A DNA stretch of 64,000 bases, taken from contig NZ_LT605205.1 in NCBI RefSeq assembly GCF_900095135.1, positions 992,001-1,056,000 of the forward strand. The letters run 5' to 3'. Made by a program: the position numbers and the translations under genes. Positions 1 to 64,000 of this stretch are shown here, in pieces (the stretch's first letter is position 1; the number at the start of each line of letters is the position of its first letter). The notes beneath the pieces were generated by a model, which had not been told where the DNA came from, ran no database searches, and saw only the letters and a program-made list of their open reading frames with translations. Origin of the DNA: Proteiniphilum saccharofermentans (GTDB taxonomy: Bacteria; Bacteroidota; Bacteroidia; Bacteroidales; Dysgonomonadaceae).

Positions 1-1
1 G

Positions 2-283
2 AGAGAAGACCCGACGGTAGTGGAGTTCGCCAAGAACTTTTTCAATTCAGGGAAGCCGGTGGCGGCTATCTGTCACGGCCCGCAAGTATTGGCTAGGGCA
101 GGAGTGCTTAAGGATGTAACTACCACGGCTGTGGGATCTATCCGCGGTGAATTGGAGGAAGTCGGTGCGAATTACGTGGACGAAGCACTGGTAATAGATG
201 GTAACCTGATCACATCAAGAGTACCAGGCGATCTGCCGGTATTCAGTAAAGCTATTGAGGAAGCGATCAAGAAGGCTCGCTGA
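2..283 (+). CDS. PfpI/DJ-1 family protein, C-terminal part (5' end outside window)
   Basis: The reading frame is open from base 2, so the start lies upstream of the window and only about 93 residues are visible. The segment AAICHGPQVLARAG carries the nucleophile-elbow cysteine of the class I glutamine amidotransferase-like fold, and the context ICHGPQ is typical of PfpI/YhbO proteins rather than true glutaminases. Known members act as cysteine peptidases, chaperones or deglycase-like stress proteins in the cytoplasm; which activity applies cannot be read here. A structured terminator follows 29 bp after the stop. Family assignment is firm, specific function is not. Confidence 0.85.
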   Translation, partial: REDPTVVEFAKNFFNSGKPVAAICHGPQVLARAGVLKDVTTTAVGSIRGELEEVGANYVDEALVIDGNLITSRVPGDLPVFSKAIEEAIKKAR

Positions 284-311
284 CTTGTTCCTATTTTAGT
301 TTAGCATAGTT

Positions 312-370
312 AAAAACAGCTTTATGCCGGTCACGGGAAACCGTGATTTAGGGGTAGGGCTGTTTTTCAA
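312..370 (+). terminator. Rho-independent terminator with nested GNRA-capped hairpin
   Basis: AAAAACAGC at 312-320 pairs with GCTGTTTTT at 359-367. Inside it, TCACGG at 331-336 and CCGTGA at 341-346 form a perfect stem closed by a GAAA tetraloop. The T run ends only about 16 bp before the cbpA start codon, so it should terminate the PfpI-family transcript, or act as a leader structure for cbpA. Confidence 0.7.
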
Positions 371-382
371 TACACGAAAAAA

Positions 383-1315
383 ATGCCATACATTGATTAT
401 TACAAAATGCTGGGAGTCGATAGGAATGCATCGGCTGAGGATATCAAGAAAGCTTACCGCAAGCTGGCGCGTAAGTTACATCCCGACCTGAACCCGAACG
501 ACAAGGAGGCACAGAAGAAGTTCCAGGAGCTCAATGAAGCCAATGAAGTGCTGAGTGATCCGGAGAAACGCGCCAAATATGATAAGTACGGTGAGAACTG
601 GAAGCACGGCGAAGAGTATGAAAAAGCACAGCAGCAATATCGGCAGCAAAGTAGCAGGCAACAACAGTGGAGCGGCCAGGGTGGACAGACTTTCTATACA
701 GAAGGTGATTTTTCGGATGATGACTTCTCAGACTTTTTCCACTCTATGTTCGGCAGCGGGTTTAGCCGGAGGCAAAGCGGTGCCGGCACCCGTAATAAAT
801 TCAAAGGTGCGGATTATCAGGCGGAATTGCGCCTGACACTTCGTCAGGCCATGCAAACGCATCAGCAGGCATTGTCGATTAATGGAAAGAATGTACGTAT
901 TACCATTCCTGCAGGAGTGGCTGACGGACAGAAGATCAAGCTGACCGGATACGGTCAACCCGGGGTGAACGGTGGCCCGAACGGTGACCTCTATATCACT
1001 TTTATTATTGAGGATGACCCTGCTTTTAAACGCCTGGGGGATGATTTGTATACCGATGCTGTGATCGACCTTTACACCGCTGTGCTTGGGGGCGAAACAA
1101 TGATCGATACGCTCGACGGGCAGGTGAAAATGACCATTAAACCCGGTACCCAGCCTAATGCCAAACTACGGTTGAAAGGCAAAGGGTTTCCCCTGTATAA
1201 GAAAGAGGGACGGTTTGGCGATTTATACGTGACGTTGAAGGTGCATCTGCCTGAACATCTTTCGGATAAGGAGAAAGAACTATTTACCCAATTATCAAAA
1301 ATCAGGAAACAATGA
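383..1315 (+). CDS. cbpA: DnaJ-like co-chaperone CbpA
   Basis: This is a J-domain protein of 310 residues. The J domain spans about residues 4-70 and contains the HPD triad that stimulates DnaK ATPase ([10 protein letters not shown]). A glutamine- and glycine/phenylalanine-rich linker follows (about 75-140), then the two C-terminal substrate-binding beta domains (about 145-305). There is no CxxCxGxG zinc-finger repeat, which separates it from DnaJ and matches CbpA/DjlA-type class II J proteins. It overlaps the next gene by 4 bp (ATGA), and that partner is the CbpM-type modulator, which strongly supports the cbpA call. It probably acts in the cytoplasm in stress protein folding. The start sits right behind a terminator-like hairpin. 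Confidence 0.92.
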
Positions 1316-1611
1316 GTGGAAACAGATTACTATACAGCGAATGCCTGAGGATTTACGAGGTAGAAGAATCATTCATTGAGTCGCTGCGGGATGTGGGATT
1401 AATCCATGTGATCGATCAGGACGACGACCGGTTTATAGAATACGACGACCTTTCCGACCTGGAACAATTCATCCGGTGGCATTACGAGATGGATATCAAT
1501 GTGGCAGGGATTGATGCACTTCGCCATATGTTGGACAGGGTGCGATCGTTGCAATCGGAGATAGAACGGTTAGTCGGTGAGTTGCGGTTTTATAAATCCC
1601 TGCAACAATAA
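1312..1611 (+). CDS. cbpM: CbpM-like chaperone modulator (MerR-related helical protein)
   Basis: This 99-residue protein is predicted to be mostly helical. Its start overlaps the cbpA stop in an ATGA junction, showing translational coupling. The N-terminal part ([18 protein letters not shown]) resembles the MerR/CbpM fold, and the C-terminal 30 residues form a likely coiled coil ([18 protein letters not shown]). In characterised systems CbpM binds the J domain of CbpA and blocks its action on DnaK; the same job is inferred here from position and size. Confidence 0.82.
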
Positions 1612-1647
1612 AAACAGGAGATAAATCCGCTTTTTTTTTCGTCGACA

Positions 1648-2121
1648 TTAGTTCCGGTCTCTTACTTTTATCCCTACGGCTTTCAGTTGTTGCCAACCCG
1701 ATTTGTCGGTCAGGCGTATCATGAAATGATAATCACCGGTATCCACATCGTCGGGAACATGGATACTGCTTTCAGCTTGGTAGGAGACCATTCCGTCAGG
1801 GATTCGGAAACTCTCATTATAGATAAACGGATTGACCGGTGTTTTCTTTTCATCCGGTTCACAGTCCACATCATCGGTGCTGTGTGAATGATGGTCGAAA
1901 TTGTTATGGATTTCAATATTATAATTTCCTAACTCCCGGTTATCGGTGAAGAATGCTTTAAATATAAAACTTTCTCCCCTATATACTACATCGCAGGTCA
2001 AAGGAAAAGCCGATGCCCCGCTCATGTCGATCTCCGGTTTTTCCATATCGTGATCATCTTCCTGACCGCATGAAAGTAGCAACAAAAGGGCAGTCAGACA
2101 AAATAATGCTTTTCGGATCAT
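1648..2121 (-). CDS. DUF4625-type lipoprotein
   Basis: Starting at the ATG at 2121, the product has 157 residues with a short positive N-terminus, a leucine-rich core and a lipobox ending LLLLLSCGQ, so it should be an exported lipoprotein. An upstream in-frame ATG at 2154 would add 11 charged residues ahead of the signal peptide and is less likely. The mature part is a beta-rich domain with HNNFDHHSHSTDD and other histidine/aspartate clusters, similar to the neighbouring lipoprotein, and looks like the DUF4625 family. It is downstream of a TonB-dependent receptor and a Fur-type regulator, suggesting a surface or periplasmic metal-related role. No biochemical function is established from the sequence. 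Confidence 0.75.
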   Translation of the reverse strand: MIRKALFCLTALLLLLSCGQEDDHDMEKPEIDMSGASAFPLTCDVVYRGESFIFKAFFTDNRELGNYNIEIHNNFDHHSHSTDDVDCEPDEKKTPVNPFIYNESFRIPDGMVSYQAESSIHVPDDVDTGDYHFMIRLTDKSGWQQLKAVGIKVRDRN

Positions 2122-2218
2122 ATATTTTCTTTTTAAATTATAAAGTGGTCTCAAAATAGGAGTTTAATTGCTGAAAATAAGTTGTTTGAGATTATTTCCG
2201 GACAGAGGGGATTAAAGA

Positions 2219-2250
2219 GAGGGTGAAATCACATATTGTGATACACCCTC
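2219..2250 (-). terminator. Stem-loop after the His-tailed lipoprotein gene
   Basis: GAGGGTG at 2219-2225 pairs with CACCCTC at 2244-2250, and ATCAC at 228-232 of this block (2228-2232) pairs with GTGAT at 2238-2242. On the minus strand the stem is followed by TCTTTAAT, a weak T run, 11 bp after the stop codon. It may terminate or protect the upstream mRNA. Confidence 0.5.
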
Positions 2251-2260
2251 AATTTCTCTA

Positions 2261-2746
2261 TTAGTGATTATGGTCGTGGTCATGCTCGTCATCATGGCCG
2301 TGTCCGTCGTCATCGTTTTCGGATGCCGGTTTTATAATCAGTTCGGATTCTGCCATGCCTGTCTGTCCCTCCTGGTCTCTCACAACCAGATGCAGATGAT
2401 ATTCACCTTCCGGTGCTTCGGCAGGGATATCAATGTGCTTATGCAGGGTGGTGTTTTTTAGCCCTTTGGCATCAGTATATACTTCGTGAAATTCGAAATC
2501 TCCGTCCTCCTGATGAACTTCTAGCGTGATGCTTTCAATTAACCCTTCAGCTGTGATCTCGGCGTTAATATGGATATCTGAACCAGCATACCCTATTTTG
2601 TCGTTCGGGCTGTCATGCCCCGACCCCAGTTCGGTAATCTTGACGCTAGGCGCCAAAGGCTTATCGTTATCATCCTCGCAGGACGAGAAAAACAGTACGT
2701 TGGCACTGAGAAGGAGTATCACTCCCAAAAATAATTTTCTTTTCAT
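2261..2746 (-). CDS. DUF4625-type lipoprotein with histidine-rich C-terminal tail
   Basis: The 161-residue product has an N-terminal signal with lipobox (LFFSSC) and a beta-sandwich-like body (about 30-140) with several histidines, ending in a tail rich in alternating His and Asp (DDDGHGHDDEHDHDHNH). Such tails bind divalent metals such as zinc or nickel in many exported proteins. It is a paralogue of the lipoprotein encoded next to it and follows the TonB-dependent receptor gene on the same strand by 180 bp. With a Fur/Zur-family gene opposite, a metal-capture role at the cell surface is likely but inferred. Confidence 0.8.
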   Translation of the reverse strand: MKRKLFLGVILLLSANVLFFSSCEDDNDKPLAPSVKITELGSGHDSPNDKIGYAGSDIHINAEITAEGLIESITLEVHQEDGDFEFHEVYTDAKGLKNTTLHKHIDIPAEAPEGEYHLHLVVRDQEGQTGMAESELIIKPASENDDDGHGHDDEHDHDHNH

Positions 2747-2926
2747 ACGATTTAATTTATTTGTTTACACTATGGTGTATGGAACTCGCTTTCAATCATG
2801 TTCCCGGGTGTAATGAATTAAATGCTCGTTTCATACGGATAATTTTTTAATGGTTTATATAAATGATGATTGCTTAACAATCCGGCAAAACGAAGTTTTA
2901 CCGGGCTATTCATCGTTGCTGTTTTT

Positions 2927-5137
2927 TTAAAAAGTAAATCCCAACATTGCCGAAATATTTCTTCCCGGTTCGGGTATATCGATCAACCGGTAGAAACCGG
3001 TATGGTCGTAATATCTTTTGTCCAGCAGGTTTTGTACCTGCAACCGGAATTTTATGTTGTTATCGTTTAATTGCCAGCTGCGCCCTAATGATAAGTTCAG
3101 CAGTTGGTAACCTTCAGTCTTTTCTTCCGGGGGCACGATCCTGTTTTGAGTCCCCGTTATTTTGTATTCCAGCAGTATGTCACCGTCGGTGCCGAGAAAT
3201 CCTTTGCCGGGCCGGTAACCGATACTGAAATTGGCTGACCAGGGAGGCGAAAAAGGAAGGGAATACCCTTTCTTATCTCCTGAGAGCTGTTCCGCATATA
3301 AGTATTCCGATTGTATTCCCAAAGTAATCTGCCGGGTAAGTTGTAATTGTACATCTGTCTCAAAACCGTAGCGGATCACTCGTGCCTGTGCATAATGATA
3401 CATTTGTAGTCCTTCGTAATATTCAGGCGTGGGATTCAGGTAGATATAATTGGGAAAGTAGTTGAGGAAAGGTTCCAACCGGACTGTTAGCAGGTTGTTT
3501 TGCCAACTGATACCCATATCTGCCTGATACGACTCTTCCGCTTTCAGGCTGTTATTTCCCTTCTCATACCTGAATATGTGGTAATTCACCCCGTCTGAAC
3601 CCAATTCTTTCGGTGTCGGTGCACGAAAGCTCTTGCCTATATTGGCTTTTAACATCCATGCGCCTTGTTGGTAATTCAATCCGGCAGACCAGGTGAAACT
3701 GTCGAACTTTTTCCGCAGGTCGGCAGCCCGTTCCTTATATACCGGGTTACCTTGTCCATCCGGTGTCTGGTACCAGTCCCGGTAGCTATCGATATCTATT
3801 TTTACTTTGTCGGCACGTACACCCGAACTGATAATTAAGTTATCAGAGATATGGTATCGTCCATAAACAAAGAATCCCATACTGGTAGTACGAAAATCGG
3901 GAATTACAAAACCCCATCCCCCTCTTTTGTTATGCTGATGTTCTATGGATAGTCCACCCTGAAAGCTCAACCGGTCCTTCACCGGCATCCTGAGCAGGGT
4001 AGATGCGGTATAGGTGTTTTTGTCGAATTGACGTTCCAAAGCATCGGGAGGAACAGGCATATAGCCGTGCGATACCGGTTCGGAGAACTCTTTCCTGAGG
4101 TTGTTCTGAAACGCGATATTCCCTTCCCAGGTAATATTCCCGATGCGCCATGCCAAATTATTGACTAACTTGAAATGATTGACCGAGTGATAGGGTAGGT
4201 CTATATCCCTGGTAGACCTGTCGTAATCTATATCGGATAGCCTCACTTCCAATCCGTGTGCATCGGCAAAGAACCCGCTTCGGGAATTAATGTTCGAGAC
4301 TAGTAGGTGGGACCGGAAATTTTCTCCCAAATAACCCAATGTAAACCCCGCATTCCGGTCTCTTCCGGCGGTATTGCGTAGACGACGTTTTTTTAATTGA
4401 ATATAGTAAGAGTAATACTGTATGCTGTCGGCAGGTACTTTATAATCTGCATAATCCATATAAGTAGCATTGATTTTATAGTACCATTTGTTGATTTTGC
4501 CGCCAACTTGCCCCGAAACACCTGCCGACTCGTTGTTGTTCCTGCCGTATAGGTTGATATTGCCCTCTGCCTTTTCTGTGGGAATATAGTTGTTACGCAA
4601 CTGGATTACTCCGCCAATAGCATCTGAACCATATAAGAGCGACCCCGGCCCTTTTACAATCTCCACTTCATCGACCGAAAACTGGTCTATCTCCAGCCCA
4701 TGGTCTTCACCCCATTGCTGGCCTTCATGTTTTATACCATTCTCTGTCACGATCATCCGGTTAAAGCCAAGCCCACGGATAGCGGGTTTGGACTGGCCGG
4801 ATCCTATAGTCATAGCCCTTATCCCCGGAATTTTTTCGAGGGTTTGCATCAGGCTCCCCGAAAAGTTATCTTCTATATAGGATTTATCGACATGAACAAT
4901 ATTCTGTGCCGACTTCATTTGGATATTTCTTGTGCGGTCGCCTCGTACGACCACTTCATCCAGTTCTATAGGGCTTCTCTCCTCTTCCGGAATAACATTG
5001 CCTATTGTGTCGGGTTGCTGCGGATTCCACGATAAGTAGTCTGGTTCGGTAACCGTTTGTAAACCTATCGGTTGGGCCGCCGATTTTCCGCACAAAAAAA
5101 CAAGGGTTAATATGGAAAAGCAAAATTTAATCTGCAT
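2927..5137 (-). CDS. TonB-dependent outer-membrane receptor, probably for a metal or metal complex
   Basis: The chosen ATG at 5137 gives 736 residues with a clean signal peptide (FCFSILTLVFLCGKSAAQ). A start further upstream at 5197 would place coding sequence inside the 39-bp operator palindrome and is rejected. A plug domain follows (DEVVVRGDRTRN to about residue 190, including IPGIRAMTIGSGQSKPAIRG and LYGSDAIGGVIQL), then a 22-strand type barrel ending with a C-terminal aromatic residue (MLGFTF). The plug loop HEGQQWGEDHGLEIDQ has a His-Asp-His arrangement at the position where zinc receptors of the ZnuD group carry a conserved Asp-His pair. It is not SusC-like: there is no SusD gene beside it. 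Substrate zinc or another metal is inferred from this motif, the His-rich lipoprotein and the Fur/Zur regulator. Confidence 0.88.
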   Translation of the reverse strand: MQIKFCFSILTLVFLCGKSAAQPIGLQTVTEPDYLSWNPQQPDTIGNVIPEEERSPIELDEVVVRGDRTRNIQMKSAQNIVHVDKSYIEDNFSGSLMQTLEKIPGIRAMTIGSGQSKPAIRGLGFNRMIVTENGIKHEGQQWGEDHGLEIDQFSVDEVEIVKGPGSLLYGSDAIGGVIQLRNNYIPTEKAEGNINLYGRNNNESAGVSGQVGGKINKWYYKINATYMDYADYKVPADSIQYYSYYIQLKKRRLRNTAGRDRNAGFTLGYLGENFRSHLLVSNINSRSGFFADAHGLEVRLSDIDYDRSTRDIDLPYHSVNHFKLVNNLAWRIGNITWEGNIAFQNNLRKEFSEPVSHGYMPVPPDALERQFDKNTYTASTLLRMPVKDRLSFQGGLSIEHQHNKRGGWGFVIPDFRTTSMGFFVYGRYHISDNLIISSGVRADKVKIDIDSYRDWYQTPDGQGNPVYKERAADLRKKFDSFTWSAGLNYQQGAWMLKANIGKSFRAPTPKELGSDGVNYHIFRYEKGNNSLKAEESYQADMGISWQNNLLTVRLEPFLNYFPNYIYLNPTPEYYEGLQMYHYAQARVIRYGFETDVQLQLTRQITLGIQSEYLYAEQLSGDKKGYSLPFSPPWSANFSIGYRPGKGFLGTDGDILLEYKITGTQNRIVPPEEKTEGYQLLNLSLGRSWQLNDNNIKFRLQVQNLLDKRYYDHTGFYRLIDIPEPGRNISAMLGFTF

Positions 5138-5177
5138 CTGTCTGTCATTTGTAAATTGAAAAACTCTGCAAATATAC

Positions 5178-5216
5178 AAAATATTCAATTGCAACAATGA
5201 TGCAGTTGAATATTTT
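5178..5216. promoter_or_regulatory. Candidate Fur/Zur operator, 39-bp near-perfect palindrome
   Basis: The two 19-nt arms, 5178-5196 and 5198-5216, match at 17 of 19 positions around a central A at 5197. The outer part is AAAATATTCAA with TTGAATATTTT, and the core is TGCAACAATGATGCA. It lies in the 155-bp divergent gap, 41 bp before the receptor start and 77 bp before the regulator start, so one bound dimer pair could control both genes. Assignment to the adjacent Fur-family protein is inference from position and symmetry. Confidence 0.7.
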
Positions 5217-5292
5217 TTACATAAAATGTATGGTTTGTTTCTAAAATAACAGTACTTTCGTAGCAGAATATCATTTGAAGTATTGTTGCATT

Positions 5293-5700
5293 ATGACCGT
5301 AGAAGAAATTTTACATGCCCATGATCTGAAGAATACCGGTTGCAGGAAATATATTCTTGGCGAGCTGCTGAAAAGCGAAGTGGCGATGTCGGAAAATGAG
5401 TTGAAAGAGTCATATCCTGACCTGTTCGACAGGGTTACCCTGTACCGCACCCTGAAGACGTTGGAAGACCGGGGTATTATCCACCGGATTGTGTTGAACG
5501 ACAACACGGTGAAATATGCCCTGAACAGGCATCATCATGAAGATGACAATTTCCATTCCCATTTCCATTGTGAGAAGTGCGACGAGGTGTTGTGTTTGGA
5601 TGGCGTCACTCACTTTGACGCAGAGTTACCGAAAGGCTTTGTCTCCAGGGAGGTGTTTGTTGTTGTGGAAGGATTGTGTGCCGATTGTGTGAAAAAATAG
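5293..5700 (+). CDS. Fur/Zur-family metal-dependent transcriptional repressor
   Basis: From the ATG at 5293 the protein has 135 residues; the frame could begin at a TTG at 5275 but the added residues do not fit the family. An N-terminal winged helix (about 1-80, with RVTLYRTLKTLEDRGII as the recognition-helix region) precedes a dimerisation domain with a HHH/HFH metal-ligand stretch, a CEKC pair and a C-terminal CADC pair, the two halves of the structural zinc site. It is divergent from the receptor and DUF4625 genes and faces a large palindrome. A zinc-sensing (Zur) role fits the His-rich neighbour best, but Fur cannot be excluded from sequence alone. Confidence 0.88.
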   Translation: MTVEEILHAHDLKNTGCRKYILGELLKSEVAMSENELKESYPDLFDRVTLYRTLKTLEDRGIIHRIVLNDNTVKYALNRHHHEDDNFHSHFHCEKCDEVLCLDGVTHFDAELPKGFVSREVFVVVEGLCADCVKK

Positions 5701-5729
5701 AGAGGCACATGGTAATCATACACCTCTCT
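5699..5729 (-). terminator. Convergent terminator between the fur-family gene and the GH92 gene
   Basis: AGAGAGG at 5699-5705 pairs with CCTCTCT at 5723-5729. On the minus strand the stem is followed directly by ATTTTTTC, so it should terminate the GH92 transcript. On the plus strand the following sequence is only AT-rich. Confidence 0.6.
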
Positions 5730-5766
5730 GATTAATTAGTAATATCTGTTCCAGACCTTTTCTCTT

Positions 5767-7986
5767 CTATTTCTTCGGACTGTTTGTCATATAAAACACT
5801 AACGTGCTACCGTTCGTGATGTCTTCATGCGTAATAAATTTCTTATCATACGGCTGCCCGTTCAATTCTATCTTCTCTACATACATGTTCTCTTCTGAAA
5901 GATTTTTCGCCTCCATAGTGAAGTATTTCCCGTTGCCTGTATTGATGGTAGCTTTGGGAATCTGCGGTGCGCCGATAACTAATTCGCCGCTCACCGGATC
6001 CATGGGGTAGAAACCCATAGCGGAGAACATATACCATGCCGACATCTGTCCGCAGTCGTCGTTACCGATCAACCCGTCCGGTTTGTTCCGGTAGAAATCG
6101 GTGGTAATCTGGCGTATCAGCCGCTGAGTTTCTTCCGGCCTGTCGAGAAATGAATAGATATAAGCCACGTGATGGCTTGGTTCGTTGCCGTGCGCGTACT
6201 GGCCGATCAACCCGGTAACATCGGATAGAGTACCGGTGGTTTCCTGTGTGGTGTTGAAAAGGTAGTCGAGCACCTTTCCTGCGGCCTCTTTTCCACCCAT
6301 TAGTTCTATAAGTCCGGGGATATCCTGCATCACGTGCCATGTATATTGCAGTGCGTTGCCTTCCGTGTAATGACCCCCGATCTGTGAGTCGGCGTGCGCC
6401 AACTCATAAGGATCGAAAGGAGACAACCATTCGCCTTTGGAATCTTTGGGGCGCATAGTGTTGGTTTCGTTATCAAATAAGTTCCTGTAATATCCGGCAC
6501 GTTTCATAAAGAATTCGTAGTCTTCCGCCTTTCCTAACTTTTTAGCCATCTGTGCGGCGGCATAGTCGTCAAATCCGCATTCGAGCGTACGGGAAACCGA
6601 CTCTACTTTGATAAGGTCGTAGGGATAGTAACAGTATTGATCATATATCTCCCAGCCTGATTTGTAATGCCTGCTTTCGGTAATCGATCTTTTGATCTCC
6701 CGGTAGGCTTTCTCAGCGTCGAATCCGTCGAATCCTTTGAGGTAAGCGTCCACGATCATGGGGATGGAGTGGTTGCCTATCATGGTGAAGGTCTCCTGTC
6801 CCATTAGCGTCCAGATGGGGAGATGCCCCTTCTGTTTGCTGTAATCGACCATAGAATTTACCAGGTCGGCGATGATTTCCGGACTGAGGATGGTGTACAT
6901 GGGAAAAGCGGCACGGAAGGTATCCCACTGTGAGAGGGTGGAATAGAACTTTCCGGTGGGCGACTGTGTGATCTCGCGGTTAGGCCCCACGTAGCAGCCA
7001 TCCACATCGGCTATATTATTGGGTTGGATATAGAGGTGGTAGAGTGAAGTGTAGAAATTGACCTTGTCGTCTTCCGTCCCCTCTATCTCCACCCGTGAAA
7101 GATAGCTGTTCCAGGCCTTTTTGGCGTCCCGGTGCACTTCGTCGAAATCCCATCCGCTTACTTCTGCCGCAAGGTTTTTCTTTGCACCCTCAACGCTTGT
7201 GGTGGACATGGCGATCTTCATTTGCAGGGTAGGATCGTCCTGCATGTCGAAGGTAAGGATATAGCGGGGTGCCTTCTCCCGTGGATCCCGTGATTCGAGC
7301 TGTTCCGAAGAGAGGATCGGTTTGTCGAACTCGATAGCGAAATAGTAAGTGCGTTCCACCCATTCGGTGCGGCGGGTATAGCCGGTAATAAGGCGGTCGT
7401 TCTCGAAAGTGACCTCATTATCGAGTACGTGGGTGAAGAGTTTATCTTGCGTCCATACCAGCCCGCTTTGAAAGTCGGCCAGCAAATTCGCCGGTTTGTC
7501 CTTGGCGAAAGTGTAGCGGTGGAATGCCACATGCGGGGCGGTAGTGATTTCCACACCTACTTCGTTATCGGCCAGCTCCACCGCATAGTAACCGGGAGAG
7601 GCTTTTTCCGTAGCCTTGTCGAAACTACTGCTCAGGTCGTCGCGTTTCTCACCGGAGAAAGGTTGCATCAGCAGGTCGCCCAGATCGACACACCCCGTAC
7701 CGTTCAGCCTGTTCTGCGAAAAGCCGTTGATGCGCTCATCGTCATAGAAATAGCCGGAGCAGTATTCCCATGAGAAATTACCCGTTTCCGGGCCCGGCTG
7801 CATCATACCTAACGGATAGGTGGCGCCGGGGAAAGTATGTCCCGTGAAGGCTGTTCCTATAAAGGGGTTTACATATTGAGTAAAATCTTTTTCAGTGTCG
7901 CTTTGCTGTGTCTGCGTACAGGAAACGACCGGAAGGGCAAGTAACCCAAATAAAATGGGTTTTATTTGTTGGAAAATTTTTGTCAT
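5767..7986 (-). CDS. GH92 family alpha-mannosidase, lipoprotein
   Basis: The ATG at 7986 gives 739 residues with a lipoprotein signal ending LALPVVSC (Cys23); an ATG at 8010 would add eight residues before it. GH92 hallmarks are present: YVNPFIGT near the N-terminus, GATYPLGMMQPGP, the general-acid region HYTEGNALQYTW and the C-terminal Asp-containing motif GNDDCGQMSAWYMFSAMG. Family members are calcium-dependent inverting exo-alpha-mannosidases that trim alpha-1,2, -1,3 or -1,4 mannosides from N-glycans or mannans outside the cell. Length is normal. It lies behind the OPT transporter gene on the same strand, 117 bp apart, with repeats in between; no SusC/SusD pair is near. Confidence 0.93.
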   Translation of the reverse strand: MTKIFQQIKPILFGLLALPVVSCTQTQQSDTEKDFTQYVNPFIGTAFTGHTFPGATYPLGMMQPGPETGNFSWEYCSGYFYDDERINGFSQNRLNGTGCVDLGDLLMQPFSGEKRDDLSSSFDKATEKASPGYYAVELADNEVGVEITTAPHVAFHRYTFAKDKPANLLADFQSGLVWTQDKLFTHVLDNEVTFENDRLITGYTRRTEWVERTYYFAIEFDKPILSSEQLESRDPREKAPRYILTFDMQDDPTLQMKIAMSTTSVEGAKKNLAAEVSGWDFDEVHRDAKKAWNSYLSRVEIEGTEDDKVNFYTSLYHLYIQPNNIADVDGCYVGPNREITQSPTGKFYSTLSQWDTFRAAFPMYTILSPEIIADLVNSMVDYSKQKGHLPIWTLMGQETFTMIGNHSIPMIVDAYLKGFDGFDAEKAYREIKRSITESRHYKSGWEIYDQYCYYPYDLIKVESVSRTLECGFDDYAAAQMAKKLGKAEDYEFFMKRAGYYRNLFDNETNTMRPKDSKGEWLSPFDPYELAHADSQIGGHYTEGNALQYTWHVMQDIPGLIELMGGKEAAGKVLDYLFNTTQETTGTLSDVTGLIGQYAHGNEPSHHVAYIYSFLDRPEETQRLIRQITTDFYRNKPDGLIGNDDCGQMSAWYMFSAMGFYPMDPVSGELVIGAPQIPKATINTGNGKYFTMEAKNLSEENMYVEKIELNGQPYDKKFITHEDITNGSTLVFYMTNSPKK

Positions 7987-7998
7987 CTGTCTATTAAT

Positions 7999-8100
7999 TT
8001 CAATTACCAAATACTAATTACCAATTATCAATTACTTGTCCCGGTTTATCGGGATTGGCACATCATTAAATCATCACTACTTGTCCCGACTTGTCGGGAT
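7999..8100. repeat. Compound junction repeat between OPT and GH92 genes
   Basis: The gap holds reverse-oriented TAATTGGTAATT-type units (about 7999-8034) and two copies of a palindrome, at 8035-8055 (GTCCCGGTTTATCGGGAT) and 8080-8100 (GTCCCGACTTGTCGGGAT). Between them is ATTGGCACAT, a short motif that also recurs beside other copies in the window. Confidence 0.75.
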
Positions 8101-8103
8101 CAA

Positions 8104-10119
8104 TTAATCCTCTCTTTTTGCGCGTCTGGCTTCCCAAACAAAATAGCCGACCAGTCCGATGAAAGCAATGAGTGCCACGATTTGTGCACCGGTACCGTGA
8201 GGATTACTCCATAGATTGGAATTAAGAGCTTCACCATCCCCTGTCAGGAATATGATGAGTGCACCTAATACTCCAAAGAGAGCGGCACCCGCGATGAATC
8301 CGGAAGATATCAGGATAGCACGCTGATGGCGTGCATTGGTCAACTGTTTGTCGGCACCTTTTTTATTGATCCAGTGGTTTAGCAGTCCTCCTACGATAAG
8401 TGGAGTATTCAACTGGAGGGGGATAAACATGCCGAGTGCAAATGCCAGGGGCGATACACCAAGCCAGTTCACAAGGATCGCGATCACTGCGCCGATACCT
8501 AGTAATATCCAACTCACACCACTTCCTGTCATCAGCGGTTCTATGATGGCAGCCATGGCATTGGCCTGCGGGGCTACCATAGGGTTCGGATGCTCAGGAG
8601 TGGCTACGAAGCCGTATGCTTCATTCAGGATAAAGATTACTGCACCTACAGTGGCGGCAGAAACAAGCGTTCCGAGAAATTTGTACGATTCCTGTTTTGC
8701 AGGGGTAGTCCCAATCCAGTAACCGATCTTCAGGTCGGTGACAAAACCCCCGGCCATAGAAAGTGCAGTACAGACAATGCCACCAATGATCAGCCCGCTC
8801 ACCATTCCCTGCCAGCCTTCCAGGCCTACGGCAACAAGGATTACCGATGAGAGGATCAACGTCATCAGCGTCATTCCTGATACAGGGTTAGTCCCCACAA
8901 TGGCAATGGCATTGGCAGCCACGGTGGTGAACAGGAATGAGATAACGGTGATGGCAATCAGGGCTACAATGGCCTGTATAAGTGTAATCTTTACTCCGAT
9001 GAGCAGAAAGATAAATACGGCGATAAGCGTGAGGAACAGGAATAACATCACGAATGACATCTTCAGGTCCCGGTTTGTACGCTTTATATCCGTTCCCACA
9101 GCACCAGTGGCCACTTTCTTACCGACTGCCAGTTTAAAAGCGCTGCCGATCACACCGGCCGATTTGATGATCCCGATGATCCCTGCCATTGCAATGGCAC
9201 CGATACCGATCGGACGTACATATTCTGCAAATATTGCTTCAGCCGACAGGGCGGCAAACGGATTGACACCACCACTCATGGCTGCCGTCAACGCACCGAT
9301 CTCATTTACCAGCGGGATCAGTACCAGCCAGGAAAGTAGTGAACCTACAACGATGATCAGCGCGAAACGTAATCCTACCAGATATCCGAAACTGAAAATG
9401 AGGGCGCTCACGTTGAATTTAAGCACCATTTTGAACTTTTCGGCCATCATGGCTCCGGCCGGGATAATACGTGTGGTAATCTCTTCACTCCAAAGGCGGA
9501 AAGCAGAGAAACAGAAATCGAATAATCCCCCGATAAGTCCACTGGTGATCAATAATTTTGCTTTGTTTCCACCTTTTTCCCCGGTCATCAGTATCTCGGT
9601 GGTTGCCGTAGCTTCAGGAAATGGTAATTTCCCGTGCATATCTTTTACGAAATACTTACGGAAAGGGATAAGGAAGAGAATTCCCAGGAATCCTCCCAAT
9701 AGCGATGAAAAAAAGATCTGCCAGAAGTTGATCTGAATGTCGGGATATTTGGCTTGCAGGATATAAAGCCCCGGAATAGTGAAGACCGCTCCGGCGACAA
9801 TCACTCCCGACGATGCCCCAATAGACTGGATAATGACATTCTGTCCCAACGCATTCTTTCGGCGGAATGCCGCTGATGCTCCTACGGCAATGATGGAGAT
9901 GGGGATGGCAGCCTCGAAAACCTGGCCGATTTTCAAACCTGAATAGGCTGCTGCAGCCGAAAAGATGACTGCCATTAATAATCCCATCCCTATTGACCAT
10001 GGAGTTACTTCCGTCACCGGCCTGTCAGAGGGAAGTACCGGCTTGTACTCTTCGCCCGGTTTTAATTCCCGATATGCATTCTCGGGCAATTCTGTAATTT
10101 TCTTTTCTTCTGATTCCAT
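8104..10119 (-). CDS. OPT family oligopeptide transporter
   Basis: The 671-residue product is an integral inner-membrane protein with about 14-16 hydrophobic segments separated by short loops. It starts with a charged cytoplasmic tail (about 1-40), then TPWSIGMGLLMAVIFSAAAA and the segment IGQVFEAAIPIS typical of bacterial OPT proteins; NPVSGMTLMTL in the middle is also a family signature. OPT carriers import short peptides, glutathione-like compounds or metal-siderophore complexes by proton symport. Substrate cannot be decided here; with a DPP IV gene divergent from it, peptide uptake is plausible. It is transcribed toward the GH92 gene. Confidence 0.9.
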   Translation of the reverse strand: MESEEKKITELPENAYRELKPGEEYKPVLPSDRPVTEVTPWSIGMGLLMAVIFSAAAAYSGLKIGQVFEAAIPISIIAVGASAAFRRKNALGQNVIIQSIGASSGVIVAGAVFTIPGLYILQAKYPDIQINFWQIFFSSLLGGFLGILFLIPFRKYFVKDMHGKLPFPEATATTEILMTGEKGGNKAKLLITSGLIGGLFDFCFSAFRLWSEEITTRIIPAGAMMAEKFKMVLKFNVSALIFSFGYLVGLRFALIIVVGSLLSWLVLIPLVNEIGALTAAMSGGVNPFAALSAEAIFAEYVRPIGIGAIAMAGIIGIIKSAGVIGSAFKLAVGKKVATGAVGTDIKRTNRDLKMSFVMLFLFLTLIAVFIFLLIGVKITLIQAIVALIAITVISFLFTTVAANAIAIVGTNPVSGMTLMTLILSSVILVAVGLEGWQGMVSGLIIGGIVCTALSMAGGFVTDLKIGYWIGTTPAKQESYKFLGTLVSAATVGAVIFILNEAYGFVATPEHPNPMVAPQANAMAAIIEPLMTGSGVSWILLGIGAVIAILVNWLGVSPLAFALGMFIPLQLNTPLIVGGLLNHWINKKGADKQLTNARHQRAILISSGFIAGAALFGVLGALIIFLTGDGEALNSNLWSNPHGTGAQIVALIAFIGLVGYFVWEARRAKRED

Positions 10120-10437
10120 ATATTTAATGTGCTAGTGTGCCAATATGCCAGCCAATCCCGATAAACCGGGACAAGTAGTGGCAATGAGATTTAATTGATT
10201 GGATGACTTAACGATCCAATAATTTGATGATGAATTGAAACAACGTTTGGCGGAGCCAAAATCGACGTAGTCAAATACTGTTGCCGAATTTTTTGCCGAA
10301 AATACAAAAAAATATGTGAAAGGAGCCCCTATTTTCGTAACTTTGTCGAAATTGAATATAATCATCAATCCTCAAATCCAACATCCCATATTCTAAAATG
10401 GATTATATTTGTATTTCTAAATTATAAGACAAGATCG
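10120..10437. other. Divergent intergenic region (OPT / DPP IV)
   Basis: No gene was found in these 318 bp. The region holds one CCCG palindrome (10155-10175), a GTGCCAAT motif next to it, a perfect small hairpin TTTGGC-GGA-GCCAAA at 10246-10260, and two possible Bacteroidales -7 boxes facing DPP IV, TAACTTTG at 10338-10345 and TATATTTG at 10404-10411. Neither box has a clear upstream TTG at the usual distance, so the promoter call is weak. Confidence 0.5.
10155..10175 (-). repeat. CCCG palindrome repeat copy
   Basis: ATCCCGATAAACCGGGAC is the exact reverse complement of the core of the copy at 8035-8055, so the element occurs in both orientations on the two sides of the OPT gene. Confidence 0.75.
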
Positions 10438-12615
10438 ATGAAAAAAATTCTTTGTAAGGTTATACTAACAATAATTATTGTGATGACAAGTGTTGTGACG
10501 GTATCTGCGCAGCACTTTACATTGGAAAACCTGTTGGGAAATGAATTCCTTCCCCGTGGTATAAGGCCGATGGTATCGTCGGAAGATGGAATGTATTATT
10601 ACCAGGCTGACCCACAGCAGACGGCAGTGATCAAATATGCATATGCCACCGGTGAAGCGGTGGATACCCTGTTTAACACACGTACGGCTCGAAACTGCAC
10701 CTTCGACAGTTTTCAGGGATTTTTGGTAAGTCCCGATGAGAACCGGGTACTGGTATACCGCGACAGGGAACAGGTCTATCGCCACTCCTTCCGTGCCAAT
10801 TACTATTATCATGACGTACGTCGCAACATGGTGAGGAAGCTCTCGGAACATCCCTCGAAACAGATGATCCCTACTTTTTCTCCTGATGGAAAAATGGTTG
10901 CCTACGTGATAGAAAATAATATATGGCTGACAAAGTTCGACTTTGATACCGAATCGCAAGTGACAAAAGATGGTGAATGGAACAAAGTAATCAACGGGGC
11001 GACCGATTGGGTATATGAGGAAGAGTTCGGGATAACCCGGCTGATGGAGTTTTCGCCTGATAACAATCTGTTGGCTTTTGTGCGCACCGACGAGTCAGCT
11101 GTGAAAGAATTTTCTTTCCAGACTTTTAATAAGCAGTTGTATCCCGATTTTTATCGGTTTAAATATCCCAAGGCGGGGGAGAGTAATTCCACTGTGGAAT
11201 GCCGTGTGTTCGATATTGCGGCACGTACCACACGCACTTTGGATGTGCCGCTGGAGGAAAATGGTTATATAGCACGTATCAAGTTCACACACGATCCCGA
11301 TCAATTGGCGGTGATGACACTGAACAGGGACCAGAACCGGTTCGACATGTATTTTACAAGCCCCCGTTCCACGGTTTCAAAATTGGTGTTGAGGGAAGAG
11401 AATAAATATTATATCGATTCTGAATGGCTCAATTCGATCCATTTCTTAAAAGACCGTTTTATTTACGTATCAGAAAAAGATGGTTATAGCCATATTTATA
11501 TTTACGGTCTTTCAGGTACGCTGCAAAAACAACTTACTACCGGTAACTACGACGTGACAGCGCTTTTGGCCGTGGACGGGCAAACGGAAACGGTCTTCTA
11601 TGAAGCTGCCGATGAGTCGCCCATAAGGCGCAATATATATAAGGTGAACATTAACAAGGGGCAACCCCAAAAATTGTCGCAGCAGGGGGGATATAACAGC
11701 GCCTCTTTCAGCGGACAGGGCAAGTATTTTGTAAATCGCTGGTCAGACGCTGAAACCCCCACTGTGATTACCTTGCACGATGCAAATGGAAAGCAATTGC
11801 GCATTCTGGAAGATAACCAGTCAGTCCGGGCCAAAGTGGCGGCCGCTCAGTTTCCCAAAAGAGAATATGTTACTGTGACGGCTGCCGATGGTATAACACG
11901 TCTGAACGGATGGATATTGAAACCCTATAATTTTGATCCTACCCGAAAATATCCTGTGGTGATGATCCAGTACAGCGGCCCCAATTCGCAACAAGTCTTA
12001 GACCGGTATAGTGCCGATTGGTATTATGCATTGCTGAATGAAGGCATTATAGTGGCTTGCGTAGATGGTAGGGGAACAGGCGCACGGGGTGAAGAGTTTC
12101 GTAAGGGTACCTATATGAATTTGGGGATTAAAGAGTCGGACGACCAGATTGCCGCTGCGCGTTACCTTGCCTCATTGCCTTATATCGATGCAAAGGGTAT
12201 TGGTATTTGGGGATGGAGCTACGGGGGATACACCGTGCTGATGAGTATGAGTCGTGGAAACGGAACCTTTAAAGCGGGAGTGGCCATAGCGCCGGTAACC
12301 GACTATCGTTTCTATGATACTATCTACACCGAGCGATTTATGCGTACGCCGCAGCAGAATAAACAAGGATACGATAATGGATCGCCTATTGCACTTGCAG
12401 GCCGGTTGGAAGGTAATCTCTTGCTGGTACACGGTACGGCTGATGATAACGTCCATTTTCAGAACTCTGTGGAATATTCGCGTGCATTGATTGAGGCCGG
12501 TAAACATTTCGACATGTTTTTCTTTCCGGATAAAGATCATTCTATCAGAGGCGAAAATACAAGGAAATACCTTTATGAAAAGGTGATCGGTTATTTCAAA
12601 CAGAATTTGAAGTAA
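10438..12615 (+). CDS. S9B family dipeptidyl peptidase IV
   Basis: The 725-residue protein begins with a signal peptide (about 1-25, ending VTVSAQ). An eight-bladed beta-propeller domain covers about 30-470 and contains DWVYEEEFG, the Glu-Glu motif that holds the substrate amino group. The C-terminal alpha/beta hydrolase has Ser594 in GWSYGG, Asp669 in HGTADDNVHF and His701 in DKDHSIRG. It should cleave X-Pro or X-Ala dipeptides from peptide N-termini in the periplasm or at the cell surface, in line with a proteolytic lifestyle. A strong terminator follows. The close match to all catalytic motifs makes the call safe. Confidence 0.95.
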   Translation: MKKILCKVILTIIIVMTSVVTVSAQHFTLENLLGNEFLPRGIRPMVSSEDGMYYYQADPQQTAVIKYAYATGEAVDTLFNTRTARNCTFDSFQGFLVSPDENRVLVYRDREQVYRHSFRANYYYHDVRRNMVRKLSEHPSKQMIPTFSPDGKMVAYVIENNIWLTKFDFDTESQVTKDGEWNKVINGATDWVYEEEFGITRLMEFSPDNNLLAFVRTDESAVKEFSFQTFNKQLYPDFYRFKYPKAGESNSTVECRVFDIAARTTRTLDVPLEENGYIARIKFTHDPDQLAVMTLNRDQNRFDMYFTSPRSTVSKLVLREENKYYIDSEWLNSIHFLKDRFIYVSEKDGYSHIYIYGLSGTLQKQLTTGNYDVTALLAVDGQTETVFYEAADESPIRRNIYKVNINKGQPQKLSQQGGYNSASFSGQGKYFVNRWSDAETPTVITLHDANGKQLRILEDNQSVRAKVAAAQFPKREYVTVTAADGITRLNGWILKPYNFDPTRKYPVVMIQYSGPNSQQVLDRYSADWYYALLNEGIIVACVDGRGTGARGEEFRKGTYMNLGIKESDDQIAAARYLASLPYIDAKGIGIWGWSYGGYTVLMSMSRGNGTFKAGVAIAPVTDYRFYDTIYTERFMRTPQQNKQGYDNGSPIALAGRLEGNLLLVHGTADDNVHFQNSVEYSRALIEAGKHFDMFFFPDKDHSIRGENTRKYLYEKVIGYFKQNLK

Positions 12616-12643
12616 CTATCTCTTGTTAATTATTCAGGGATTT

Positions 12644-12681
12644 GTTGCCGGATGGTTTATAACTGTCCGGCAACGTTTTTT
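12644..12681 (+). terminator. Rho-independent terminator of the DPP IV gene
   Basis: GTTGCCGGA at 12644-12652 pairs perfectly with TCCGGCAAC at 12666-12674 and is followed by six Ts from 12676. It argues against translation starts of the next gene at 12652 or 12682. Confidence 0.85.
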
Positions 12682-12753
12682 ATGTCTAAACAAAAAGGCC
12701 GTTTTGTTGTTATTATTGGGTGCGTTCAGATAGTGTGTGTGCGAAATAAGGTT

Positions 12754-13833
12754 ATGCAAAGAGTATTAAGGAATCCGGCATTAGGACTTATGTCGATGTT
12801 TATTTTTTCAATTCTGATATTGTATGTGGATTCCCGCATCGCTACCGGAATTGCATTGGCATTGTCTGTAACGGGATATATTGCAGTAAAAAAGTATAGC
12901 CGCCTTATCTATGATATTTCCATTATTACATTTGCAGTTGCATTATTATTCTCTTTTACCGTCTTCCCGAAATTGCCTCCCTTTAACCGGTTCGCCATTG
13001 TGGAGATCATTTTTGTGATATCCCTTATCATTATGCGCCTTTCGAGAGGGAAGATTATTACCCGGGTGGCAAAGGGGCGTAACATAATGTTGAAGAATTA
13101 TCTGAAAGAGTCACTGAGAGTATCCTTTCAGACGCAATACGGATTATCGATCCATCTTCTTCTTGTATTGGCTTTTTACCTCTTCGATGCTGCAGAGCTG
13201 CGCTTTGTGAGTAGTGCAGCCATGGTGGTATTGTGTCAGATTATCATGCTGGTGATCATGATTATGGAAACAGCCCGGTTATACATCCTTGATAAGAAAT
13301 TGTTTCAGGAAGAGTGGTTGCCCGTGGTGACGGAAAAGGGAGATGTGACGGGGAAAGTGGCGAAGTCGATCACCAAAAACCTGAAGAATAAGTTCATGCA
13401 TCCGGTGGTTCGCCTGGCGTTGATCTACAAAGGAAGAATTTACCTGCAGGCGCGGGATCAGGACCGACTGTTGAATCCCGGAAAGCTGGATTATCCGTTT
13501 GAGAAATATATGCAATTCAACGACAAAGTGGATGAAACTTTGCGGAATAGTATCAGAAAAGAATGCGGGGGTAACGATATTCCTCTGCGTTTTTTGTTGA
13601 AATATACATTTGAAAATGAAATAACCAAACGCCTGGTATTTCTCTATGTGTCCGTTATTGAAGATGAAGCGGTTTTCAACAGCCTGCATTTGCAAGGAGG
13701 AAAATTATGGACAGCTTCACAGATTGAAGATAATATGGGAACCGAAATTTTCTCCGAGTGCTTCGAATTGGAATATGAATACCTGAAAAACACGGTCTTG
13801 CTGGCACACCAATTCCTGAATAATAGCAAATAG
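12754..13833 (+). CDS. Six-helix membrane protein with Nudix-like C-terminal domain, function unknown
   Basis: The ATG at 12754 is preferred because earlier in-frame ATGs lie in or directly behind the DPP IV terminator; the product is then 359 residues. About six hydrophobic segments fill residues 8-170. The soluble C-terminal part (about 195-350) has the layout of isopentenyl-diphosphate isomerase/Nudix proteins, with HPVVRLALIYKGRIYLQAR and NPGKLDYPFEKYM. The Nudix box itself is degenerate: where REXXEEXG is expected one reads RNSIRKECGG. It may be a non-catalytic or altered Nudix domain anchored in the membrane. I do not recognise a named family and give no reaction. Confidence 0.6.
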   Translation: MQRVLRNPALGLMSMFIFSILILYVDSRIATGIALALSVTGYIAVKKYSRLIYDISIITFAVALLFSFTVFPKLPPFNRFAIVEIIFVISLIIMRLSRGKIITRVAKGRNIMLKNYLKESLRVSFQTQYGLSIHLLLVLAFYLFDAAELRFVSSAAMVVLCQIIMLVIMIMETARLYILDKKLFQEEWLPVVTEKGDVTGKVAKSITKNLKNKFMHPVVRLALIYKGRIYLQARDQDRLLNPGKLDYPFEKYMQFNDKVDETLRNSIRKECGGNDIPLRFLLKYTFENEITKRLVFLYVSVIEDEAVFNSLHLQGGKLWTASQIEDNMGTEIFSECFELEYEYLKNTVLLAHQFLNNSK

Positions 13834-13854
13834 GCATAAATTTTTCAAATCTCC

Positions 13855-13880
13855 TGTAACTTTTTGGTGGTTCGCCCGTC
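13855..13880 (+). promoter_or_regulatory. ECF-type promoter of the sigma factor operon
   Basis: TGTAAC at 13855-13860 and CGTC at 13877-13880 are separated by 16 bp, the classic AAC-N16-CGTC arrangement read by ECF sigma factors. The expected transcription start is about 7-8 bp downstream, next to the ATG at 13889, so the mRNA would be almost leaderless. Autoregulation by the sigma factor just downstream is inferred. Confidence 0.7.
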
Positions 13881-13888
13881 ATTATACA

Positions 13889-14404
13889 ATGAACATTGAT
13901 TCTTTCCATACCGTCATCCTCCCCCTGAAAGACAAACTCTTCAGGCTAGCATACGGCATTGTAAGAGAACAGGCTGAGGCTGAGGATATCCTGCAGGATG
14001 TGCTCCTGAAACTCTGGAGTAAGAGGGATGAATGGAATTATATAGAGAATCTCGAAGCTTACTGTTTCAGGGTTACCAAGAATACGGCACTGGATAGGTT
14101 GGCTTCCATGGCTGTCCGAAAAACCGGAGTGATCGATCCCGAAAAAGAGAATCTCTTTTTTGTTGACAATCGTTCTCCGCATACAGAAATGGAGAGAAAG
14201 GAACAACGCTCGGCCATTGACCAGAGCATTGGAATGCTTTCGGAAAATCAACGGTTGGTTTTCACTCTTAGGGAGATCGAAGGGATGAGTTACCGGGAGA
14301 TAGCTGAAGCGCTTGCTATCAGTGAAGATCTGGTGAAAATAAGCCTTCACAGGGCAAGACAAAAAATGAAAGAAATATTATCGGTATATCATAAAGATGA
14401 ATAG
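13889..14404 (+). CDS. ECF-family RNA polymerase sigma factor
   Basis: This 171-residue protein has sigma region 2 at about 10-80 (YGIVREQAEAEDILQDVLLK, with the conserved DILQD) and region 4 at about 110-165 (LSENQRLVFTLREIEGMSYR and the helix-turn-helix EIAEALAISEDLVKISLHRA). It lacks regions 1.1 and 3, as usual for ECF sigma factors. Its stop overlaps the next gene by 8 bp, implying coupling with a membrane anti-sigma-like protein. An AAC-N16-CGTC promoter just upstream suggests positive autoregulation. The group with a DUF4252 gene behind it is common in Bacteroidetes; the inducing signal is unknown. Confidence 0.93.
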   Translation: MNIDSFHTVILPLKDKLFRLAYGIVREQAEAEDILQDVLLKLWSKRDEWNYIENLEAYCFRVTKNTALDRLASMAVRKTGVIDPEKENLFFVDNRSPHTEMERKEQRSAIDQSIGMLSENQRLVFTLREIEGMSYREIAEALAISEDLVKISLHRARQKMKEILSVYHKDE

Positions 14405-14951
14405 TGAAAAGATGAATAGTCTATTAGAAAAATACTGGAACTGTGAAACATCAGTACAGGAAGAGAAGGAACTGCAAACGTTTTTCTCGGGCAACAGTGT
14501 GCCTGAAGAACTCCGGCAATACGTCCCTCTCTTTTCTTATATAAAGGATGAGCAGTCCATTTCGCTGAGCGACGGTTTCAGCGAAAGGCTGCAGAATGCC
14601 TTCGGGGTGGAAGGGGAAGGGAAAGAGCGCTATATCACTATTCGTATTTTTAGGCCTTTGTTGCGTATAGCGGTCTCCGTTTTACTTGTGGTAGGGATGG
14701 GTGTAAGTTTCTACTTCATCTCCAAGCAGGATAACCGCCCGCAGTTTGTGGAAACATTCGAAGACCCCAATGCTGCCATGCAACATGCTGCTTACGCACT
14801 TGAGAAATTGTCGCATGCACTGCGTAAAAGTGAAACGGCCTCGGTGGAAACCATCCAATTTATCGATGATCTGGATATTGATTGGATTGCCATCGACTCA
14901 TTAAACAAAGACAATCCGGTTGAAATAGATAGTGTGGAGAGCGAAGAGTGA
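14397..14951 (+). CDS. Single-pass membrane anti-sigma-like protein
   Basis: The 184-residue protein starts 8 bp inside the sigma factor gene. Residues 1-85 are hydrophilic and start with a short helix (MNSLLEKYWNCETSVQEEKELQTFF) of the kind that opens Bacteroidetes anti-sigma proteins. One transmembrane helix lies at about 88-110 (IAVSVLLVVGMGVSFYFIS). An acidic periplasmic tail follows. No zinc-type HxxxCxxC anti-sigma motif is present. Retaining the sigma factor at the membrane is inferred from gene order, coupling and topology, not from strong sequence similarity. Confidence 0.7.
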   Translation: MNSEKMNSLLEKYWNCETSVQEEKELQTFFSGNSVPEELRQYVPLFSYIKDEQSISLSDGFSERLQNAFGVEGEGKERYITIRIFRPLLRIAVSVLLVVGMGVSFYFISKQDNRPQFVETFEDPNAAMQHAAYALEKLSHALRKSETASVETIQFIDDLDIDWIAIDSLNKDNPVEIDSVESEE

Positions 14952-14980
14952 AGAACTGGAAAGTTAAGAATAAAGAATAA

Positions 14981-15030
14981 AATTGGTAATTAGTCAGTGG
15001 TAATTTGTCATTAGTCATTAGTAATTTGTC
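14981..15030 (+). repeat. TAATTRGTAATT-type junction repeat
   Basis: The gap before the DUF4252 gene is made of units such as TTGGTAATTAGTCAGTGG, TAATTTGTCATTAGTCATTA and GTAATTTGTCAG, related to repeats at seven other junctions. It ends about 17 bp before the start codon. Confidence 0.7.
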
Positions 15031-15046
15031 AGAATAAGGTAATAAT

Positions 15047-15541
15047 ATGAGAATAATATTAGGAATAATGTTTTCCTTCCTTCTTCCGGGAGCCCTCTTC
15101 GCCGATAATTTTGTGTCGGTATTTATGGAAAGATGTGCTGAAGACGAGAGGCCGCTAAGCAATATAAACATCGGTAGGACAATGCTTGATAAGATGGCTG
15201 CTAATACCGATGATGAGGAATTGAAGAATACATTCAAAGAGTTGAATAGCATTCGTATGATAAACTCCGACAATGTAGAGGACTCTAAATATTATTTTAA
15301 AAAAGCAAATGAACTGATCAAGGAGTCATTCTATGATTATGACGAGGCCGTCTCTGTAAGCGAAATGGGATCTAAGATCTCTGTTTGGGTAAAGAGGCAG
15401 GGAGAGGAAAGGCAGGATCTTATACTCATCGCCCTCGATAATGACGGGAAATTATCCATCATTACTGTTTCGGGAAAGATCGATTTCAATTCCATATCCA
15501 AATTGTCGGGATCACTACGGAACGGGCAACAATTTCCCTGA
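15047..15541 (+). CDS. Exported DUF4252-type protein
   Basis: The 164-residue product has an N-terminal signal peptide (MRIILGIMFSFLLPGALFA). The mature part, with alternating helix and strand and a conserved SVWVKRQGEERQDLILIAL stretch, matches the DUF4252 family seen behind ECF sigma and anti-sigma genes in Bacteroidetes. It is likely a target or sensor part of this sigma system in the periplasm. The molecular function of the family is not established. The gene follows the anti-sigma-like gene by 95 bp filled with an AT-rich repeat. Confidence 0.75.
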   Translation: MRIILGIMFSFLLPGALFADNFVSVFMERCAEDERPLSNINIGRTMLDKMAANTDDEELKNTFKELNSIRMINSDNVEDSKYYFKKANELIKESFYDYDEAVSVSEMGSKISVWVKRQGEERQDLILIALDNDGKLSIITVSGKIDFNSISKLSGSLRNGQQFP

Positions 15542-15916
15542 CGATGATTGGCTACTAATCAGCCAATAGTATAATGTCTCAAAAAATAGTGTTTCTGATT
15601 TTTAAACATACATTAATGGTCTTTTTAAAATAACTTTTTTCTTTTTTATATTTAAACGATGAGCAGGCAGCCGAGCGTGAGTTTAGCTGCCTGTTGCTAT
15701 ATTTCCCTGTTTGCAGTTTGCAGGTGAACTGATTTTTTTCAAAAACTTAAAGAAACACTTGCACATCTGATTGATTATTTGTAATTTTGTGCCGTTTTTC
15801 ATGTGAAAGGAATGGTTATTGGATGATAATCAAGGTATTAATATTATGCCATAACGTGAAAGGCAAGTGAGACAGTTAATTATTAAAAAACTGAAATAGA
15901 AAAAAGAAAGCAGAAG
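15542..15916. other. Intergenic region before the str operon
   Basis: These 375 bp hold no gene. Three structures are visible: a hairpin ATTGGCT/AGCCAAT at 15547-15567 just after the DUF4252 stop, a hairpin CAGGCAGC/GCTGCCTG at 15664-15693 without a T run, and the rpsL promoter near 15759-15789 followed by a 5' leader of about 120 nt. The leader contains TATGCCATAACG at about 15845, resembling the TATGCCATAGCGAG part of another repeat family. Confidence 0.55.
15759..15789 (+). promoter_or_regulatory. Bacteroidales sigma-70 type promoter of the str operon
   Basis: TTG at 15759-15761 and TAATTTTG at 15782-15789 are 20 bp apart, matching the Bacteroidetes -33/-7 pattern (TTTG and TAnnTTTG). It is the only good match in the gap and points to rpsL. 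Confidence 0.7.
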
Positions 15917-16324
15917 ATGCCTACAATTCAACAATTAGTAAGAAAAGGACGTACCACACTTACGGAGAAAAGCAAATCGCCTGCTCTGGACTCTTGTCCG
16001 CAGCGTCGTGGTGTTTGTGTGAGAGTGTATACCACTACTCCGAAAAAACCAAACTCGGCAATGAGAAAGGTGGCTCGTGTACGTTTGACCAACTCGAAGG
16101 AAGTGAATGCATACATCCCGGGAGAAGGACACAACCTGCAAGAGCACTCTATCGTGCTGGTGCGTGGAGGACGTGTGAAAGACCTTCCAGGTGTGCGTTA
16201 TCACATTGTGCGTGGTACTTTGGATACTGCCGGCGTAAACGGTCGTACCCAAAGAAGATCGAAGTACGGGGCTAAACGGCCTAAACCGGGCGCTAAACCG
16301 GCTGTAGCAGGTAAGAAAAAATAA
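15917..16324 (+). CDS. rpsL: 30S ribosomal protein uS12
   Basis: The 135-residue product carries the decoding-centre loops PKKPNSA and [11 protein letters not shown]. The lysines whose substitution gives streptomycin resistance are both wild-type. A basic lysine-rich tail of about 12 residues follows the conserved core. It is the first gene of the str operon and has a clear promoter and a leader of about 120 nt upstream. Identification is certain. Confidence 0.98.
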
Positions 16325-16400
16325 TTAAAAAATGTCGAATCGCTGTTGAATTTTTGGGATACGCTATTTTATGAAGGGTTGAGTAAATAAATTCGGAGGA

Positions 16401-16432
16401 GTTTGTTGAAGACTTTGCAAAGGCAACCAAAC
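16401..16432 (+). promoter_or_regulatory. Intercistronic hairpin in the rpsL-rpsG gap
   Basis: GTTTGTTG at 16401-16408 pairs with CAAC-C-AAAC at 16424-16432 with one bulged C, and the loop contains the self-complementary CTTTGCAAAG (16413-16422). It ends 19 nt before the rpsG start. The S12-S7 gap is where S7 represses its own operon in Escherichia coli, so a similar role is possible. Confidence 0.5.
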
Positions 16433-16451
16433 AACACAAATTTTTTAAGCA

Positions 16452-16928
16452 ATGAGAAAAACTAAACCTAAAAAAAGACAGGTTCTTCCTGATCCTGTTT
16501 ATGGTGATATAAGGGTGACAAAGTTTGTTAACCACCTTATGTATGACGGTAAGAAAAGTATCTCCTATGATATTTTCTATTCCGCATTGGATACAGTAAA
16601 GGCTAAATTGCCTAACGAAGAAAAATCGGCTCTCGAGATTTGGAAAGCCGCGCTCGATAATATAACCCCCCAAGTGGAAGTAAAGTCTCGCCGTGTGGGC
16701 GGAGCTACATTCCAGGTTCCTACTGAAATCAGGCCGGATAGAAAAGAATCCGTTTCAATGAAAAACCTCATTCTTTATGCTCGCAAAAGAGGGGGGAAGA
16801 CGATGGCTGATAAGTTAGCTGCCGAAATTGTAGATGCTTACAACAACCAGGGTGGTGCTTACAAACGTAAAGAAGATATGCACAGAATGGCAGAGGCGAA
16901 CCGTGCTTTTGCCCATTTCAGATTTTAA
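16452..16928 (+). CDS. rpsG: 30S ribosomal protein uS7
   Basis: The 158-residue protein has the S7 signature near its N-terminus ([21 protein letters not shown] region) and the [11 protein letters not shown] segment that contacts 16S rRNA in the head of the small subunit. It is a primary assembly protein. It is separated from rpsL by 127 bp with a strong hairpin and is followed after 21 bp by fusA. Confidence 0.98.
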
Positions 16929-16949
16929 TTTAGATAGAAGGTAAAAAAG

Positions 16950-19079
16950 ATGGCTAAGGGTTCAAAAGAAGCATTACAATTCACTCGTAACATTGGTATC
17001 ATGGCTCATATCGATGCCGGCAAGACTACCACCTCCGAGCGTATCCTGTTTTATACGGGATTGACGCATAAGATCGGGGAGGTACATGACGGCGCTGCGA
17101 CCATGGACTGGATGGAACAGGAGCAGGAGCGTGGTATCACCATTACTTCCGCTGCTACCACCACGAGCTGGAAATATGATGACAAAACATATAAAATCAA
17201 TCTGATTGACACCCCGGGACACGTTGACTTCACCGTAGAGGTAGAACGGTCGTTACGTGTACTCGACGGAGCGGTTGCTGCGTTTTGCGCCGTAGGCGGC
17301 GTGGAGCCGCAGTCGGAGACCGTATGGCGTCAGGCAGACAAATATAAGGTGCCCCGTGTAGGTTACGTCAACAAGATGGACCGTTCGGGCGCTAATTTCT
17401 TTGACGTGGTACGTCAGGTAAAAGAGATGTTGGGCGCTACGGCATGTCCCATCCAGATACCTATTGGAGCGGAAGAGACTTTCAAGGGAGTGGTTGACCT
17501 GGTCACCATGAAAGCGCTCTACTGGCACGATGAAACTATGGGAGCCGACTACGATGTAGTGGATATTCCCGCCGATTTGCTGGATGAAGCCAACGAATGG
17601 CGCGAGAAGATGCTTGAAACCATTGCAGAGTGCGATGACCAGTTGATGGAGAAATACTTCGACGATCCTTCCACTATTACAGAAGATGAGATCAGGGCAG
17701 CCATCCGTAAAGGTACGCTGGCAATGCAGATCAATCCTATGATTTGCGGATCATCTTTTAAAAACAAAGGGGTACAGACACTGCTTGACGCAGTATGTGC
17801 TTACCTGCCCAGCCCGATCGATACAGAGGCTATTGCCGGTACCGATCCGAGAGATCCGGACAAAGAACTGGTACGCCATCCCGACCCGTCGGAACCGATG
17901 TGTGCTTTGGCATTCAAGATTGCCACAGACCCCTATGTGGGTCGTCTCTGCTTCTTCCGTGTCTATTCGGGAGAACTCGATGCCGGTTCATATGTGTACA
18001 ACACCCGTTCCGGCAAGAAAGAGCGTATCTCACGTCTCTTCCAGATGCATTCCAACAAACAGAATCCTAAAGATTTTATCGGAACCGGAGATATCGGTGC
18101 CGGTGTAGGTTTTAAAGATATCCGTACGGGAGATACCCTTTGCGACGAAAATCATCCCATTATCCTGGAAGCGATCGATTTCCCGGATCCGGTGATCGGC
18201 ATCGCGGTAGAACCCAAAACGCAGAAGGATTTGGACAAACTTTCCACCGGGCTGGCTAAGCTGGCGGAAGAAGATCCTACCTTTACTGTGAAAACTGATG
18301 AAGATACGGGACAGACTGTGATCTCAGGTATGGGTGAGCTTCACCTTGAGATCATTATCGACCGTTTGAAACGGGAGTTCAAGGTAGAAGCCAACCAGGG
18401 TCGTCCGCAGGTATCTTACAAGGAAGCTATCACCAAACCCGTTGAATTACGTGAGACCTATAAGAAACAGACTGGTGGTCGTGGTAAGTATGCCGATATG
18501 ATCGTGCGTGTTGAACCGGCCGACAAGGATTTCGAAGGCGAATTGCAGTTTGTAGATGAAGTGAAGGGTGGTAACATTCCAAAAGAATATATCCCCTCTA
18601 TCCAGAAAGGATTCCAGCGTGCAATGAAAAACGGCGTACTTGCCGGTTACGCGTTGGATAAACTGAAAGTGACAGTAATCGACGGTTCATATCACCCGGT
18701 AGACTCCGACCAGCTCTCGTTTGAGATCTGTGCTATACAGGCTTTCAAATCTGCAGCTGAAAAAGCAGGTCCGGTATTGCTTGAACCGATTATGAAGGTA
18801 GAGGTGGTGACCCCCGAAGAAAGCATGGGTGATGTGATTTCCGACCTGAACAAGCGTCGCGGACAAGTGGAAGGGATGGAATCGAACCGTTCCGGGGCAC
18901 GTGTGGTGAAAGCCAAAACGCCGCTGTCTGAAATGTTCGGTTACGTAACCTCTTTGCGTACCATCACCTCGGGACGCGCCACATCCACTATGTCGTTCTC
19001 GCACTTTGAAGAGGTTTCTTCTTCCATTGCAAGACAGGTATTGACGGAAGTGAAAGGCCGTGTAGATTTGATCAAGTAA
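16950..19079 (+). CDS. fusA: Translation elongation factor G
   Basis: The 709-residue GTPase has the P-loop AHIDAGKTT at residues 19-27, DTPGH at about 87, and NKMD at about 141, followed by domains II-V that mimic t[12 protein letters not shown] marks domain IV. It drives translocation of tRNA and mRNA on the ribosome and works with RRF in recycling. It is the third gene of the str operon. The usual tuf gene does not follow here; rpsJ comes next after a structured 102-bp gap. Confidence 0.97.
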
Positions 19080-19095
19080 TAAACATTTTACGCCG

Positions 19096-19159
19096 CATTT
19101 TCGGTAAGCAATACGAGTAGAAGATAAGCTTGCTTATATTATACCGTTGCGAGAAAATG
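19096..19159 (+). promoter_or_regulatory. Structured fusA-rpsJ gap with two mutually exclusive stems
   Basis: CATTTT at 19096-19101 pairs with AAAATG at 19154-19159, and CGGTA at 19102-19106 with TACCG at 19142-19146. Inside, ATAAGC/GCTTAT (19124-19129 with 19132-19137) competes with TAAGCAA/TTGCTTA (19105-19111 with 19130-19136). There is no T run, so it is not a plain terminator. The rpsJ leader is the L4 target in Escherichia coli; whether this is an equivalent is open. Confidence 0.5.
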
Positions 19160-19181
19160 TCTAAATTCATTGAAATATTTT

Positions 19182-19487
19182 ATGAGCCAAAAAATCAGAA
19201 TTAAACTGAAGTCTTACGATTACAGCCTGGTGGACAAGTCTGCCGAGAAGATCGTAAAAACCGTAAAAGCTACGGGTGCAGTGGTAAGTGGTCCAATTCC
19301 GTTGCCGACGCACAAACGTATTTTTACCGTGAACCGCTCCACGTTCGTCAACAAGAAATCGCGCGAGCAGTTCGAACTGGCCTCTTTCAAGAGACTCATC
19401 GATATTTACAGCTCTACGGCCAAAACCGTAGACGCCCTGATGAAGCTTGAATTGCCCAGTGGTGTGGAAGTAGAAATCAAAGTATGA
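19182..19487 (+). CDS. rpsJ: 30S ribosomal protein uS10
   Basis: From the ATG at 19182 the protein has 101 residues ([14 protein letters not shown]), the standard length and N-terminus; an in-frame upstream ATG at 19170 adds four residues and is not expected. The conserved loop [16 protein letters not shown] lies in the middle. S10 sits in the small-subunit head and also serves as NusE in transcription antitermination. It opens the S10 operon part of the cluster. Confidence 0.97.
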
Positions 19488-19498
19488 TAAAATAGACA

Positions 19499-19600
19499 CA
19501 AGACAAAAGAACCAAGAGCCAAGACAGAAGGGTCAAGACAAAAAAGTCTTGAATCTAGTCTTGAATCTTGCATCTTGGTTCTTGAATCTAAATTAAAACA
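19499..19600. repeat. Junction repeat forming a large hairpin between rpsJ and rplC
   Basis: TTGAATCTTG-type units dominate the right half. AAGAACCAAGA at 19507-19517 pairs with TCTTGGTTCTT at 19573-19583, and TCAAGAC at 19533-19539 pairs with GTCTTGA at 19546-19552 around a run of six As. The unit is shared with the leuC-leuD, leuB-ilvD and ilvC-pdxA junctions. Confidence 0.7.
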
Positions 19601-19608
19601 AGAGAGAA

Positions 19609-20226
19609 ATGCCAGGATTATTAGGAAGAAAAATCGGAATGACATCCGTTTTCAGTGCCGAGGGGAAAAATATCCCATGCACTGTTATCGAAGCAGGTCC
19701 TTGCGTGGTGACTCAGGTGAAGACCGTTGAAAAAGACGGTTACGATGCTATTCAGCTCGGGTTTGAAGACAAGAAAGACAAGCATACCCCCAACGCTGAG
19801 AAAGGGCATTTTAAGAAAGCCGGAGTTAGCCCCAAGAGACACTTGGCCGAGTTCAAAGGTTTTGGAAACGAGTACAAAGCCGGATCCGAGATCAAAGTAG
19901 ATCTTTTCAATGATACCGTCTATGTAGACGTGATCGGGAAATCGAAAGGAAAAGGATTCCAGGGTGTGGTAAAACGCCATGGATTTGGCGGTGTCGGCCA
20001 GTCGACACATGGTCAGCACAACAGGTTGCGTGCTCCCGGGTCAATCGGGGCATGTTCCTATCCCGCGAAAGTATTCAAGGGAACCCGTATGGCCGGACAG
20101 ATGGGTAACGAGCGGGTAACCGTTCAGAACCTGCAGGTGATCAAAGTAATTCCCGAACACAATCTTTTGCTTATAAAAGGTTCTATTCCGGGAAGTAAAG
20201 GTTCAATCGTAGCAATAGAGAAATAA
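19609..20226 (+). CDS. rplC: 50S ribosomal protein uL3
   Basis: The 205-residue product has the L3 start ([15 protein letters not shown]) and the conserved loop [18 protein letters not shown], which reaches toward the peptidyl transferase centre. Length is normal. It is separated from rpsJ by 121 bp of repeat-derived sequence and from rplD by a single base. Confidence 0.98.
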
Positions 20227-20227
20227 A

Positions 20228-20857
20228 ATGGAATTAAGCGTATATAATATCAAAGGAGAGGTAACAGACAAGAAGGTGACACTCGACGATTCCATTTTCG
20301 GGATTGAACCCAATGACCATGTTATCTGGTTGGATGTAAAGCAATATATGGCCAACCGGCGTCAAGGTACGCACAAATCGAAAGAGAGAAGTGAAATTGC
20401 AGGAAGTACGCGCAAGCTGATCCGTCAGAAAGGTAGCGGTGGTGCCCGTCGCGGTGATATCAAATCGCCCGTGCTGGTAGGTGGAGGCCGTGTATTTGGC
20501 CCCAAACCGCGTGATTACAGCTTCAAGGTAAATAAAAAGGTGAAAGCATTGGCACGTAAATCGGCCCTCTCACTGAAGGCGAAAAACAACGCCATCGTAG
20601 TGGTGGAAGATTTCACTTTTGATACCCCTAAGACCAAGCAGTTCGTGGAGTTGACAAAGAATCTGCAACTCGCTGATAAAAAGCTACTTTTCATTTTGCC
20701 GAATCAAAATAAAAACGTATATTTGTCGGCCCGAAATTTGGGCGGTATCAATGTGGTAACAGCTTCTGACATAAATACATACAAAATTATGGATTGCGCC
20801 AGTCTGGTGATGATGGAATCATCGGTAGCTGTAATTGATAACCTGTTTAAAGCATAA
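20228..20857 (+). CDS. rplD: 50S ribosomal protein uL4
   Basis: The 209-residue protein has the exit-tunnel loop around [17 protein letters not shown] and a globular C-terminal domain. In many bacteria free L4 represses the S10 operon through its leader; here a candidate leader structure is found before rpsJ. The gene begins one base after rplC and is followed by rplW after 11 bp. Confidence 0.98.
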
Positions 20858-20868
20858 GGAGAATAGAA

Positions 20869-21162
20869 ATGAGTGTAATAGTAAAACCCATATTCACAGA
20901 GAAACAAACCGCATTAACGGATAAATTCGAGAACCGTTACGGTTTTATTGTGGAGCCTTCTGCTAATAAGGTTGAAATTAAAAATGCCGTTGAAGCGCTT
21001 TATAACGTACATGTGGAAAGCGTGAATACGATGAAGTATGATGGTAAGCTGAGAAGCCGGTATACAAAATCGGGCGTTGTGCAGGGACGTACCTCTTCAT
21101 ACAAGAAAGCAATCGTCACCTTGAAGAAAGGTGAAACAATCGATTTATTCAGCAATATCTAA
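20869..21162 (+). CDS. rplW: 50S ribosomal protein uL23
   Basis: The 97-residue protein shows the L23 pattern ([32 protein letters not shown]). It forms the docking site for trigger factor and SRP at the tunnel exit. An AAGGAG sequence 8 bp before the ATG is one of few Shine-Dalgarno-like sites in the cluster. Confidence 0.97.
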
Positions 21163-21167
21163 AAGTA

Positions 21168-21995
21168 ATGGCAATACGTAAATTAAAGCCCACAACACCG
21201 GGGCAAAGACACAAGATTATCGGTTCATTTGAAAAGATCACTGCAAGTGTACCGGAGAAATCTCTTGTAGTTGGTAAGAGAGCGTCGGGCGGCCGCAACA
21301 ACCAGGGTAAGATGACCGTTGGTTATATTGGTGGCGGACACAAGAGACGTTTCAGGGTTATCGATTTCAAGAGAACAAAAGATGGTATCCCGGCCGTAGT
21401 AAAAAGCATAGAGTACGATCCCAACCGTTCGGCACGCATCGCGTTGCTGTATTATGCCGATGGGGTAAAAACGTACATCCTCGCGCCCAACGGCCTTGAA
21501 GTAGGAACCTCAGTGATGTCGGGGCCCACAGCGGCTCCTGAAGTTGGAAATGCACTCCCCTTGTCGGTTATTCCCATCGGTACGGTAATTCATAACATTG
21601 AATTGCGTCCGGGACAAGGGGCAAAGATGGCACGCTCTGCCGGAACATTTGCGCAATTGGTATCCCGCGAAGATAAATACGCGATTATCAAGATGCCTTC
21701 CGGTGAAGTTCGCAAAATTTTGTCGGCATGTAAAGCTACTATTGGAAGTGTTGGTAATTCGGACCATGCTCTGGAACAATCAGGTAAAGCCGGCCGTTCT
21801 CGTTGGCTCGGACGTCGTCCCCGCACCCGTGGTGTGGTGAAAAACCCGGTCGATCACCCGATGGGTGGTGGAGAAGGTCGCGCGTCGGGAGGCCATCCCA
21901 GATCAGCCAAAGGCTTATACGCAAAGGGCTTGAAAACAAGAGCGCCTAAAAAACATTCTTCGAAATACATCGTAGAGAGAAGAAAAAAGAAGTAA
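21168..21995 (+). CDS. rplB: 50S ribosomal protein uL2
   Basis: The 275-residue protein has the L2 oligonucleotide-binding and SH3-like domains and the C-terminal segment [17 protein letters not shown], with the essential histidine of the peptidyl transferase region. Length is as expected. It starts 5 bp after rplW. Confidence 0.98.
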
Positions 21996-22017
21996 TCTGA
22001 TTAATTAATAAACAACT

Positions 22018-22287
22018 ATGAGCAGATCATTAAAGAAGGGTCCGTATATCAATCTGAAATTAGAGAAAAAAGTGAACGCCATGAATGAGAGCGGCAAGAA
22101 AACCGTGATCAAGACCTGGGCGCGCGCTTCGATGATATCACCTGATTTTGTGGGACACACCATTGCCGTACACAACGGGAATAAATTCATTCCTGTATAT
22201 ATCACGGAAAACATGGTGGGACATAAGCTTGGCGAATTTGCCGTGACCCGCACATTCCGCGGCCATGCAGGCAACCGCAAGAAATAA
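22018..22287 (+). CDS. rpsS: 30S ribosomal protein uS19
   Basis: The 89-residue product starts [11 protein letters not shown] and has the signature [22 protein letters not shown]19 lies in the small-subunit head next to S13. Spacing to neighbours is 22 and 38 bp. Confidence 0.98.
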
Positions 22288-22325
22288 GATCAGGGCGCTT
22301 AACGAAATAAAAAACAGAAAAAGAG

Positions 22326-22739
22326 ATGAGTGCTAGAAAAAGAATATCAGCCGAACAAAGAAAACAAGAGCGTAAAGAGGTTTCTTTCGCGGTGTTGAAA
22401 AACGTTCCCAGTTCGCCCCGTAAAATGCGTTATGTAGCAGATATGGTGCGCGGCATGGAAGTGTTTAAAGCATTGGGCGTTTTGAAATTCTCCAACAAGG
22501 AAGCGTCGGGCAAGGTTGAGAAACTGTTGCTCTCGGCCATCGCTAACTGGGAACAGAAGAACGAACGTAAAGCCGAAACCGGCGAATTGTATATTAAGAC
22601 CATATCCGTGGATGAAGGTGCTACGTTGAAACGTCTCCGTCCTGCACCGCAGGGACGCGGATACAGGATCCGCAAACGCTCCAATCACGTGACGATCGTG
22701 GTAGATACATTCAAAAAAGAAGAACAAGAACAAAACTAA
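22326..22739 (+). CDS. rplV: 50S ribosomal protein uL22
   Basis: The 137-residue protein has the L22 core ([18 protein letters not shown]) and the tunnel hairpin near [16 protein letters not shown]. It contacts all domains of 23S rRNA and lines the exit tunnel. The C-terminus is acidic and lysine-rich (KKEEQEQN). The gap to rpsC is 4 bp. Confidence 0.97.
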
Positions 22740-22743
22740 GAAG

Positions 22744-23499
22744 ATGGGACAAAAAGTAAATCCGATAGCAAATCGTTTAGGGATCATCAAGGGATGGGAC
22801 TCTAACTGGTACGGCGGAAATAATTATGGCGACATTTTGCTGGAAGACAGCAAGATCCGCAAATATTTGAATGCCCGTCTTGCCAAAGCAAGTGTATCCC
22901 GCATCGTGATTGAGAGGACATTGAAACTCGTGACGATCACAATTTGTACGGCCCGCCCCGGTATCATTATCGGTAAAGGTGGCCAGGAGGTCGACAAATT
23001 GAAGGAAGAATTGATGAAGATCACCGATAAAGATATCCAGATCAATATATTTGAGATCAAGAAACCCGAACTCGACGCCGTAATCGTTGCCAATAACGTA
23101 GCGCGCCAGATCGAAGGTAAGATCGCGTATCGCCGTGCCGTGAAGATGGCCATCGCTTCCACCATGCGGATGGGGGCAGAAGGGATCAAAATCCAGGTGT
23201 CGGGTCGTTTGAACGGTGCTGAAATGGCTCGTTCGGAAATGTACAAGGAAGGAAGAACTCCTCTCCATACTTTCCGTGCCGACATTGATTACGCACAGGC
23301 GGAAGCACTTACCAAAGTGGGTCTGATCGGTGTTAAAGTATGGATTTGCCGTGGTGAGGTGTATGGTAAGAAAGACCTGGCACCTTCTTTTGCCACTTCC
23401 AAGGAAAACCGGGCCAATAGCGGTGGCAACCGTGGCGGCAACCGTCCCGAAGGAGGCGGCAGAGGCGGTAGACGCAGAAGAAATAAAAACAATGCTTAA
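22744..23499 (+). CDS. rpsC: 30S ribosomal protein uS3 with Gly/Arg-rich tail
   Basis: The 251-residue protein has an N-terminal KH domain ([18 protein letters not shown]) and the S3 C-terminal domain ([23 protein letters not shown]). The last 30 residues are an Asn/Gly/Arg-rich extension ([16 protein letters not shown]) beyond the shorter typical end. S3 guards mRNA entry and helps unwind structure; the tail could contact mRNA. Confidence 0.97.
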
Positions 23500-23510
23500 T
23501 TGAAGAAAAT

Positions 23511-23942
23511 ATGTTACAGCCAAAGAAAACAAAATTCAGAAGACAGCAGAAAGGCCGTATGAAGGGCAATGCCGGACGGGGCAACCAGCTGGCGTTTGGC
23601 TCTTTCGGGATAAAATCACTGCAATCTAAATGGATTACCGGACGCCAGATTGAAGCTGCGCGTATCGCCGTAACACGCTATATGCAGCGTCAGGGACAGG
23701 TTTGGGTACGTATTTTCCCCGATAAGCCTATCACTAAAAAGCCTGCTGAAGTACGTATGGGTAAAGGTAAAGGTAATCCTGAAGGATACGTGGCACCTGT
23801 TACTCCCGGAAGAATCCTCTTTGAGATAGAAGGTGTACCTTTCGATGTGGCAAAGGAGGCTTTGCGTTTAGCGGCTCAGAAATTGCCGGTTACCACTAAA
23901 TTTGTGGTGAGAAGAGATTATAATTATGAGCAAAAATCGTAA
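23511..23942 (+). CDS. rplP: 50S ribosomal protein uL16
   Basis: The 143-residue product starts [17 protein letters not shown] and contains [17 protein letters not shown]16 binds near the A site and is needed for late large-subunit assembly. It ends 6 bp before rpmC. Confidence 0.98.
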
Positions 23943-23948
23943 GGCGAG

Positions 23949-24152
23949 ATGAAGAAACTAGAAGAATTAAAAGAATTATCCGATAAAGACCTGAAAGAAA
24001 GATTGGATGCTGAAGTGATCGCGCTCACACAGTTGCGTATCAACCACACCATTACTCCTCTCGACAATTCAGGCTCATTAAAGGAGAAGCGCAGAAACAT
24101 TGCCCGTATCCATACCGAGTTGCGTGCAAGAGAGTTGAAAAATGATCAATAA
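23949..24152 (+). CDS. rpmC: 50S ribosomal protein uL29
   Basis: The 67-residue two-helix protein has the pattern [19 protein letters not shown] and [13 protein letters not shown]. It packs beside L23 at the tunnel exit. The spacing to rplP and rpsQ is 6 and 8 bp, as in other S10 operons. Confidence 0.96.
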
Positions 24153-24160
24153 ATGACAGA

Positions 24161-24418
24161 ATGGAAACGAGAAATTTAAGGAAAGAAAGAATCGGGGTCG
24201 TTTTCAGTAATAAGATGGATAAAACCGTCACTGTTGCTGTAAAATGGAAAGAGAAACACCCTATATATGGGAAGTTCGTTAATAAAACGAAGAAATTTCA
24301 CGCCCATGATGAGAAGAACGACTGTAACATCGGTGATACGGTGCGTATAATGGAAACCCGTCCTTTGAGCAAAACGAAGAGATGGAGAGTGGTTGAAGTA
24401 ATGGAAAGGGCCAAGTAA
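24161..24418 (+). CDS. rpsQ: 30S ribosomal protein uS17
   Basis: The 85-residue OB-fold protein has [20 protein letters not shown] and the conserved C-terminal [13 protein letters not shown]. It is an early-binding small-subunit protein. The next gene starts one base after the stop. Confidence 0.98.
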
Positions 24419-24419
24419 G

Positions 24420-24785
24420 ATGATACAACAAGAATCAAGATTAACAGTAACCGACAACAGTGGAGCCAAAGAAGCGCTCTGTATCCGTGTTCTGGGTGGT
24501 ACCGGAAGACGTTATGCATCGGTAGGGGATGTGATTGTTGTAGCTATCAAGAGCACAATCCCTTCGAGTGATATTAAGAAAGGCGCTGTATCAAAAGCGA
24601 TCATCGTCCGTACGAAAAAGGAGATCCGTCGTGCCGACGGTTCATATATCCGTTTCGACGACAATGCCTGCGTTCTTTTGAACAATGCAGGAGAGTTGAG
24701 GGCCAGCCGTATTTTCGGTCCGGTTGCCCGTGAGTTGCGTGCGACGAACATGAAGATCGTTTCCTTGGCTCCCGAAGTATTATAA
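24420..24785 (+). CDS. rplN: 50S ribosomal protein uL14
   Basis: The 121-residue protein starts [19 protein letters not shown] and has the L14 signature in its middle ([16 protein letters not shown]). It forms an intersubunit bridge and binds the silencing factor RsfS. It is the first gene of the spc part of the cluster. Confidence 0.98.
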
Positions 24786-24806
24786 TCTATTAATCAATCA
24801 CAGGCA

Positions 24807-25127
24807 ATGAGTAAATTACATATAAAGAAAGGCGATACGGTTTACGTCAATTCCGGCGAAGACAAAGGAAAGACCGGCCGCGTGCTTGAGGTTTTGGTAA
24901 AAAAGAACCGCGCCGTGGTAGAGGGAGTAAACATGGTATCGAAACATACCAAACCCAACGCCCAGAATCCGAACGGAGGGATTGAGAAGAAAGAGGCCTC
25001 AGTGCACATCTCAAACCTGAACCCGGTAGATCCTAAAACCGGTAAACCTACCCGCGTTGGACGGAAAGAAAACAGTAAAGGCAAATTGGTTCGTTACGCT
25101 AAAAAATCTGGGGAGGAGATTAAATGA
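24807..25127 (+). CDS. rplX: 50S ribosomal protein uL24
   Basis: The 106-residue protein has a KOW motif near the start ([20 protein letters not shown]) and the loop [13 protein letters not shown]. It starts large-subunit assembly. Its stop overlaps the rplE start in an ATGA junction, so the two are translationally coupled. Confidence 0.98.
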
Positions 25128-25693
25128 GTACTACAACATACGAAGTAAGCTTAAAGAAAGATTATAAAGAGCGTATTGTCCCTGCGCTGGTGAAAGAATT
25201 CAACTACACCACCGTGATGCAGGCTCCCAGACTGGAGAAGATCGTAATCAACCAGGGATTGGGAATCGCAGTGGCCGACAAGAAGATCATCGAAACGGCT
25301 ATCAACGAACTGACTGCCATTACCGGCCAGAAGGCGGTAGCTACAGTGTCCCGTAAAGACATCTCGAATTTCAAGTTGCGTAAAAAAATGCCTATCGGCG
25401 TGCGGGTAACACTGCGTCACGATAAGATGTACGAATTCCTCGAAAGACTGGTGCGCGTGGCATTGCCCCGTATCCGTGACTTCAAAGGGATTGACGCCAA
25501 ACTCGACGGAAGAGGTAATTATACGTTGGGTATCCAGGAGCAGATCATCTTTCCGGAAATCAATATCGACAATATTAGCCGTTTACTGGGGATGAATATT
25601 ACATTCGTTACCACTGCTGCTACCGACGAAGAGGGATACGCCCTTCTGAGAGAATTCGGATTACCGTTTAAAAATGCACAAAAATCGCAATAA
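25124..25693 (+). CDS. rplE: 50S ribosomal protein uL5
   Basis: The 189-residue product has the L5 signature around [16 protein letters not shown] and the 5S-rRNA contact [12 protein letters not shown]. It anchors 5S rRNA in the central protuberance. Its stop codon is also the first triplet of a 160-bp repeat-derived gap, an unusual break inside the spc operon. Confidence 0.98.
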
Positions 25694-25853
25694 GCTAAAT
25701 GAGCATAGGGCAAGTTTACTTGAATGTTTTCGATAAGCGAGCACAGAGGCAAAACAAGTTTTGACTATGTCGAGTGCAGAAAACAACTAAATTTACTTGA
25801 ACTATGCCATAGCGAGTGATTGACTAAATGAAATTGAAAAAAATCAGTAGATA
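25691..25853 (+). repeat. Hairpin-containing repeat family, copies between rplE and rpsN
   Basis: The gap begins TAAGCTAAATGAG, includes the symmetric CAAGT-TT-ACTTG (25711-25722), TTCGATAAGCGAG, then a second, decayed unit with AAATTTACTTGAACTATGCCATAGCGAG. A close relative with the same start lies at 50551. The first triplet is the rplE stop. Confidence 0.7.
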
Positions 25854-26123
25854 ATGGCAAAAGAATCAATGAAAGCCCGCGAGGTGAAGAGAGCCAAGAT
25901 GGTTGCCCGTTATGCCGAAAAAAGAGAGAAATATCTGGCAGAAGGTAATTACGAAGCGCTTCAATCCATACCTAAGAATGCCTCACCGGTACGTTTGCAC
26001 AACCGTTGCAAACTCACCGGCCGCCCTAAAGGATATATGCGCCAGTTTGGCATCTCACGTATCCAGTTCCGCGAAATGGCATCCAAAGGTTTGATACCAG
26101 GGGTAAAGAAAGCAAGCTGGTAA
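25854..26123 (+). CDS. rpsN: 30S ribosomal protein uS14, zinc-free form
   Basis: The 89-residue product is the long form that lacks the CxxC...CxxC zinc site of short S14; only one cysteine ([17 protein letters not shown]) is present. It sits in the head of the small subunit. It is isolated from its neighbours by repeat-filled gaps of 160 and 141 bp. Confidence 0.97.
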
Positions 26124-26136
26124 GGTTAATGTACCA

Positions 26137-26250
26137 ATGATACTAATGTGCCAATGATACTAATAACGGTTCAATTGGTAATTAGTAATTGATAATTGGT
26201 AATTAAGCGAAGCGAATAACTAAATATTGTCCCGGCAGTCGGGATCAATT
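26137..26250 (+). repeat. Compound junction repeat between rpsN and rpsH
   Basis: Two GTACCAATGATACTAAT/GTGCCAATGATACTAAT units lie at about 26129-26163, TAATTRGTAATT-type units at 26172-26206, and a CCCG palindrome at 26227-26245. All three modules occur at other gene junctions. Confidence 0.75.
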
Positions 26251-26264
26251 TAAATTTTTTATAT

Positions 26265-26660
26265 ATGACAGATCCAATAGCAGATTATTTGACGCGGCTA
26301 AGAAATGCCATCATGGCAAAGCACAGAGTGGTGGAAATACCCGCATCAAATTTAAAGAAAGATATCACCAAGATACTTTTCGAAAAGGGGTACATACTGA
26401 ACTATAAGTTCGTAGAGGACGGCCCCCAAGGCAGCATCATGATTGCTTTGAAATACGATCCGGTAAACAAGGTGAATGCAATCAAGAAACTTGAACGCGT
26501 TTCAACTCCCGGTTTGCGTAAATACGTCGGATATAAGGATATGCCGCGTGTGCTCAACGGTTTGGGTATCGCCATACTGTCAACTTCAAATGGAGTGATG
26601 ACCGATAAAGAAGCCCGCGAACAGAAAGTGGGCGGAGAAGTTTTATGTTTCGTTTATTAA
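26265..26660 (+). CDS. rpsH: 30S ribosomal protein uS8
   Basis: The 131-residue protein begins [15 protein letters not shown] and ends with the S8 signature [18 protein letters not shown]. It binds the central domain of 16S rRNA and represses the spc operon in Escherichia coli. The gene follows a repeat-rich gap. Confidence 0.98.
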
Positions 26661-26677
26661 TTTGAAGGAGAGAGAGT

Positions 26678-27232
26678 ATGTCTAGAATAGGAAAATTACC
26701 CATCACGGTTCCTGCAGGAGTTGCAGTGACAATTGGAGATGATAATGTGATTACGCTGAAAGGCCCGAAAGGGGAACTGAGTCAGCCTGTGAGTGGGAAC
26801 ATGAAGATCGAATTGAATGATGGTGTGCTGACTATTGAACGTCCTGACGACGAGAAAGAAAGCCGCTCATTGCATGGTCTTTACCGCTCTTTATTGAATA
26901 ACATGGTGATTGGTGTTTCGGAAGGTTTCCGTAAGGAACTGGAACTCGTGGGTGTTGGTTATCGTGTATCCAACAACGGCCAGGTACTGGAGTTATCATT
27001 GGGATATACACACAGTATCTTCCTGCAACTGCCCAATGAAATCAAGGTGGAAACCAAAATGGAAAGGAACAAGAATCCGCTTATTATACTGGAATCCTGT
27101 GATAAACAATTACTGGGCCAGGTATGTGCCAAGATCCGTTCATTCCGGAAACCGGAACCTTATAAAGGTAAGGGTGTTCGTTTTGTGGGTGAACAGGTAC
27201 GTCGTAAGTCAGGTAAGACGGCATCTAAATAA
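26678..27232 (+). CDS. rplF: 50S ribosomal protein uL6
   Basis: The 184-residue protein has two repeated alpha/beta domains and the C-terminal signature PEPYKGKGVRFVGEQVRRK. It binds near the sarcin-ricin loop. GAAGGAGAG before the ATG is Shine-Dalgarno-like. Confidence 0.98.
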   Translation: MSRIGKLPITVPAGVAVTIGDDNVITLKGPKGELSQPVSGNMKIELNDGVLTIERPDDEKESRSLHGLYRSLLNNMVIGVSEGFRKELELVGVGYRVSNNGQVLELSLGYTHSIFLQLPNEIKVETKMERNKNPLIILESCDKQLLGQVCAKIRSFRKPEPYKGKGVRFVGEQVRRKSGKTASK

Positions 27233-27251
27233 CATGTAAACTGAATTCACT

Positions 27252-27596
27252 ATGTTGACAAAGAACGAAAGAAGATTAAAGATAAAGACCCGTGTACGGG
27301 GTAAAGTACACGGAACTCCCGAGAGACCCCGCCTCTCGGTATTCAGAAGCAATAAACAGATCTATGCCCAGGTGATCGATGATACCACCGGAAAGACCTT
27401 GGCTTCAGCCTCTTCTCTGAAAATGGAAGAAAAACTTCCCAAGAAAGAGATTGCAGCCAAAGTGGGTGAACTGATTGCCCAGAATGCGAGGGAAGCCGGA
27501 GTTGAGCAGGTAACTTTCGACAGGAACGGTTACCTCTATCACGGACGTATTAAAGAATTGGCAGATGCAGCCCGTAAAGGCGGACTTAAATTTTAA
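27252..27596 (+). CDS. rplR: 50S ribosomal protein uL18
   Basis: The 114-residue product has a basic N-terminus and the L18 core ([40 protein letters not shown]). It binds 5S rRNA with L5. It is followed by rpsE after 5 bp. Confidence 0.98.
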
Positions 27597-27601
27597 CGAT
27601 C

Positions 27602-28120
27602 ATGGCAGGAGTAATAAATAAAGTAAAATCGACCAACGATATTGAACTGAAAGACCGTTTAGTGGCGATCAACCGTACCACCAAAGTAACAAAAGGTGGA
27701 CGTACGTTCACATTTGCCGCGATGGTAGTTGTAGGAAACGAAGACGGCATCATTGGCTGGGGTCTGGGTAAAGCAGGTGAAGTAACTACGGCCATCGCCA
27801 AAGGTGTGGAAGCTGCCAAGAAAAACCTGATCAAGGTTCCGGTGTATAAAGGAACTATACCACATGAACAGATTGCGCGTTACGGAGGCGCGGAAGTCTT
27901 CCTGAAACCGGCTGTTACCGGTACCGGAGTAAAGGCAGGGGGTGCCATGCGTGCCGTGCTTGAGAGTGTAGGTATCACCGACGTATTGGCTAAATCGAAA
28001 GGATCATCCAATCCGCACAACCTCGTGAAAGCGACTATCGCTGCGTTGACCGAGTTGAGAGATCCCATCACGGTGGCCCAGAACAGGGGAGTAAGTTTGG
28101 AGAAAGTGTTTAACGGATAA
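27602..28120 (+). CDS. rpsE: 30S ribosomal protein uS5
   Basis: The 172-residue protein has the double-stranded RNA-binding-like S5 domain with the signature [18 protein letters not shown] and [10 protein letters not shown], and the C-terminal domain ([19 protein letters not shown]). It takes part in mRNA entry and decoding accuracy. Confidence 0.98.
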
Positions 28121-28132
28121 AAACGATCTGAA

Positions 28133-28312
28133 ATGGCTACAATAAAAATTAAACAGACAAAGAGCAGAATCGGAGCTCCTAAAGATCAGAAAAAAACGTT
28201 GGACGCTCTGGGACTTACCAAAATGCAACGTGTAGTGGAGCATGAAGATACTCCTTCTATCAGGGGACTTGTGCGCAAAGTACAGCACCTGGTTACGATA
28301 ATTGACAATTGA
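28133..28312 (+). CDS. rpmD: 50S ribosomal protein uL30
   Basis: A 59-codon frame starts at 28133 with MATIKIKQTKSRIGAP and contains TLDALGLTKMQRVV, the L30 pattern. The usual last residues HLV are followed by TIIDN, which are encoded by the edge of the downstream AT-rich repeat. The gene lies in its canonical place between rpsE and rplO. Confidence 0.95.
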   Translation: MATIKIKQTKSRIGAPKDQKKTLDALGLTKMQRVVEHEDTPSIRGLVRKVQHLVTIIDN

Positions 28313-28360
28313 CAATGGCAATTGGTAATTGGTAATTAATAATTAGTAATTTTTTAAGAC
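28313..28360 (+). repeat. TAATTRGTAATT-type junction repeat before rplO
   Basis: The gap holds TTGGTAATTGGTAATTAA and TAATTAGTAATTTTTT. A TTGACAATTGACAATTGG unit reaches into the 3' end of rpmD, so the repeat supplies the final codons and stop of L30. Confidence 0.75.
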
Positions 28361-28368
28361 AATATACA

Positions 28369-28815
28369 ATGGATTTATCGAATTTAAAACCGGCTGAAGG
28401 TGCTACCAAAACCCGCAAACGGATTGGCCGCGGCTCCGGATCGGGAAAAGGAGGAACTTCTACCAAAGGACATAAAGGGCAGAAATCAAGATCGGGTTAT
28501 TCAAAGAAAGTCGGTTTCGAAGGGGGACAGATGCCTTTACAGCGTCGCTTACCCAAATTCGGATTCAAACCCCTGAAAAGAGTTGAATACAAAGCCATCA
28601 ATCTGGAGACATTGCAGGAACTGGCTGAGGCTAAGAAACTCACCCAAATCAATCCTGAAGTGTTGATGGAAGCCGGGCTTATTTCCCGTAAACATTCAGT
28701 GAAAATTCTCGGCAGAGGCACCTTGTCAGCCAAACTGGAAGTATCGGCACACGCCTTTTCCAAAACAGCCGAGGAAGCCATTACTTCAGCAGGTGGAACC
28801 GCAGTAAAACTCTAA
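28369..28815 (+). CDS. rplO: 50S ribosomal protein uL15
   Basis: The 148-residue protein has the Gly/Lys-rich N-terminus (RKRIGRGSGSGKGGTSTKGH) and the conserved GFEGGQMPLQRRLPKFGF. It is a late-assembling large-subunit protein. secY follows 4 bp downstream. Confidence 0.98.
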   Translation: MDLSNLKPAEGATKTRKRIGRGSGSGKGGTSTKGHKGQKSRSGYSKKVGFEGGQMPLQRRLPKFGFKPLKRVEYKAINLETLQELAEAKKLTQINPEVLMEAGLISRKHSVKILGRGTLSAKLEVSAHAFSKTAEEAITSAGGTAVKL

Positions 28816-28819
28816 TGAA

Positions 28820-30142
28820 ATGGGATTCGTACAAACAATAAAGAATATATGGAAGATAGAAGACCTTAGAAAAAGGCTTATTATCACCATAGGTTTTGTC
28901 GCCATCTACCGGTTCGGCTCGTTCGTCGTGCTGCCCGGAATCAACCCGGAACAACTCGTGGCATTACAAGCCAATGCCAGCACAGGGCTGTTGAGCCTTC
29001 TCGACATGTTCTCCGGAGGAGCCTTTGCCAACGCATCTATTTTTGCATTGGGTATCATGCCCTATATCTCTGCATCTATTGTGATGCAGTTGTTGGGCAT
29101 TGCCGTACCTGCTTTCCAGAAAATGCAGCGTGAAGGTGAAAGCGGACGTACGAAAATAAACCAATATACCCGTTACCTCACCGTGCTTATCCTGCTCGTG
29201 CAGGGGCCGGCCTACCTCTACGGAGCCGTAGGCAGCGCTATTCCCGGTGGTTTTTGGGATTGGGTATTACCTTCCACCATCGTTCTTGCCGGTGGTAGCA
29301 TGTTTGTGTTATGGCTGGGAGAACGTATCACCGACAAAGGAGTAGGAAACGGTATCTCGTTTATCATCCTTATCGGTATCATCGCCCGTTTGCCCCATTC
29401 ACTGGTGGCAGAATATGACCGGTTGATCGATGCCCCGGGAGGATTGATCCTGCTCTTGCTCGAATTGTTGTTCCTCGTTGCCGTTACTGCCGCTGCTATT
29501 ATGCTGGTACAGGGTGTCAGGAAAGTCCCCGTACAATATGCAAAACGTGTTGTGGGTAACAGGCAATATGGAGGCGTAAGGCAATATATCCCACTGAAAG
29601 TAAATGCAGCAAACGTAATGCCTATCATTTTCGCCCAGGCGATCATGTTTATCCCCATTACCCTTGCGCAGTTCACTGCACGTGAAGGGAGCGGATTCCT
29701 GGCTTCGCTGATGGATTTCACCAGTTTCTGGTATAACTTCATCTTTGCAATGCTGATCATCGCTTTCACCTATTTCTATACGGCAATTACGGTGAATCCG
29801 GTACAGATGGCGGAAGACCTGAAACGTAACAATGGTTTTATACCGGGAGTGAAACCGGGAAAAAGAACGGCTGAATATATCGACACAATCATGTCGAGAA
29901 TTACACTGCCCGGATCGTTTTTCCTGGCCATAGTCGCCATTTTACCTGCTTTTGCCGGGTTAATGGGGATCAACTCCCAGTTTGCCCAGTTCTTCGGAGG
30001 TACATCTCTGCTGATCCTCGTGGGTGTGGTACTCGATACATTACAACAGATCGAAAGTCACCTCTTGATGCGCCATTATGATGGTTTCCTGAAATCGGGA
30101 GCCAAAATTAAAGGGCGGACAGGATCAATAGCTGCTTACTAA
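28820..30142 (+). CDS. secY: Preprotein translocase channel subunit SecY
   Basis: The 440-residue membrane protein has ten predicted helices. Family motifs include ALGIMPYISASIVMQLL in helix 2 and the cytoplasmic region around GVRKVPVQYAKR. It forms the SecYEG pore for export and membrane insertion. It lies at the end of the spc part of the cluster; adk, which often comes next, is absent and map follows after 21 bp. Confidence 0.98.
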   Translation: MGFVQTIKNIWKIEDLRKRLIITIGFVAIYRFGSFVVLPGINPEQLVALQANASTGLLSLLDMFSGGAFANASIFALGIMPYISASIVMQLLGIAVPAFQKMQREGESGRTKINQYTRYLTVLILLVQGPAYLYGAVGSAIPGGFWDWVLPSTIVLAGGSMFVLWLGERITDKGVGNGISFIILIGIIARLPHSLVAEYDRLIDAPGGLILLLLELLFLVAVTAAAIMLVQGVRKVPVQYAKRVVGNRQYGGVRQYIPLKVNAANVMPIIFAQAIMFIPITLAQFTAREGSGFLASLMDFTSFWYNFIFAMLIIAFTYFYTAITVNPVQMAEDLKRNNGFIPGVKPGKRTAEYIDTIMSRITLPGSFFLAIVAILPAFAGLMGINSQFAQFFGGTSLLILVGVVLDTLQQIESHLLMRHYDGFLKSGAKIKGRTGSIAAY

Positions 30143-30163
30143 GATCAAGATTTACCTGAATAG

Positions 30164-30943
30164 ATGAACAGTAGAGTGATCATATTGAAGACCGACGAAG
30201 AGATCGAATTTATGCGTGAAGCGAACCGGCTGGTGGGCATGACTCTGGGAGAGTTGTCGAAGCATATCCGGCCAGGGATCACCACGCTGGAACTCGACCG
30301 CATCGGGGAGGAATTCATCAGGGATCATGGCGCTGTTCCAACCTTTCTGGGTTATGGGGGGTTTCCCAATTCACTCTGTACCTCCGTAAATGAGAATGTG
30401 GTGCATGGAATTCCCAATAACAAGCCGTTGCAGGAGGGAGATATCATATCGATCGATTGCGGTACCAAATTGCGTGGTTTTTGTGGGGATTCGGCCTATA
30501 CTTTCTGTGTGGGTGAGGTGAGCGAAGAAGTGAAAAAGCTTCTCCGTATAACAAAAGAATCGCTCTACAAGGGTATTGAGCAGGCAAAGGAAGGAAATAG
30601 AATCGGGGATATTGGTTCGGCTGTCCAGACCTGGTGCGAAAAACACGGTTATTCCGTGGTGCGCGAGCTGGTCGGTCATGGGATCGGTAGGGAGATGCAT
30701 GAAGCGCCGGAAGTCCCTAACTACGGACGGCGTGGAATTGGCCCGCTCATCAGGAACGGGATGTGTATTGCTATCGAACCGATGATCAATATGGGTGGCA
30801 AGAAAGTGGTTTTTGAAAATGACGGATGGACGGTACGCACTAAAGACCGTAAGCCATCGGCCCATTTCGAACATACTGTTGCTATCCGTAACGGTAAAGC
30901 CGATATCTTATCGACATTTGAATTTATTCAGGAAAATAATTAA
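30164..30943 (+). CDS. map: Methionine aminopeptidase, type I
   Basis: The 259-residue enzyme has the pita-bread fold with metal ligands in [16 protein letters not shown] (two Asp), [12 protein letters not shown] (His), CIAIEPM (Glu) and the C-terminal FEHTVAI (Glu). It removes the initiator methionine from new proteins. Its place between secY and infA is normal. Confidence 0.97.
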
Positions 30944-30959
30944 AACGGAGTATTCATTC

Positions 30960-31178
30960 ATGGCTAAACAAGCAGCGATAGAACAGGACGGAACAATTAT
31001 CGAAGCATTATCGAATGCGATGTTCCGTGTAGAACTGGAAAACGGACATGAAATAACCGCCCATATCTCCGGCAAGATGCGGATGCACTATATACGTATA
31101 CTGCCGGGAGACAGGGTGAGAGTGGAAATGTCCCCTTACGATCTTTCGAAAGGAAGGATTTCGTTCAGGTATAAATAG
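30960..31178 (+). CDS. infA: Translation initiation factor IF-1
   Basis: The true start is the ATG at 30960, giving 72 residues ([20 protein letters not shown]), the universal IF-1 length; a longer in-frame extension upstream is not coding. The OB-fold motif [20 protein letters not shown] is intact. IF-1 binds the ribosomal A site during initiation. Confidence 0.97.
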
Positions 31179-31198
31179 GTGGAAAGGTGAATTTTCTT

Positions 31199-31270
31199 AG
31201 GAACGAGGGCAGAGCCAAGTTTACTTGTGTTATGTCGAGAGACGACAGAAAATCTACGAAGTGAAAAGGT
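31199..31270 (+). repeat. Hairpin-containing repeat copy between infA and rpmJ
   Basis: CAAGTTTACTTG at 31216-31227, flanked by GAGGGCAGAGC and GTTATGTCGAGAGACGACAGAAAA, matches the family at 25691 (TGACTATGTCGAGTGCAGAAAAC) and is related to the copy at 50551. The 268-bp infA-rpmJ gap contains no gene. Confidence 0.65.
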
Positions 31271-31446
31271 GAGAAAATAAAAAGGTGCGTATTATAGTGA
31301 AAAATACGTAATTTCTCCCTTGAATCCTGAAACAGTGTAAAAAAAGAATAAAAATATAGATAATTTTCTGATCTTTGTAGTCACGATTAGGCATAGGTGC
31401 CGTTCGGGAGTCAGAAAGATCTGAAATATAAAACAGATTTAATCGT

Positions 31447-31563
31447 ATGAAGGTAAGAGCATCATTAAAGAAACGTACGGCCGACTGCAAGATAGTGAGA
31501 AGAAAAGGTCGTTTGTATATTATCAATAAGAAAAATCCCAAGTTCAAACAACGTCAGGGATAA
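31447..31563 (+). CDS. rpmJ: 50S ribosomal protein bL36, zinc-free form
   Basis: A 38-codon frame begins [20 protein letters not shown] and ends NPKFKQRQG. Compared with zinc-binding L36 (Cys11, Cys14, Cys27, His33), only Cys14 remains; the others are Thr, Asn and Phe. It is therefore the zinc-independent variant. It lies at the start of the alpha part of the cluster, 34 bp before rpsM. Confidence 0.95.
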
Positions 31564-31597
31564 ATAGGATCGTAATCAAAAAAACTAGAAATAATAT

Positions 31598-31978
31598 ATG
31601 GCAATAAGAATTGTAGGTGTCGATCTGCCGCAAAATAAAAGGGGTGAAGTAGCGCTCACATATATCTACGGCATCGGCCGCAGCGCAGCTAACACTATTC
31701 TGGAAAAAGCAGAAGTTGACAAGAACATCAAAGTGAAAGACTGGACTGATGATCAGGCAGCCCGTATCCGTGAGATCATTTCTACTGAATTCAAAGTAGA
31801 GGGAGATCTTCGTTCCGAGGTGCAACTGAATATCAAACGACTGATGGATATTGGTTGCTATCGCGGTATCCGCCACCGTATCGGTTTACCCGTACGCGGA
31901 CAAAGTACCAAGAATAACGCCCGTACACGTAAGGGAAGAAAGAAAACCGTTGCTAACAAGAAAAAAGCTACTAAATAA
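31598..31978 (+). CDS. rpsM: 30S ribosomal protein uS13
   Basis: The 126-residue product begins [20 protein letters not shown] and ends with a basic tail after [14 protein letters not shown]. It bridges the small-subunit head to the large subunit. The gap to rpsK is 12 bp. Confidence 0.98.
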
Positions 31979-31990
31979 CAGATAGGTAAC

Positions 31991-32380
31991 ATGGCAAAGA
32001 GAACAGTTGCAGCAAAAAAAAGAAATGTGAAAGTGAGCGCGGTCGGACAAGCGCATATCTCATCATCATTCAACAATATCATTGTTTCATTGACCAATGA
32101 AAACGGTGAGGTGATCAGTTGGTCATCTGCCGGAAAAATGGGTTTCAGAAGCTCTAAAAAGAATACTCCCTATGCGGCTCAGATGGTTGCACAAGATTGC
32201 TCCAAGGTAGCATACGACCTGGGGTTGCGCAAAGTGAAAGCCTATGTGAAAGGTCCGGGTAACGGACGTGAATCGGCCATCAGGACTATTCATGGCTCAG
32301 GTATCGAAGTGACTGAGATTGTGGATGTGACTCCACTTCCGCATAACGGATGCCGTCCGCCGAAAGCAAGAAAAGTATAA
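31991..32380 (+). CDS. rpsK: 30S ribosomal protein uS11
   Basis: The 129-residue protein has the signature near its C-terminus ([20 protein letters not shown], then [12 protein letters not shown]). It lies on the platform near the mRNA exit. A 121-bp structured gap separates it from rpsD. Confidence 0.98.
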
Positions 32381-32419
32381 TCAATTAATAATTTAAGTTT
32401 CATTTACTTGAGACTTGAG

Positions 32420-32466
32420 CTGTGATTTGATTACACCACAACTTCTCTGTAATCGCGGCTGCACAG
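32420..32466 (+). promoter_or_regulatory. Hairpin in the rpsK-rpsD gap
   Basis: GATTACA at 32429-32435 pairs with TGTAATC at 32448-32454, and CTGTG at 32420-32424 pairs with CACAG at 32462-32466 across an internal loop. It lies 36 bp before rpsD. S4 is the autogenous repressor of the alpha operon in several bacteria, so control of rpsD translation is conceivable. Confidence 0.4.
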
Positions 32467-32501
32467 TTTAGGCTTCAGTTTTTAAAAGTTTAATTTGTAA
32501 A

Positions 32502-33110
32502 ATGGCTAGATATACCGGTCCAAAATCAAAAATCGCCCGTAAATTCGGCGAACCCATTTTCGGTCCCGATAAAGTTCTCTCCAAAAAGAACTACCCCCCG
32601 GGACAGCATGGAAATTCACGCAGGAGAAAAACCTCTGAATATGGCATCCAGTTGCGTGAGAAACAACGTGCAAAATATACCTATGGCGTACTGGAAAAAC
32701 AGTTCCGCCTTACATTCGAGAAGGCAGTACGTAGCCGGGGAGTTACCGGTGAGGTATTGTTGCAATTATTAGAATCGCGCTTGGATAATATCGTGTACCG
32801 CCTGGGTATCTCTCCTACGAGAGCAGGAGCACGCCAGTTGGTATCACACCGTCATATTGTAGTGAACGGGAAAATCGTAAATATTCCCTCTTATACAGTG
32901 AAACCCGGTGATGTAGTAGGTGTTAGGGAAAAATCGAAATCGCTGTTGATCGTGGCCAATGCACTGGCAGGATTCAATCACAGCAAATATCCCTGGCTGG
33001 AATGGGACAAAGCCACATTGAGCGGTAAAGTACTGCATGTGCCTGAGAGAGCCGACATTCCGGAAAACATCAAAGAACAACTCATCGTAGAATTATATTC
33101 TAAACAATAA
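32502..33110 (+). CDS. rpsD: 30S ribosomal protein uS4, zinc-free form
   Basis: The 202-residue product has the N-terminal S4 domain without the four-cysteine zinc site ([20 protein letters not shown]) and the S4 RNA-binding motif [20 protein letters not shown]. It is a primary 16S binder and sets decoding accuracy. It ends 4 bp before rpoA. Confidence 0.98.
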
Positions 33111-33114
33111 TTTC

Positions 33115-34116
33115 ATGGCAATATTAGCATTCCAAAAACCCGATAAGGTAATCATGTTACAGGAGGACGCGTTCTCCGGTAAATTTGAATTCCGTCCGCT
33201 GGAACCGGGATACGGCATCACCATAGGCAACGCCCTGCGCCGCATCCTGCTTTCGTCGCTGGAAGGATTCGCTATTACATCGGTGAAAATTGAGGGCGTG
33301 GATCATGAATTTGCGACCATTCCCGGCGTGATAGAAGATGTAACAGGTATTATCCTTAATCTGAAAAAAGTAAGGTTCAAAAGGATAGTGGAAGAGTTTG
33401 AGACGGAAAAAGTAAGCATCGCTATTTCGGGAACGGAAGTGTTTAAAGCCGGAGATATTGGTAAACTGCTGACCGGTTTCGAAGTACTGAATCCCGAACT
33501 GGAGATCTGCCACATGAACAAAAAAGCAGATCTGCGTCTCGAATTGACTATCAATAAAGGACGCGGTTATGTGCCTGCCGACGAAAACCGTGACCTGGTT
33601 GCGTCTGACGATGTGCAAACCCTTGTGATCGACTCTATTTACACTCCGATCCGTAACGTAAGTTTTGAAGTAGAAGATTACCGTATCGAACAGAAAACGG
33701 ACTACGAGAAACTCACCATTGAGATTAAGACCGATGGATCCATCCAACCGAAAGAGGCGTTGAAAGAAGCGGCCAAGATATTGATCCAGCACTTTGTATT
33801 GTTTTCCGATGAAAACAAGATCATGCTGGAAACATCCGATGCCGAAAGTATCGAGGAGTTTGATGAAGAAGTACTCCATATGCGCCAGCTCCTGAAACGT
33901 AAATTGTCTGACCTCAACCTGTCGGTAAGGGCATTGAATTGTCTGAAAGCTGCCGACGTTGAAACGCTTGGGCAACTGGTTTCACACAACAAGAACGACC
34001 TGCTTAAGTTCCGTAACTTCGGAAAGAAATCGCTGACCGAGCTTGAAGAATTGCTCAGCAGCCTGAAGCTTACGTTCGGCATGGATATATCGAAGTACAA
34101 ATTAGATAAAGACTAA
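33115..34116 (+). CDS. rpoA: RNA polymerase alpha subunit
   Basis: The 333-residue protein has the N-terminal dimerisation and assembly domain (about 1-235, with [20 protein letters not shown]) and the C-terminal DNA-binding domain (about 260-325, with [19 protein letters not shown] and [13 protein letters not shown]). It sits in its usual place between rpsD and rplQ. Confidence 0.98.
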
Positions 34117-34124
34117 AAACTGCA

Positions 34125-34751
34125 ATGAGACATAATAAGAAAAATAATCATTTGGGACGTAAAACTGCGCATCGTTCGGCCATGTTATCCAATATGGCCA
34201 GCTCGCTCATCATGCACAAGCGCATCTTTACTACGGTTCCCAAAGCCAAAGAATTGAGAAAATACGTAGAACCCCTTATTACCAAAAGTAAAGAGGATAC
34301 TACCCATTCGCGCCGCGAAGTTTTCAGCAAGCTGCAAAATAAAGTTGCCGTCACGGAATTGTTCCAGGCCGTATCGCAGAAAGTGGGAGACCGCCCCGGA
34401 GGATATACCCGTATCATCAAGACCGGATTCCGTTTGGGTGATAACGCTTCCATGTGCTTCATCGAACTGGTTGATTTCAATGAAAACATGTTGAGCGACG
34501 GTAAAGCTGCCAAGAAAGGAAGAACCCGCCGTTCACGCAGGAAAGCATCTGATGTTCCTGTAGCTGCCGCTGCTGGCGATGCACCTAAGGCAAAGAAAGC
34601 CAAAGAAGAGGTGAAGGAAGCCGAAGAAAGCGTGAAGGAAGAAGTTTCTACACAACCTGCCGAAGAGAAAACGGAAGAGGTTGTCAATGAACAGGAGGCG
34701 ACAGAAACGCCTGCCGACGATACGACTGAAAAGTCTGAGGAAGGCAAATAA
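34125..34751 (+). CDS. rplQ: 50S ribosomal protein bL17 with long acidic C-terminal extension
   Basis: Residues 1-120 are a standard L17 ([37 protein letters not shown]). About 85 further residues are low-complexity Ala/Lys/Glu/Thr-rich sequence, first basic ([11 protein letters not shown]), then strongly acidic ([20 protein letters not shown]). The tail should be disordered. It is the last gene of the alpha part and is followed by a terminator. Confidence 0.96.
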
Positions 34752-34874
34752 AAAGCCTTGCCTTCTTCACAATAAACACTGTGGGTACATCGTCATGAAG
34801 ACGGAGACCTAAAAGACTCAGTCGATAATGTATTTGCAGTGAAGCTGTGATTTTTAAAATGTTAAACATTAAAG

Positions 34875-34916
34875 AAAAGCGCCGCAAGTGATTTGTAGCG
34901 CTTTTTCGCTTTTTTA
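34875..34916. terminator. Terminator of the ribosomal cluster, probably bidirectional
   Basis: AAAAGCGC at 34875-34882 pairs with GCGCTTTT at 34898-34905, with an inner CAA/TTG pair, followed by TTCGCTTTTTT. On the other strand the stem is followed by TTTTCTTTAAT, so it may also stop the GH2 gene that converges on it. Confidence 0.8.
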
Positions 34917-34934
34917 TCGCATAGGAAACTAATG

Positions 34935-37595
34935 CTATTGAATTGGGCACGTTAACCGTTCTGACGTCCAACTGTCAATTACTATCTCTATCCGGTCCCT
35001 GGGTAACAGCGATGAGAATTCGACCTGGATCTCTTTTTTATCCCCCGGCATCAAAGTAATATAATTATCCGAATAGTGTACGGGCAGGATACGCTTACCG
35101 CTGTTTTTATCGAACACCTTTACGCGGTTAAAGAAGGATATATGGTTGTCTGCTGCAAGAGATATTGTTCCGGTATATAGATCTCCCTCCCTTTGTAAAG
35201 TCGTTTTTACTTCCGGTTTTGCCTGAGGTAAATCAGCAAGCCCCCTGTAATCTTTCGGGCGGGTGCACAACCAGTAAATATTATCGGTGACCGGTCGGCC
35301 GTTTTCTTCCAGTTCCAGCTTAAGAAAATAAACACCTTCATGCTCTTCCGGTGGAGGGATGCTGAACATCCGGTGTACACTATTGGCATGAATGGTGGTC
35401 GCTTCTTCTTTTTCCCAGATGATACTTCCGTCAGGCTTATATAAGCCGGCTTTCACAGATATCTGATGGGTGCCCAAGGCTGTATTGACCAGTTCTACTT
35501 GTTTACTGACGATGTTATATTGTGGATGAAGCGGCTCGCACCCTTTTTTCGTGCCGTAAAGAGAGGCATTTACATCTAGGAACCAATCATACATTTGTCC
35601 CCGCAACGACGTCCAGGGATTCTGTGTTTTCCAGATCAGGATACCCGTGTACCATTCCCACATATGAGACGCCCAACCTTCCATAAAACTTCTGTACTGG
35701 TCATAATTTACAATCTGGGCGTATTTGGAGTAGGTCTCTATATCGGTCACATCACCGTATCTTTCCAGATGATCCCTGTAGCCGAGGTCTTTATGATACC
35801 GCCATGTAGTATGGGTACGCCGTTCCGGACGGGGAAAACCGGCCAGTTCTTTCTCCGTCATCATTTCTCGCATACTTTCCACTTCGGGTGAACCTACGGA
35901 TCCTGCTTCGGGATTAAAAGGCGTGGAGCGGAATGAGAAAAACCATTCCGGTTCCTGTATCCCGTACGGTCCATCACCTACACCTCCAATCGTATTGCGG
36001 GTAAACAGCGTATCGGTAGAAAAACTTATATATAGCCTTTCTGGATCCAATCGGTGGAAAAGAGTGTTCTTAAGCGTTTCGTCGATATCTTTGGCCAATG
36101 GCCATTCATTGCCACCGCACCACAAACAGAGGCTGGGATGATTCCGGATCATTTTTACCTGATCTTCCACCGATTGAAGGAACAAGCTATGGTTATCGGG
36201 GTACTCCCACCGCCGTTCACGTGAATCTTTCTTCATGGGATCTTCCCAGGCTCCATTGCAGTCACCGGTTCCCCATAGGTCCTGGAAGACCAGTATTCCG
36301 TACTCGTCGCAGGCTTCATAGAATTCGGGGCGCTCCAGCAGTGCGCCACCCCATACGCGGATCATCCTCACGTTCATTTCCGCATGAAACCGTACCTCTG
36401 CCCTGTATCTCTCCGGCGACAGCCGCAGCAACCAATCCGAAGTTATATAATTGCCACCCGTCATGTAGATGGGTTGTCCGTTCACATAGAATTTACGTCC
36501 TCCCGTGGCGGGGTCTTTCTCGGAAGTGATCTCCCTGATCCCGTAACGCAGTGAATGGCTGTCACTGATTTCATCGTCTTGGTGAAAAGAGATATGCATG
36601 TCATACAGCTCTTGCCTTCCAATTCCGTTGGGCCACCATAGACGGGGATTCTTTATTGTTATCTCTTCAAATGTCACCGTTTGGTGTTCCCGTGGAGATA
36701 ACGAGACTGTTTGGGTAATGTATTTACCGTCTGTTTCGCAAACCACCGAACCTGATTGTGTTTGGTCGGAACTGTTCTCCAGTTCTACGGTTACTCTGAC
36801 CAGTGCCTCTTTCTGGTTTTCTGACGGTATGCGTGTTCCGGGTACTTTGGTAACAACATAAGGATGTGATACTTTTACACTTCCTGTGGTTGTAATCGAT
36901 ACTTCGTCCCATATCCCTGTATTCCGATCGCGCACAGGCTGTATCCAATCCCAGCCGGGGGTGAACTGCATGGTGACGTTCTTCGCTATTTGCCCGTCGC
37001 CTCCCTGTCCTCCATTCGGATTGCCCGGATAATCCGGTGGGTATACGATAACTGCCAGCAGGTTTGTTCCCGATTCCCTGAGGTAAGATGTGATATGATA
37101 ACTTTTACGTAAAAACATTCCCTCGTGGGTATCCGGATTGATGCGCTTTCCATTCAGGAAGATATCGGCCTTATAATTGATTCCCCGAAAGTTCAGCCAC
37201 ACCTGCCTCTCCGCCGGTAAGTTTTCAATTTGGAAAGGACGGACAAACCAGAAGGTGTAAAAATCATTTCCTGTTTCATATATGTCGGGAATCAGCTCGT
37301 TATTCATGCTGAATTCGGGAGCAGGAAACAGGTTATTATTGAGCATGGTGGTAAGTACGGTTCCCGGCACGGTGGCCTTCATCCAGCCGTCGGAGTTAAA
37401 AGCAGATATACTCAATTGATTCCCGTCACTTGTAACCTCATTGGCACGCCTTGCATACCAGCCGGTGTTGAGCACTGTTTTCTCTCCATTTCCGGGAATG
37501 CGGATTGATATGTGTTCCTGTGAATGAACCGGACCGGTAAATCCAGTCCACAAAAATAAAATTAACCAAAATAGGGTAGTGTACTTGTTTTTCAT
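34935..37595 (-). CDS. GH2 family exo-beta-mannosidase or exo-glucosaminidase-like enzyme
   Basis: The 886-residue product has a signal peptide (about 1-25, ending PVHSQ), a sugar-binding jelly-roll domain (about 40-210), an immunoglobulin-like domain, and the GH2 TIM barrel (about 350-700). CLWCGGNEW holds the acid/base glutamate of the clan GH-A NE motif. The nucleophile region RSFMEGWASHMWEWYTG followed by LIWKTQNPW resembles the group that includes plant mannosylglycoprotein endo-beta-mannosidase and CsxA-type exo-glucosaminidases. Substrate is therefore a beta-mannoside or beta-glucosaminide. It stands alone, converging on the ribosomal cluster. Confidence 0.88.
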   Translation of the reverse strand: MKNKYTTLFWLILFLWTGFTGPVHSQEHISIRIPGNGEKTVLNTGWYARRANEVTSDGNQLSISAFNSDGWMKATVPGTVLTTMLNNNLFPAPEFSMNNELIPDIYETGNDFYTFWFVRPFQIENLPAERQVWLNFRGINYKADIFLNGKRINPDTHEGMFLRKSYHITSYLRESGTNLLAVIVYPPDYPGNPNGGQGGDGQIAKNVTMQFTPGWDWIQPVRDRNTGIWDEVSITTTGSVKVSHPYVVTKVPGTRIPSENQKEALVRVTVELENSSDQTQSGSVVCETDGKYITQTVSLSPREHQTVTFEEITIKNPRLWWPNGIGRQELYDMHISFHQDDEISDSHSLRYGIREITSEKDPATGGRKFYVNGQPIYMTGGNYITSDWLLRLSPERYRAEVRFHAEMNVRMIRVWGGALLERPEFYEACDEYGILVFQDLWGTGDCNGAWEDPMKKDSRERRWEYPDNHSLFLQSVEDQVKMIRNHPSLCLWCGGNEWPLAKDIDETLKNTLFHRLDPERLYISFSTDTLFTRNTIGGVGDGPYGIQEPEWFFSFRSTPFNPEAGSVGSPEVESMREMMTEKELAGFPRPERRTHTTWRYHKDLGYRDHLERYGDVTDIETYSKYAQIVNYDQYRSFMEGWASHMWEWYTGILIWKTQNPWTSLRGQMYDWFLDVNASLYGTKKGCEPLHPQYNIVSKQVELVNTALGTHQISVKAGLYKPDGSIIWEKEEATTIHANSVHRMFSIPPPEEHEGVYFLKLELEENGRPVTDNIYWLCTRPKDYRGLADLPQAKPEVKTTLQREGDLYTGTISLAADNHISFFNRVKVFDKNSGKRILPVHYSDNYITLMPGDKKEIQVEFSSLLPRDRIEIVIDSWTSERLTCPIQ

Positions 37596-37915
37596 ACTAT
37601 TTATCTATTTTTAATTTCCGTACAGGTATTCGTAAGTGATAAGTATACAACCCATTGTTTACACGCGAAACTTGGATAATTGATACCTTTTCCGGTACCG
37701 GGAATGGTTGTACGCTTCAAAGATAAATATATAATCTGAATATATGTTTAGTACTTCGATTTTATCTGTCATGCCGTTCAACTTTTCGAGCTGCCGGATG
37801 TTTATATCAGGGATTGTAACCGGGAAAATTCCCGATAAAGAAGAGAATCCCGGTAAATTATAGTAAGAAATTCAAGATGGACGTTACGGTAAGTACCGTA
37901 AGGAAGGAGGGTGAG
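37596..37915. other. Divergent gap between GH2 and ndh genes, three palindromes
   Basis: No gene is seen in these 320 bp. Three perfect palindromes occur: CCGGTACCGG at 37692-37701, CGGGAA-AA-TTCCCG at 37821-37834 and TTACGGTA-AG-TACCGTAA at 37884-37901. The last lies 14 bp before the ndh start, just upstream of an AAGGAGGG ribosome-binding site. Confidence 0.55.
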
Positions 37916-39154
37916 ATGAAAAAGATTGTTGTGATAGGTTGTGGATTTGGTGGTTTGCAATTTGTGAATCATCTGAAAAAGGATGTATTCGATATTATTG
38001 TGATCGATAAGATAAACCACCATCAGTTTCCTCCCTTATTTTATCAGGTAGCTGCCTCGCAGATCGAACCTTCCACCGTGTCGTTTCCTATCAGAAAAAT
38101 ATTTCAGAAGAGGAGGGATGTCCGTATCCGTCTTGCTAATGTACACTCCGTGAATGGAGATGAGAAGTATGTCGATACCTCTGTCGGCAGGTTCCCGTAC
38201 GACTATTTAGTGGTTGCTACCGGTACACGTACCAATTTCTACGGTAATGGACAGGTAGAGAAGAATTCGCTCGTACTGAAATCGACCTACCAGGCAATCA
38301 ATGTAAGGAATGCTATCCTTTATAATTTCGAGAAGCTATTGTATGCCGAAAAGAAGGATGGATTGTACAATATTGTCATCGTGGGAGGAGGAGCCACCGG
38401 TGTGGAGTTGGCGGGTGCCTTTGCCGAGATGACCAAGGAGATCCTGCCGAAAGATTATCCCAATATAGACTCTGACAAGGTGCAGGTCTATTTGCTTGAA
38501 GGTAGTCCTCATACGCTTTCCAATATGAGTAGTTTCGCCCAAAAATATTCGGAGGATTATCTCCGGTCGATGGGAGTAATTGTGAAAACCGGGACCATTG
38601 TAAAGGATTATGATGGTGAGAAGGTTATTTTGAATAACGGCGAGGTTATACTGACTAATAATGTGATCTGGTCGGCAGGTGTAACTGGCAACGTCATAGA
38701 AGGAATTCCCGTAGGTTCCGTATTACCGAACGGCAGGGTTAGGGTAGACCGGATCAATAGGGTAGAAGGACTGCAGGATGTGTTTGCCATTGGCGATGTA
38801 GCATATATGGAGACCGAAAAATATCCAAAAGGACATCCTCAGTTAGCCAATGTGGCGATCGGGCAGGGTAAGAACCTGGCAAAGAATCTGCAGAAGATCG
38901 AAGAGGGCAGAACAGACCTGAAATCCTATGAATACCGTAACCTGGGTACCATGGCTACCGTGGGAAGAAATAAGGCAGTGGTAGACCTTCCTTTCGTCAA
39001 GTTCAAAGGGCGGTTTGCCTGGCTGGTCTGGATGTTCCTCCACTTGATGCTTATCCTGAGTGTCCGCAATAAACTGGTGGTCTTTATTAACTGGGCATGG
39101 AATTATGTCACTAAGAACAATTCGCTCCGACTGATTCTGAAGGATAGTGACTAA
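37916..39154 (+). CDS. ndh: Type II NADH dehydrogenase (NDH-2 family)
   Basis: The ATG at 37916 gives 412 residues starting MKKIVVIGCGFGGLQF; it is preceded by AAGGAGGG, a rare clear Shine-Dalgarno site, so the upstream ATG at 37877 is rejected. Two Rossmann motifs are visible, GCGFGGL for FAD and IVGGGATGVELAG for NADH, and the FAD-binding VFAIGDVAYM near the C-terminus. The last 50 residues have hydrophobic stretches (WLVWMFLHLMLILSV) that anchor NDH-2 to the membrane. It passes electrons from NADH to quinone without ion pumping, a bypass to the Nqr complex encoded nearby. Confidence 0.9.
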   Translation: MKKIVVIGCGFGGLQFVNHLKKDVFDIIVIDKINHHQFPPLFYQVAASQIEPSTVSFPIRKIFQKRRDVRIRLANVHSVNGDEKYVDTSVGRFPYDYLVVATGTRTNFYGNGQVEKNSLVLKSTYQAINVRNAILYNFEKLLYAEKKDGLYNIVIVGGGATGVELAGAFAEMTKEILPKDYPNIDSDKVQVYLLEGSPHTLSNMSSFAQKYSEDYLRSMGVIVKTGTIVKDYDGEKVILNNGEVILTNNVIWSAGVTGNVIEGIPVGSVLPNGRVRVDRINRVEGLQDVFAIGDVAYMETEKYPKGHPQLANVAIGQGKNLAKNLQKIEEGRTDLKSYEYRNLGTMATVGRNKAVVDLPFVKFKGRFAWLVWMFLHLMLILSVRNKLVVFINWAWNYVTKNNSLRLILKDSD

Positions 39155-39516
39155 GTTATATATAGGGCAATTGGCCGATTGTTTCAATTAATTTCTATTT
39201 CTGTTGTCAAGGAAATTTGCTTCTACTTGACTTTTTGAAGTGTTGAAAAATCCCGATTCGCTTATCCGACAGCATCTCCCTTTCGACCGCTTCAATGCCT
39301 CCGTATTATTTTCGGGATACAGGGATATAAGATAGCTCAGTATCAAACAACTTCCGGAGGTTTCTTCGTCTATTCCATTCGTAACCTGCTCCTATAACGA
39401 TATCAGCAGCTATTACTGGATTATGTCCAGCAGAAGTGCTGCTCAGGGTGCGGTCAAGATATTGTGAAAAATAAACTCTTTTTGTATATTTGCGTTAGAT
39501 AATTAAAGATACTGAT
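39155..39516. other. Intergenic region with possible decayed coding sequence
   Basis: These 362 bp have a base composition like coding DNA over much of their length (about 39230-39440), but every frame is broken by stops and none has a good start. One plus-strand stretch reads LKNPDSLIRQHLPFDRFNAS before a stop; I do not recognise the family. The last 60 bp carry the promoter of the next gene. Confidence 0.4.
39462..39492 (+). promoter_or_regulatory. Bacteroidales promoter of the SGNH-like gene
   Basis: TTG at 39462-39464 and TATATTTG at 39485-39492 are 20 bp apart, a full match to the -33/-7 pattern. The transcription start should be near 39500, about 17 bp before the first ATG. Confidence 0.7.
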
Positions 39517-40314
39517 ATGGCAACACGTGAAGAATATATGAAACAGATTGAAACATTGGCATTATTCATTTTAATATCGATTTTTATAACAACTTTTCCT
39601 GCGCAGGCACAGGAGAATAGTGAAACCCAGTACACGTTCCTGCTCACAGGGGCATCTTTTGCATCTCCCAACAACGGGTGGTTCGAAGTGGGATGCCAAT
39701 TGACCGGTGCTACACCGCTTAACCGTGCTATAGGAGGGGAAGCGATTGCCGATGCAGCCAACCGCATGGCGGAAGGTACGCTATACTCCAAAGAGGAGTT
39801 GGAAGAGGTAGATGCACTGGTAATCATGCAGGTGCATGACAGGGATGTGTTCGGTTCCTCAACATTGAAGGAGGAGTATACGGATTATGAGATCCCATTC
39901 GACCGTAGTAACTACGCCGCCGCATTCGATTATGTGATCAAACGTTATCTCACGGAGTGCTACAACTTGAAATTCGACGAAAAATCCAGATACTATAATA
40001 CCCGTATGGGGAAACCGGCAGTGATAGTGCTCTGCACCGACTGGCACGACGGACGGGTGACCTACAATACCTCCATACGCAAGTTGGCGGAGAAGTGGGG
40101 ATTCCCGGTGGTGGAGTTCGACAAGTATATCGGTTTCTCCAAGAACAGTGTGCATCCCGTGACCAAAGAGCAGACCAGCCTGCTCTTTACGGGCGATAAC
40201 CAGCAGATCGCCGGCGAGAAGTTCGGGTGGCACCCCGAAAACGGCCGGGATAGTTATATCCAACGGCGTATGGGAGCTATCTTTGCCGATACGATGCGGA
40301 AAATATTTCCATAA
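39517..40314 (+). CDS. Exported SGNH-hydrolase-like protein (DUF5040-type)
   Basis: The 265-residue product has a signal peptide at about residues 13-32 (FILISIFITTFPAQAQ). The start may be 39517 or the ATG at 39538, which gives a more usual signal peptide. The mature part begins TFLLTGASFASPNNGWFEV, where GAS takes the place of the GDS nucleophile block of SGNH hydrolases, and NRAIGGEAIADAANRM resembles block II. A late histidine (SVHPVTKEQ) may complete a catalytic triad. It may be an esterase or carbohydrate deacetylase, but the family has no function I can state. Confidence 0.6.
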   Translation: MATREEYMKQIETLALFILISIFITTFPAQAQENSETQYTFLLTGASFASPNNGWFEVGCQLTGATPLNRAIGGEAIADAANRMAEGTLYSKEELEEVDALVIMQVHDRDVFGSSTLKEEYTDYEIPFDRSNYAAAFDYVIKRYLTECYNLKFDEKSRYYNTRMGKPAVIVLCTDWHDGRVTYNTSIRKLAEKWGFPVVEFDKYIGFSKNSVHPVTKEQTSLLFTGDNQQIAGEKFGWHPENGRDSYIQRRMGAIFADTMRKIFP

Positions 40315-40350
40315 ACGATTAACAGTGCATTATCAGTGAAACTACCCAAT

Positions 40351-40383
40351 AATTTGTCATTGGTAATTAGTAATTAGTAATTT
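40351..40383 (+). repeat. TAATTRGTAATT-type junction repeat before the nif3-like gene
   Basis: TTTGTCATTGGTAATTAG and TAATTAGTAATTTTA end 6 bp before the start codon, the same placement as in front of leuC, leuB and rplO. Confidence 0.75.
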
Positions 40384-40388
40384 TATTT

Positions 40389-41483
40389 ATGCGAATAAAA
40401 GAGATTATCCAGACGATTGAGCAGGTGGCTCCATTACCCCTGCAGGAGGGCTATGACAATAGCGGATTGCAGATAGGCGATGCGAACCGTGAAGTAACCG
40501 GTATCCTGTTATGTATTGATGTGACCGAGGACGTGATCGATGAGGCCATCTCCCTTGGATGCAACCTTATTATCTCGCACCATCCGCTCGCATTCCGGCC
40601 GTTCAAGTCGCTTACCGGAAAGAATTACGTGGAGCGCTGTATGCTGCAGGCTATCCGGCACGATATCGCGCTTTATGCGGCGCATACCAATCTGGATAAT
40701 GCCCGGGGTGGTGTCAACTACAAATTGGCGGAGATGCTGGAATTGCAGAACGTGAAGATACTGCAACCCCTCGAAAATGCGTTGTTGAAGTTTGTCACCA
40801 CCGTGCCGCTCCAGCATGCCGAGAGTGTCAGGAATGCCTTGTTCAATGCCGGGGCAGGACATATAGGGAATTACGACAGTTGCAGTTATAACCTCTCGGG
40901 AGAAGGCACATTCCGGGCAAAAGAAGGTGCCAACCCACATATAGGGGAGATCGACCGGCTCCATTTCGAACCGGAGGTGCGGATAGAAACCGTGATTCCT
41001 GTCATGAAGAAGGAAGAGGTCCTCCGGGCGCTACTGGCAGTACATCCCTATGAGGAACCGGTGTTTGACTTCTATCCCATAACCAACGACTGGCCGCAAC
41101 ACGGCAGCGGTGTTGTGGGAGTACTGCCGGAACCGATGCCGGAGCAGGAATTCTTATATTTATTGAAGGATATCTTTAATTTGCCCACTATACAACACTC
41201 AAAAATGCAAGGAAGGGAAATCCGTGACGTGGCGCTCTGTGGCGGTGCCGGCGCATTCCTTATCCCCAGGGCTATCGCTTATGGAGCCGATGCCTTTATC
41301 ACCGGTGAAGCAAAATACAATGACTTTTTCGATGTGGAAGGACGTATACTCCTCGCCGTAGTCGGCCATTATGAGTCGGAAATCTGCACAAAAGAGATTT
41401 TTTTCGATCTTATTTCGAGAAAATTTCCTACCTTTGTACTACATAAATCGGCGTTCGACTCGAACCCGGTGAAATATCTGTAA
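40389..41483 (+). CDS. Nif3-like dinuclear metal centre protein
   Basis: The 364-residue protein has the NIF3/YqfO layout: N-terminal half (about 1-125) with metal-binding LIISHHPLAFRPFKSL and HTNLDNARGG, an inserted PII-like domain (about 130-230), and the C-terminal half with DAFITGEAKYND and VGHYESE. It forms hexamers with two metals per subunit; proposed roles include GTP cyclohydrolase-like activity, but the function is not settled. It forms a conserved pair with the zinc-ribbon gene that follows. Confidence 0.9.
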   Translation: MRIKEIIQTIEQVAPLPLQEGYDNSGLQIGDANREVTGILLCIDVTEDVIDEAISLGCNLIISHHPLAFRPFKSLTGKNYVERCMLQAIRHDIALYAAHTNLDNARGGVNYKLAEMLELQNVKILQPLENALLKFVTTVPLQHAESVRNALFNAGAGHIGNYDSCSYNLSGEGTFRAKEGANPHIGEIDRLHFEPEVRIETVIPVMKKEEVLRALLAVHPYEEPVFDFYPITNDWPQHGSGVVGVLPEPMPEQEFLYLLKDIFNLPTIQHSKMQGREIRDVALCGGAGAFLIPRAIAYGADAFITGEAKYNDFFDVEGRILLAVVGHYESEICTKEIFFDLISRKFPTFVLHKSAFDSNPVKYL

Positions 41484-41668
41484 AAAAAGCGGTCCGACTT
41501 GTTCCCGCAACTACAGGGAAATGTGGTAATGAAACGATTGATCATCGTTTGATTACTGCATTTTTTGATTTATAATGTTATTATTGTGAGTCTTTGGTGT
41601 ACGATTTAATTACATCCACACGATTTGCAAAACTTGATTGAATGAATATTAATAAACAAATATGAATT

Positions 41669-42427
41669 ATGGCAACAAGAAAAAAAAGTACTGAACAGGA
41701 AGTCTCGGTAGAAGATAAACTGAAATCCCTGTACAAATTACAATCTTATCTCTCCGAAATCGACCGGATCAAGACCCTGCGTGGGGAATTACCCCTTGAG
41801 GTGGCCGACCTCGACGATGAGATCGCGGGTCTGGGTACCCGTATTAACAATTTCGAACTGGAGCTCAAACAACTGGACGAGAACACGAAATTACAAAAGG
41901 GTAAGATTGAGACCAGCAAAGCAAAGATTGAAAAATATAACAAGCAGCTTGAGAACGTACGCAACAGTAAGGAGTATGACCATCTTTCCAAAGAGATAGA
42001 GTTCGAGACGCTTGAGATAGAGCTTTCCGAGAAACATATCCGGGAGTATGCCCAGGAAGCTGCCTCTATCAAAGAACAGATTGAAGCTGCCAATGAACTG
42101 CTGAAAGACAAGACATCGGATCTGGAGCATAAAAAACAGGAGTTGGACGATATTGTGTCGGAAACCAAGGCGCAGGAAGAAAAAATCCGCGAGAAGGCAA
42201 AGAAGACCGAGGCAACGATTGAACCCCGTCTTTTGACCGCTTTCAAAAGGATCCGCAAAAATGCCCGCAACGGTCTGGGAGTGGTGCCTATCCAACGTGG
42301 TGCTTGTGGTGGATGCTTTAACAAGATACCGCCTCAGAAACAGATGGATATCAAATTGGGTAAGAAGATCATCGTGTGTGAATATTGCGGGCGTATTATG
42401 ATCGACCCCGAGATGGCGGGTGCTTGA
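41669..42427 (+). CDS. Coiled-coil protein with C4-type zinc ribbon
   Basis: The 252-residue protein is a long coiled coil at about 10-190 (heptads such as LGTRINNFELELKQLDENTK) followed by a zinc ribbon with CGGCFNKIP and CEYCGRIM. This is the DUF164/zf-RING_7 family often adjacent to Nif3 genes. It is a probable nucleic-acid or ribosome-associated protein; the role is not established. A good terminator follows 41 bp after the stop. Confidence 0.88.
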   Translation: MATRKKSTEQEVSVEDKLKSLYKLQSYLSEIDRIKTLRGELPLEVADLDDEIAGLGTRINNFELELKQLDENTKLQKGKIETSKAKIEKYNKQLENVRNSKEYDHLSKEIEFETLEIELSEKHIREYAQEAASIKEQIEAANELLKDKTSDLEHKKQELDDIVSETKAQEEKIREKAKKTEATIEPRLLTAFKRIRKNARNGLGVVPIQRGACGGCFNKIPPQKQMDIKLGKKIIVCEYCGRIMIDPEMAGA

Positions 42428-42467
42428 TAAATAGGAAAAAGGAGTGCCCGAAAGCATCTTAAAAGTT

Positions 42468-42500
42468 AATTGGAGAATTTTTTCTCCAATTTCTTTTAAT
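42468..42500 (+). terminator. Terminator after the zinc-ribbon gene
   Basis: AATTGGAGAA at 42468-42477 pairs perfectly with TTCTCCAATT at 42482-42491 around TTTT, followed by TCTTTTAATTTTTC. Confidence 0.8.
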
Positions 42501-42526
42501 TTTTCTTTTTTTGAAGGGAAAAAATG

Positions 42527-42534
42527 TATCTTTG
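42527..42534 (+). promoter_or_regulatory. -7 box of the probable nqr promoter
   Basis: TATCTTTG at 42527-42534 followed by CG matches the Bacteroidales -7 box. Upstream TTG at 42511-42513 is only 13 bp away, closer than usual, so the -33 element is uncertain. The resulting leader to nqrA would be about 180 nt. Confidence 0.5.
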
Positions 42535-42722
42535 CGTCCCGGAAGGAGGCACTTCTCCTGCCATTATACACAGCTTATTATAACCCATTGATTTATCATT
42601 GGATATCAGCAACTTAGGCTATTTCTGGCAATGACATAATTCAAGCAAGCTTGTTTTCGGTGCGTATTGCTTGACGAAATAGTTCAAAAAGATAACAGGC
42701 AAGGTTATTTATACAATACTAT

Positions 42723-44069
42723 ATGGCTAATCGAATAAAAATTAAGAAAGGCTTACGAATTCCGCTGCTCGGTGAGGCTGAAGAAACACTAAGAGGCAGG
42801 GTGACGAGTGAATATGTGAGGATTTGCCCGGAAGATTTTCATGGCATTACTCCCAAATTGGCCGTCAAAGTAGATGATGCCGTGAAGGCCGGAACACCCC
42901 TGTTCTTTGATAAAAATCATCCCGAAATGTTCTTCGCGTCACCTGTCAGCGGCGTGGTAACAGCCATTGAACGCGGTGAGAAGCGGCGTATCCTTTATAT
43001 TGAGGTGAAAGCCGATAGCACTACTCAATACGAAGATTTCGGCAAGAAAACGGTGGCTTCGCTCTCTGCCGAAGAGGTGAAGAAATCGATCCTTGATGCC
43101 GGTATCTGGTTCGTGATCAAGCAACGTCCCTACGATGTGGTGGCGGTACCCGGCAAAGAACCGCGCGACATATTTGTAACTGGTTTCGATACGGCTCCAT
43201 TGGCACCGTCTGCCGATTTTATATTGAATGGACTGGAGGCTGACCTGCAGGCAGGATTCGATGCCCTGGCAAAATTGACTGCGGGGAAGGTCTATCTCTC
43301 TGTCAGCCCCAAAACAACCAATGGAGGGTTACGTGAAGCCAAAAATGTGGTGATTACCGAATTTGACGGGCCGCACCCTACGGGGAATGTGGGCGTACAG
43401 ATCAACCATATCAAACCGGTGAACAGGGGCGAGACCGTATGGACCCTTAGCGCACCCGATGTGGCGCTGATCGGCCGCCTCTTCAACCAGGGGATCGTGG
43501 ATCTTACCCGTACGGTAGCGCTTACCGGATCGGAAGTGAAACAGACCGGTTATTACCGGATGGTGGTCGGTACACAGTTGAATTCTATTTTCAAAGGGAA
43601 TGTAACAGAAGGCATCTCCCTGAGATATATCAGTGGAAACCCCCTTACAGGACGCAAAATTAATGCGGATGGCGTACTTCGTGCTTATGATACACAGGTA
43701 ACTGTTATTCCCGAAGGCGATGATGTACATGAGGCTTTTGGATGGGCATCGCTGTCGCCCAAACGTTACAGTGCCGGATGTACGTATCCCACTTACAACA
43801 AGAAATACCGTCTCGATGCCCGTCTGTTGGGCGGCCCGAGAGCTATCATTGTTTCCAACGAATATGATAAGGTATTCCCAATGGATATCTTCCCCGAGCA
43901 ACTCATCAAATCCATTATTGCGTTCAACATCGACAAGATGGAGCAATTGGGAATATATGAGGTGGCTCCTGAAGATTTTGCCCTGTGTGAGTTTGTCGAT
44001 ACATCCAAGCTGGAACTGCAACGTATAGTGCGTACAGGCCTGGACCTGTTGCGCAAGGAGATGGAGTGA
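42723..44069 (+). CDS. nqrA: Na+-translocating NADH:quinone reductase subunit A
   Basis: The 448-residue protein has the NqrA start (IKIKKGLRIPLLGEAEETL) and SPVSGVVTAIERGEKRR, a lipoyl/biotinyl-like hammerhead segment. NqrA is a peripheral cytoplasmic subunit of the sodium pump. It is first in a complete nqrABCDEF operon, which in Bacteroidales is a main coupling site between NADH and quinone. Confidence 0.96.
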   Translation: MANRIKIKKGLRIPLLGEAEETLRGRVTSEYVRICPEDFHGITPKLAVKVDDAVKAGTPLFFDKNHPEMFFASPVSGVVTAIERGEKRRILYIEVKADSTTQYEDFGKKTVASLSAEEVKKSILDAGIWFVIKQRPYDVVAVPGKEPRDIFVTGFDTAPLAPSADFILNGLEADLQAGFDALAKLTAGKVYLSVSPKTTNGGLREAKNVVITEFDGPHPTGNVGVQINHIKPVNRGETVWTLSAPDVALIGRLFNQGIVDLTRTVALTGSEVKQTGYYRMVVGTQLNSIFKGNVTEGISLRYISGNPLTGRKINADGVLRAYDTQVTVIPEGDDVHEAFGWASLSPKRYSAGCTYPTYNKKYRLDARLLGGPRAIIVSNEYDKVFPMDIFPEQLIKSIIAFNIDKMEQLGIYEVAPEDFALCEFVDTSKLELQRIVRTGLDLLRKEME

Positions 44070-44112
44070 ACATCGTTCACAATAGTATATATAACTTATA
44101 AATAATAGAACT

Positions 44113-45324
44113 TTGAAAGCGTTAAGAAAGTATCTTGATAAGATCAAACCGAATTTCGAGGAAGGCGGGAAACTGCATTGGCTCTATTCTACATACGATG
44201 CGTTTGAGACGTTTCTTTTCGTGCCCAACACGACATCGAAATCGGGTGTGCATATCCATGATGCGCGCGATTCCAAACGTACGATGATCATTGTGATCCT
44301 CGCACTGGTCCCCGCGCTGCTGGTCGGTATGTATAACGTGGGATTACAGCATTATCTGGCAGTTGGCCAGGAGGTGACATTCCTTACTAAATTTTTCTAT
44401 GGGCTCCTGGCGATGCTGCCGCATATTGTGGTTTCTTATGTAGTGGGCCTCGGTATTGAGTTTGCCATGGCACAGATAAAAAAGGAGGAAGTGGCCGAAG
44501 GATTCCTGGTTTCCGGGATGCTTATCCCGATGATCGTGCCTGTGGATACTCCGTTGTGGATGGTGGCTGTAGCTACTGCCTTTGCCGTGATATTTGCCAA
44601 AGAGGTGTTCGGTGGTACCGGATATAATATTTTTAATGTGGCGTTGATTACGCGTGCATTCCTCTTCTTCTCCTATCCTTCAAAGATGTCGGGCGACCAG
44701 GTATGGGTACGCACCGCCGATACTTTCGGAATGGGGAAAGGAACGGTGATAGATGGTTATTCGGGTGCTACCCCGTTGGGACAGATCGCTACTACCGAGG
44801 TCGGTGGATTCTCTGAATTTACTTTTCACGGTATTACCGGACAACCCCTCTCCATCAGTGATATGTTTCTCGGATTCATTCCGGGGTCGATGGGTGAGGT
44901 TTCTACCTTTGCTATCTTGCTGGGAGCTGTAATCCTGATTGCAACCGGAGTGGGCAGCTGGAAAACCATGCTTTCGGTATTTATCGGAGGATTGGTCGCG
45001 GTTTTACTGGTCAATGCCTTTGCCCAGAATCCCATTATGGAGATGCCCGTACATTACCACTTCCTGTTAGGCGGATTCGCTTTTGGAGCGGTATTTATGG
45101 CTACGGATCCGGTAACCTCGGCAAGAACTGAAAAAGGAAAATGGATTTATGGTTTCCTTATTGGACTGATCGCGGTAGCCATTCGTGTGTTCAACCCGGG
45201 ATACCCTGAAGGAATGATGTTGGCTATCCTCTTCATGAACGCGTTTGCTCCGCTTATCGATTTTTATGTGGTTGATGCCAATATTAAACGTCGTATAAAA
45301 CGGGCAGCAATAGCAAATAAATAA
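44113..45324 (+). CDS. nqrB: Na+-NQR subunit B (TTG start)
   Basis: The 403-residue membrane protein starts at a TTG at 44113 (MKALRKYLDKIKPNFEEGGK), because the family N-terminus is reached only with this codon. GYSGATPLGQIATTEV holds the threonine that carries covalent FMN. About ten transmembrane helices are present, and NqrB forms part of the sodium channel. Confidence 0.95.
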   Translation: MKALRKYLDKIKPNFEEGGKLHWLYSTYDAFETFLFVPNTTSKSGVHIHDARDSKRTMIIVILALVPALLVGMYNVGLQHYLAVGQEVTFLTKFFYGLLAMLPHIVVSYVVGLGIEFAMAQIKKEEVAEGFLVSGMLIPMIVPVDTPLWMVAVATAFAVIFAKEVFGGTGYNIFNVALITRAFLFFSYPSKMSGDQVWVRTADTFGMGKGTVIDGYSGATPLGQIATTEVGGFSEFTFHGITGQPLSISDMFLGFIPGSMGEVSTFAILLGAVILIATGVGSWKTMLSVFIGGLVAVLLVNAFAQNPIMEMPVHYHFLLGGFAFGAVFMATDPVTSARTEKGKWIYGFLIGLIAVAIRVFNPGYPEGMMLAILFMNAFAPLIDFYVVDANIKRRIKRAAIANK

Positions 45325-45334
45325 TAATAAAGAT

Positions 45335-46048
45335 ATGAACAGGGAAAGTAGTGGATATACGATCATATATGCATCGGTAATGGTGATAGTGGTGGCACTC
45401 GGATTGGCTTTCACTCACCAGGTATTGAACGAACGGCAGATTGCCAACGAAAATACCGACAAGATGCAGCAGATATTGCGTTCTCTCAACTTAGATGTAA
45501 GTGCGGCCGAGGCCCAGGCAAAATATACCGAGTTGATAAAGAATGCCTATCTTATCAATGATGAAGGGATGACGGTAGAAGGTACCGAAGGGATTACTCC
45601 TAACGATCCGGCCTTTTCAACCGAACTGGGTGATCCGCAGGCAGCTGGATTGCCCGTATATGAGGCCGAAGTCGACGGTTCTACCAAATATATTATACCT
45701 ATGAGCGGCACCGGACTTTGGGGTCCCATTTGGGGATACCTGGCTATTGAATCCGACGGGAGTGCTATTTACGGTGCGGAATTCGGTCACGCCGGAGAAA
45801 CTCCTGGATTGGGAGCAGAAATAGAGACTGCCCCCTTCAGAAACCAATTCCGGGAAAAGAACCTATTCAGAAATGATGAGTTCACCTCAGTGGCTGTGGT
45901 AAAACCGGGACAGACCAATACTAGGAGAGACTATGTGGACGGTATTTCCGGAGGGACTATCACCAGTAAAGGAGTGGACAACATGTTGCTCAACAGTGTC
46001 GGTAGATATAAGAATTTTTTAATGAACTTACACACTGCCAATCAATGA
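45335..46048 (+). CDS. nqrC: Na+-NQR subunit C
   Basis: The 237-residue protein has one N-terminal membrane helix (YTIIYASVMVIVVALGLAF) and a periplasmic FMN domain. The covalent FMN site is in DGISGGTITSKGVDNML, where SGGT replaces the SGAT form. It is placed in the usual order. Confidence 0.95.
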   Translation: MNRESSGYTIIYASVMVIVVALGLAFTHQVLNERQIANENTDKMQQILRSLNLDVSAAEAQAKYTELIKNAYLINDEGMTVEGTEGITPNDPAFSTELGDPQAAGLPVYEAEVDGSTKYIIPMSGTGLWGPIWGYLAIESDGSAIYGAEFGHAGETPGLGAEIETAPFRNQFREKNLFRNDEFTSVAVVKPGQTNTRRDYVDGISGGTITSKGVDNMLLNSVGRYKNFLMNLHTANQ

Positions 46049-46091
46049 CAGTGGGACAATTTCGTTAGTGAAAATATAACAGTGAAAGAAA

Positions 46092-46724
46092 ATGGCATTA
46101 TCAAGTAAGACAAAAGCGGTTTTATTGGGGCCGCTGAATAAAAATAACCCTGTTATCGTACAGGTATTGGGTATCTGTTCTGCACTGGCGGTCACATCCA
46201 AACTCGAACCTTCCATCGTGATGGCGGTTGCCGTGGTTTTGGTGACAGCTTTTGCCAATGTGATCATTTCCCTATTGCGTAAAAGCATTCCCAACCGCAT
46301 TCGTATTATTGTGCAGCTTGTGGTGGTGGCTTCACTCGTAACTATCGTGAGCGAAGTGTTGAAAGCGTTTGCCTATGATGTAAACAAGCAACTCTCGGTA
46401 TTCGTCGGGTTGATCGTGACGAACTGTATCCTGATGGGACGCCTCGAAGCATTTGCACTGGGTAACGGCCCCTGGCCCTCTTTCCTGGATGGTATCGGAA
46501 ATGGATTAGGGTATGGATGGATACTGGTAGTAGTTGGATTTTTCCGTGAACTGTTAGGCTCCGGAACATTGTTAGGTTATCAGGTAGTACCGCAGGCGCT
46601 TTACGATGCCGGTTATGAAAATAATGGTTTGATGATGCTCGCACCCATGGCGATATTGCTGGTGGCTTGTATCATATGGATACAACGGTCGAGGGTGAAA
46701 GAACTACAGGAAGAGACGAATTAA
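46092..46724 (+). CDS. nqrD: Na+-NQR subunit D
   Basis: The 210-residue protein has six predicted helices and the Rnf/Nqr signature NNPVIVQVLGICSALAVT and NCILMGRLEAFALGNGP. It pairs with NqrE around an intramembrane iron-sulfur site, and the cysteines in LGICS and NCI are the expected ligands. Confidence 0.95.
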   Translation: MALSSKTKAVLLGPLNKNNPVIVQVLGICSALAVTSKLEPSIVMAVAVVLVTAFANVIISLLRKSIPNRIRIIVQLVVVASLVTIVSEVLKAFAYDVNKQLSVFVGLIVTNCILMGRLEAFALGNGPWPSFLDGIGNGLGYGWILVVVGFFRELLGSGTLLGYQVVPQALYDAGYENNGLMMLAPMAILLVACIIWIQRSRVKELQEETN

Positions 46725-46739
46725 GTGAAGAATTGATTA

Positions 46740-46865
46740 ATAATGAAGAATTAAGAATGAATAATGAAGAATTAAAAGTGAAGAATTGGAACTCACAATC
46801 CAATATCTTACAATTTAATTGAAAAATCATTTTTTCATTTTTCACTTTTAACTTTTAATTTATAG
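46740..46865. repeat. AT-rich junction repeat between nqrD and nqrE
   Basis: The 149-bp gap has AAGAATTAAGAATGAATAAT-type units and an inverted segment (CATTTTTTCATTTTTCACTT followed by TTAACTTTTAATTT) that is the reverse complement of the repeat before ilvN at 61449. AATTAAAAGTGAA at about 46771 pairs with TTCACTTTT at about 46840. Confidence 0.7.
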
Positions 46866-46873
46866 AATATATT

Positions 46874-47488
46874 ATGGATGCAATTAGTTTGATTGTACGA
46901 TCGATATTTGTCGACAACATGATTTTCGCCTACTTCCTGGGGATGTGTTCGTTCCTGGCCGTATCGAAAAACGTGAAAACAGCATTGGGGTTAGGTATTG
47001 CGGTGACTTTCGTGCTCGTACTCACCCTGCCCATCAACTATATGCTGGAAAACTATGTGCTGAAAGCAGGTGCCCTGCAATGGCTGGGAGAAGAGTATGC
47101 TGAAGTCGACCTGAGTGTCTTCAGCCTCCTTATCTTCATTGCTGTCATCGCCTCTTTCGTGCAGTTGGTGGAGATGGTTATCGAACGTTTCAGCCCCTCC
47201 CTCTATAGTTCATTGGGTATCTTCCTGCCGCTTATCGCAGTGAACTGCGCGATCCTCGGAGGATCATTGTTTATGCAACAGCGTGAGTTCGCTAATGTCG
47301 GGATGGCCACTGCCTACGGATTCGGTTCAGGGATCGGCTGGTTACTGGCCATCGTGGGACTGGCAGCCATCAGGGAAAAACTGGAATATTCACATGTGCC
47401 AAAACCATTGAAAGGATTAGGTATCACCTTTATTATTACGGCGTTGATGGCCATCGGATTCATGAGTTTTTCCGGAATCGACATTTAA
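46874..47488 (+). CDS. nqrE: Na+-NQR subunit E
   Basis: The 204-residue membrane protein resembles NqrD and has [20 protein letters not shown] and [13 protein letters not shown], with the cysteines that hold the intramembrane [2Fe-2S] cluster. It is separated from nqrD by a repeat-filled gap but keeps the operon order. Confidence 0.95.
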
Positions 47489-47523
47489 TCGACAATAGAC
47501 AATAACAAATTATTTATTAAAAT

Positions 47524-48798
47524 ATGAGTGTATTATTGAGCGTGGGTGGGTTGACGATATGGGCGAGTGTCATTGTATTCCTGCTGATCATTTTGGTGCT
47601 TGTGGTGATTATTCTGGTAGCCAAAGCAAAGTTGATGCCTTCCGGTAACGTGAAGATCACCGTGAACGATGAAAAAGAACTGGACGTGCCGATGGGAGGT
47701 ACCCTGTTGAATACGTTGCAGTCACAGAATATATACCTTTCTTCTGCCTGTGGAGGTGGAGGGACTTGTGCCCAGTGCCGGTGCCGGGTAGTAGAAGGTG
47801 GTGGTGAGATCCTGCCTACCGAAAAAGGACATTTCAGTCGCAAGGAACAGTTGAACGATTGGCGTTTGAGTTGTCAGGTAAAAGTGAAGGAAGATATGAC
47901 CATCATTGTGCCGGAAGAGGTATTCGGTATCAAAGAGTGGGAATGTGAGGTGATCTCTAACCATAACGTGGCTTCGTTCATCAAGGAATTTGTGGTGAAA
48001 TTGCCCGAAGGGGAGAAACTCGATTTCAAACCGGGTTCATACAGCCAGATCAGGGTTCCTAAATATGACCAGATAAGGTACTCAGACTTCATTATCGATG
48101 AAGAGTACAAGAGTGAGTGGGATAGAAATAATATGTGGGAACTAGTGGCTAAGAACGAAGAAGACACTGTACGCGCTTATTCCATGGCCAATTATCCCGC
48201 AGAAGGTAATATCATTACTCTCAACGTACGTGTGGCAACTCCGCCGTTCGACAGGGAGAAGGGTGCATGGATGAATGTCAATCCGGGTATCGTGTCATCT
48301 TATATCTTTAACCTGAAACCGGGTGATAAGGTGATGATGTCGGGTCCATACGGAGATTTCCACCCGATCCTCGATAGTAAACGTGAGATGCTTTGGGTAG
48401 GTGGTGGCGCCGGTATGGCTCCACTGCGTTCGCAGATCATGCACCTGACCAAGACGTTAAAAATTACCGACCGGAAAATGTCTTACTTCTACGGTGCAAG
48501 GGCACTGATCGAGGCATTCTATCTGGAAGATTTCTATGAACTCGAAAGGGAATTCCCCAACTTCTCGTTCCATCTGGCACTCGACAGGCCCGATCCGGCA
48601 GCCGACGCAGCAGGTGTGAAGTACACGCCGGGATTTGTACATCAGGTGATCCACGATACTTATCTGAAAGACCACGATGCTCCCGAAGATATCGAATACT
48701 ACATGTGTGGTCCCGGCCCAATGGCAAACGCAGTACAGCGTATGCTCGACAGCCTGGGTGTTCCGCCCGAGATGATCATGTTCGACGACTTCGGATAA
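47524..48798 (+). CDS. nqrF: Na+-NQR subunit F, NADH-oxidising
   Basis: The 424-residue protein has an N-terminal helix, a ferredoxin domain with SSACGGGGTCAQCRC and a fourth cysteine in RLSCQVKV, an FAD-binding domain with RAYSMANYP, and an NADH-binding domain with GGGAGMAPLRSQ and CGPGPM. It is the entry site for electrons from NADH. A terminator lies about 33 bp after the stop. Confidence 0.96.
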   Translation: MSVLLSVGGLTIWASVIVFLLIILVLVVIILVAKAKLMPSGNVKITVNDEKELDVPMGGTLLNTLQSQNIYLSSACGGGGTCAQCRCRVVEGGGEILPTEKGHFSRKEQLNDWRLSCQVKVKEDMTIIVPEEVFGIKEWECEVISNHNVASFIKEFVVKLPEGEKLDFKPGSYSQIRVPKYDQIRYSDFIIDEEYKSEWDRNNMWELVAKNEEDTVRAYSMANYPAEGNIITLNVRVATPPFDREKGAWMNVNPGIVSSYIFNLKPGDKVMMSGPYGDFHPILDSKREMLWVGGGAGMAPLRSQIMHLTKTLKITDRKMSYFYGARALIEAFYLEDFYELEREFPNFSFHLALDRPDPAADAAGVKYTPGFVHQVIHDTYLKDHDAPEDIEYYMCGPGPMANAVQRMLDSLGVPPEMIMFDDFG

Positions 48799-48830
48799 TT
48801 ACGGAAGGAAATAAACAATCTATATATTTG

Positions 48831-48868
48831 ACGGCATTCTCTGTAGTAGGGGATGCCGTTTCTTTTGG
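48831..48868 (+). terminator. Terminator of the nqr operon
   Basis: ACGGCAT at 48831-48837 pairs with ATGCCGT at 48853-48859, followed by TTCTTTT. Confidence 0.7.
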
Positions 48869-48907
48869 AATAAGGAGATGTGTTGTATTATATAGAACTA
48901 TATCTAA

Positions 48908-49492
48908 TCATACAATATTGCATACCGGGAGGGATATTCCATCATCTATATCCAACATGGCATTGATAAGGTAGATGCAATCATATTCCGGGAGAGTATT
49001 GCGGTGGATAATTCTCTCTGCGATGACCCCTTCGCGAAGGAGTTTTTGCCGCTTGGTGCCATTTAACAGCGGACTCTCCGGTGTAAAATACTGCTCCCCC
49101 TTGCTGAATACTACATTGCTGTAAGAGGTATCTGTAATAAGACCGTTCCGGGTGATAAGGATCCCATCACAGTCGCCTTTTTGCGCCAACAGGGCATTTA
49201 GCTGCCTCCTGTCGGCAAATTTAAATGAGTAATCGACCGACGCCTCTATCAACTTCAACGAGGTTATCTTATTGAGAAGATAGGATTCAAATGATACCTC
49301 TTGGATAGCCTTGTGATAAATGATCCGGCATTTTACTTTAGTATCCTGTAGTTTATCCGGAAGAAGTGTTGGTAGATCGGGCAACTTGGGCGCGTTGAAT
49401 CCAAAATGGGCGGCTGTCTGTTGCATCCGTTCTTCATGGCACTGCATGTTTTGAATCTCTCCGTGAAGTATGCAAATGGTTTCTAAAAACAT
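48908..49492 (-). CDS. pabC: Aminotransferase class IV, probable aminodeoxychorismate lyase
   Basis: The 194-residue product is short for fold-type IV PLP enzymes (usually about 270) but keeps the lysine-bearing segment region (EVSFESYLLNKITSLKLIE) and GILITRNGLITDTSYSNVVF, the conserved Thr-Asn pattern of the PLP pocket. The pabB-like gene lies 21 bp upstream on the same strand, so it should make 4-aminobenzoate from aminodeoxychorismate for folate. Small forms like this are common in Bacteroidetes. Confidence 0.78.
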   Translation of the reverse strand: MFLETICILHGEIQNMQCHEERMQQTAAHFGFNAPKLPDLPTLLPDKLQDTKVKCRIIYHKAIQEVSFESYLLNKITSLKLIEASVDYSFKFADRRQLNALLAQKGDCDGILITRNGLITDTSYSNVVFSKGEQYFTPESPLLNGTKRQKLLREGVIAERIIHRNTLPEYDCIYLINAMLDIDDGISLPVCNIV

Positions 49493-49513
49493 ATCAGTCG
49501 AAATTTAGAATGA

Positions 49514-50524
49514 CTAATGTAATGGCAGATATATTTTCCGGATTGCTTCCTCGTACTCTTTCCTGCTACTGCTATTGGCGGTAATGCCGCCGCCGCTGCG
49601 GAAAAAGAGTTGTGAACCGCATTGTTCAATGAATCGGATCAATACAAACGATTCTAGTTTTTTACCATCGAAATAACCGGCTACACCGGTGTAGAAGCCG
49701 CGTGCTTCCTTTTCAGCCTCCTTGATGATGCGAAGCGTAGCCTCCTTGGGCGCTCCCGATACGGAACCGGCCGGCAATAATTCGAAGAAAAGTGTTCCCA
49801 GGATATCGAGATACCCTTCCGCCAGAGTTCCCTCGATCTCGGAACTTACCTGTAATATGGATCCCCTGTTTGTCTCCAATGCATCTATGTATCTGAAACG
49901 GTTTACTTTTACAGAGGTAGCTATCCGGCTCAAGTCGTTACGAAGCAGATCCACGATAGTATTATGTTCCGCCGTCTCTTTCCGGTCATTTAACACGATA
50001 TCCCGCGCATAAGGCAGACGTCCGTCGATAGTTCCTTTCATCGGGAAAGTGAATATTTTTCCCTGCTCTATCCGTACAAAACACTCCGGAGAGAAGCATA
50101 CCCATTTGCCTGGCAGGCAGAGCTTATAGGTCGCCCTGCTGGAGAGAAAAATTTCTTCAAATGAGAGAGAACACCTCAATGGAGTTTTTATAGTGAGATT
50201 GACAAGGTAGGAGTCACCTCGTTTCAACCCGTCCATCACCACATTAAAACGCTGTAGATAGGTGACGTAATCTTCAGGATCGGCCTCAAATAAATAGCTG
50301 TCTGTCTGATGAGAAAGAAAAGAGAATGACTTGGGTGTCCCGGAAAGCCCGTGAGGGAAGGTGTTGGACATGCCTTTGATGTCGAAAAGGATCTCTTGTT
50401 GCGACAACGGATCGGCAACAAAAAATCCCTCCCGCATCTCAAAATCTACTGCAAACAGAAACGGCTTTCTCGCTTTTCCCGCTTCGTTCATTTTCTCCTT
50501 TATTTCATTACTGTCGAAAAACAT
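49514..50524 (-). CDS. pabB: Aminodeoxychorismate synthase component I
   Basis: The 336-residue protein is a chorismate-binding enzyme with FPMKGTIDG, the PIKGT-like motif with catalytic lysine of PabB, then EHNTIVDLLRNDLSRI, PAGSVSGAPKEAT and GFYTGVAGYF. It lacks the long N-terminal region of anthranilate synthase TrpE. It makes 4-amino-4-deoxychorismate with a glutaminase subunit (PabA) that is not in this window. Confidence 0.9.
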   Translation of the reverse strand: MFFDSNEIKEKMNEAGKARKPFLFAVDFEMREGFFVADPLSQQEILFDIKGMSNTFPHGLSGTPKSFSFLSHQTDSYLFEADPEDYVTYLQRFNVVMDGLKRGDSYLVNLTIKTPLRCSLSFEEIFLSSRATYKLCLPGKWVCFSPECFVRIEQGKIFTFPMKGTIDGRLPYARDIVLNDRKETAEHNTIVDLLRNDLSRIATSVKVNRFRYIDALETNRGSILQVSSEIEGTLAEGYLDILGTLFFELLPAGSVSGAPKEATLRIIKEAEKEARGFYTGVAGYFDGKKLESFVLIRFIEQCGSQLFFRSGGGITANSSSRKEYEEAIRKIYLPLH

Positions 50525-50923
50525 GATGCAAATATAGTGAACTATTTCGTTAAGCTAAATGAGTAAAGAGCAAACTTGTTTGAACTTTGCCATAGCGAGA
50601 AATAGTCTGATAAAATCGAAAGCCGAATGGTAAGCCAAACTTGTTTGAGCTTACCTGAGGCGCATCTTATATTCTATAAATATAGTGATAGTGAAAGCAT
50701 CCTATATTCTACAAACATGAACAATTCGCAACTGATAGATGTTTTGTGTGATGAATGATGTGAGGTGTAGTCCTATTTTGTTGTGCGAATCCACCGGATA
50801 ACAGGATCAACGATAATATACTGATTTTTTGACTTATTTGAGTAGTATAATGTTTCAATTCGGAGATTATTGGCTCAAATAAAGAATAAAATGAAATTTT
50901 TTTGAAGAAAATTGTGAAAATAT
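50525..50923. other. Intergenic region between pabB and the leuA promoter
   Basis: No convincing gene is present. 50551-50655 holds a hairpin repeat; the remainder is AT-rich. One stretch at about 50709-50957 is open on the minus strand but has the composition of noncoding DNA and overlaps the leuA promoter. Confidence 0.6.
50551..50655. repeat. Hairpin-containing repeat, two units upstream of pabB
   Basis: TAAGCTAAATGAG followed by CAAAC-TT-GTTTG (50571-50582) and AACTTTGCCATAGCGAG is a close match to the rplE-rpsN gap. A second symmetric CAAACTTGTTTG at 50636-50647 is nested in GGTAAGC/GCTTACC (50629-50635 with 50649-50655). Confidence 0.75.
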
Positions 50924-50954
50924 TTTGTTTGTATGGATTTTTGCGTTTACTTTG
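50924..50954 (+). promoter_or_regulatory. Promoter of the branched-chain amino acid operon
   Basis: TTTG at 50924-50927 and TTACTTTG at 50947-50954 are 19 bp apart, a one-mismatch fit to the Bacteroidales -33/-7 pattern. Transcription should start near 50961, about 28 nt before the leader peptide ATG. Confidence 0.6.
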
Positions 50955-50988
50955 CACCCATTAAACAGGAAAAATTTCAATTTGTCGT

Positions 50989-51051
50989 ATGTATTATCAG
51001 GTCGATATTCTAGTCATTTCTATTCTACTTCTGGAAAAATTCGGAGGGTGA
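50989..51051 (+). CDS. Branched-chain leader peptide of the leu-ilv operon
   Basis: A 20-codon frame reads MYYQVDILVISILLLEKFGG and ends in TGA. Nine of residues 5-15 are Val, Ile or Leu, and the codons ATT, CTA, CTT and CTG are mixed. It lies between a good promoter and a perfect terminator hairpin, 109 bp before leuA. This is the composition and position of leader peptides that sense charged tRNA for Val, Ile and Leu. No protein function is expected; translation itself would be the sensor. A chance ORF with this content at this place is unlikely. Confidence 0.85.
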   Translation: MYYQVDILVISILLLEKFGG

Positions 51052-51132
51052 GACTGGCATATCTGTGATTTACATTAGGTAAAAAATATAGGGATAACCT
51101 TTCTCACCGAGTGAGAAAGGTTATCCTTTTTT
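51047..51132 (+). terminator. Transcription attenuator of the leu-ilv operon with antiterminator segment
   Basis: GGATAACCTTTCTCAC at 51092-51107 pairs with all 16 bases of 51111-51126 around a CGA loop and is followed by six Ts: a strong terminator in front of leuA. GGTGAGA at 51047-51053 includes the leader stop codon and is exactly complementary to TCTCACC at 51102-51108 in the terminator's 5' arm and loop. A ribosome stalled on the Ile/Leu codons would leave it free to pair and open the terminator; a ribosome at the stop would cover it. Mechanism is inferred from this geometry. Confidence 0.8.
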
Positions 51133-51159
51133 ATAAAGCTAATAAAAAGGTGAATAATA

Positions 51160-52647
51160 ATGGAACGTATTTATGTATTTGATACAACATTAAGAGATGG
51201 CGAACAGGTTCCCGGTTGTCAGTTGAACACCATTGAGAAGATCCAGGTTGCACAAGCTCTTGAGTTGTTGGGGGTGGATGTAATAGAAGCCGGTTTTCCC
51301 GTATCAAGTCCGGGCGACTTCAATTCGGTAGTCGAAATCTCAAAAGCGGTCACCTGGCCGACTATCTGTGCACTAACCCGTGCTGTTGAAAAGGATATTG
51401 AGGTGGCTGCCGAGGCGTTGAAGTATGCCAAGAGGAAACGGATCCACACCGGTATCGGCACATCCGACTCACATATTAAATACAAGTTCAACTCCAACCG
51501 TGAGGAGATCATCGAACGGGCCGTAAAGGCGGTGAAATATGCCCGTCGTTTCGTGGATGACGTGGAATTCTACGCAGAAGATGCAGGACGCACCGACAAT
51601 GAATACCTTGCCCGGGTGGTACAAGCTGTAGTCAATGCAGGGGCTACCGTAGTGAATATACCCGACACGACCGGCTATTGCTTCCCCGACGAATACGGAG
51701 CAAAAATAAAGTATCTTATAGATAACGTAGACCTGAAAGATGCCATCCTCTCCACCCACTGCCATCAGGATTTGGGAATGGCTACTGCCAACACCATTTC
51801 GGGTGTGCTCAACGGGGCCCGTCAGGTGGAAGTAACCGTCAACGGTATCGGTGAACGTGCCGGAAATACATCGCTCGAAGAAGTGGTGATGGCATTCAAG
51901 AGCCACAAAGACCGCGGATTCGAGACCAATATCAATACACAACATATTTATTCTGCCAGCCGGATGGTATCGAGCCTGATGAATATGCCGGTACAACCCA
52001 ATAAGGCGATTGTGGGAAGGAATGCTTTTGCACATTCTTCCGGAATCCACCAGGATGGTGTCCTCAAGAATGTTGAAACTTACGAAATCATCAATCCCAA
52101 AGATGTAGGAATCGATGATAATGCTATCGTGCTGACTGCCCGTAGTGGACGTGCGGCACTCAAAAACCGCCTGTCGAGCCTGGGCGTGAAACTCGAACCC
52201 CAGGAATTGGATGAGATATATCAGAAGTTCCTTGAAATGGCCGACAAGAAAAAAAATATCAATGACGATGATATACTGATGTTGGTGGGTAAAGATGCAC
52301 GTTTGGACAGGATTAAAGTAGAATACCTCCAGGTATTGTGTGGTATCGGTGTGCGCGATGTAGCCAGCATAGCCCTGAATATTGCCGGAGAACGCTTCGA
52401 AGCGACAGCAAGTGGTAATGGCCCGGTAGATGCAGCTATTCGTGCGGTGAAGAACATTATCCGCAGGAAGGTGAAAATTCGGGAATTCCTTATTCAGGCA
52501 ATCGACCATGGTAGTGATGACATAGGTAAGGTCCACATGCAGGTGGAGCACAACGATATTGTTTATTACGGTTTCTCGGCCAATACCGATATCGTCGCAG
52601 CATCTGTAGAGGCATTTATTGACGCTGTGAATAAGTTCGTTGAATGA
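51160..52647 (+). CDS. leuA: 2-isopropylmalate synthase
   Basis: The 495-residue enzyme has the HMGL-like barrel ([27 protein letters not shown] with the metal-binding histidines, and [14 protein letters not shown]) and a C-terminal LeuA dimer/regulatory domain (about 385-495). It condenses 2-ketoisovalerate with acetyl-CoA, the first leucine-specific step. It is the first structural gene of the operon behind the attenuator. Confidence 0.95.
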
Positions 52648-52659
52648 AGTGGGAAGGTG

Positions 52660-52688
52660 TAATTTGTAATTAGTAATTTGTAATTAAA
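52660..52688 (+). repeat. TAATTRGTAATT-type junction repeat before leuC
   Basis: TAATTTGTAATTAGTAATTT and GTAATTAAAA fill the leuA-leuC gap and end 4 bp before the ATG. The local sequence is nearly free of G and C. Confidence 0.75.
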
Positions 52689-52692
52689 ATAT

Positions 52693-54075
52693 ATGAAGAC
52701 TCTTTTTGATAAGATATGGGATGCGCATGTGGTGACGACCGTGAAAGATGGTCCCACCCAATTATACATCGACAGGCATTTGTGTCACGAAGTGACCAGC
52801 CCCCAGGCCTTTGCTGGCCTTAGGGCACGTGGGTTGACGGTGTTCCGTCCAAAGCAGACTACGTTGACGGCCGACCATAATATTCCCACGATGTGGCAGA
52901 ACAAGCCTATTCGTGATTCTATTTCCCGTTTTCAGGTGGAAACATTGGCTAAAAATGCATCGGATTTTGGATTGACTTATTATGGATTAAATAACCCTAA
53001 GAATGGGATCGTACATGTAATCGGGCCGGAGAATGGTTATACCCAGCCCGGTATGACCATCGTATGTGGCGATAGCCATACTTCTACCCATGGTGCTTTT
53101 GGTGCCATTGCCTTTGGTATCGGTACCAGTGAGGTGGAAATGGTGTTGGCGTCGCAGTGTATCCTGCAGACACGCCCCAAAACCATGCGGATCAATTTTG
53201 AAGGAAAGTTGGGTAAAAATGTAAGTGCAAAAGATATGGCACTTTATATGATTTCCCAGTTGACTACCGGGGGCGCTACCGGCTATTTTGTGGAATATGC
53301 CGGTGAAGCGGTACGCAATCTCACTATGGAAGAGCGGATGACTCTTTGCAACCTCAGTATTGAAATGGGTGCACGTGGAGGATTAGTGGCTCCCGATGAA
53401 ACTACCTTTAACTATATCAAGGGACGTGAATTTGCTCCCAAAGGTGAAAAATGGGAAAAAGCAGTGGCTTATTGGAAAACACTGAAAAGCGATGATGGTG
53501 CCGCCTTTGACAAAGAGGTGACTTTCGATGTGGGCAAGATCCGTCCGATGATTACTTATGGAACCAACCCTGGTATGGGAATGCCTATAGACGGCACTAT
53601 CCCCCGCCTGGATGAAATAGACGAGGCCGGGAAGATATCATTCGAAAAATCGTTAAATTATATGGGATTCTCTCCCGGAGAAAAATTAGAAGGGAAACAG
53701 ATCGATTATGTCTTTCTGGGGAGTTGTACCAACGGTCGTATCGAAGATTTCAGGGTATTTACCAGTTACGTGAAAGGTAAAAAGAAGGCCAATAATGTAA
53801 CGGCATGGTTAGTACCCGGCAGTTGGCAGGTGCGTAAACAGATTGAAGCAGAAGGACTCGACAAGATACTGGAAGAGGCCGGTTTTGAATTGCGTCAGCC
53901 GGGTTGTTCAGCCTGTCTGGCGATGAACGATGATAAAGTCCCGGCAGGGAAATATGCAGTTTCCACTTCTAACCGGAATTTTGAAGGAAGACAGGGACCC
54001 GGAGCAAGAACGATCCTCGCCGGTCCGTTAGTGGCTGCAGCAGCAGCAGTTAATGGGAAAATAACGCAACCGTAA
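52693..54075 (+). CDS. leuC: 3-isopropylmalate dehydratase large subunit
   Basis: The 460-residue aconitase-family protein has the [4Fe-4S] ligands in LGSCTNGR and [11 protein letters not shown] and the substrate segments [13 protein letters not shown] and [11 protein letters not shown]. With LeuD it isomerises 2- to 3-isopropylmalate. If the second synthase makes citramalate, LeuCD probably also acts on it. Confidence 0.96.
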
Positions 54076-54078
54076 CTA

Positions 54079-54240
54079 ATCCCGACAAGTCGGGACATAT
54101 AGTGCCAATCGAAGCGTAGCGAAGATCCCGATATGTCGGGATGAGATTAATAAGCTAATGAGAATTCAGAATTCGGAGTTCAAAATCTTGAATCTTGAAT
54201 TTTGAATCTTAAATTTTGAATTTTGAATCTTGAATTTTGA
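54079..54240. repeat. Compound junction repeat between leuC and leuD
   Basis: Two CCCG palindromes (54079-54097 and 54125-54142) flank AGTGCCAATC and GAAGCGTAGCGAAG. They are followed by seven or more TTGAATCTTGAATTT-type units at 54187-54240, ending 8 bp before the leuD start. Confidence 0.8.
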
Positions 54241-54247
54241 AAAAATA

Positions 54248-54847
54248 ATGGAAAAGTTTAAAACAATAACATCAACATATGTGCCACTTCCTATTGAGAA
54301 TGTGGATACTGACCAGATCATCCCCGCGCGCTTCCTGAAAGCAACTACGCGTGAAGGATTCGGTGATAACCTGTTTGCCGACTGGCGTTATGACAAGGAT
54401 GGAAATCCCAAATCGGATTTTGTACTGAATAACCCGACTTATTCGGGAGAAGTATTGGTAGCCGGAAAAAATTTCGGTAGTGGCAGTAGCCGCGAGCATG
54501 CGGCCTGGGCAATCGGTGGTTACGGGTTTAAGGTGGTCGTATCGAGCTTCTTCGCCGATATTTTCCGTAACAACGCCCTTAACAACGGCATCCTGCCGGT
54601 AGTCGTGAGCGAAAAGTTCCTGAGTGAACTGTTTAAATCTGTAAATAACAATCCGCAGGCAACGGTGACAGTCAATCTGGAAGAGCAAACCATTTCAAAT
54701 AACGAAACCGGCACGGTTGAATCGTTCGAGATCAATCCTTACAAGAAAGAGTGCCTGTTGAAAGGTTTGGATGATATCGACTTTCTCCTTTCCAATAGGG
54801 ATAAGATTGAGGAATATGAGAGAAATCGTGCCTTTGCGTACGAATAG
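54248..54847 (+). CDS. leuD: 3-isopropylmalate dehydratase small subunit
   Basis: The ATG at 54248 gives 199 residues (MEKFKTITSTYVPLPIENVD); an upstream TTG at 54230 lies inside the repeat and is rejected. The active-site loop FGSGSSREHAAWAIGGYG is intact. It pairs with LeuC. Confidence 0.95.
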   Translation: MEKFKTITSTYVPLPIENVDTDQIIPARFLKATTREGFGDNLFADWRYDKDGNPKSDFVLNNPTYSGEVLVAGKNFGSGSSREHAAWAIGGYGFKVVVSSFFADIFRNNALNNGILPVVVSEKFLSELFKSVNNNPQATVTVNLEEQTISNNETGTVESFEINPYKKECLLKGLDDIDFLLSNRDKIEEYERNRAFAYE

Positions 54848-54903
54848 ATTCCAGATTTAAGATTCAAGACGAATTGGTAATTAGTCATTAAACAAAGGTT
54901 GTT
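54848..54903 (+). repeat. Junction repeat between leuD and the second synthase gene
   Basis: GATTTAAGATTCAAGACG is the reverse form of the TTGAATCTTG unit and is followed by AATTGGTAATTAGTCATTAA, a unit of the TAATTRGTAATT family. The two families meet in one 56-bp gap. Confidence 0.65.
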
Positions 54904-56463
54904 TTGGGAGAAGCAAGAAAAATAGAAATCATGGATACCACGCTCCGGGATGGTGAGCAGACCTCCGGCGTGTCGTTTGCGGCACAAGAAAAGGTGAGCG
55001 TGGTGCGCCTTTTGCTCGAAGAGCTGAAGGTCGACCGGGTGGAGATCGCTTCTGCGCGGGTCTCCGAAGGGGAATTCCAGTCCGTGAAAAAAATGGCGCA
55101 GTGGGCGCATACCCATGGTTATATCGACCGGCTCGAGGTGCTGGGATTTGTAGATGGCACCACTTCCCTTGAATGGATCGTGAATGCCGGGTGCAAGGTG
55201 GTGAACTTGCTCTGCAAAGGTTCTTTGAAACACTGTACCTATCAGTTGTGTAAATCGCAGCAAGAACACTTGGCTGATGTAAAGAATACTATCGTCCATG
55301 CACAACGGATGGGGTTGACAGTCAACCTTTATCTTGAAGATTGGTCGAATGGGATGCGCGACTCAAAAGAGTATGTGTTCCGGATGATGGACGGATTGAA
55401 AGATGAAGCAGTGACCCGTTTTATGCTGCCGGATACGCTGGGAGTACTCAATCCCGATGAGACTCATCTATTCTGCTCGGAAATGATTGCTCGTTATCCA
55501 AAACTTCATTTCGATTTTCATGCGCATAACGATTACGATCTGGCTGTGGCTAATGTTTACGAAGCCATCAAAGCCGGTGTGAAAGGGGTGCATGTCACTG
55601 TGAACGGATTGGGAGAACGGGCCGGCAATGCGCCGATTACCAGTGTGGTAGCACTTATTCATGATCACATGGGATTATCTACTAATGTAGATGAATCGAA
55701 GCTCTATAGTGTAAGTAAGGTAGTGGAGAGCTACTCCGGCGTACGTATCCCGAATAATAAGCCGGTTATAGGTGATAATGTATTTACTCAGGTGGCGGGT
55801 GTCCATGCTGACGGCGACAAAAAGAAAAACCTCTATTTCAATGACCTGATGCCCGAACGGTTTGGCCGTTTCCGTGAATATGCACTGGGAAAAAATGCAG
55901 GCCGGTCCAATATCATTAAAAACCTGGAAGCATTGGGTATCGAACTCGATGATGAGGCGACACGTAAAGTGACGGCACGTATCATTGAACTGGGTGACCG
56001 GAAAGAGATCGTGAACCTCGATGAATTGCCTTATATCGTTTCCGATGTGCTGAAGAACGGTGTCGAAAATCAGGATATCAAGATGCTCAACTATTCGCTC
56101 ACACTGACAGACGGATTGAGACCAACCGCCACTGTGAAGATATCGATAAAAGGTGAAATATATCAGGAGACCGCAGCGGGAGACGGACAATATCATGCTT
56201 TTTCAAAAGCAATGTATAAGATATACAAAAAACTCGATAAACCTGCCCCCGAACTGATTGACTATGTCGTGGTAATCCCCCCGGGAGGGAAAACGAACGC
56301 ATATGTGCAGACTGTAATCACCTGGAAATTCCAGGACAAGGTGTTCAAAACCCGTGCGTTGGATATCGACCAGACGGTGGCAGCTATCAAGGCGACAATG
56401 AAAATGTTGAATATGATAGAAAGCGGGAATATTCCCAATATGAATTATATGAGATTACCCTGA
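54904..56463 (+). CDS. cimA: Second 2-isopropylmalate synthase-family enzyme, candidate citramalate synthase (TTG start)
   Basis: The 519-residue protein shares the barrel with LeuA ([48 protein letters not shown]) and a C-terminal LeuA dimer domain (about 400-515). The TTG at 54904 is chosen because family N-termini include [15 protein letters not shown], which the ATG at 54931 would cut. Because leuA is already present and no ilvA lies in the operon, it may condense pyruvate and acetyl-CoA to citramalate for isoleucine. The gene symbol is therefore provisional; a second isopropylmalate synthase is the alternative. Confidence 0.75.
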   Translation: MGEARKIEIMDTTLRDGEQTSGVSFAAQEKVSVVRLLLEELKVDRVEIASARVSEGEFQSVKKMAQWAHTHGYIDRLEVLGFVDGTTSLEWIVNAGCKVVNLLCKGSLKHCTYQLCKSQQEHLADVKNTIVHAQRMGLTVNLYLEDWSNGMRDSKEYVFRMMDGLKDEAVTRFMLPDTLGVLNPDETHLFCSEMIARYPKLHFDFHAHNDYDLAVANVYEAIKAGVKGVHVTVNGLGERAGNAPITSVVALIHDHMGLSTNVDESKLYSVSKVVESYSGVRIPNNKPVIGDNVFTQVAGVHADGDKKKNLYFNDLMPERFGRFREYALGKNAGRSNIIKNLEALGIELDDEATRKVTARIIELGDRKEIVNLDELPYIVSDVLKNGVENQDIKMLNYSLTLTDGLRPTATVKISIKGEIYQETAAGDGQYHAFSKAMYKIYKKLDKPAPELIDYVVVIPPGGKTNAYVQTVITWKFQDKVFKTRALDIDQTVAAIKATMKMLNMIESGNIPNMNYMRLP

Positions 56464-56509
56464 TTGATGTGATGATTGAATGAGATTGAGAACTTCTTAA
56501 CTCTTCACC

Positions 56510-56537
56510 TAATTGGTAATTAGTAATTTGTAATTTA
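56510..56537 (+). repeat. TAATTRGTAATT-type junction repeat before leuB
   Basis: AATTGGTAATTAGTAATTTG and TAATTTAA end 7 bp before the leuB start; the unit is almost the same as before leuC. Confidence 0.75.
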
Positions 56538-56543
56538 AATAAA

Positions 56544-57611
56544 ATGCAATTAAAAATAGCTGTACTGCCGGGCGACGGAATAGGCCCGGAGATTATGAAA
56601 CAGGCGCTGAATATTACTTCGGCAGTTTGTGAAAAATTCGGTCATACTTTGACATACAAAGAGGCCATTGTAGGCGCCTGTGCTATTGACGCAACCGGTG
56701 ATCCTTATCCTGCCGAAACGCATGAACTCTGTATGCAGAGTGATGCAGTGCTTTTTGGCGCTATTGGTGACCCCAAATATGATAATGATCCCAATGCCAA
56801 AGTACGTCCAGAGCAAGGATTACTTCGCATGCGCAAACAGTTGGGGCTCTATGGGAATATCCGCCCGGTAATGACTTTTCCTTCACTGGTCCATAAGTCA
56901 CCCTTGCGTGCCGACCTGGTAGATGGTGCTGATTTTGTCTGTATCCGTGAACTTACGGGCGGTATGTATTTCGGTCGCCCCCAGGGTCGCAGTGAAGATG
57001 GCAATACAGCTTATGATACTTGTGTTTATACCCGCGAAGAGATAGAGCGGGTGTTACACCTAGCCTATAAATTTGCCGGTCAGCGACGCAAAAAACTGAC
57101 CGTAGTAGATAAGGCAAACGTAATTGCTACTTCACGACTATGGCGTCAGATTGCACAGGAGATTGCACCCCAATATCCTGATATTGAAACCGATTTCCTC
57201 TTCGTGGACAATGCTGCCATGCGTATTATCCAATGGCCTAAAAGCTTCGATGTGATGGTGACCGAAAATCTTTTTGGTGATATCCTTACTGATGAGGCAT
57301 CCGTGATTACCGGTTCATTGGGATTACTCCCTTCGGCATCCGTCGGCTTACATACATCGCTTTTCGAGCCGATCCATGGATCCTATCCGCAGGCGACCGG
57401 TAAGAATATTGCCAACCCCTTGGCCATGATTTTATCTGCAGCACTGATGTTTGAATATGGTTTCAACCTGATGGAGGAAGGTGCGCTTATCCGTAAGGCA
57501 GTCAACGCAAGCCTTGAAACGGGAGTTGTTACCGAAGATATTGCCGATGGTGGAAAAGCATACAGTACCTCAGACGTAGGAGAGTGGATCGAACGGTTTG
57601 TGAGAGGTTGA
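56544..57611 (+). CDS. leuB: 3-isopropylmalate dehydrogenase
   Basis: The 355-residue enzyme has GDGIGPEIM at the N-terminus, the substrate-arginine region [15 protein letters not shown] and the NAD-binding [30 protein letters not shown] holds metal-binding aspartates. It oxidises 3-isopropylmalate, and homologues also accept 3-methylmalate in the citramalate route. Confidence 0.96.
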
Positions 57612-57672
57612 GAAGATGGGAGATTGGAGTGGAGAAGTGGAAAGGTATGAGATTGGGAGGAATATGCCCCCA

Positions 57673-57714
57673 ATCTTGAATCTTGAATTTTGAATCTTGA
57701 ATTTTGAATTTGAA
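57673..57714 (+). repeat. TTGAATCTTGAATTT repeat before ilvD
   Basis: AATCTTGAATCTTGAATTTT and GAATCTTGAATTTTGAATTT directly precede the ilvD ATG. The preceding 60 bp are purine-rich (GAGAAGATGGGAGATTGGAG). Confidence 0.75.
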
Positions 57715-59556
57715 ATGAATAAAAATATAAATAAAAGCGATTTGCGCAGCGCGACTAGTACACAGGGACGCCTTATGGCCGGTGCGCGTGCGCTTTGGCA
57801 TGCCAATGGCATGACACGCGAACAGATGGGGAAACCGATTATCGCTATCGTCAATTCCTTTACGCAGTTCGTTCCGGGCCATACGCACTTGCACGGGATA
57901 GGACAGATGGTAAAGGCGGAGATCGAGAAATTGGGTTGTTTTGCTGCAGAGTTCAATACCATCGCCGTGGATGACGGTATCGCCATGGGACACGACGGTA
58001 TGTTATACTCCCTTCCGTCGCGCGACCTGATCGCCGACTCGGTAGAGTATATGGTCAATGCCCACAAGGCAGATGCCATGATCTGCATCAGTAACTGCGA
58101 CAAGATCACTCCGGGAATGCTGATCGCTGCCATGCGGCTGAATATACCAACAATCTTTGTATCGGGTGGGCCGATGGAAGCAGGGAAGATCGGTGATGAG
58201 CAGATCGACCTAATTGACGCCATGATCGAATCGGCCGACGAGTCGGTTTCCGATGAACGGATAGCCCAACTCGAACAACTGGCTTGTCCTACCTGTGGAT
58301 CCTGTTCCGGAATGTTCACTGCTAACTCCATGAACTGCCTCAATGAGGCAATCGGATTGGCGCTTCCCGGTAACGGAACCATCCTGGCAACGCATGTCAA
58401 CCGCAAGCAACTGTTTATCGACGCTGCACGCCAGATCGTGGAGAATGCTTACAGGTACTACTCTGAGGGTGACGATACGGTGTTGCCGAGGAATATTGCC
58501 ACACGTGAATCTTTCCTCAACGCCATGACGCTCGATATCGCTATGGGTGGTTCTACCAACACCATTCTCCATACGCTGGCCATAGCCCACGAGGGGGAGA
58601 TCGACTTCTCACTCGATGATATCGACGCCCTCTCTCGCCGTGTACCATGCATTTGTAAGGTAGCACCCAACTCGAAAAAATACCATATCCAGGATGTGAA
58701 CCGTGCCGGTGGTATCATGGGGATACTGAATGAACTGGCAAAAGCCGGACTGGTCAATACTTCGGTGCATCGTGCCGATGGACGTACTCTGGCTGAGGCA
58801 TTGAAAGAATATGATATTACCAACGGAAATCCGGGTGAAGAGGCCCGGAGGATCTATTCTTCTGCTCCGGGTAACCGGTACAATATCGTGATGGCTTCAC
58901 AGAATGCACAATTCAAGGAGCTGGATACCGATAGGGAGAACGGCTGTATCCGTAGTGTGGGGCATGCTTATACCAAAGACGGGGGATTGGCCATCCTGAA
59001 AGGGAATATCGCTGAAAAAGGGTGTGTGGTGAAGACTGCCGGTGTGGATGAAAGCATCTGGAAATTCAGCGGTACTGCCAAAGTATTCCATTCGCAGGAT
59101 GATGCCTGCACCGGCATCCTTAACGGAGAGGTACAGGCCGGCGATGTGGTGGTGATTGTCTATGAAGGCCCGAAAGGTGGCCCCGGTATGCAGGAGATGC
59201 TTTATCCTACATCCTATATCAAAGCAAGACACCTCGGAACTGAATGTGCATTGATTACCGACGGGCGTTTTTCGGGTGGTACTTCGGGCCTCTCCATCGG
59301 GCATATCTCTCCTGAAGCGGCCGCAGGTGGCGCTGTCGGACTAGTACGCGACGGAGACATCATCGAGATAGATATTCCTGCCCGTTCCATCAACTTAAAG
59401 ATTTCTGAAGCAGAGCTTCAGGAAAGAAGAAGAGAAGAAGAAGCTAAAGGTGAAAATGCTTTTAAGCCTCAACGCGATAGAGTGATTTCAAAAGCATTGA
59501 AAGCATATGCCGCTTTTGTGAGTTCGGCCGACCTCGGAGCGGTCAGGATCATTTAA
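57715..59556 (+). CDS. ilvD: Dihydroxyacid dehydratase
   Basis: The ATG at 57715 gives 613 residues ([19 protein letters not shown]); an earlier ATG at 57697 lies in the repeat. Cluster cysteines are in [12 protein letters not shown] and [17 protein letters not shown], and [20 protein letters not shown] is the conserved C-terminal motif. It makes 2-keto acids for valine and isoleucine from dihydroxy acids. Confidence 0.96.
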
Positions 59557-59571
59557 TGTAACTTTTGCAAT

Positions 59572-59612
59572 TATATTTGCAGCTGAAGATGAGGCCTCTA
59601 AATATTTTGTAG
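59572..59612 (+). promoter_or_regulatory. Possible internal promoter and mini-leader before ilvB
   Basis: TATATTTG at 59572-59579 matches the -7 box, without a clear -33 TTG. Ten bases later a seven-codon frame, 59589-59612, reads MRPLNIL and stops. ATATTTT (59602-59608), which covers the Ile and Leu codons, pairs with AAAATAT (59618-59624). No T-run terminator follows, so attenuation is only a possibility. Confidence 0.35.
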
Positions 59613-59723
59613 GTCAGAAAATATCGTCAGTCGGAGGTTTTAGTTGCAACTATACGACTTACGAAACTTAAATTAGTGAAACAAGAAATACAATTTTAGG
59701 TTCAAGTTTAAAGAGAAGAGTGT

Positions 59724-61448
59724 ATGAACAGAGATAATCAAACGGAAAACATTCCGGGTAGTGAGATACTTATTCGCTCACTGATCGCCGAAGGGGTAGA
59801 TACCATATTCGGCTATCCGGGTGGGGCTATCATGCCTGTATTCGATGCCTTGTACGATCATAAAGATAAGATCAGGCACATACTGGTGCGTCATGAACAG
59901 GGTGCGCTCCATGCAGCACAGGGATATGCAAGGGTTTCGGAAAAGGTAGGGGTGGCTCTTGTCACATCAGGCCCCGGGGCAACTAATGCGATCACCGGCA
60001 TCACCGATGCAATGATGGACAGTACGCCGTTAGTGGTGATCTCGGGGCAGGTCAATTCCACCTTGTTGGGATCTGACGCTTTTCAGGAAGCCGATGTGAT
60101 CGGCGTTACCCAACCCATCACCAAATGGGCTTATCAGGTGCGCCGCGCTGAGGATATCGCATGGGCAGTCTCAAGGGCATTCTATATTGCTTCAAGCGGC
60201 CGGCCCGGCCCTGTGGTATTGGACATTGCAAAAGATGCACAAGTGCTTAAATGTGACTATTCCTACCAAAAGACGACCTTCTTAAGGAGTTATCATCCTC
60301 TGCCCGAAGTGGAAGAGGAGAAGATAAGGATGGCAGCCGATCTCATCAATAGTGCCAAAAAGCCGTTTGCACTGGTTGGGCAGGGAGTAATCCTCGGCAA
60401 TGCCGAGCAGGAGTTATGCGACTTCCTGGAAAAAGGAGGGATTCCTTTCGGGTCGACTATCCTGGGATTGTCGGCTATACCTTCCGGTCATCCTCTTAAT
60501 CAAGGTATGCTGGGTATGCACGGGAACGTGGCAACCAATATCAAGACGAATGAATGTGATGTGTTGATCGCTATCGGGATGCGTTTTGACGACCGTGTGA
60601 CCGGTGACCTGAAGACCTATGCAAAACAGGCTAAGGTGATCCATTTCGATATAGACCTTGCCGAAATGGACAAGAACGTGAAGACTACCGTGAAAGTATT
60701 GGGCGATGCCAAACAAACACTGCCGATGGTAACTGCCCTGATGGAGAAAAAGTCTCATCCCGAATGGTTGGAAGAGTTCAAACCCTATGCACAGAAGGAA
60801 TACGATTGCATCATAAAAAATGAACTCTATCCTGAAAATGGAGGAGAGATAAAGATGGGCGAAGTAGTGAATAAAATCACCGAAGCCACACAAAACAAGG
60901 CAATTTGCGTGACCGATGTGGGACAACACCAGATGATGGCTACCCGTTATTTCAAGTACAATCAATCGCGCAGTATGGTTACATCGGGCGGATTGGGTAC
61001 GATGGGATTCGGCCTGCCCGCCGGTATCGGTGCCAAATATGGCGCACCCGACAGAACGGTTTGCATCTTCGTGGGTGACGGGGGACTGCAGATGACGATC
61101 CAGGAATTTGGCACCATTATGGAGTATGGTATAGATGTGAAGATCATTCTCCTGAACAATAATTATCTGGGGATGGTACGTCAGTGGCAGGAACTCTTTT
61201 TTGACGAACGCTATTCGGAAACACACCTTAAAAATCCTGATTTTATCAAGATTGCTGATGCATACAATATCAAGGGACGGAAAGTGACACAGCGCGCAGA
61301 ACTCGATGCCGCTATACAGGAGATGCTCCAACATAAAGGGGCATACCTGCTTGAAGTGTTGGTGGAAACCAAAGGGATGGTTTACCCGATGGTGCCTGCA
61401 GGAGGGACTATTACCAATATTCTTCTTGGAAATGGAAACTCTTTGTAA
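59724..61448 (+). CDS. ilvB: Acetolactate synthase large subunit
   Basis: The 574-residue ThDP enzyme has the catalytic glutamate in RHEQGALHAAQGYAR, LVTSGPGATNAITG, and the ThDP-Mg motif GDGGLQMTIQEFGTIMEYG to NNNYLGMV. It makes acetolactate or acetohydroxybutyrate. A 167-bp gap with a possible promoter separates it from ilvD. Confidence 0.96.
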   Translation: MNRDNQTENIPGSEILIRSLIAEGVDTIFGYPGGAIMPVFDALYDHKDKIRHILVRHEQGALHAAQGYARVSEKVGVALVTSGPGATNAITGITDAMMDSTPLVVISGQVNSTLLGSDAFQEADVIGVTQPITKWAYQVRRAEDIAWAVSRAFYIASSGRPGPVVLDIAKDAQVLKCDYSYQKTTFLRSYHPLPEVEEEKIRMAADLINSAKKPFALVGQGVILGNAEQELCDFLEKGGIPFGSTILGLSAIPSGHPLNQGMLGMHGNVATNIKTNECDVLIAIGMRFDDRVTGDLKTYAKQAKVIHFDIDLAEMDKNVKTTVKVLGDAKQTLPMVTALMEKKSHPEWLEEFKPYAQKEYDCIIKNELYPENGGEIKMGEVVNKITEATQNKAICVTDVGQHQMMATRYFKYNQSRSMVTSGGLGTMGFGLPAGIGAKYGAPDRTVCIFVGDGGLQMTIQEFGTIMEYGIDVKIILLNNNYLGMVRQWQELFFDERYSETHLKNPDFIKIADAYNIKGRKVTQRAELDAAIQEMLQHKGAYLLEVLVETKGMVYPMVPAGGTITNILLGNGNSL

Positions 61449-61491
61449 TGTGAAAAATGAAAAAATGAAAAATTAAAAGTGGAAAACTAAA
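61449..61491 (+). repeat. GAAAAATG-type junction repeat before ilvN
   Basis: GTGAAAAATGAAAAAATGAA and AAATTAAAAGTGG make up the gap. The reverse complement of this unit occurs before nqrE. Confidence 0.7.
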
Positions 61492-62067
61492 ATGGACGGG
61501 AATAAAACATTATATACCATCACTATTTTCTCCGAAAATACGGTAGGTGTGCTCAATCAAATCACGACGATCTTTACCCGAAGGCAACTCAATATCGAGA
61601 CATTGTCTGTCTCTCCTTCTGCAATCCGCGGGATACATAAATTCACCATTACCACTTTTTCCGACAGCGAAGAGGTGATGAAAAAACTGGTACGGTTGAT
61701 CGACAAGCGGGTAGATATCCTGAAGGCCTATTTCAATACAAACGAGGACCTGGTCCATCAGGAATTGGCGCTTTATAAGCTCTCCACAGAGAAAGTGATG
61801 GAGCACGGTTCCATAGAATATCTGGTGAGAAAGTATAATATCCGGGTTCTGGAGGTCAACAAAGACTGCGTGGTATTCCTGAAGGCAGGACATTACGAAG
61901 AGACCCAGGGACTCTTCGAGGAACTGGCCGATACCATCGGTGTGTTGCAGTTCGTTCGTTCGGGAAGGATTGCTATCACCAAATCGAAAGTAGAACGTTT
62001 GAGTGATATGCTGGCCAAATGGGAACAGCAAAGGATCGTCATTGTCAATCCGGAAAGTGCAATATAA
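61492..62067 (+). CDS. ilvN: Acetolactate synthase regulatory subunit
   Basis: The 191-residue protein has an N-terminal ACT domain (TLYTITIFSENTVGVLNQIT, IFTRRQLNIETLSVSPS) and an IlvH-type C-terminal domain. ACT domains of this family bind valine for feedback control of IlvB. It starts 43 bp after ilvB. Confidence 0.95.
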   Translation: MDGNKTLYTITIFSENTVGVLNQITTIFTRRQLNIETLSVSPSAIRGIHKFTITTFSDSEEVMKKLVRLIDKRVDILKAYFNTNEDLVHQELALYKLSTEKVMEHGSIEYLVRKYNIRVLEVNKDCVVFLKAGHYEETQGLFEELADTIGVLQFVRSGRIAITKSKVERLSDMLAKWEQQRIVIVNPESAI

Positions 62068-62103
62068 AATCAATAAACAGAAAAATAATAAAAATTTAAA
62101 CAA

Positions 62104-63150
62104 ATGGCAAAAATGAATTTTGGCGGGGTTGAGGAAAATGTAGTTACTCGCGAGGAATTTCCCCTTGAAAAAGCTCGGGAGGTATTGAAAGATGAAACAA
62201 TCGCGGTGATTGGTTACGGCGTGCAAGGTCCCGGACAATCCCTCAACCTGCGTGATAACGGTTTTAATGTGATCATAGGACAACGGAAAGAGAGTAAAAC
62301 CTGGGATAAGGCGGTAGCCGACGGCTGGGTGCCGGGCGAGACGCTTTTCGAAATTGAAGAAGCATGTGAACGGGGGACTATTATTCAATACCTGCTGTCT
62401 GATGCGGCACAAATTACCTTATGGGACACAGTGAAGAAACATCTGACTCCCGGCAAGGCACTCTATTTCTCACACGGCTTCGGTATTACCTATAAAGACC
62501 GTACCGGGATTGTTCCTCCTGCCGATGTGGATGTGATCCTGGTTGCTCCCAAAGGGTCGGGTACGAGCCTCCGTAAGATGTTTCTGGAAGGACGGGGGTT
62601 GAACTCCAGCTATGCCGTTTATCAGGACGCTACCGGAAAGGCACACGACCGTGCTGTCGCACTCGGTATTGGCGTTGGTTCAGGTTACCTGTTTGAAACT
62701 GATTTCAAACGCGAAGTATATTCCGACCTGACGGGCGAGCGTGGTACGCTGATGGGGGCTATTCAGGGATTGTTGCTGGCACAATATGAAGTGTTGCGTG
62801 AAAACGGACACACACCCTCTGAGGCATTTAATGAAACTGTAGAAGAGCTAACCCAGTCGTTGATGCCGTTATTTGCCGAGAAAGGGATGGACTGGATGTA
62901 TGCCAACTGTTCTACTACTGCGCAACGTGGCGCTCTCGACTGGATGGGGCCGTTCCATGATGCTACCAAGCCGGTATTCGAAAAGCTCTATAAAGAAGTC
63001 GCCTGCGGCAATGAAGCACAACGTTCTATCGACAGCAATTCTCAGGCCGACTACCGGGAAAAACTGGAAGAGGAATTGAAAGCCCTTCGCGAAAGTGAAA
63101 TGTGGCAGACCGGAGCTGTCGTGAGAAAGCTGCGTCCGGAGAATAATTGA
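62104..63150 (+). CDS. ilvC: Ketol-acid reductoisomerase
   Basis: The 348-residue enzyme has the dinucleotide motif GYGVQGPGQSLNL, followed by IIGQRKESKTW as cofactor-specificity loop, and the knotted all-helical domain with Mg ligands in SDLTGERGTLMGAIQGLL and EAFNETVEELTQS. It turns acetolactate into dihydroxyisovalerate. It is last in the operon and is followed by a terminator. Confidence 0.96.
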   Translation: MAKMNFGGVEENVVTREEFPLEKAREVLKDETIAVIGYGVQGPGQSLNLRDNGFNVIIGQRKESKTWDKAVADGWVPGETLFEIEEACERGTIIQYLLSDAAQITLWDTVKKHLTPGKALYFSHGFGITYKDRTGIVPPADVDVILVAPKGSGTSLRKMFLEGRGLNSSYAVYQDATGKAHDRAVALGIGVGSGYLFETDFKREVYSDLTGERGTLMGAIQGLLLAQYEVLRENGHTPSEAFNETVEELTQSLMPLFAEKGMDWMYANCSTTAQRGALDWMGPFHDATKPVFEKLYKEVACGNEAQRSIDSNSQADYREKLEEELKALRESEMWQTGAVVRKLRPENN

Positions 63151-63177
63151 TTACTGCAAAACTGATTAGCAGTAGAT

Positions 63178-63213
63178 AAAAAGAGCCTGGCATTTCGTCG
63201 GGCTCTTTTTTTA
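63178..63213 (+). terminator. Terminator of the leu-ilv operon
   Basis: AAAAAGAGCC at 63178-63187 pairs with GGCTCTTTTT at 63201-63210 and is followed by more Ts, 28 bp after ilvC. Confidence 0.85.
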
Positions 63214-63229
63214 TTATCAAAATCGTTGA

Positions 63230-63311
63230 ATTGTGAAATTGTTGAATCTTGAAATTCCAAACTCAGCCTGAAATTTCAACCTCAAATCCTGAATCTTGAA
63301 TCTTGAATTTT
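63230..63311. repeat. TTGAATCTTGAAATT repeat between ilvC and pdxA
   Basis: TTGTGAAATTGTTGAATCTT, CTGAAATTTCAACC and CTGAATCTTGAATCTTGAAT fill the convergent gap after the terminator. A TGAAATTTCA palindrome is included. Confidence 0.65.
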
Positions 63312-63312
63312 C

Positions 63313-64000
63313 TTATATCTCTTCCTCACCGGTCAGATCGAGTTTTTCATCGTCCTTACCGCGATCGAAGAACATCTTTTTAAGGGGGTTCTTACGGGCT
63401 TCATCATAAGCCAGCCGGTTCCTGAAAATATCGATCCCCATATAGATAGCCTGACGGAACGATTCATCGGAAGCCAGGTTCTTTCCCGCGATATCGTAAG
63501 CGGTACCATGGTCGGGTGAAGTGCGGACGATAGGGAGTCCGGCCGTAAAATTGACTCCCGAATCCATAGCAAGGGTCTTGAAAGGGATCAATCCCTGGTC
63601 GTGGTACATCGCCAGTATGGCATCGAACTCCTTGAAGCGCCCTGATCCGAAAAAACCGTCGGCAGCAAAAGGACCGGCACAGAGGATCCATTCATCCTGC
63701 GCCTCTTTCACCGCGGGTGCAATAATCTCTTCTTCCTCTTTCCCCAATAACCCGTTTTCGCCGGCATGGGGGTTCAATCCCAGTACGGCAATGCGGGGAT
63801 TCTCTACCCTGAAGTCACGCTTCAACGAATGGTTGAGCGTTTTCAGTTTCTCCATGATCAATTCTTTGGAGAGTTTCGTCGAAACTTTAGAGAGAGGGAC
63901 ATGGGCAGTGACCAGCGCTACACGCATGGTTTCCGTGGCCATGATCATCAGCGCTTTTTCTCCGTCCGAGGCAAACCGCTCCTCCAGGAACTCGGTATGC
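63313..64000 (-). CDS. pdxA: 4-hydroxythreonine-4-phosphate dehydrogenase (start outside window)
   Basis: The frame is open to the window end, so about 228 C-terminal residues are visible. Motifs are HTEFLEERFASD at the very edge, VLGLNPHAGENGLLG, AILAMYHDQGLIPFKTL and FTAGLPIVRTSPDHGTAYDIAG, with the metal-binding histidines of PdxA. It acts in pyridoxal phosphate synthesis by the DXP-independent-of-PdxST route. A short C-terminal extension after the family core (KKMFFDRGKDDEK) is acidic. Confidence 0.94.
   Translation of the reverse strand, partial: HTEFLEERFASDGEKALMIMATETMRVALVTAHVPLSKVSTKLSKELIMEKLKTLNHSLKRDFRVENPRIAVLGLNPHAGENGLLGKEEEEIIAPAVKEAQDEWILCAGPFAADGFFGSGRFKEFDAILAMYHDQGLIPFKTLAMDSGVNFTAGLPIVRTSPDHGTAYDIAGKNLASDESFRQAIYMGIDIFRNRLAYDEARKNPLKKMFFDRGKDDEKLDLTGEEEI

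Follow-up and report, generated by a model that had tools for sequence, protein, structure and literature searches.

The enterobacterial leuL, ilvL and ilvB leaders are leader-peptide attenuators, with CTA a prominent codon in leuL, and classical attenuators of this kind act as kinetic switches. Outside that group, one study reports a Leu-rich attenuator for the Staphylococcus aureus ilv-leu operon and suppressor mutations that back attenuation at its ilvD leader (PMC5794164). Among the Bacteroidota, the Bacteroidete tryptophan peptide leader RNA (Bacteroid-trp, Rfam RF01692) is named in Table 1 of PMC2864571, and a transcriptome study of Flavobacterium psychrophilum infers leader-peptide attenuation before amino-acid operons (PMC9723704). 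In a 2010 paper such attenuators were held to be little described outside Proteobacteria and Actinobacteria, plus a His leader in bacilli (PMC2965389); the preliminary description of the locus studied here said much the same of Proteobacteria and Actinobacteria, a statement that is too strong today in view of RF01692 and of what the S. aureus (PMC5794164) and Flavobacterium (PMC9723704) studies report.

Here we describe a leader region in front of leuA of Proteiniphilum saccharofermentans (Bacteroidales) which, on comparative sequence evidence, is very probably a classical ribosome-mediated transcription attenuator. It lies on the plus strand of a 64,000-nt stretch of contig NZ_LT605205.1, hereafter the window, whose numbering is used throughout. 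The leader ORF, MYYQVDILVISILLLEKFGG plus stop, spans 50989-51051, with 20 codons from the ATG at 50989 and a TGA at 51049-51051, and is kept in relatives. Its core at 51007-51033 (ATT CTA GTC ATT TCT ATT CTA CTT CTG) consists of Ile, Leu and Val codons and one Ser codon; one Val codon lies in this core and another near the N-terminus. Behind the ORF follow a hairpin at 51090-51128, with a perfect 16-bp stem (51092-51107 with 51111-51126, loop 51108-51110; 18 pairs when counted from 51090), a T6 tract at 51127-51132 and leuA. The ORF, stem, T tract and leuA named in the preliminary description can all be read directly in the sequence.

This short ORF, rich in regulated codons, precedes the matching biosynthetic genes. 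Nine genes run in one direction behind the leader, as had been proposed: leuA, encoding 2-isopropylmalate synthase (51160-52647), leuC (52693-54075), leuD (54230-54847, start codon approximate), a citramalate-synthase-like gene (54904-56463), leuB (56544-57611), ilvD (57697-59556), ilvB (59724-61448), ilvN (61492-62067) and ilvC (62104-63150). Assignments were made with NCBIfam; for the citramalate-synthase-like gene the best model, NF042433, scored below its cut-off. This gene may provide a second route to isoleucine, and one transcript probably covers all nine genes.

Upstream of the ORF, TTTG at 50924-50927 and TACTTTG at 50948-50954 presumably represent the -33-like and -7-like parts of a Bacteroidetes-type promoter, and transcription would start near 50960. 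Of 91 related leaders, 89 carry a TAn(n)TTTG element no more than 75 nt 5' of their start, compared with 11% of shuffles, and a TTG stood at a like distance, as the -33-like part, in 84 of the 91, a count made without shuffle control. A sigma-70 promoter scan returned no plus-strand promoter at the place named in the preliminary description and nothing useful across the leader, while the -33/-7 pair that it had pointed out is present there in Bacteroidetes-type form with a conserved -7-like element. The neighbouring upstream gene encodes aminodeoxychorismate synthase component I; it lies at 49514-50524 on the minus strand and is divergent from leuA.

This layout bears on one alternative, namely that the hairpin is a constitutive intergenic terminator, or that a transcript from upstream ends there, and that the hydrophobic ORF stands before it by chance. 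The hairpin is indeed terminator-like on both strands, and when the 635-nt intergenic region was mononucleotide-shuffled 2000 times, an ATG-initiated small ORF with at least eight Ile, Leu or Val per nine residues arose in 19 of the shuffles; because such ORFs arise at this rate, the ORF alone is weak evidence. Against this alternative stand the minus-strand orientation of the upstream gene, the promoter-like element between that gene and the ORF, and the preservation of ORF, antiterminator and spacing in many relatives. Taken by itself, the leader region is modestly unusual and no more than suggestive, and the decision comes from comparison with relatives.

LeuA relatives yielded 110 loci with upstream DNA, corresponding to 106 distinct regions. 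The preliminary description had called for a search for relatives lacking the ORF or its codons; in that comparison, a matching element with a CCTTTCTCAC-type terminator arm preceded leuA in 92 of the 106 regions (91 found by script and one, L061, by eye; L020 is doubtful), and none was seen by eye in the remaining 14. A strict terminator finder had placed the motif in 82 of the 106 and missed several plain cases, and a looser anchor (91 of 106) was therefore adopted. A covariance model built from 58 of these sequences matched 53 of 198 genomes of the order at E <= 1e-4 under strict filters, the denominator comprising all genomes, leuA carriers or not. The predicted leu/ilv element is widespread in Bacteroidales. 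Its carriers include members of Bacteroides, for example L029 and L062. At several related loci rRNA genes precede the leuA leader, 23S and 5S in two cases (L029, L118) and 5S in another (L053); at L020, two tRNA genes are found upstream of leuA.

Within this set, the predicted ORF is real by virtue of its conservation and not of its rarity in a single sequence. An ATG start was found in 89 of 92 leaders; of the exceptions, L020 is doubtful, L108 starts with GTG, and at L011 the script took a wrong frame with a GTG start, the likely leader lying in another frame. In an alignment of the closer set, indels within the ORF of own-genus members measured +3, +3, +3 and +6 (L096, L097, L107 and L089), the first of these inserting an extra Val codon, and such multiples of three support the predicted translation of the leader. 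Among the three next relatives in the same alignment, L007 carries a +3 change and L006 a +1 change behind the core that shifts the stop 9 nt on. The spacer 3' of the leader stop varies freely in length.

These indels also bear on a second alternative, in which a structured RNA, either a riboswitch or a protein-bound leader, senses a free amino acid or a pathway intermediate and the ORF is incidental. In close relatives, synonymous positions of the leader are conserved, which is what constraint on the RNA would produce. The own-genus indels in multiples of three argue against such an RNA, and so does the composition of the peptide, which, unlike the sequence, tracks the downstream gene. In the order as a whole, conservation is confined mainly to the switch helices and an ATT-CT core, and neither the window leader nor 36 leuA loci, 32 of them with a clear element, matched any Rfam family at gathering score. 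We consider a structured RNA of this type highly improbable.

The predicted switch of the attenuator consists of two mutually exclusive helices, an intrinsic terminator between the ORF and the first gene and an alternative antiterminator that excludes it, and both covary. The antiterminator strand, segment 2, lies at 51046-51054, overlaps the leader stop codon and reads GGGTGAGAC in the window and GGAAGTGAG in Bacteroides. Its partner, segment 3 (TCTCACC, 51102-51108), is common to both helices and comprises the loop-side half of the terminator 5' arm together with loop bases; the terminator itself is formed by segments 3 and 4. In an alignment of 58 diverse sequences, hand-chosen out of the 92 by leaving out 24 close relatives and ten further loci, antiterminator pairing was seen in 90.1% of cells, and 8 of the 9 pairs showed two-sided changes; for the terminator the values were 90.3% of cells and 10 of 14 pairs. 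The sequences share ancestry, so that these covariation counts are not independent events.

For the antiterminator, none of 500 shuffles scored as high on percentage paired, on cells changed on both sides or on covariation score, while the observed values for two other measures, the number of pairs and the pair types, were reached by 1 and by 30 shuffles, respectively. Controls in which the helix was slid along the alignment were 38-64% paired. The corresponding controls for the terminator gave 0 of 500 shuffles on all five measures and 38-68% pairing when slid. In most sequences the terminator stem does not include the loop bases, so that their covarying with segment 2 is evidence for the antiterminator in its own right. 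In a less selected set, the 77 of 106 loci admitted by a stricter anchor, the upstream stretch was compared with its own shuffles, and antiterminator pairing reached p <= 0.05 in 60 loci and was absent at that level in 17. Applied alone to the 58 sequences, RNAalifold predicted only nine terminator pairs; on the closer set, it recovered the terminator and a 5' structure holding part of segment 2. A covarying antiterminator makes a constitutive terminator very unlikely, and we regard the probability of that reading as negligible.

The base helix of the 5' (protector) structure, taken from a consensus fold of 33 close relatives, pairs GATATTCTAGTC at 51004-51015 with GACTGGCATATC at 51052-51063. 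The 175-nt leader folded much better than shuffled sequences (z -5.9, 0 of 200 as good), and the score fell to z -1.2 when the leader was cut before the terminator 3' arm, so the excess stability is mostly due to the terminator.

The regulated codons of the attenuator are placed such that a stalled ribosome would free the antiterminator strand and a ribosome at the stop would cover segment 2. In 78 of 92 leaders, 10-17 nt separate the end of the last Ile or Leu codon from segment 2, and in 45 the distance is exactly 12 nt; the same 10-17 nt spacing was found in 48 of 62 leaders outside the own genus. This distance corresponds to the predicted reach of a stalled ribosome. Relative to the first base of segment 2, the leader stop begins anywhere from 12 nt upstream to 34 nt downstream; in 83 of 92 leaders it begins 0-23 nt downstream.

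We modelled occlusion by placing a ribosome-sized block on the window RNA and holding every base 5' of the block unpaired. With the ribosome at the stop, the antiterminator was blocked and the terminator formed. Stalls at codons 7, 9, 13 and 15 gave the antiterminator (mean pairing >= 0.90) as long as the nascent end had not passed 51118. When no ribosome was placed, antiterminator formation was partial, with a mean pairing of 0.35 at 51108 and 0.62 at 51114, and the terminator was in charge by 51118. Once the nascent end reached 51122, most stalled states already favoured the terminator, and in the full-length RNA it was the stable form whatever the ribosome state; because the terminator leads at both points, the switch must be kinetic.

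According to this model, the leader would be transcribed from the Bacteroidetes-type promoter and the 20-codon ORF translated during RNA synthesis. As long as the tRNAs for Leu, Ile and probably Val are charged, the ribosome would reach the stop and cover segment 2, segments 3 and 4 would pair, and RNA polymerase would stop at the T tract. A lack of charged Leu or Ile tRNA would instead stall the ribosome in codons 7-15 and leave segment 2 free to pair with segment 3 ahead of the synthesis of segment 4; this putative kinetic trapping would permit readthrough into leuA and the genes beyond. Without translation, the 5' structure would hold part of segment 2 and the terminator would win in the end. 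The switch most likely turns on the leu-ilv genes when these amino acids run short.

The residues encoded before the antiterminator strand bear on which amino acids are sensed. Across the 92 leaders, Leu accounts for 22.6%, Ile for 21.3% and Val for 4.5% of these residues, and across the 62 leaders outside the own genus for 22.6%, 22.0% and 2.8%, compared with 8.4%, 7.3% and 7.9% in 13 window genes. Leu and Ile are thus enriched over all leaders and Val is not; at least two Ile codons occur in 89 and at least two Leu codons in 91 of the 92 leaders, whereas Val is wholly absent from 38. CTA makes up 146 of the 396 Leu codons in the leaders and 2.7% of those in the 13 window genes. The proposal in the preliminary description that one leader senses all three branched-chain tRNAs agrees with the enrichment of Leu and Ile and needs qualifying for Val.

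Family genomes were classified as joined when leuA was followed within 12 kb by ilvD in the same orientation, and leaders were read for part of them. The two genes are joined in 42 genomes from seven genera; in five other genera ilvD lies elsewhere, mostly on another contig and three times on the same contig at a distance of about 80 kb or more. A core Val codon was found in all 36 family leaders read where leu and ilv genes are joined (14/14 outside the own genus and 22/22 within it), as against 1 of 25 leuA leaders in genera with separate genes. Leaders of separate ilvD genes contain Val in 17 of 19 cases. Eight further own-genus leaders, whose gene arrangement is hidden by contig ends or a missing match, all carry it as well. 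The contrast reflects few evolutionary events and has three exceptions: L008 looks joined, as judged from coordinates only, and has no core Val; in G036, where likeness indicates that leuC to ilvD are joined, leuA lies on a separate contig and its leader lacks Val; and in G021 leuA and ilvD each have their own leader, yet the leuA leader contains Val.

These exceptions, the scarcity of Val over all leaders and the position of the window's core Val codon within the base helix would fit a leader that senses Leu and Ile only, its Val codon being kept for RNA pairing (CTAGTC with GACTGG). The extra Val codon inserted in L096, the presence of core Val in every joined leader read and its near absence from separate leuA leaders, together with the frequency of Val in separate ilvD leaders, weigh against this alternative, which we consider tentative but far from negligible. 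The association with joined operons fits sensing of Val without proving it. It is plausible that one predicted leader responds to Leu, Ile and Val where it serves joined leu and ilv genes, and the window leader may be of this type.

Leaders of related design precede other genes. In the own genome, the covariance model recovered the leuA leader and weaker matches, including a Trp leader (MNNSLLNGYWWRYLQLSKS) before trpB that matches Rfam Bacteroid-trp (RF01692). Two more leaders came to light on direct inspection: a His leader (MKANLFHHHHFHTCNQAS), accompanied by a terminator, stands before hisG, and a Thr leader (MQRLYSTYLHTTTTMTMTP) precedes an aspartokinase gene of bifunctional length; at the Thr leader no standard terminator was recognised. 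All three (L229, L230 and L147 for His, Thr and Trp) lie outside the window. Two other own-genome matches were discounted as terminators, one at 1470377 (L148), where no leader ORF was visible, and one on the minus strand of the same hairpin (L114). The weak matches L116 and L117 (E 3.8 and 7.4) had no recognisable amino-acid gene behind them, and a dapA-like ORF stood before one.

Across 296 genomes of the class, 51 matched at E <= 0.01. Gene identities at the class loci were taken from NCBIfam for representatives and otherwise from N-terminal likeness. Apart from those of the own genome, 29 loci comprised eight before leuA, one before ilvD, three before ilvE, five before aspartokinase (thrA-like) genes and four before ilvB, one of which (L135, an ilvB-like gene) has no matching leader. 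Single loci stood before hisG, asnA, a NirA-like gene and an ACT-domain-like gene without family match, and four (L131, L134, L137, L142) were not tied to an amino-acid gene. Among genomes of the order, seven further elements were found, six before ilvD and one before leuA. The 20 regions read there, representing 22 of the 69 listed places, lie before leuA (14) or ilvD (6), and a leader was seen in 19, L252 showing none. Leader residues broadly match the gene, with Leu/Ile at leuA, Val/Ile/Leu at ilvD and ilvB, Thr/Ile at thrA-like genes and His at hisG; L254 and L258, before ilvD, contain little or no Val.

Several loci depart from the single-leader layout. Two order genomes (L239, L240) carry tandem leader-terminator units before ilvD. 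Before asnA (L233, L234, L235, the first of which is also class locus L140), two tandem Asn-rich leaders are each followed by what by eye is a terminator-like hairpin, for example MKTNFNNNFYFNPKN with MMNFYFNNNFNYATPPGGD and MKKLNNNNLFNNQF with MKNMKTNINNNLNNNPPPEEGK; such pairs occurred in 3 of 5 matching genomes among 46 searched, and no Asn-rich leader was present in the 330 nt before the own-genome asnA. We know of no Asn-sensing leader attenuator, and a literature search on this subject returned nothing evidently on topic. At L144, in one class genome, a Cys/Met-rich small ORF (MKLTFNLIMCMCFMCLRMRNGSTMHYCKR) precedes a NirA/sulfite-reductase-like gene.

Because both helices covary, the spacing is ribosome-sized, indels keep the core frame and codons follow the downstream pathway, we read the leuA leader as an attenuator, and the ribosome-mediated mechanism advanced in the preliminary description is strongly supported. 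Beyond this locus, we think it reasonably likely that the Bacteroidota hold a wide range of ribosome-mediated attenuators that share a common plan and are for the most part uncatalogued, in which codons are retuned as operons join or split (with Val in the leuA leader when it serves ilv genes) and which includes tandem switches at ilvD and, in one clade, tandem Asn leaders at asnA. A sequence-defined leu/ilv switch is now placed in a major gut and environmental group, where the Rfam amino-acid leader that we met was Bacteroid-trp. The family offers a natural test of codon sensing, in that leader residues track the pathway to which the gene belongs and seem to shift with the architecture of the operon. 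Bacteroides translation proceeds mostly without Shine-Dalgarno pairing, and for this reason a leader that needs the ribosome close behind the polymerase would inform on transcription-translation coupling in the phylum.

Comparison with catalogued leaders sets the family apart. At relaxed E-value, Rfam gave only matches below gathering scores on the leader, and no T-box model appeared among these or among the Rfam matches in the window. Termite-leu (RF01730) was not matched in the 36 leuA loci, nor was Bacteroid-trp (RF01692) at gathering score in these loci or in the window. An S4-Bacteroidia ribosomal protein leader (RF03139) lies elsewhere in the window, at 32429-32461. Our literature search recognised no description of a Bacteroidales leu/ilv leader, and Lopatovskaya et al. 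2010 (cited in PMC4833913) may hold an earlier prediction. Leader-peptide attenuation is a classic kind of control, known in this phylum too, and its leu/ilv family in Bacteroidales is apparently undescribed.

Among the described systems, Bacteroid-trp shares with the leuA leader the phylum, a leader ORF with regulated codons, a 5' structure and a terminator arm, and differs in its Trp codons, its gene (trpB) and its sequence. In F. psychrophilum, also of this phylum (Flavobacteria), a main-text section describes conserved 5' elements before pheA and hisG and does not name leuA (PMC9723704). The S. aureus ilvD leader likewise places one Leu/Ile-rich leader with a terminator before a joined ilv-leu operon; it belongs to the Firmicutes, is combined with CodY, and is likened here by description and not by sequence (PMC5794164). 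With the enterobacterial leu and ilv attenuators, the leuA leader has in common an ORF rich in regulated codons, an antiterminator and a terminator that exclude each other, leu or ilv genes as the target of control, and prominent CTA. Unlike them, it matches no Rfam leader, its segment 2 overlaps the stop codon, and one leader stands before joined leu-ilv genes.
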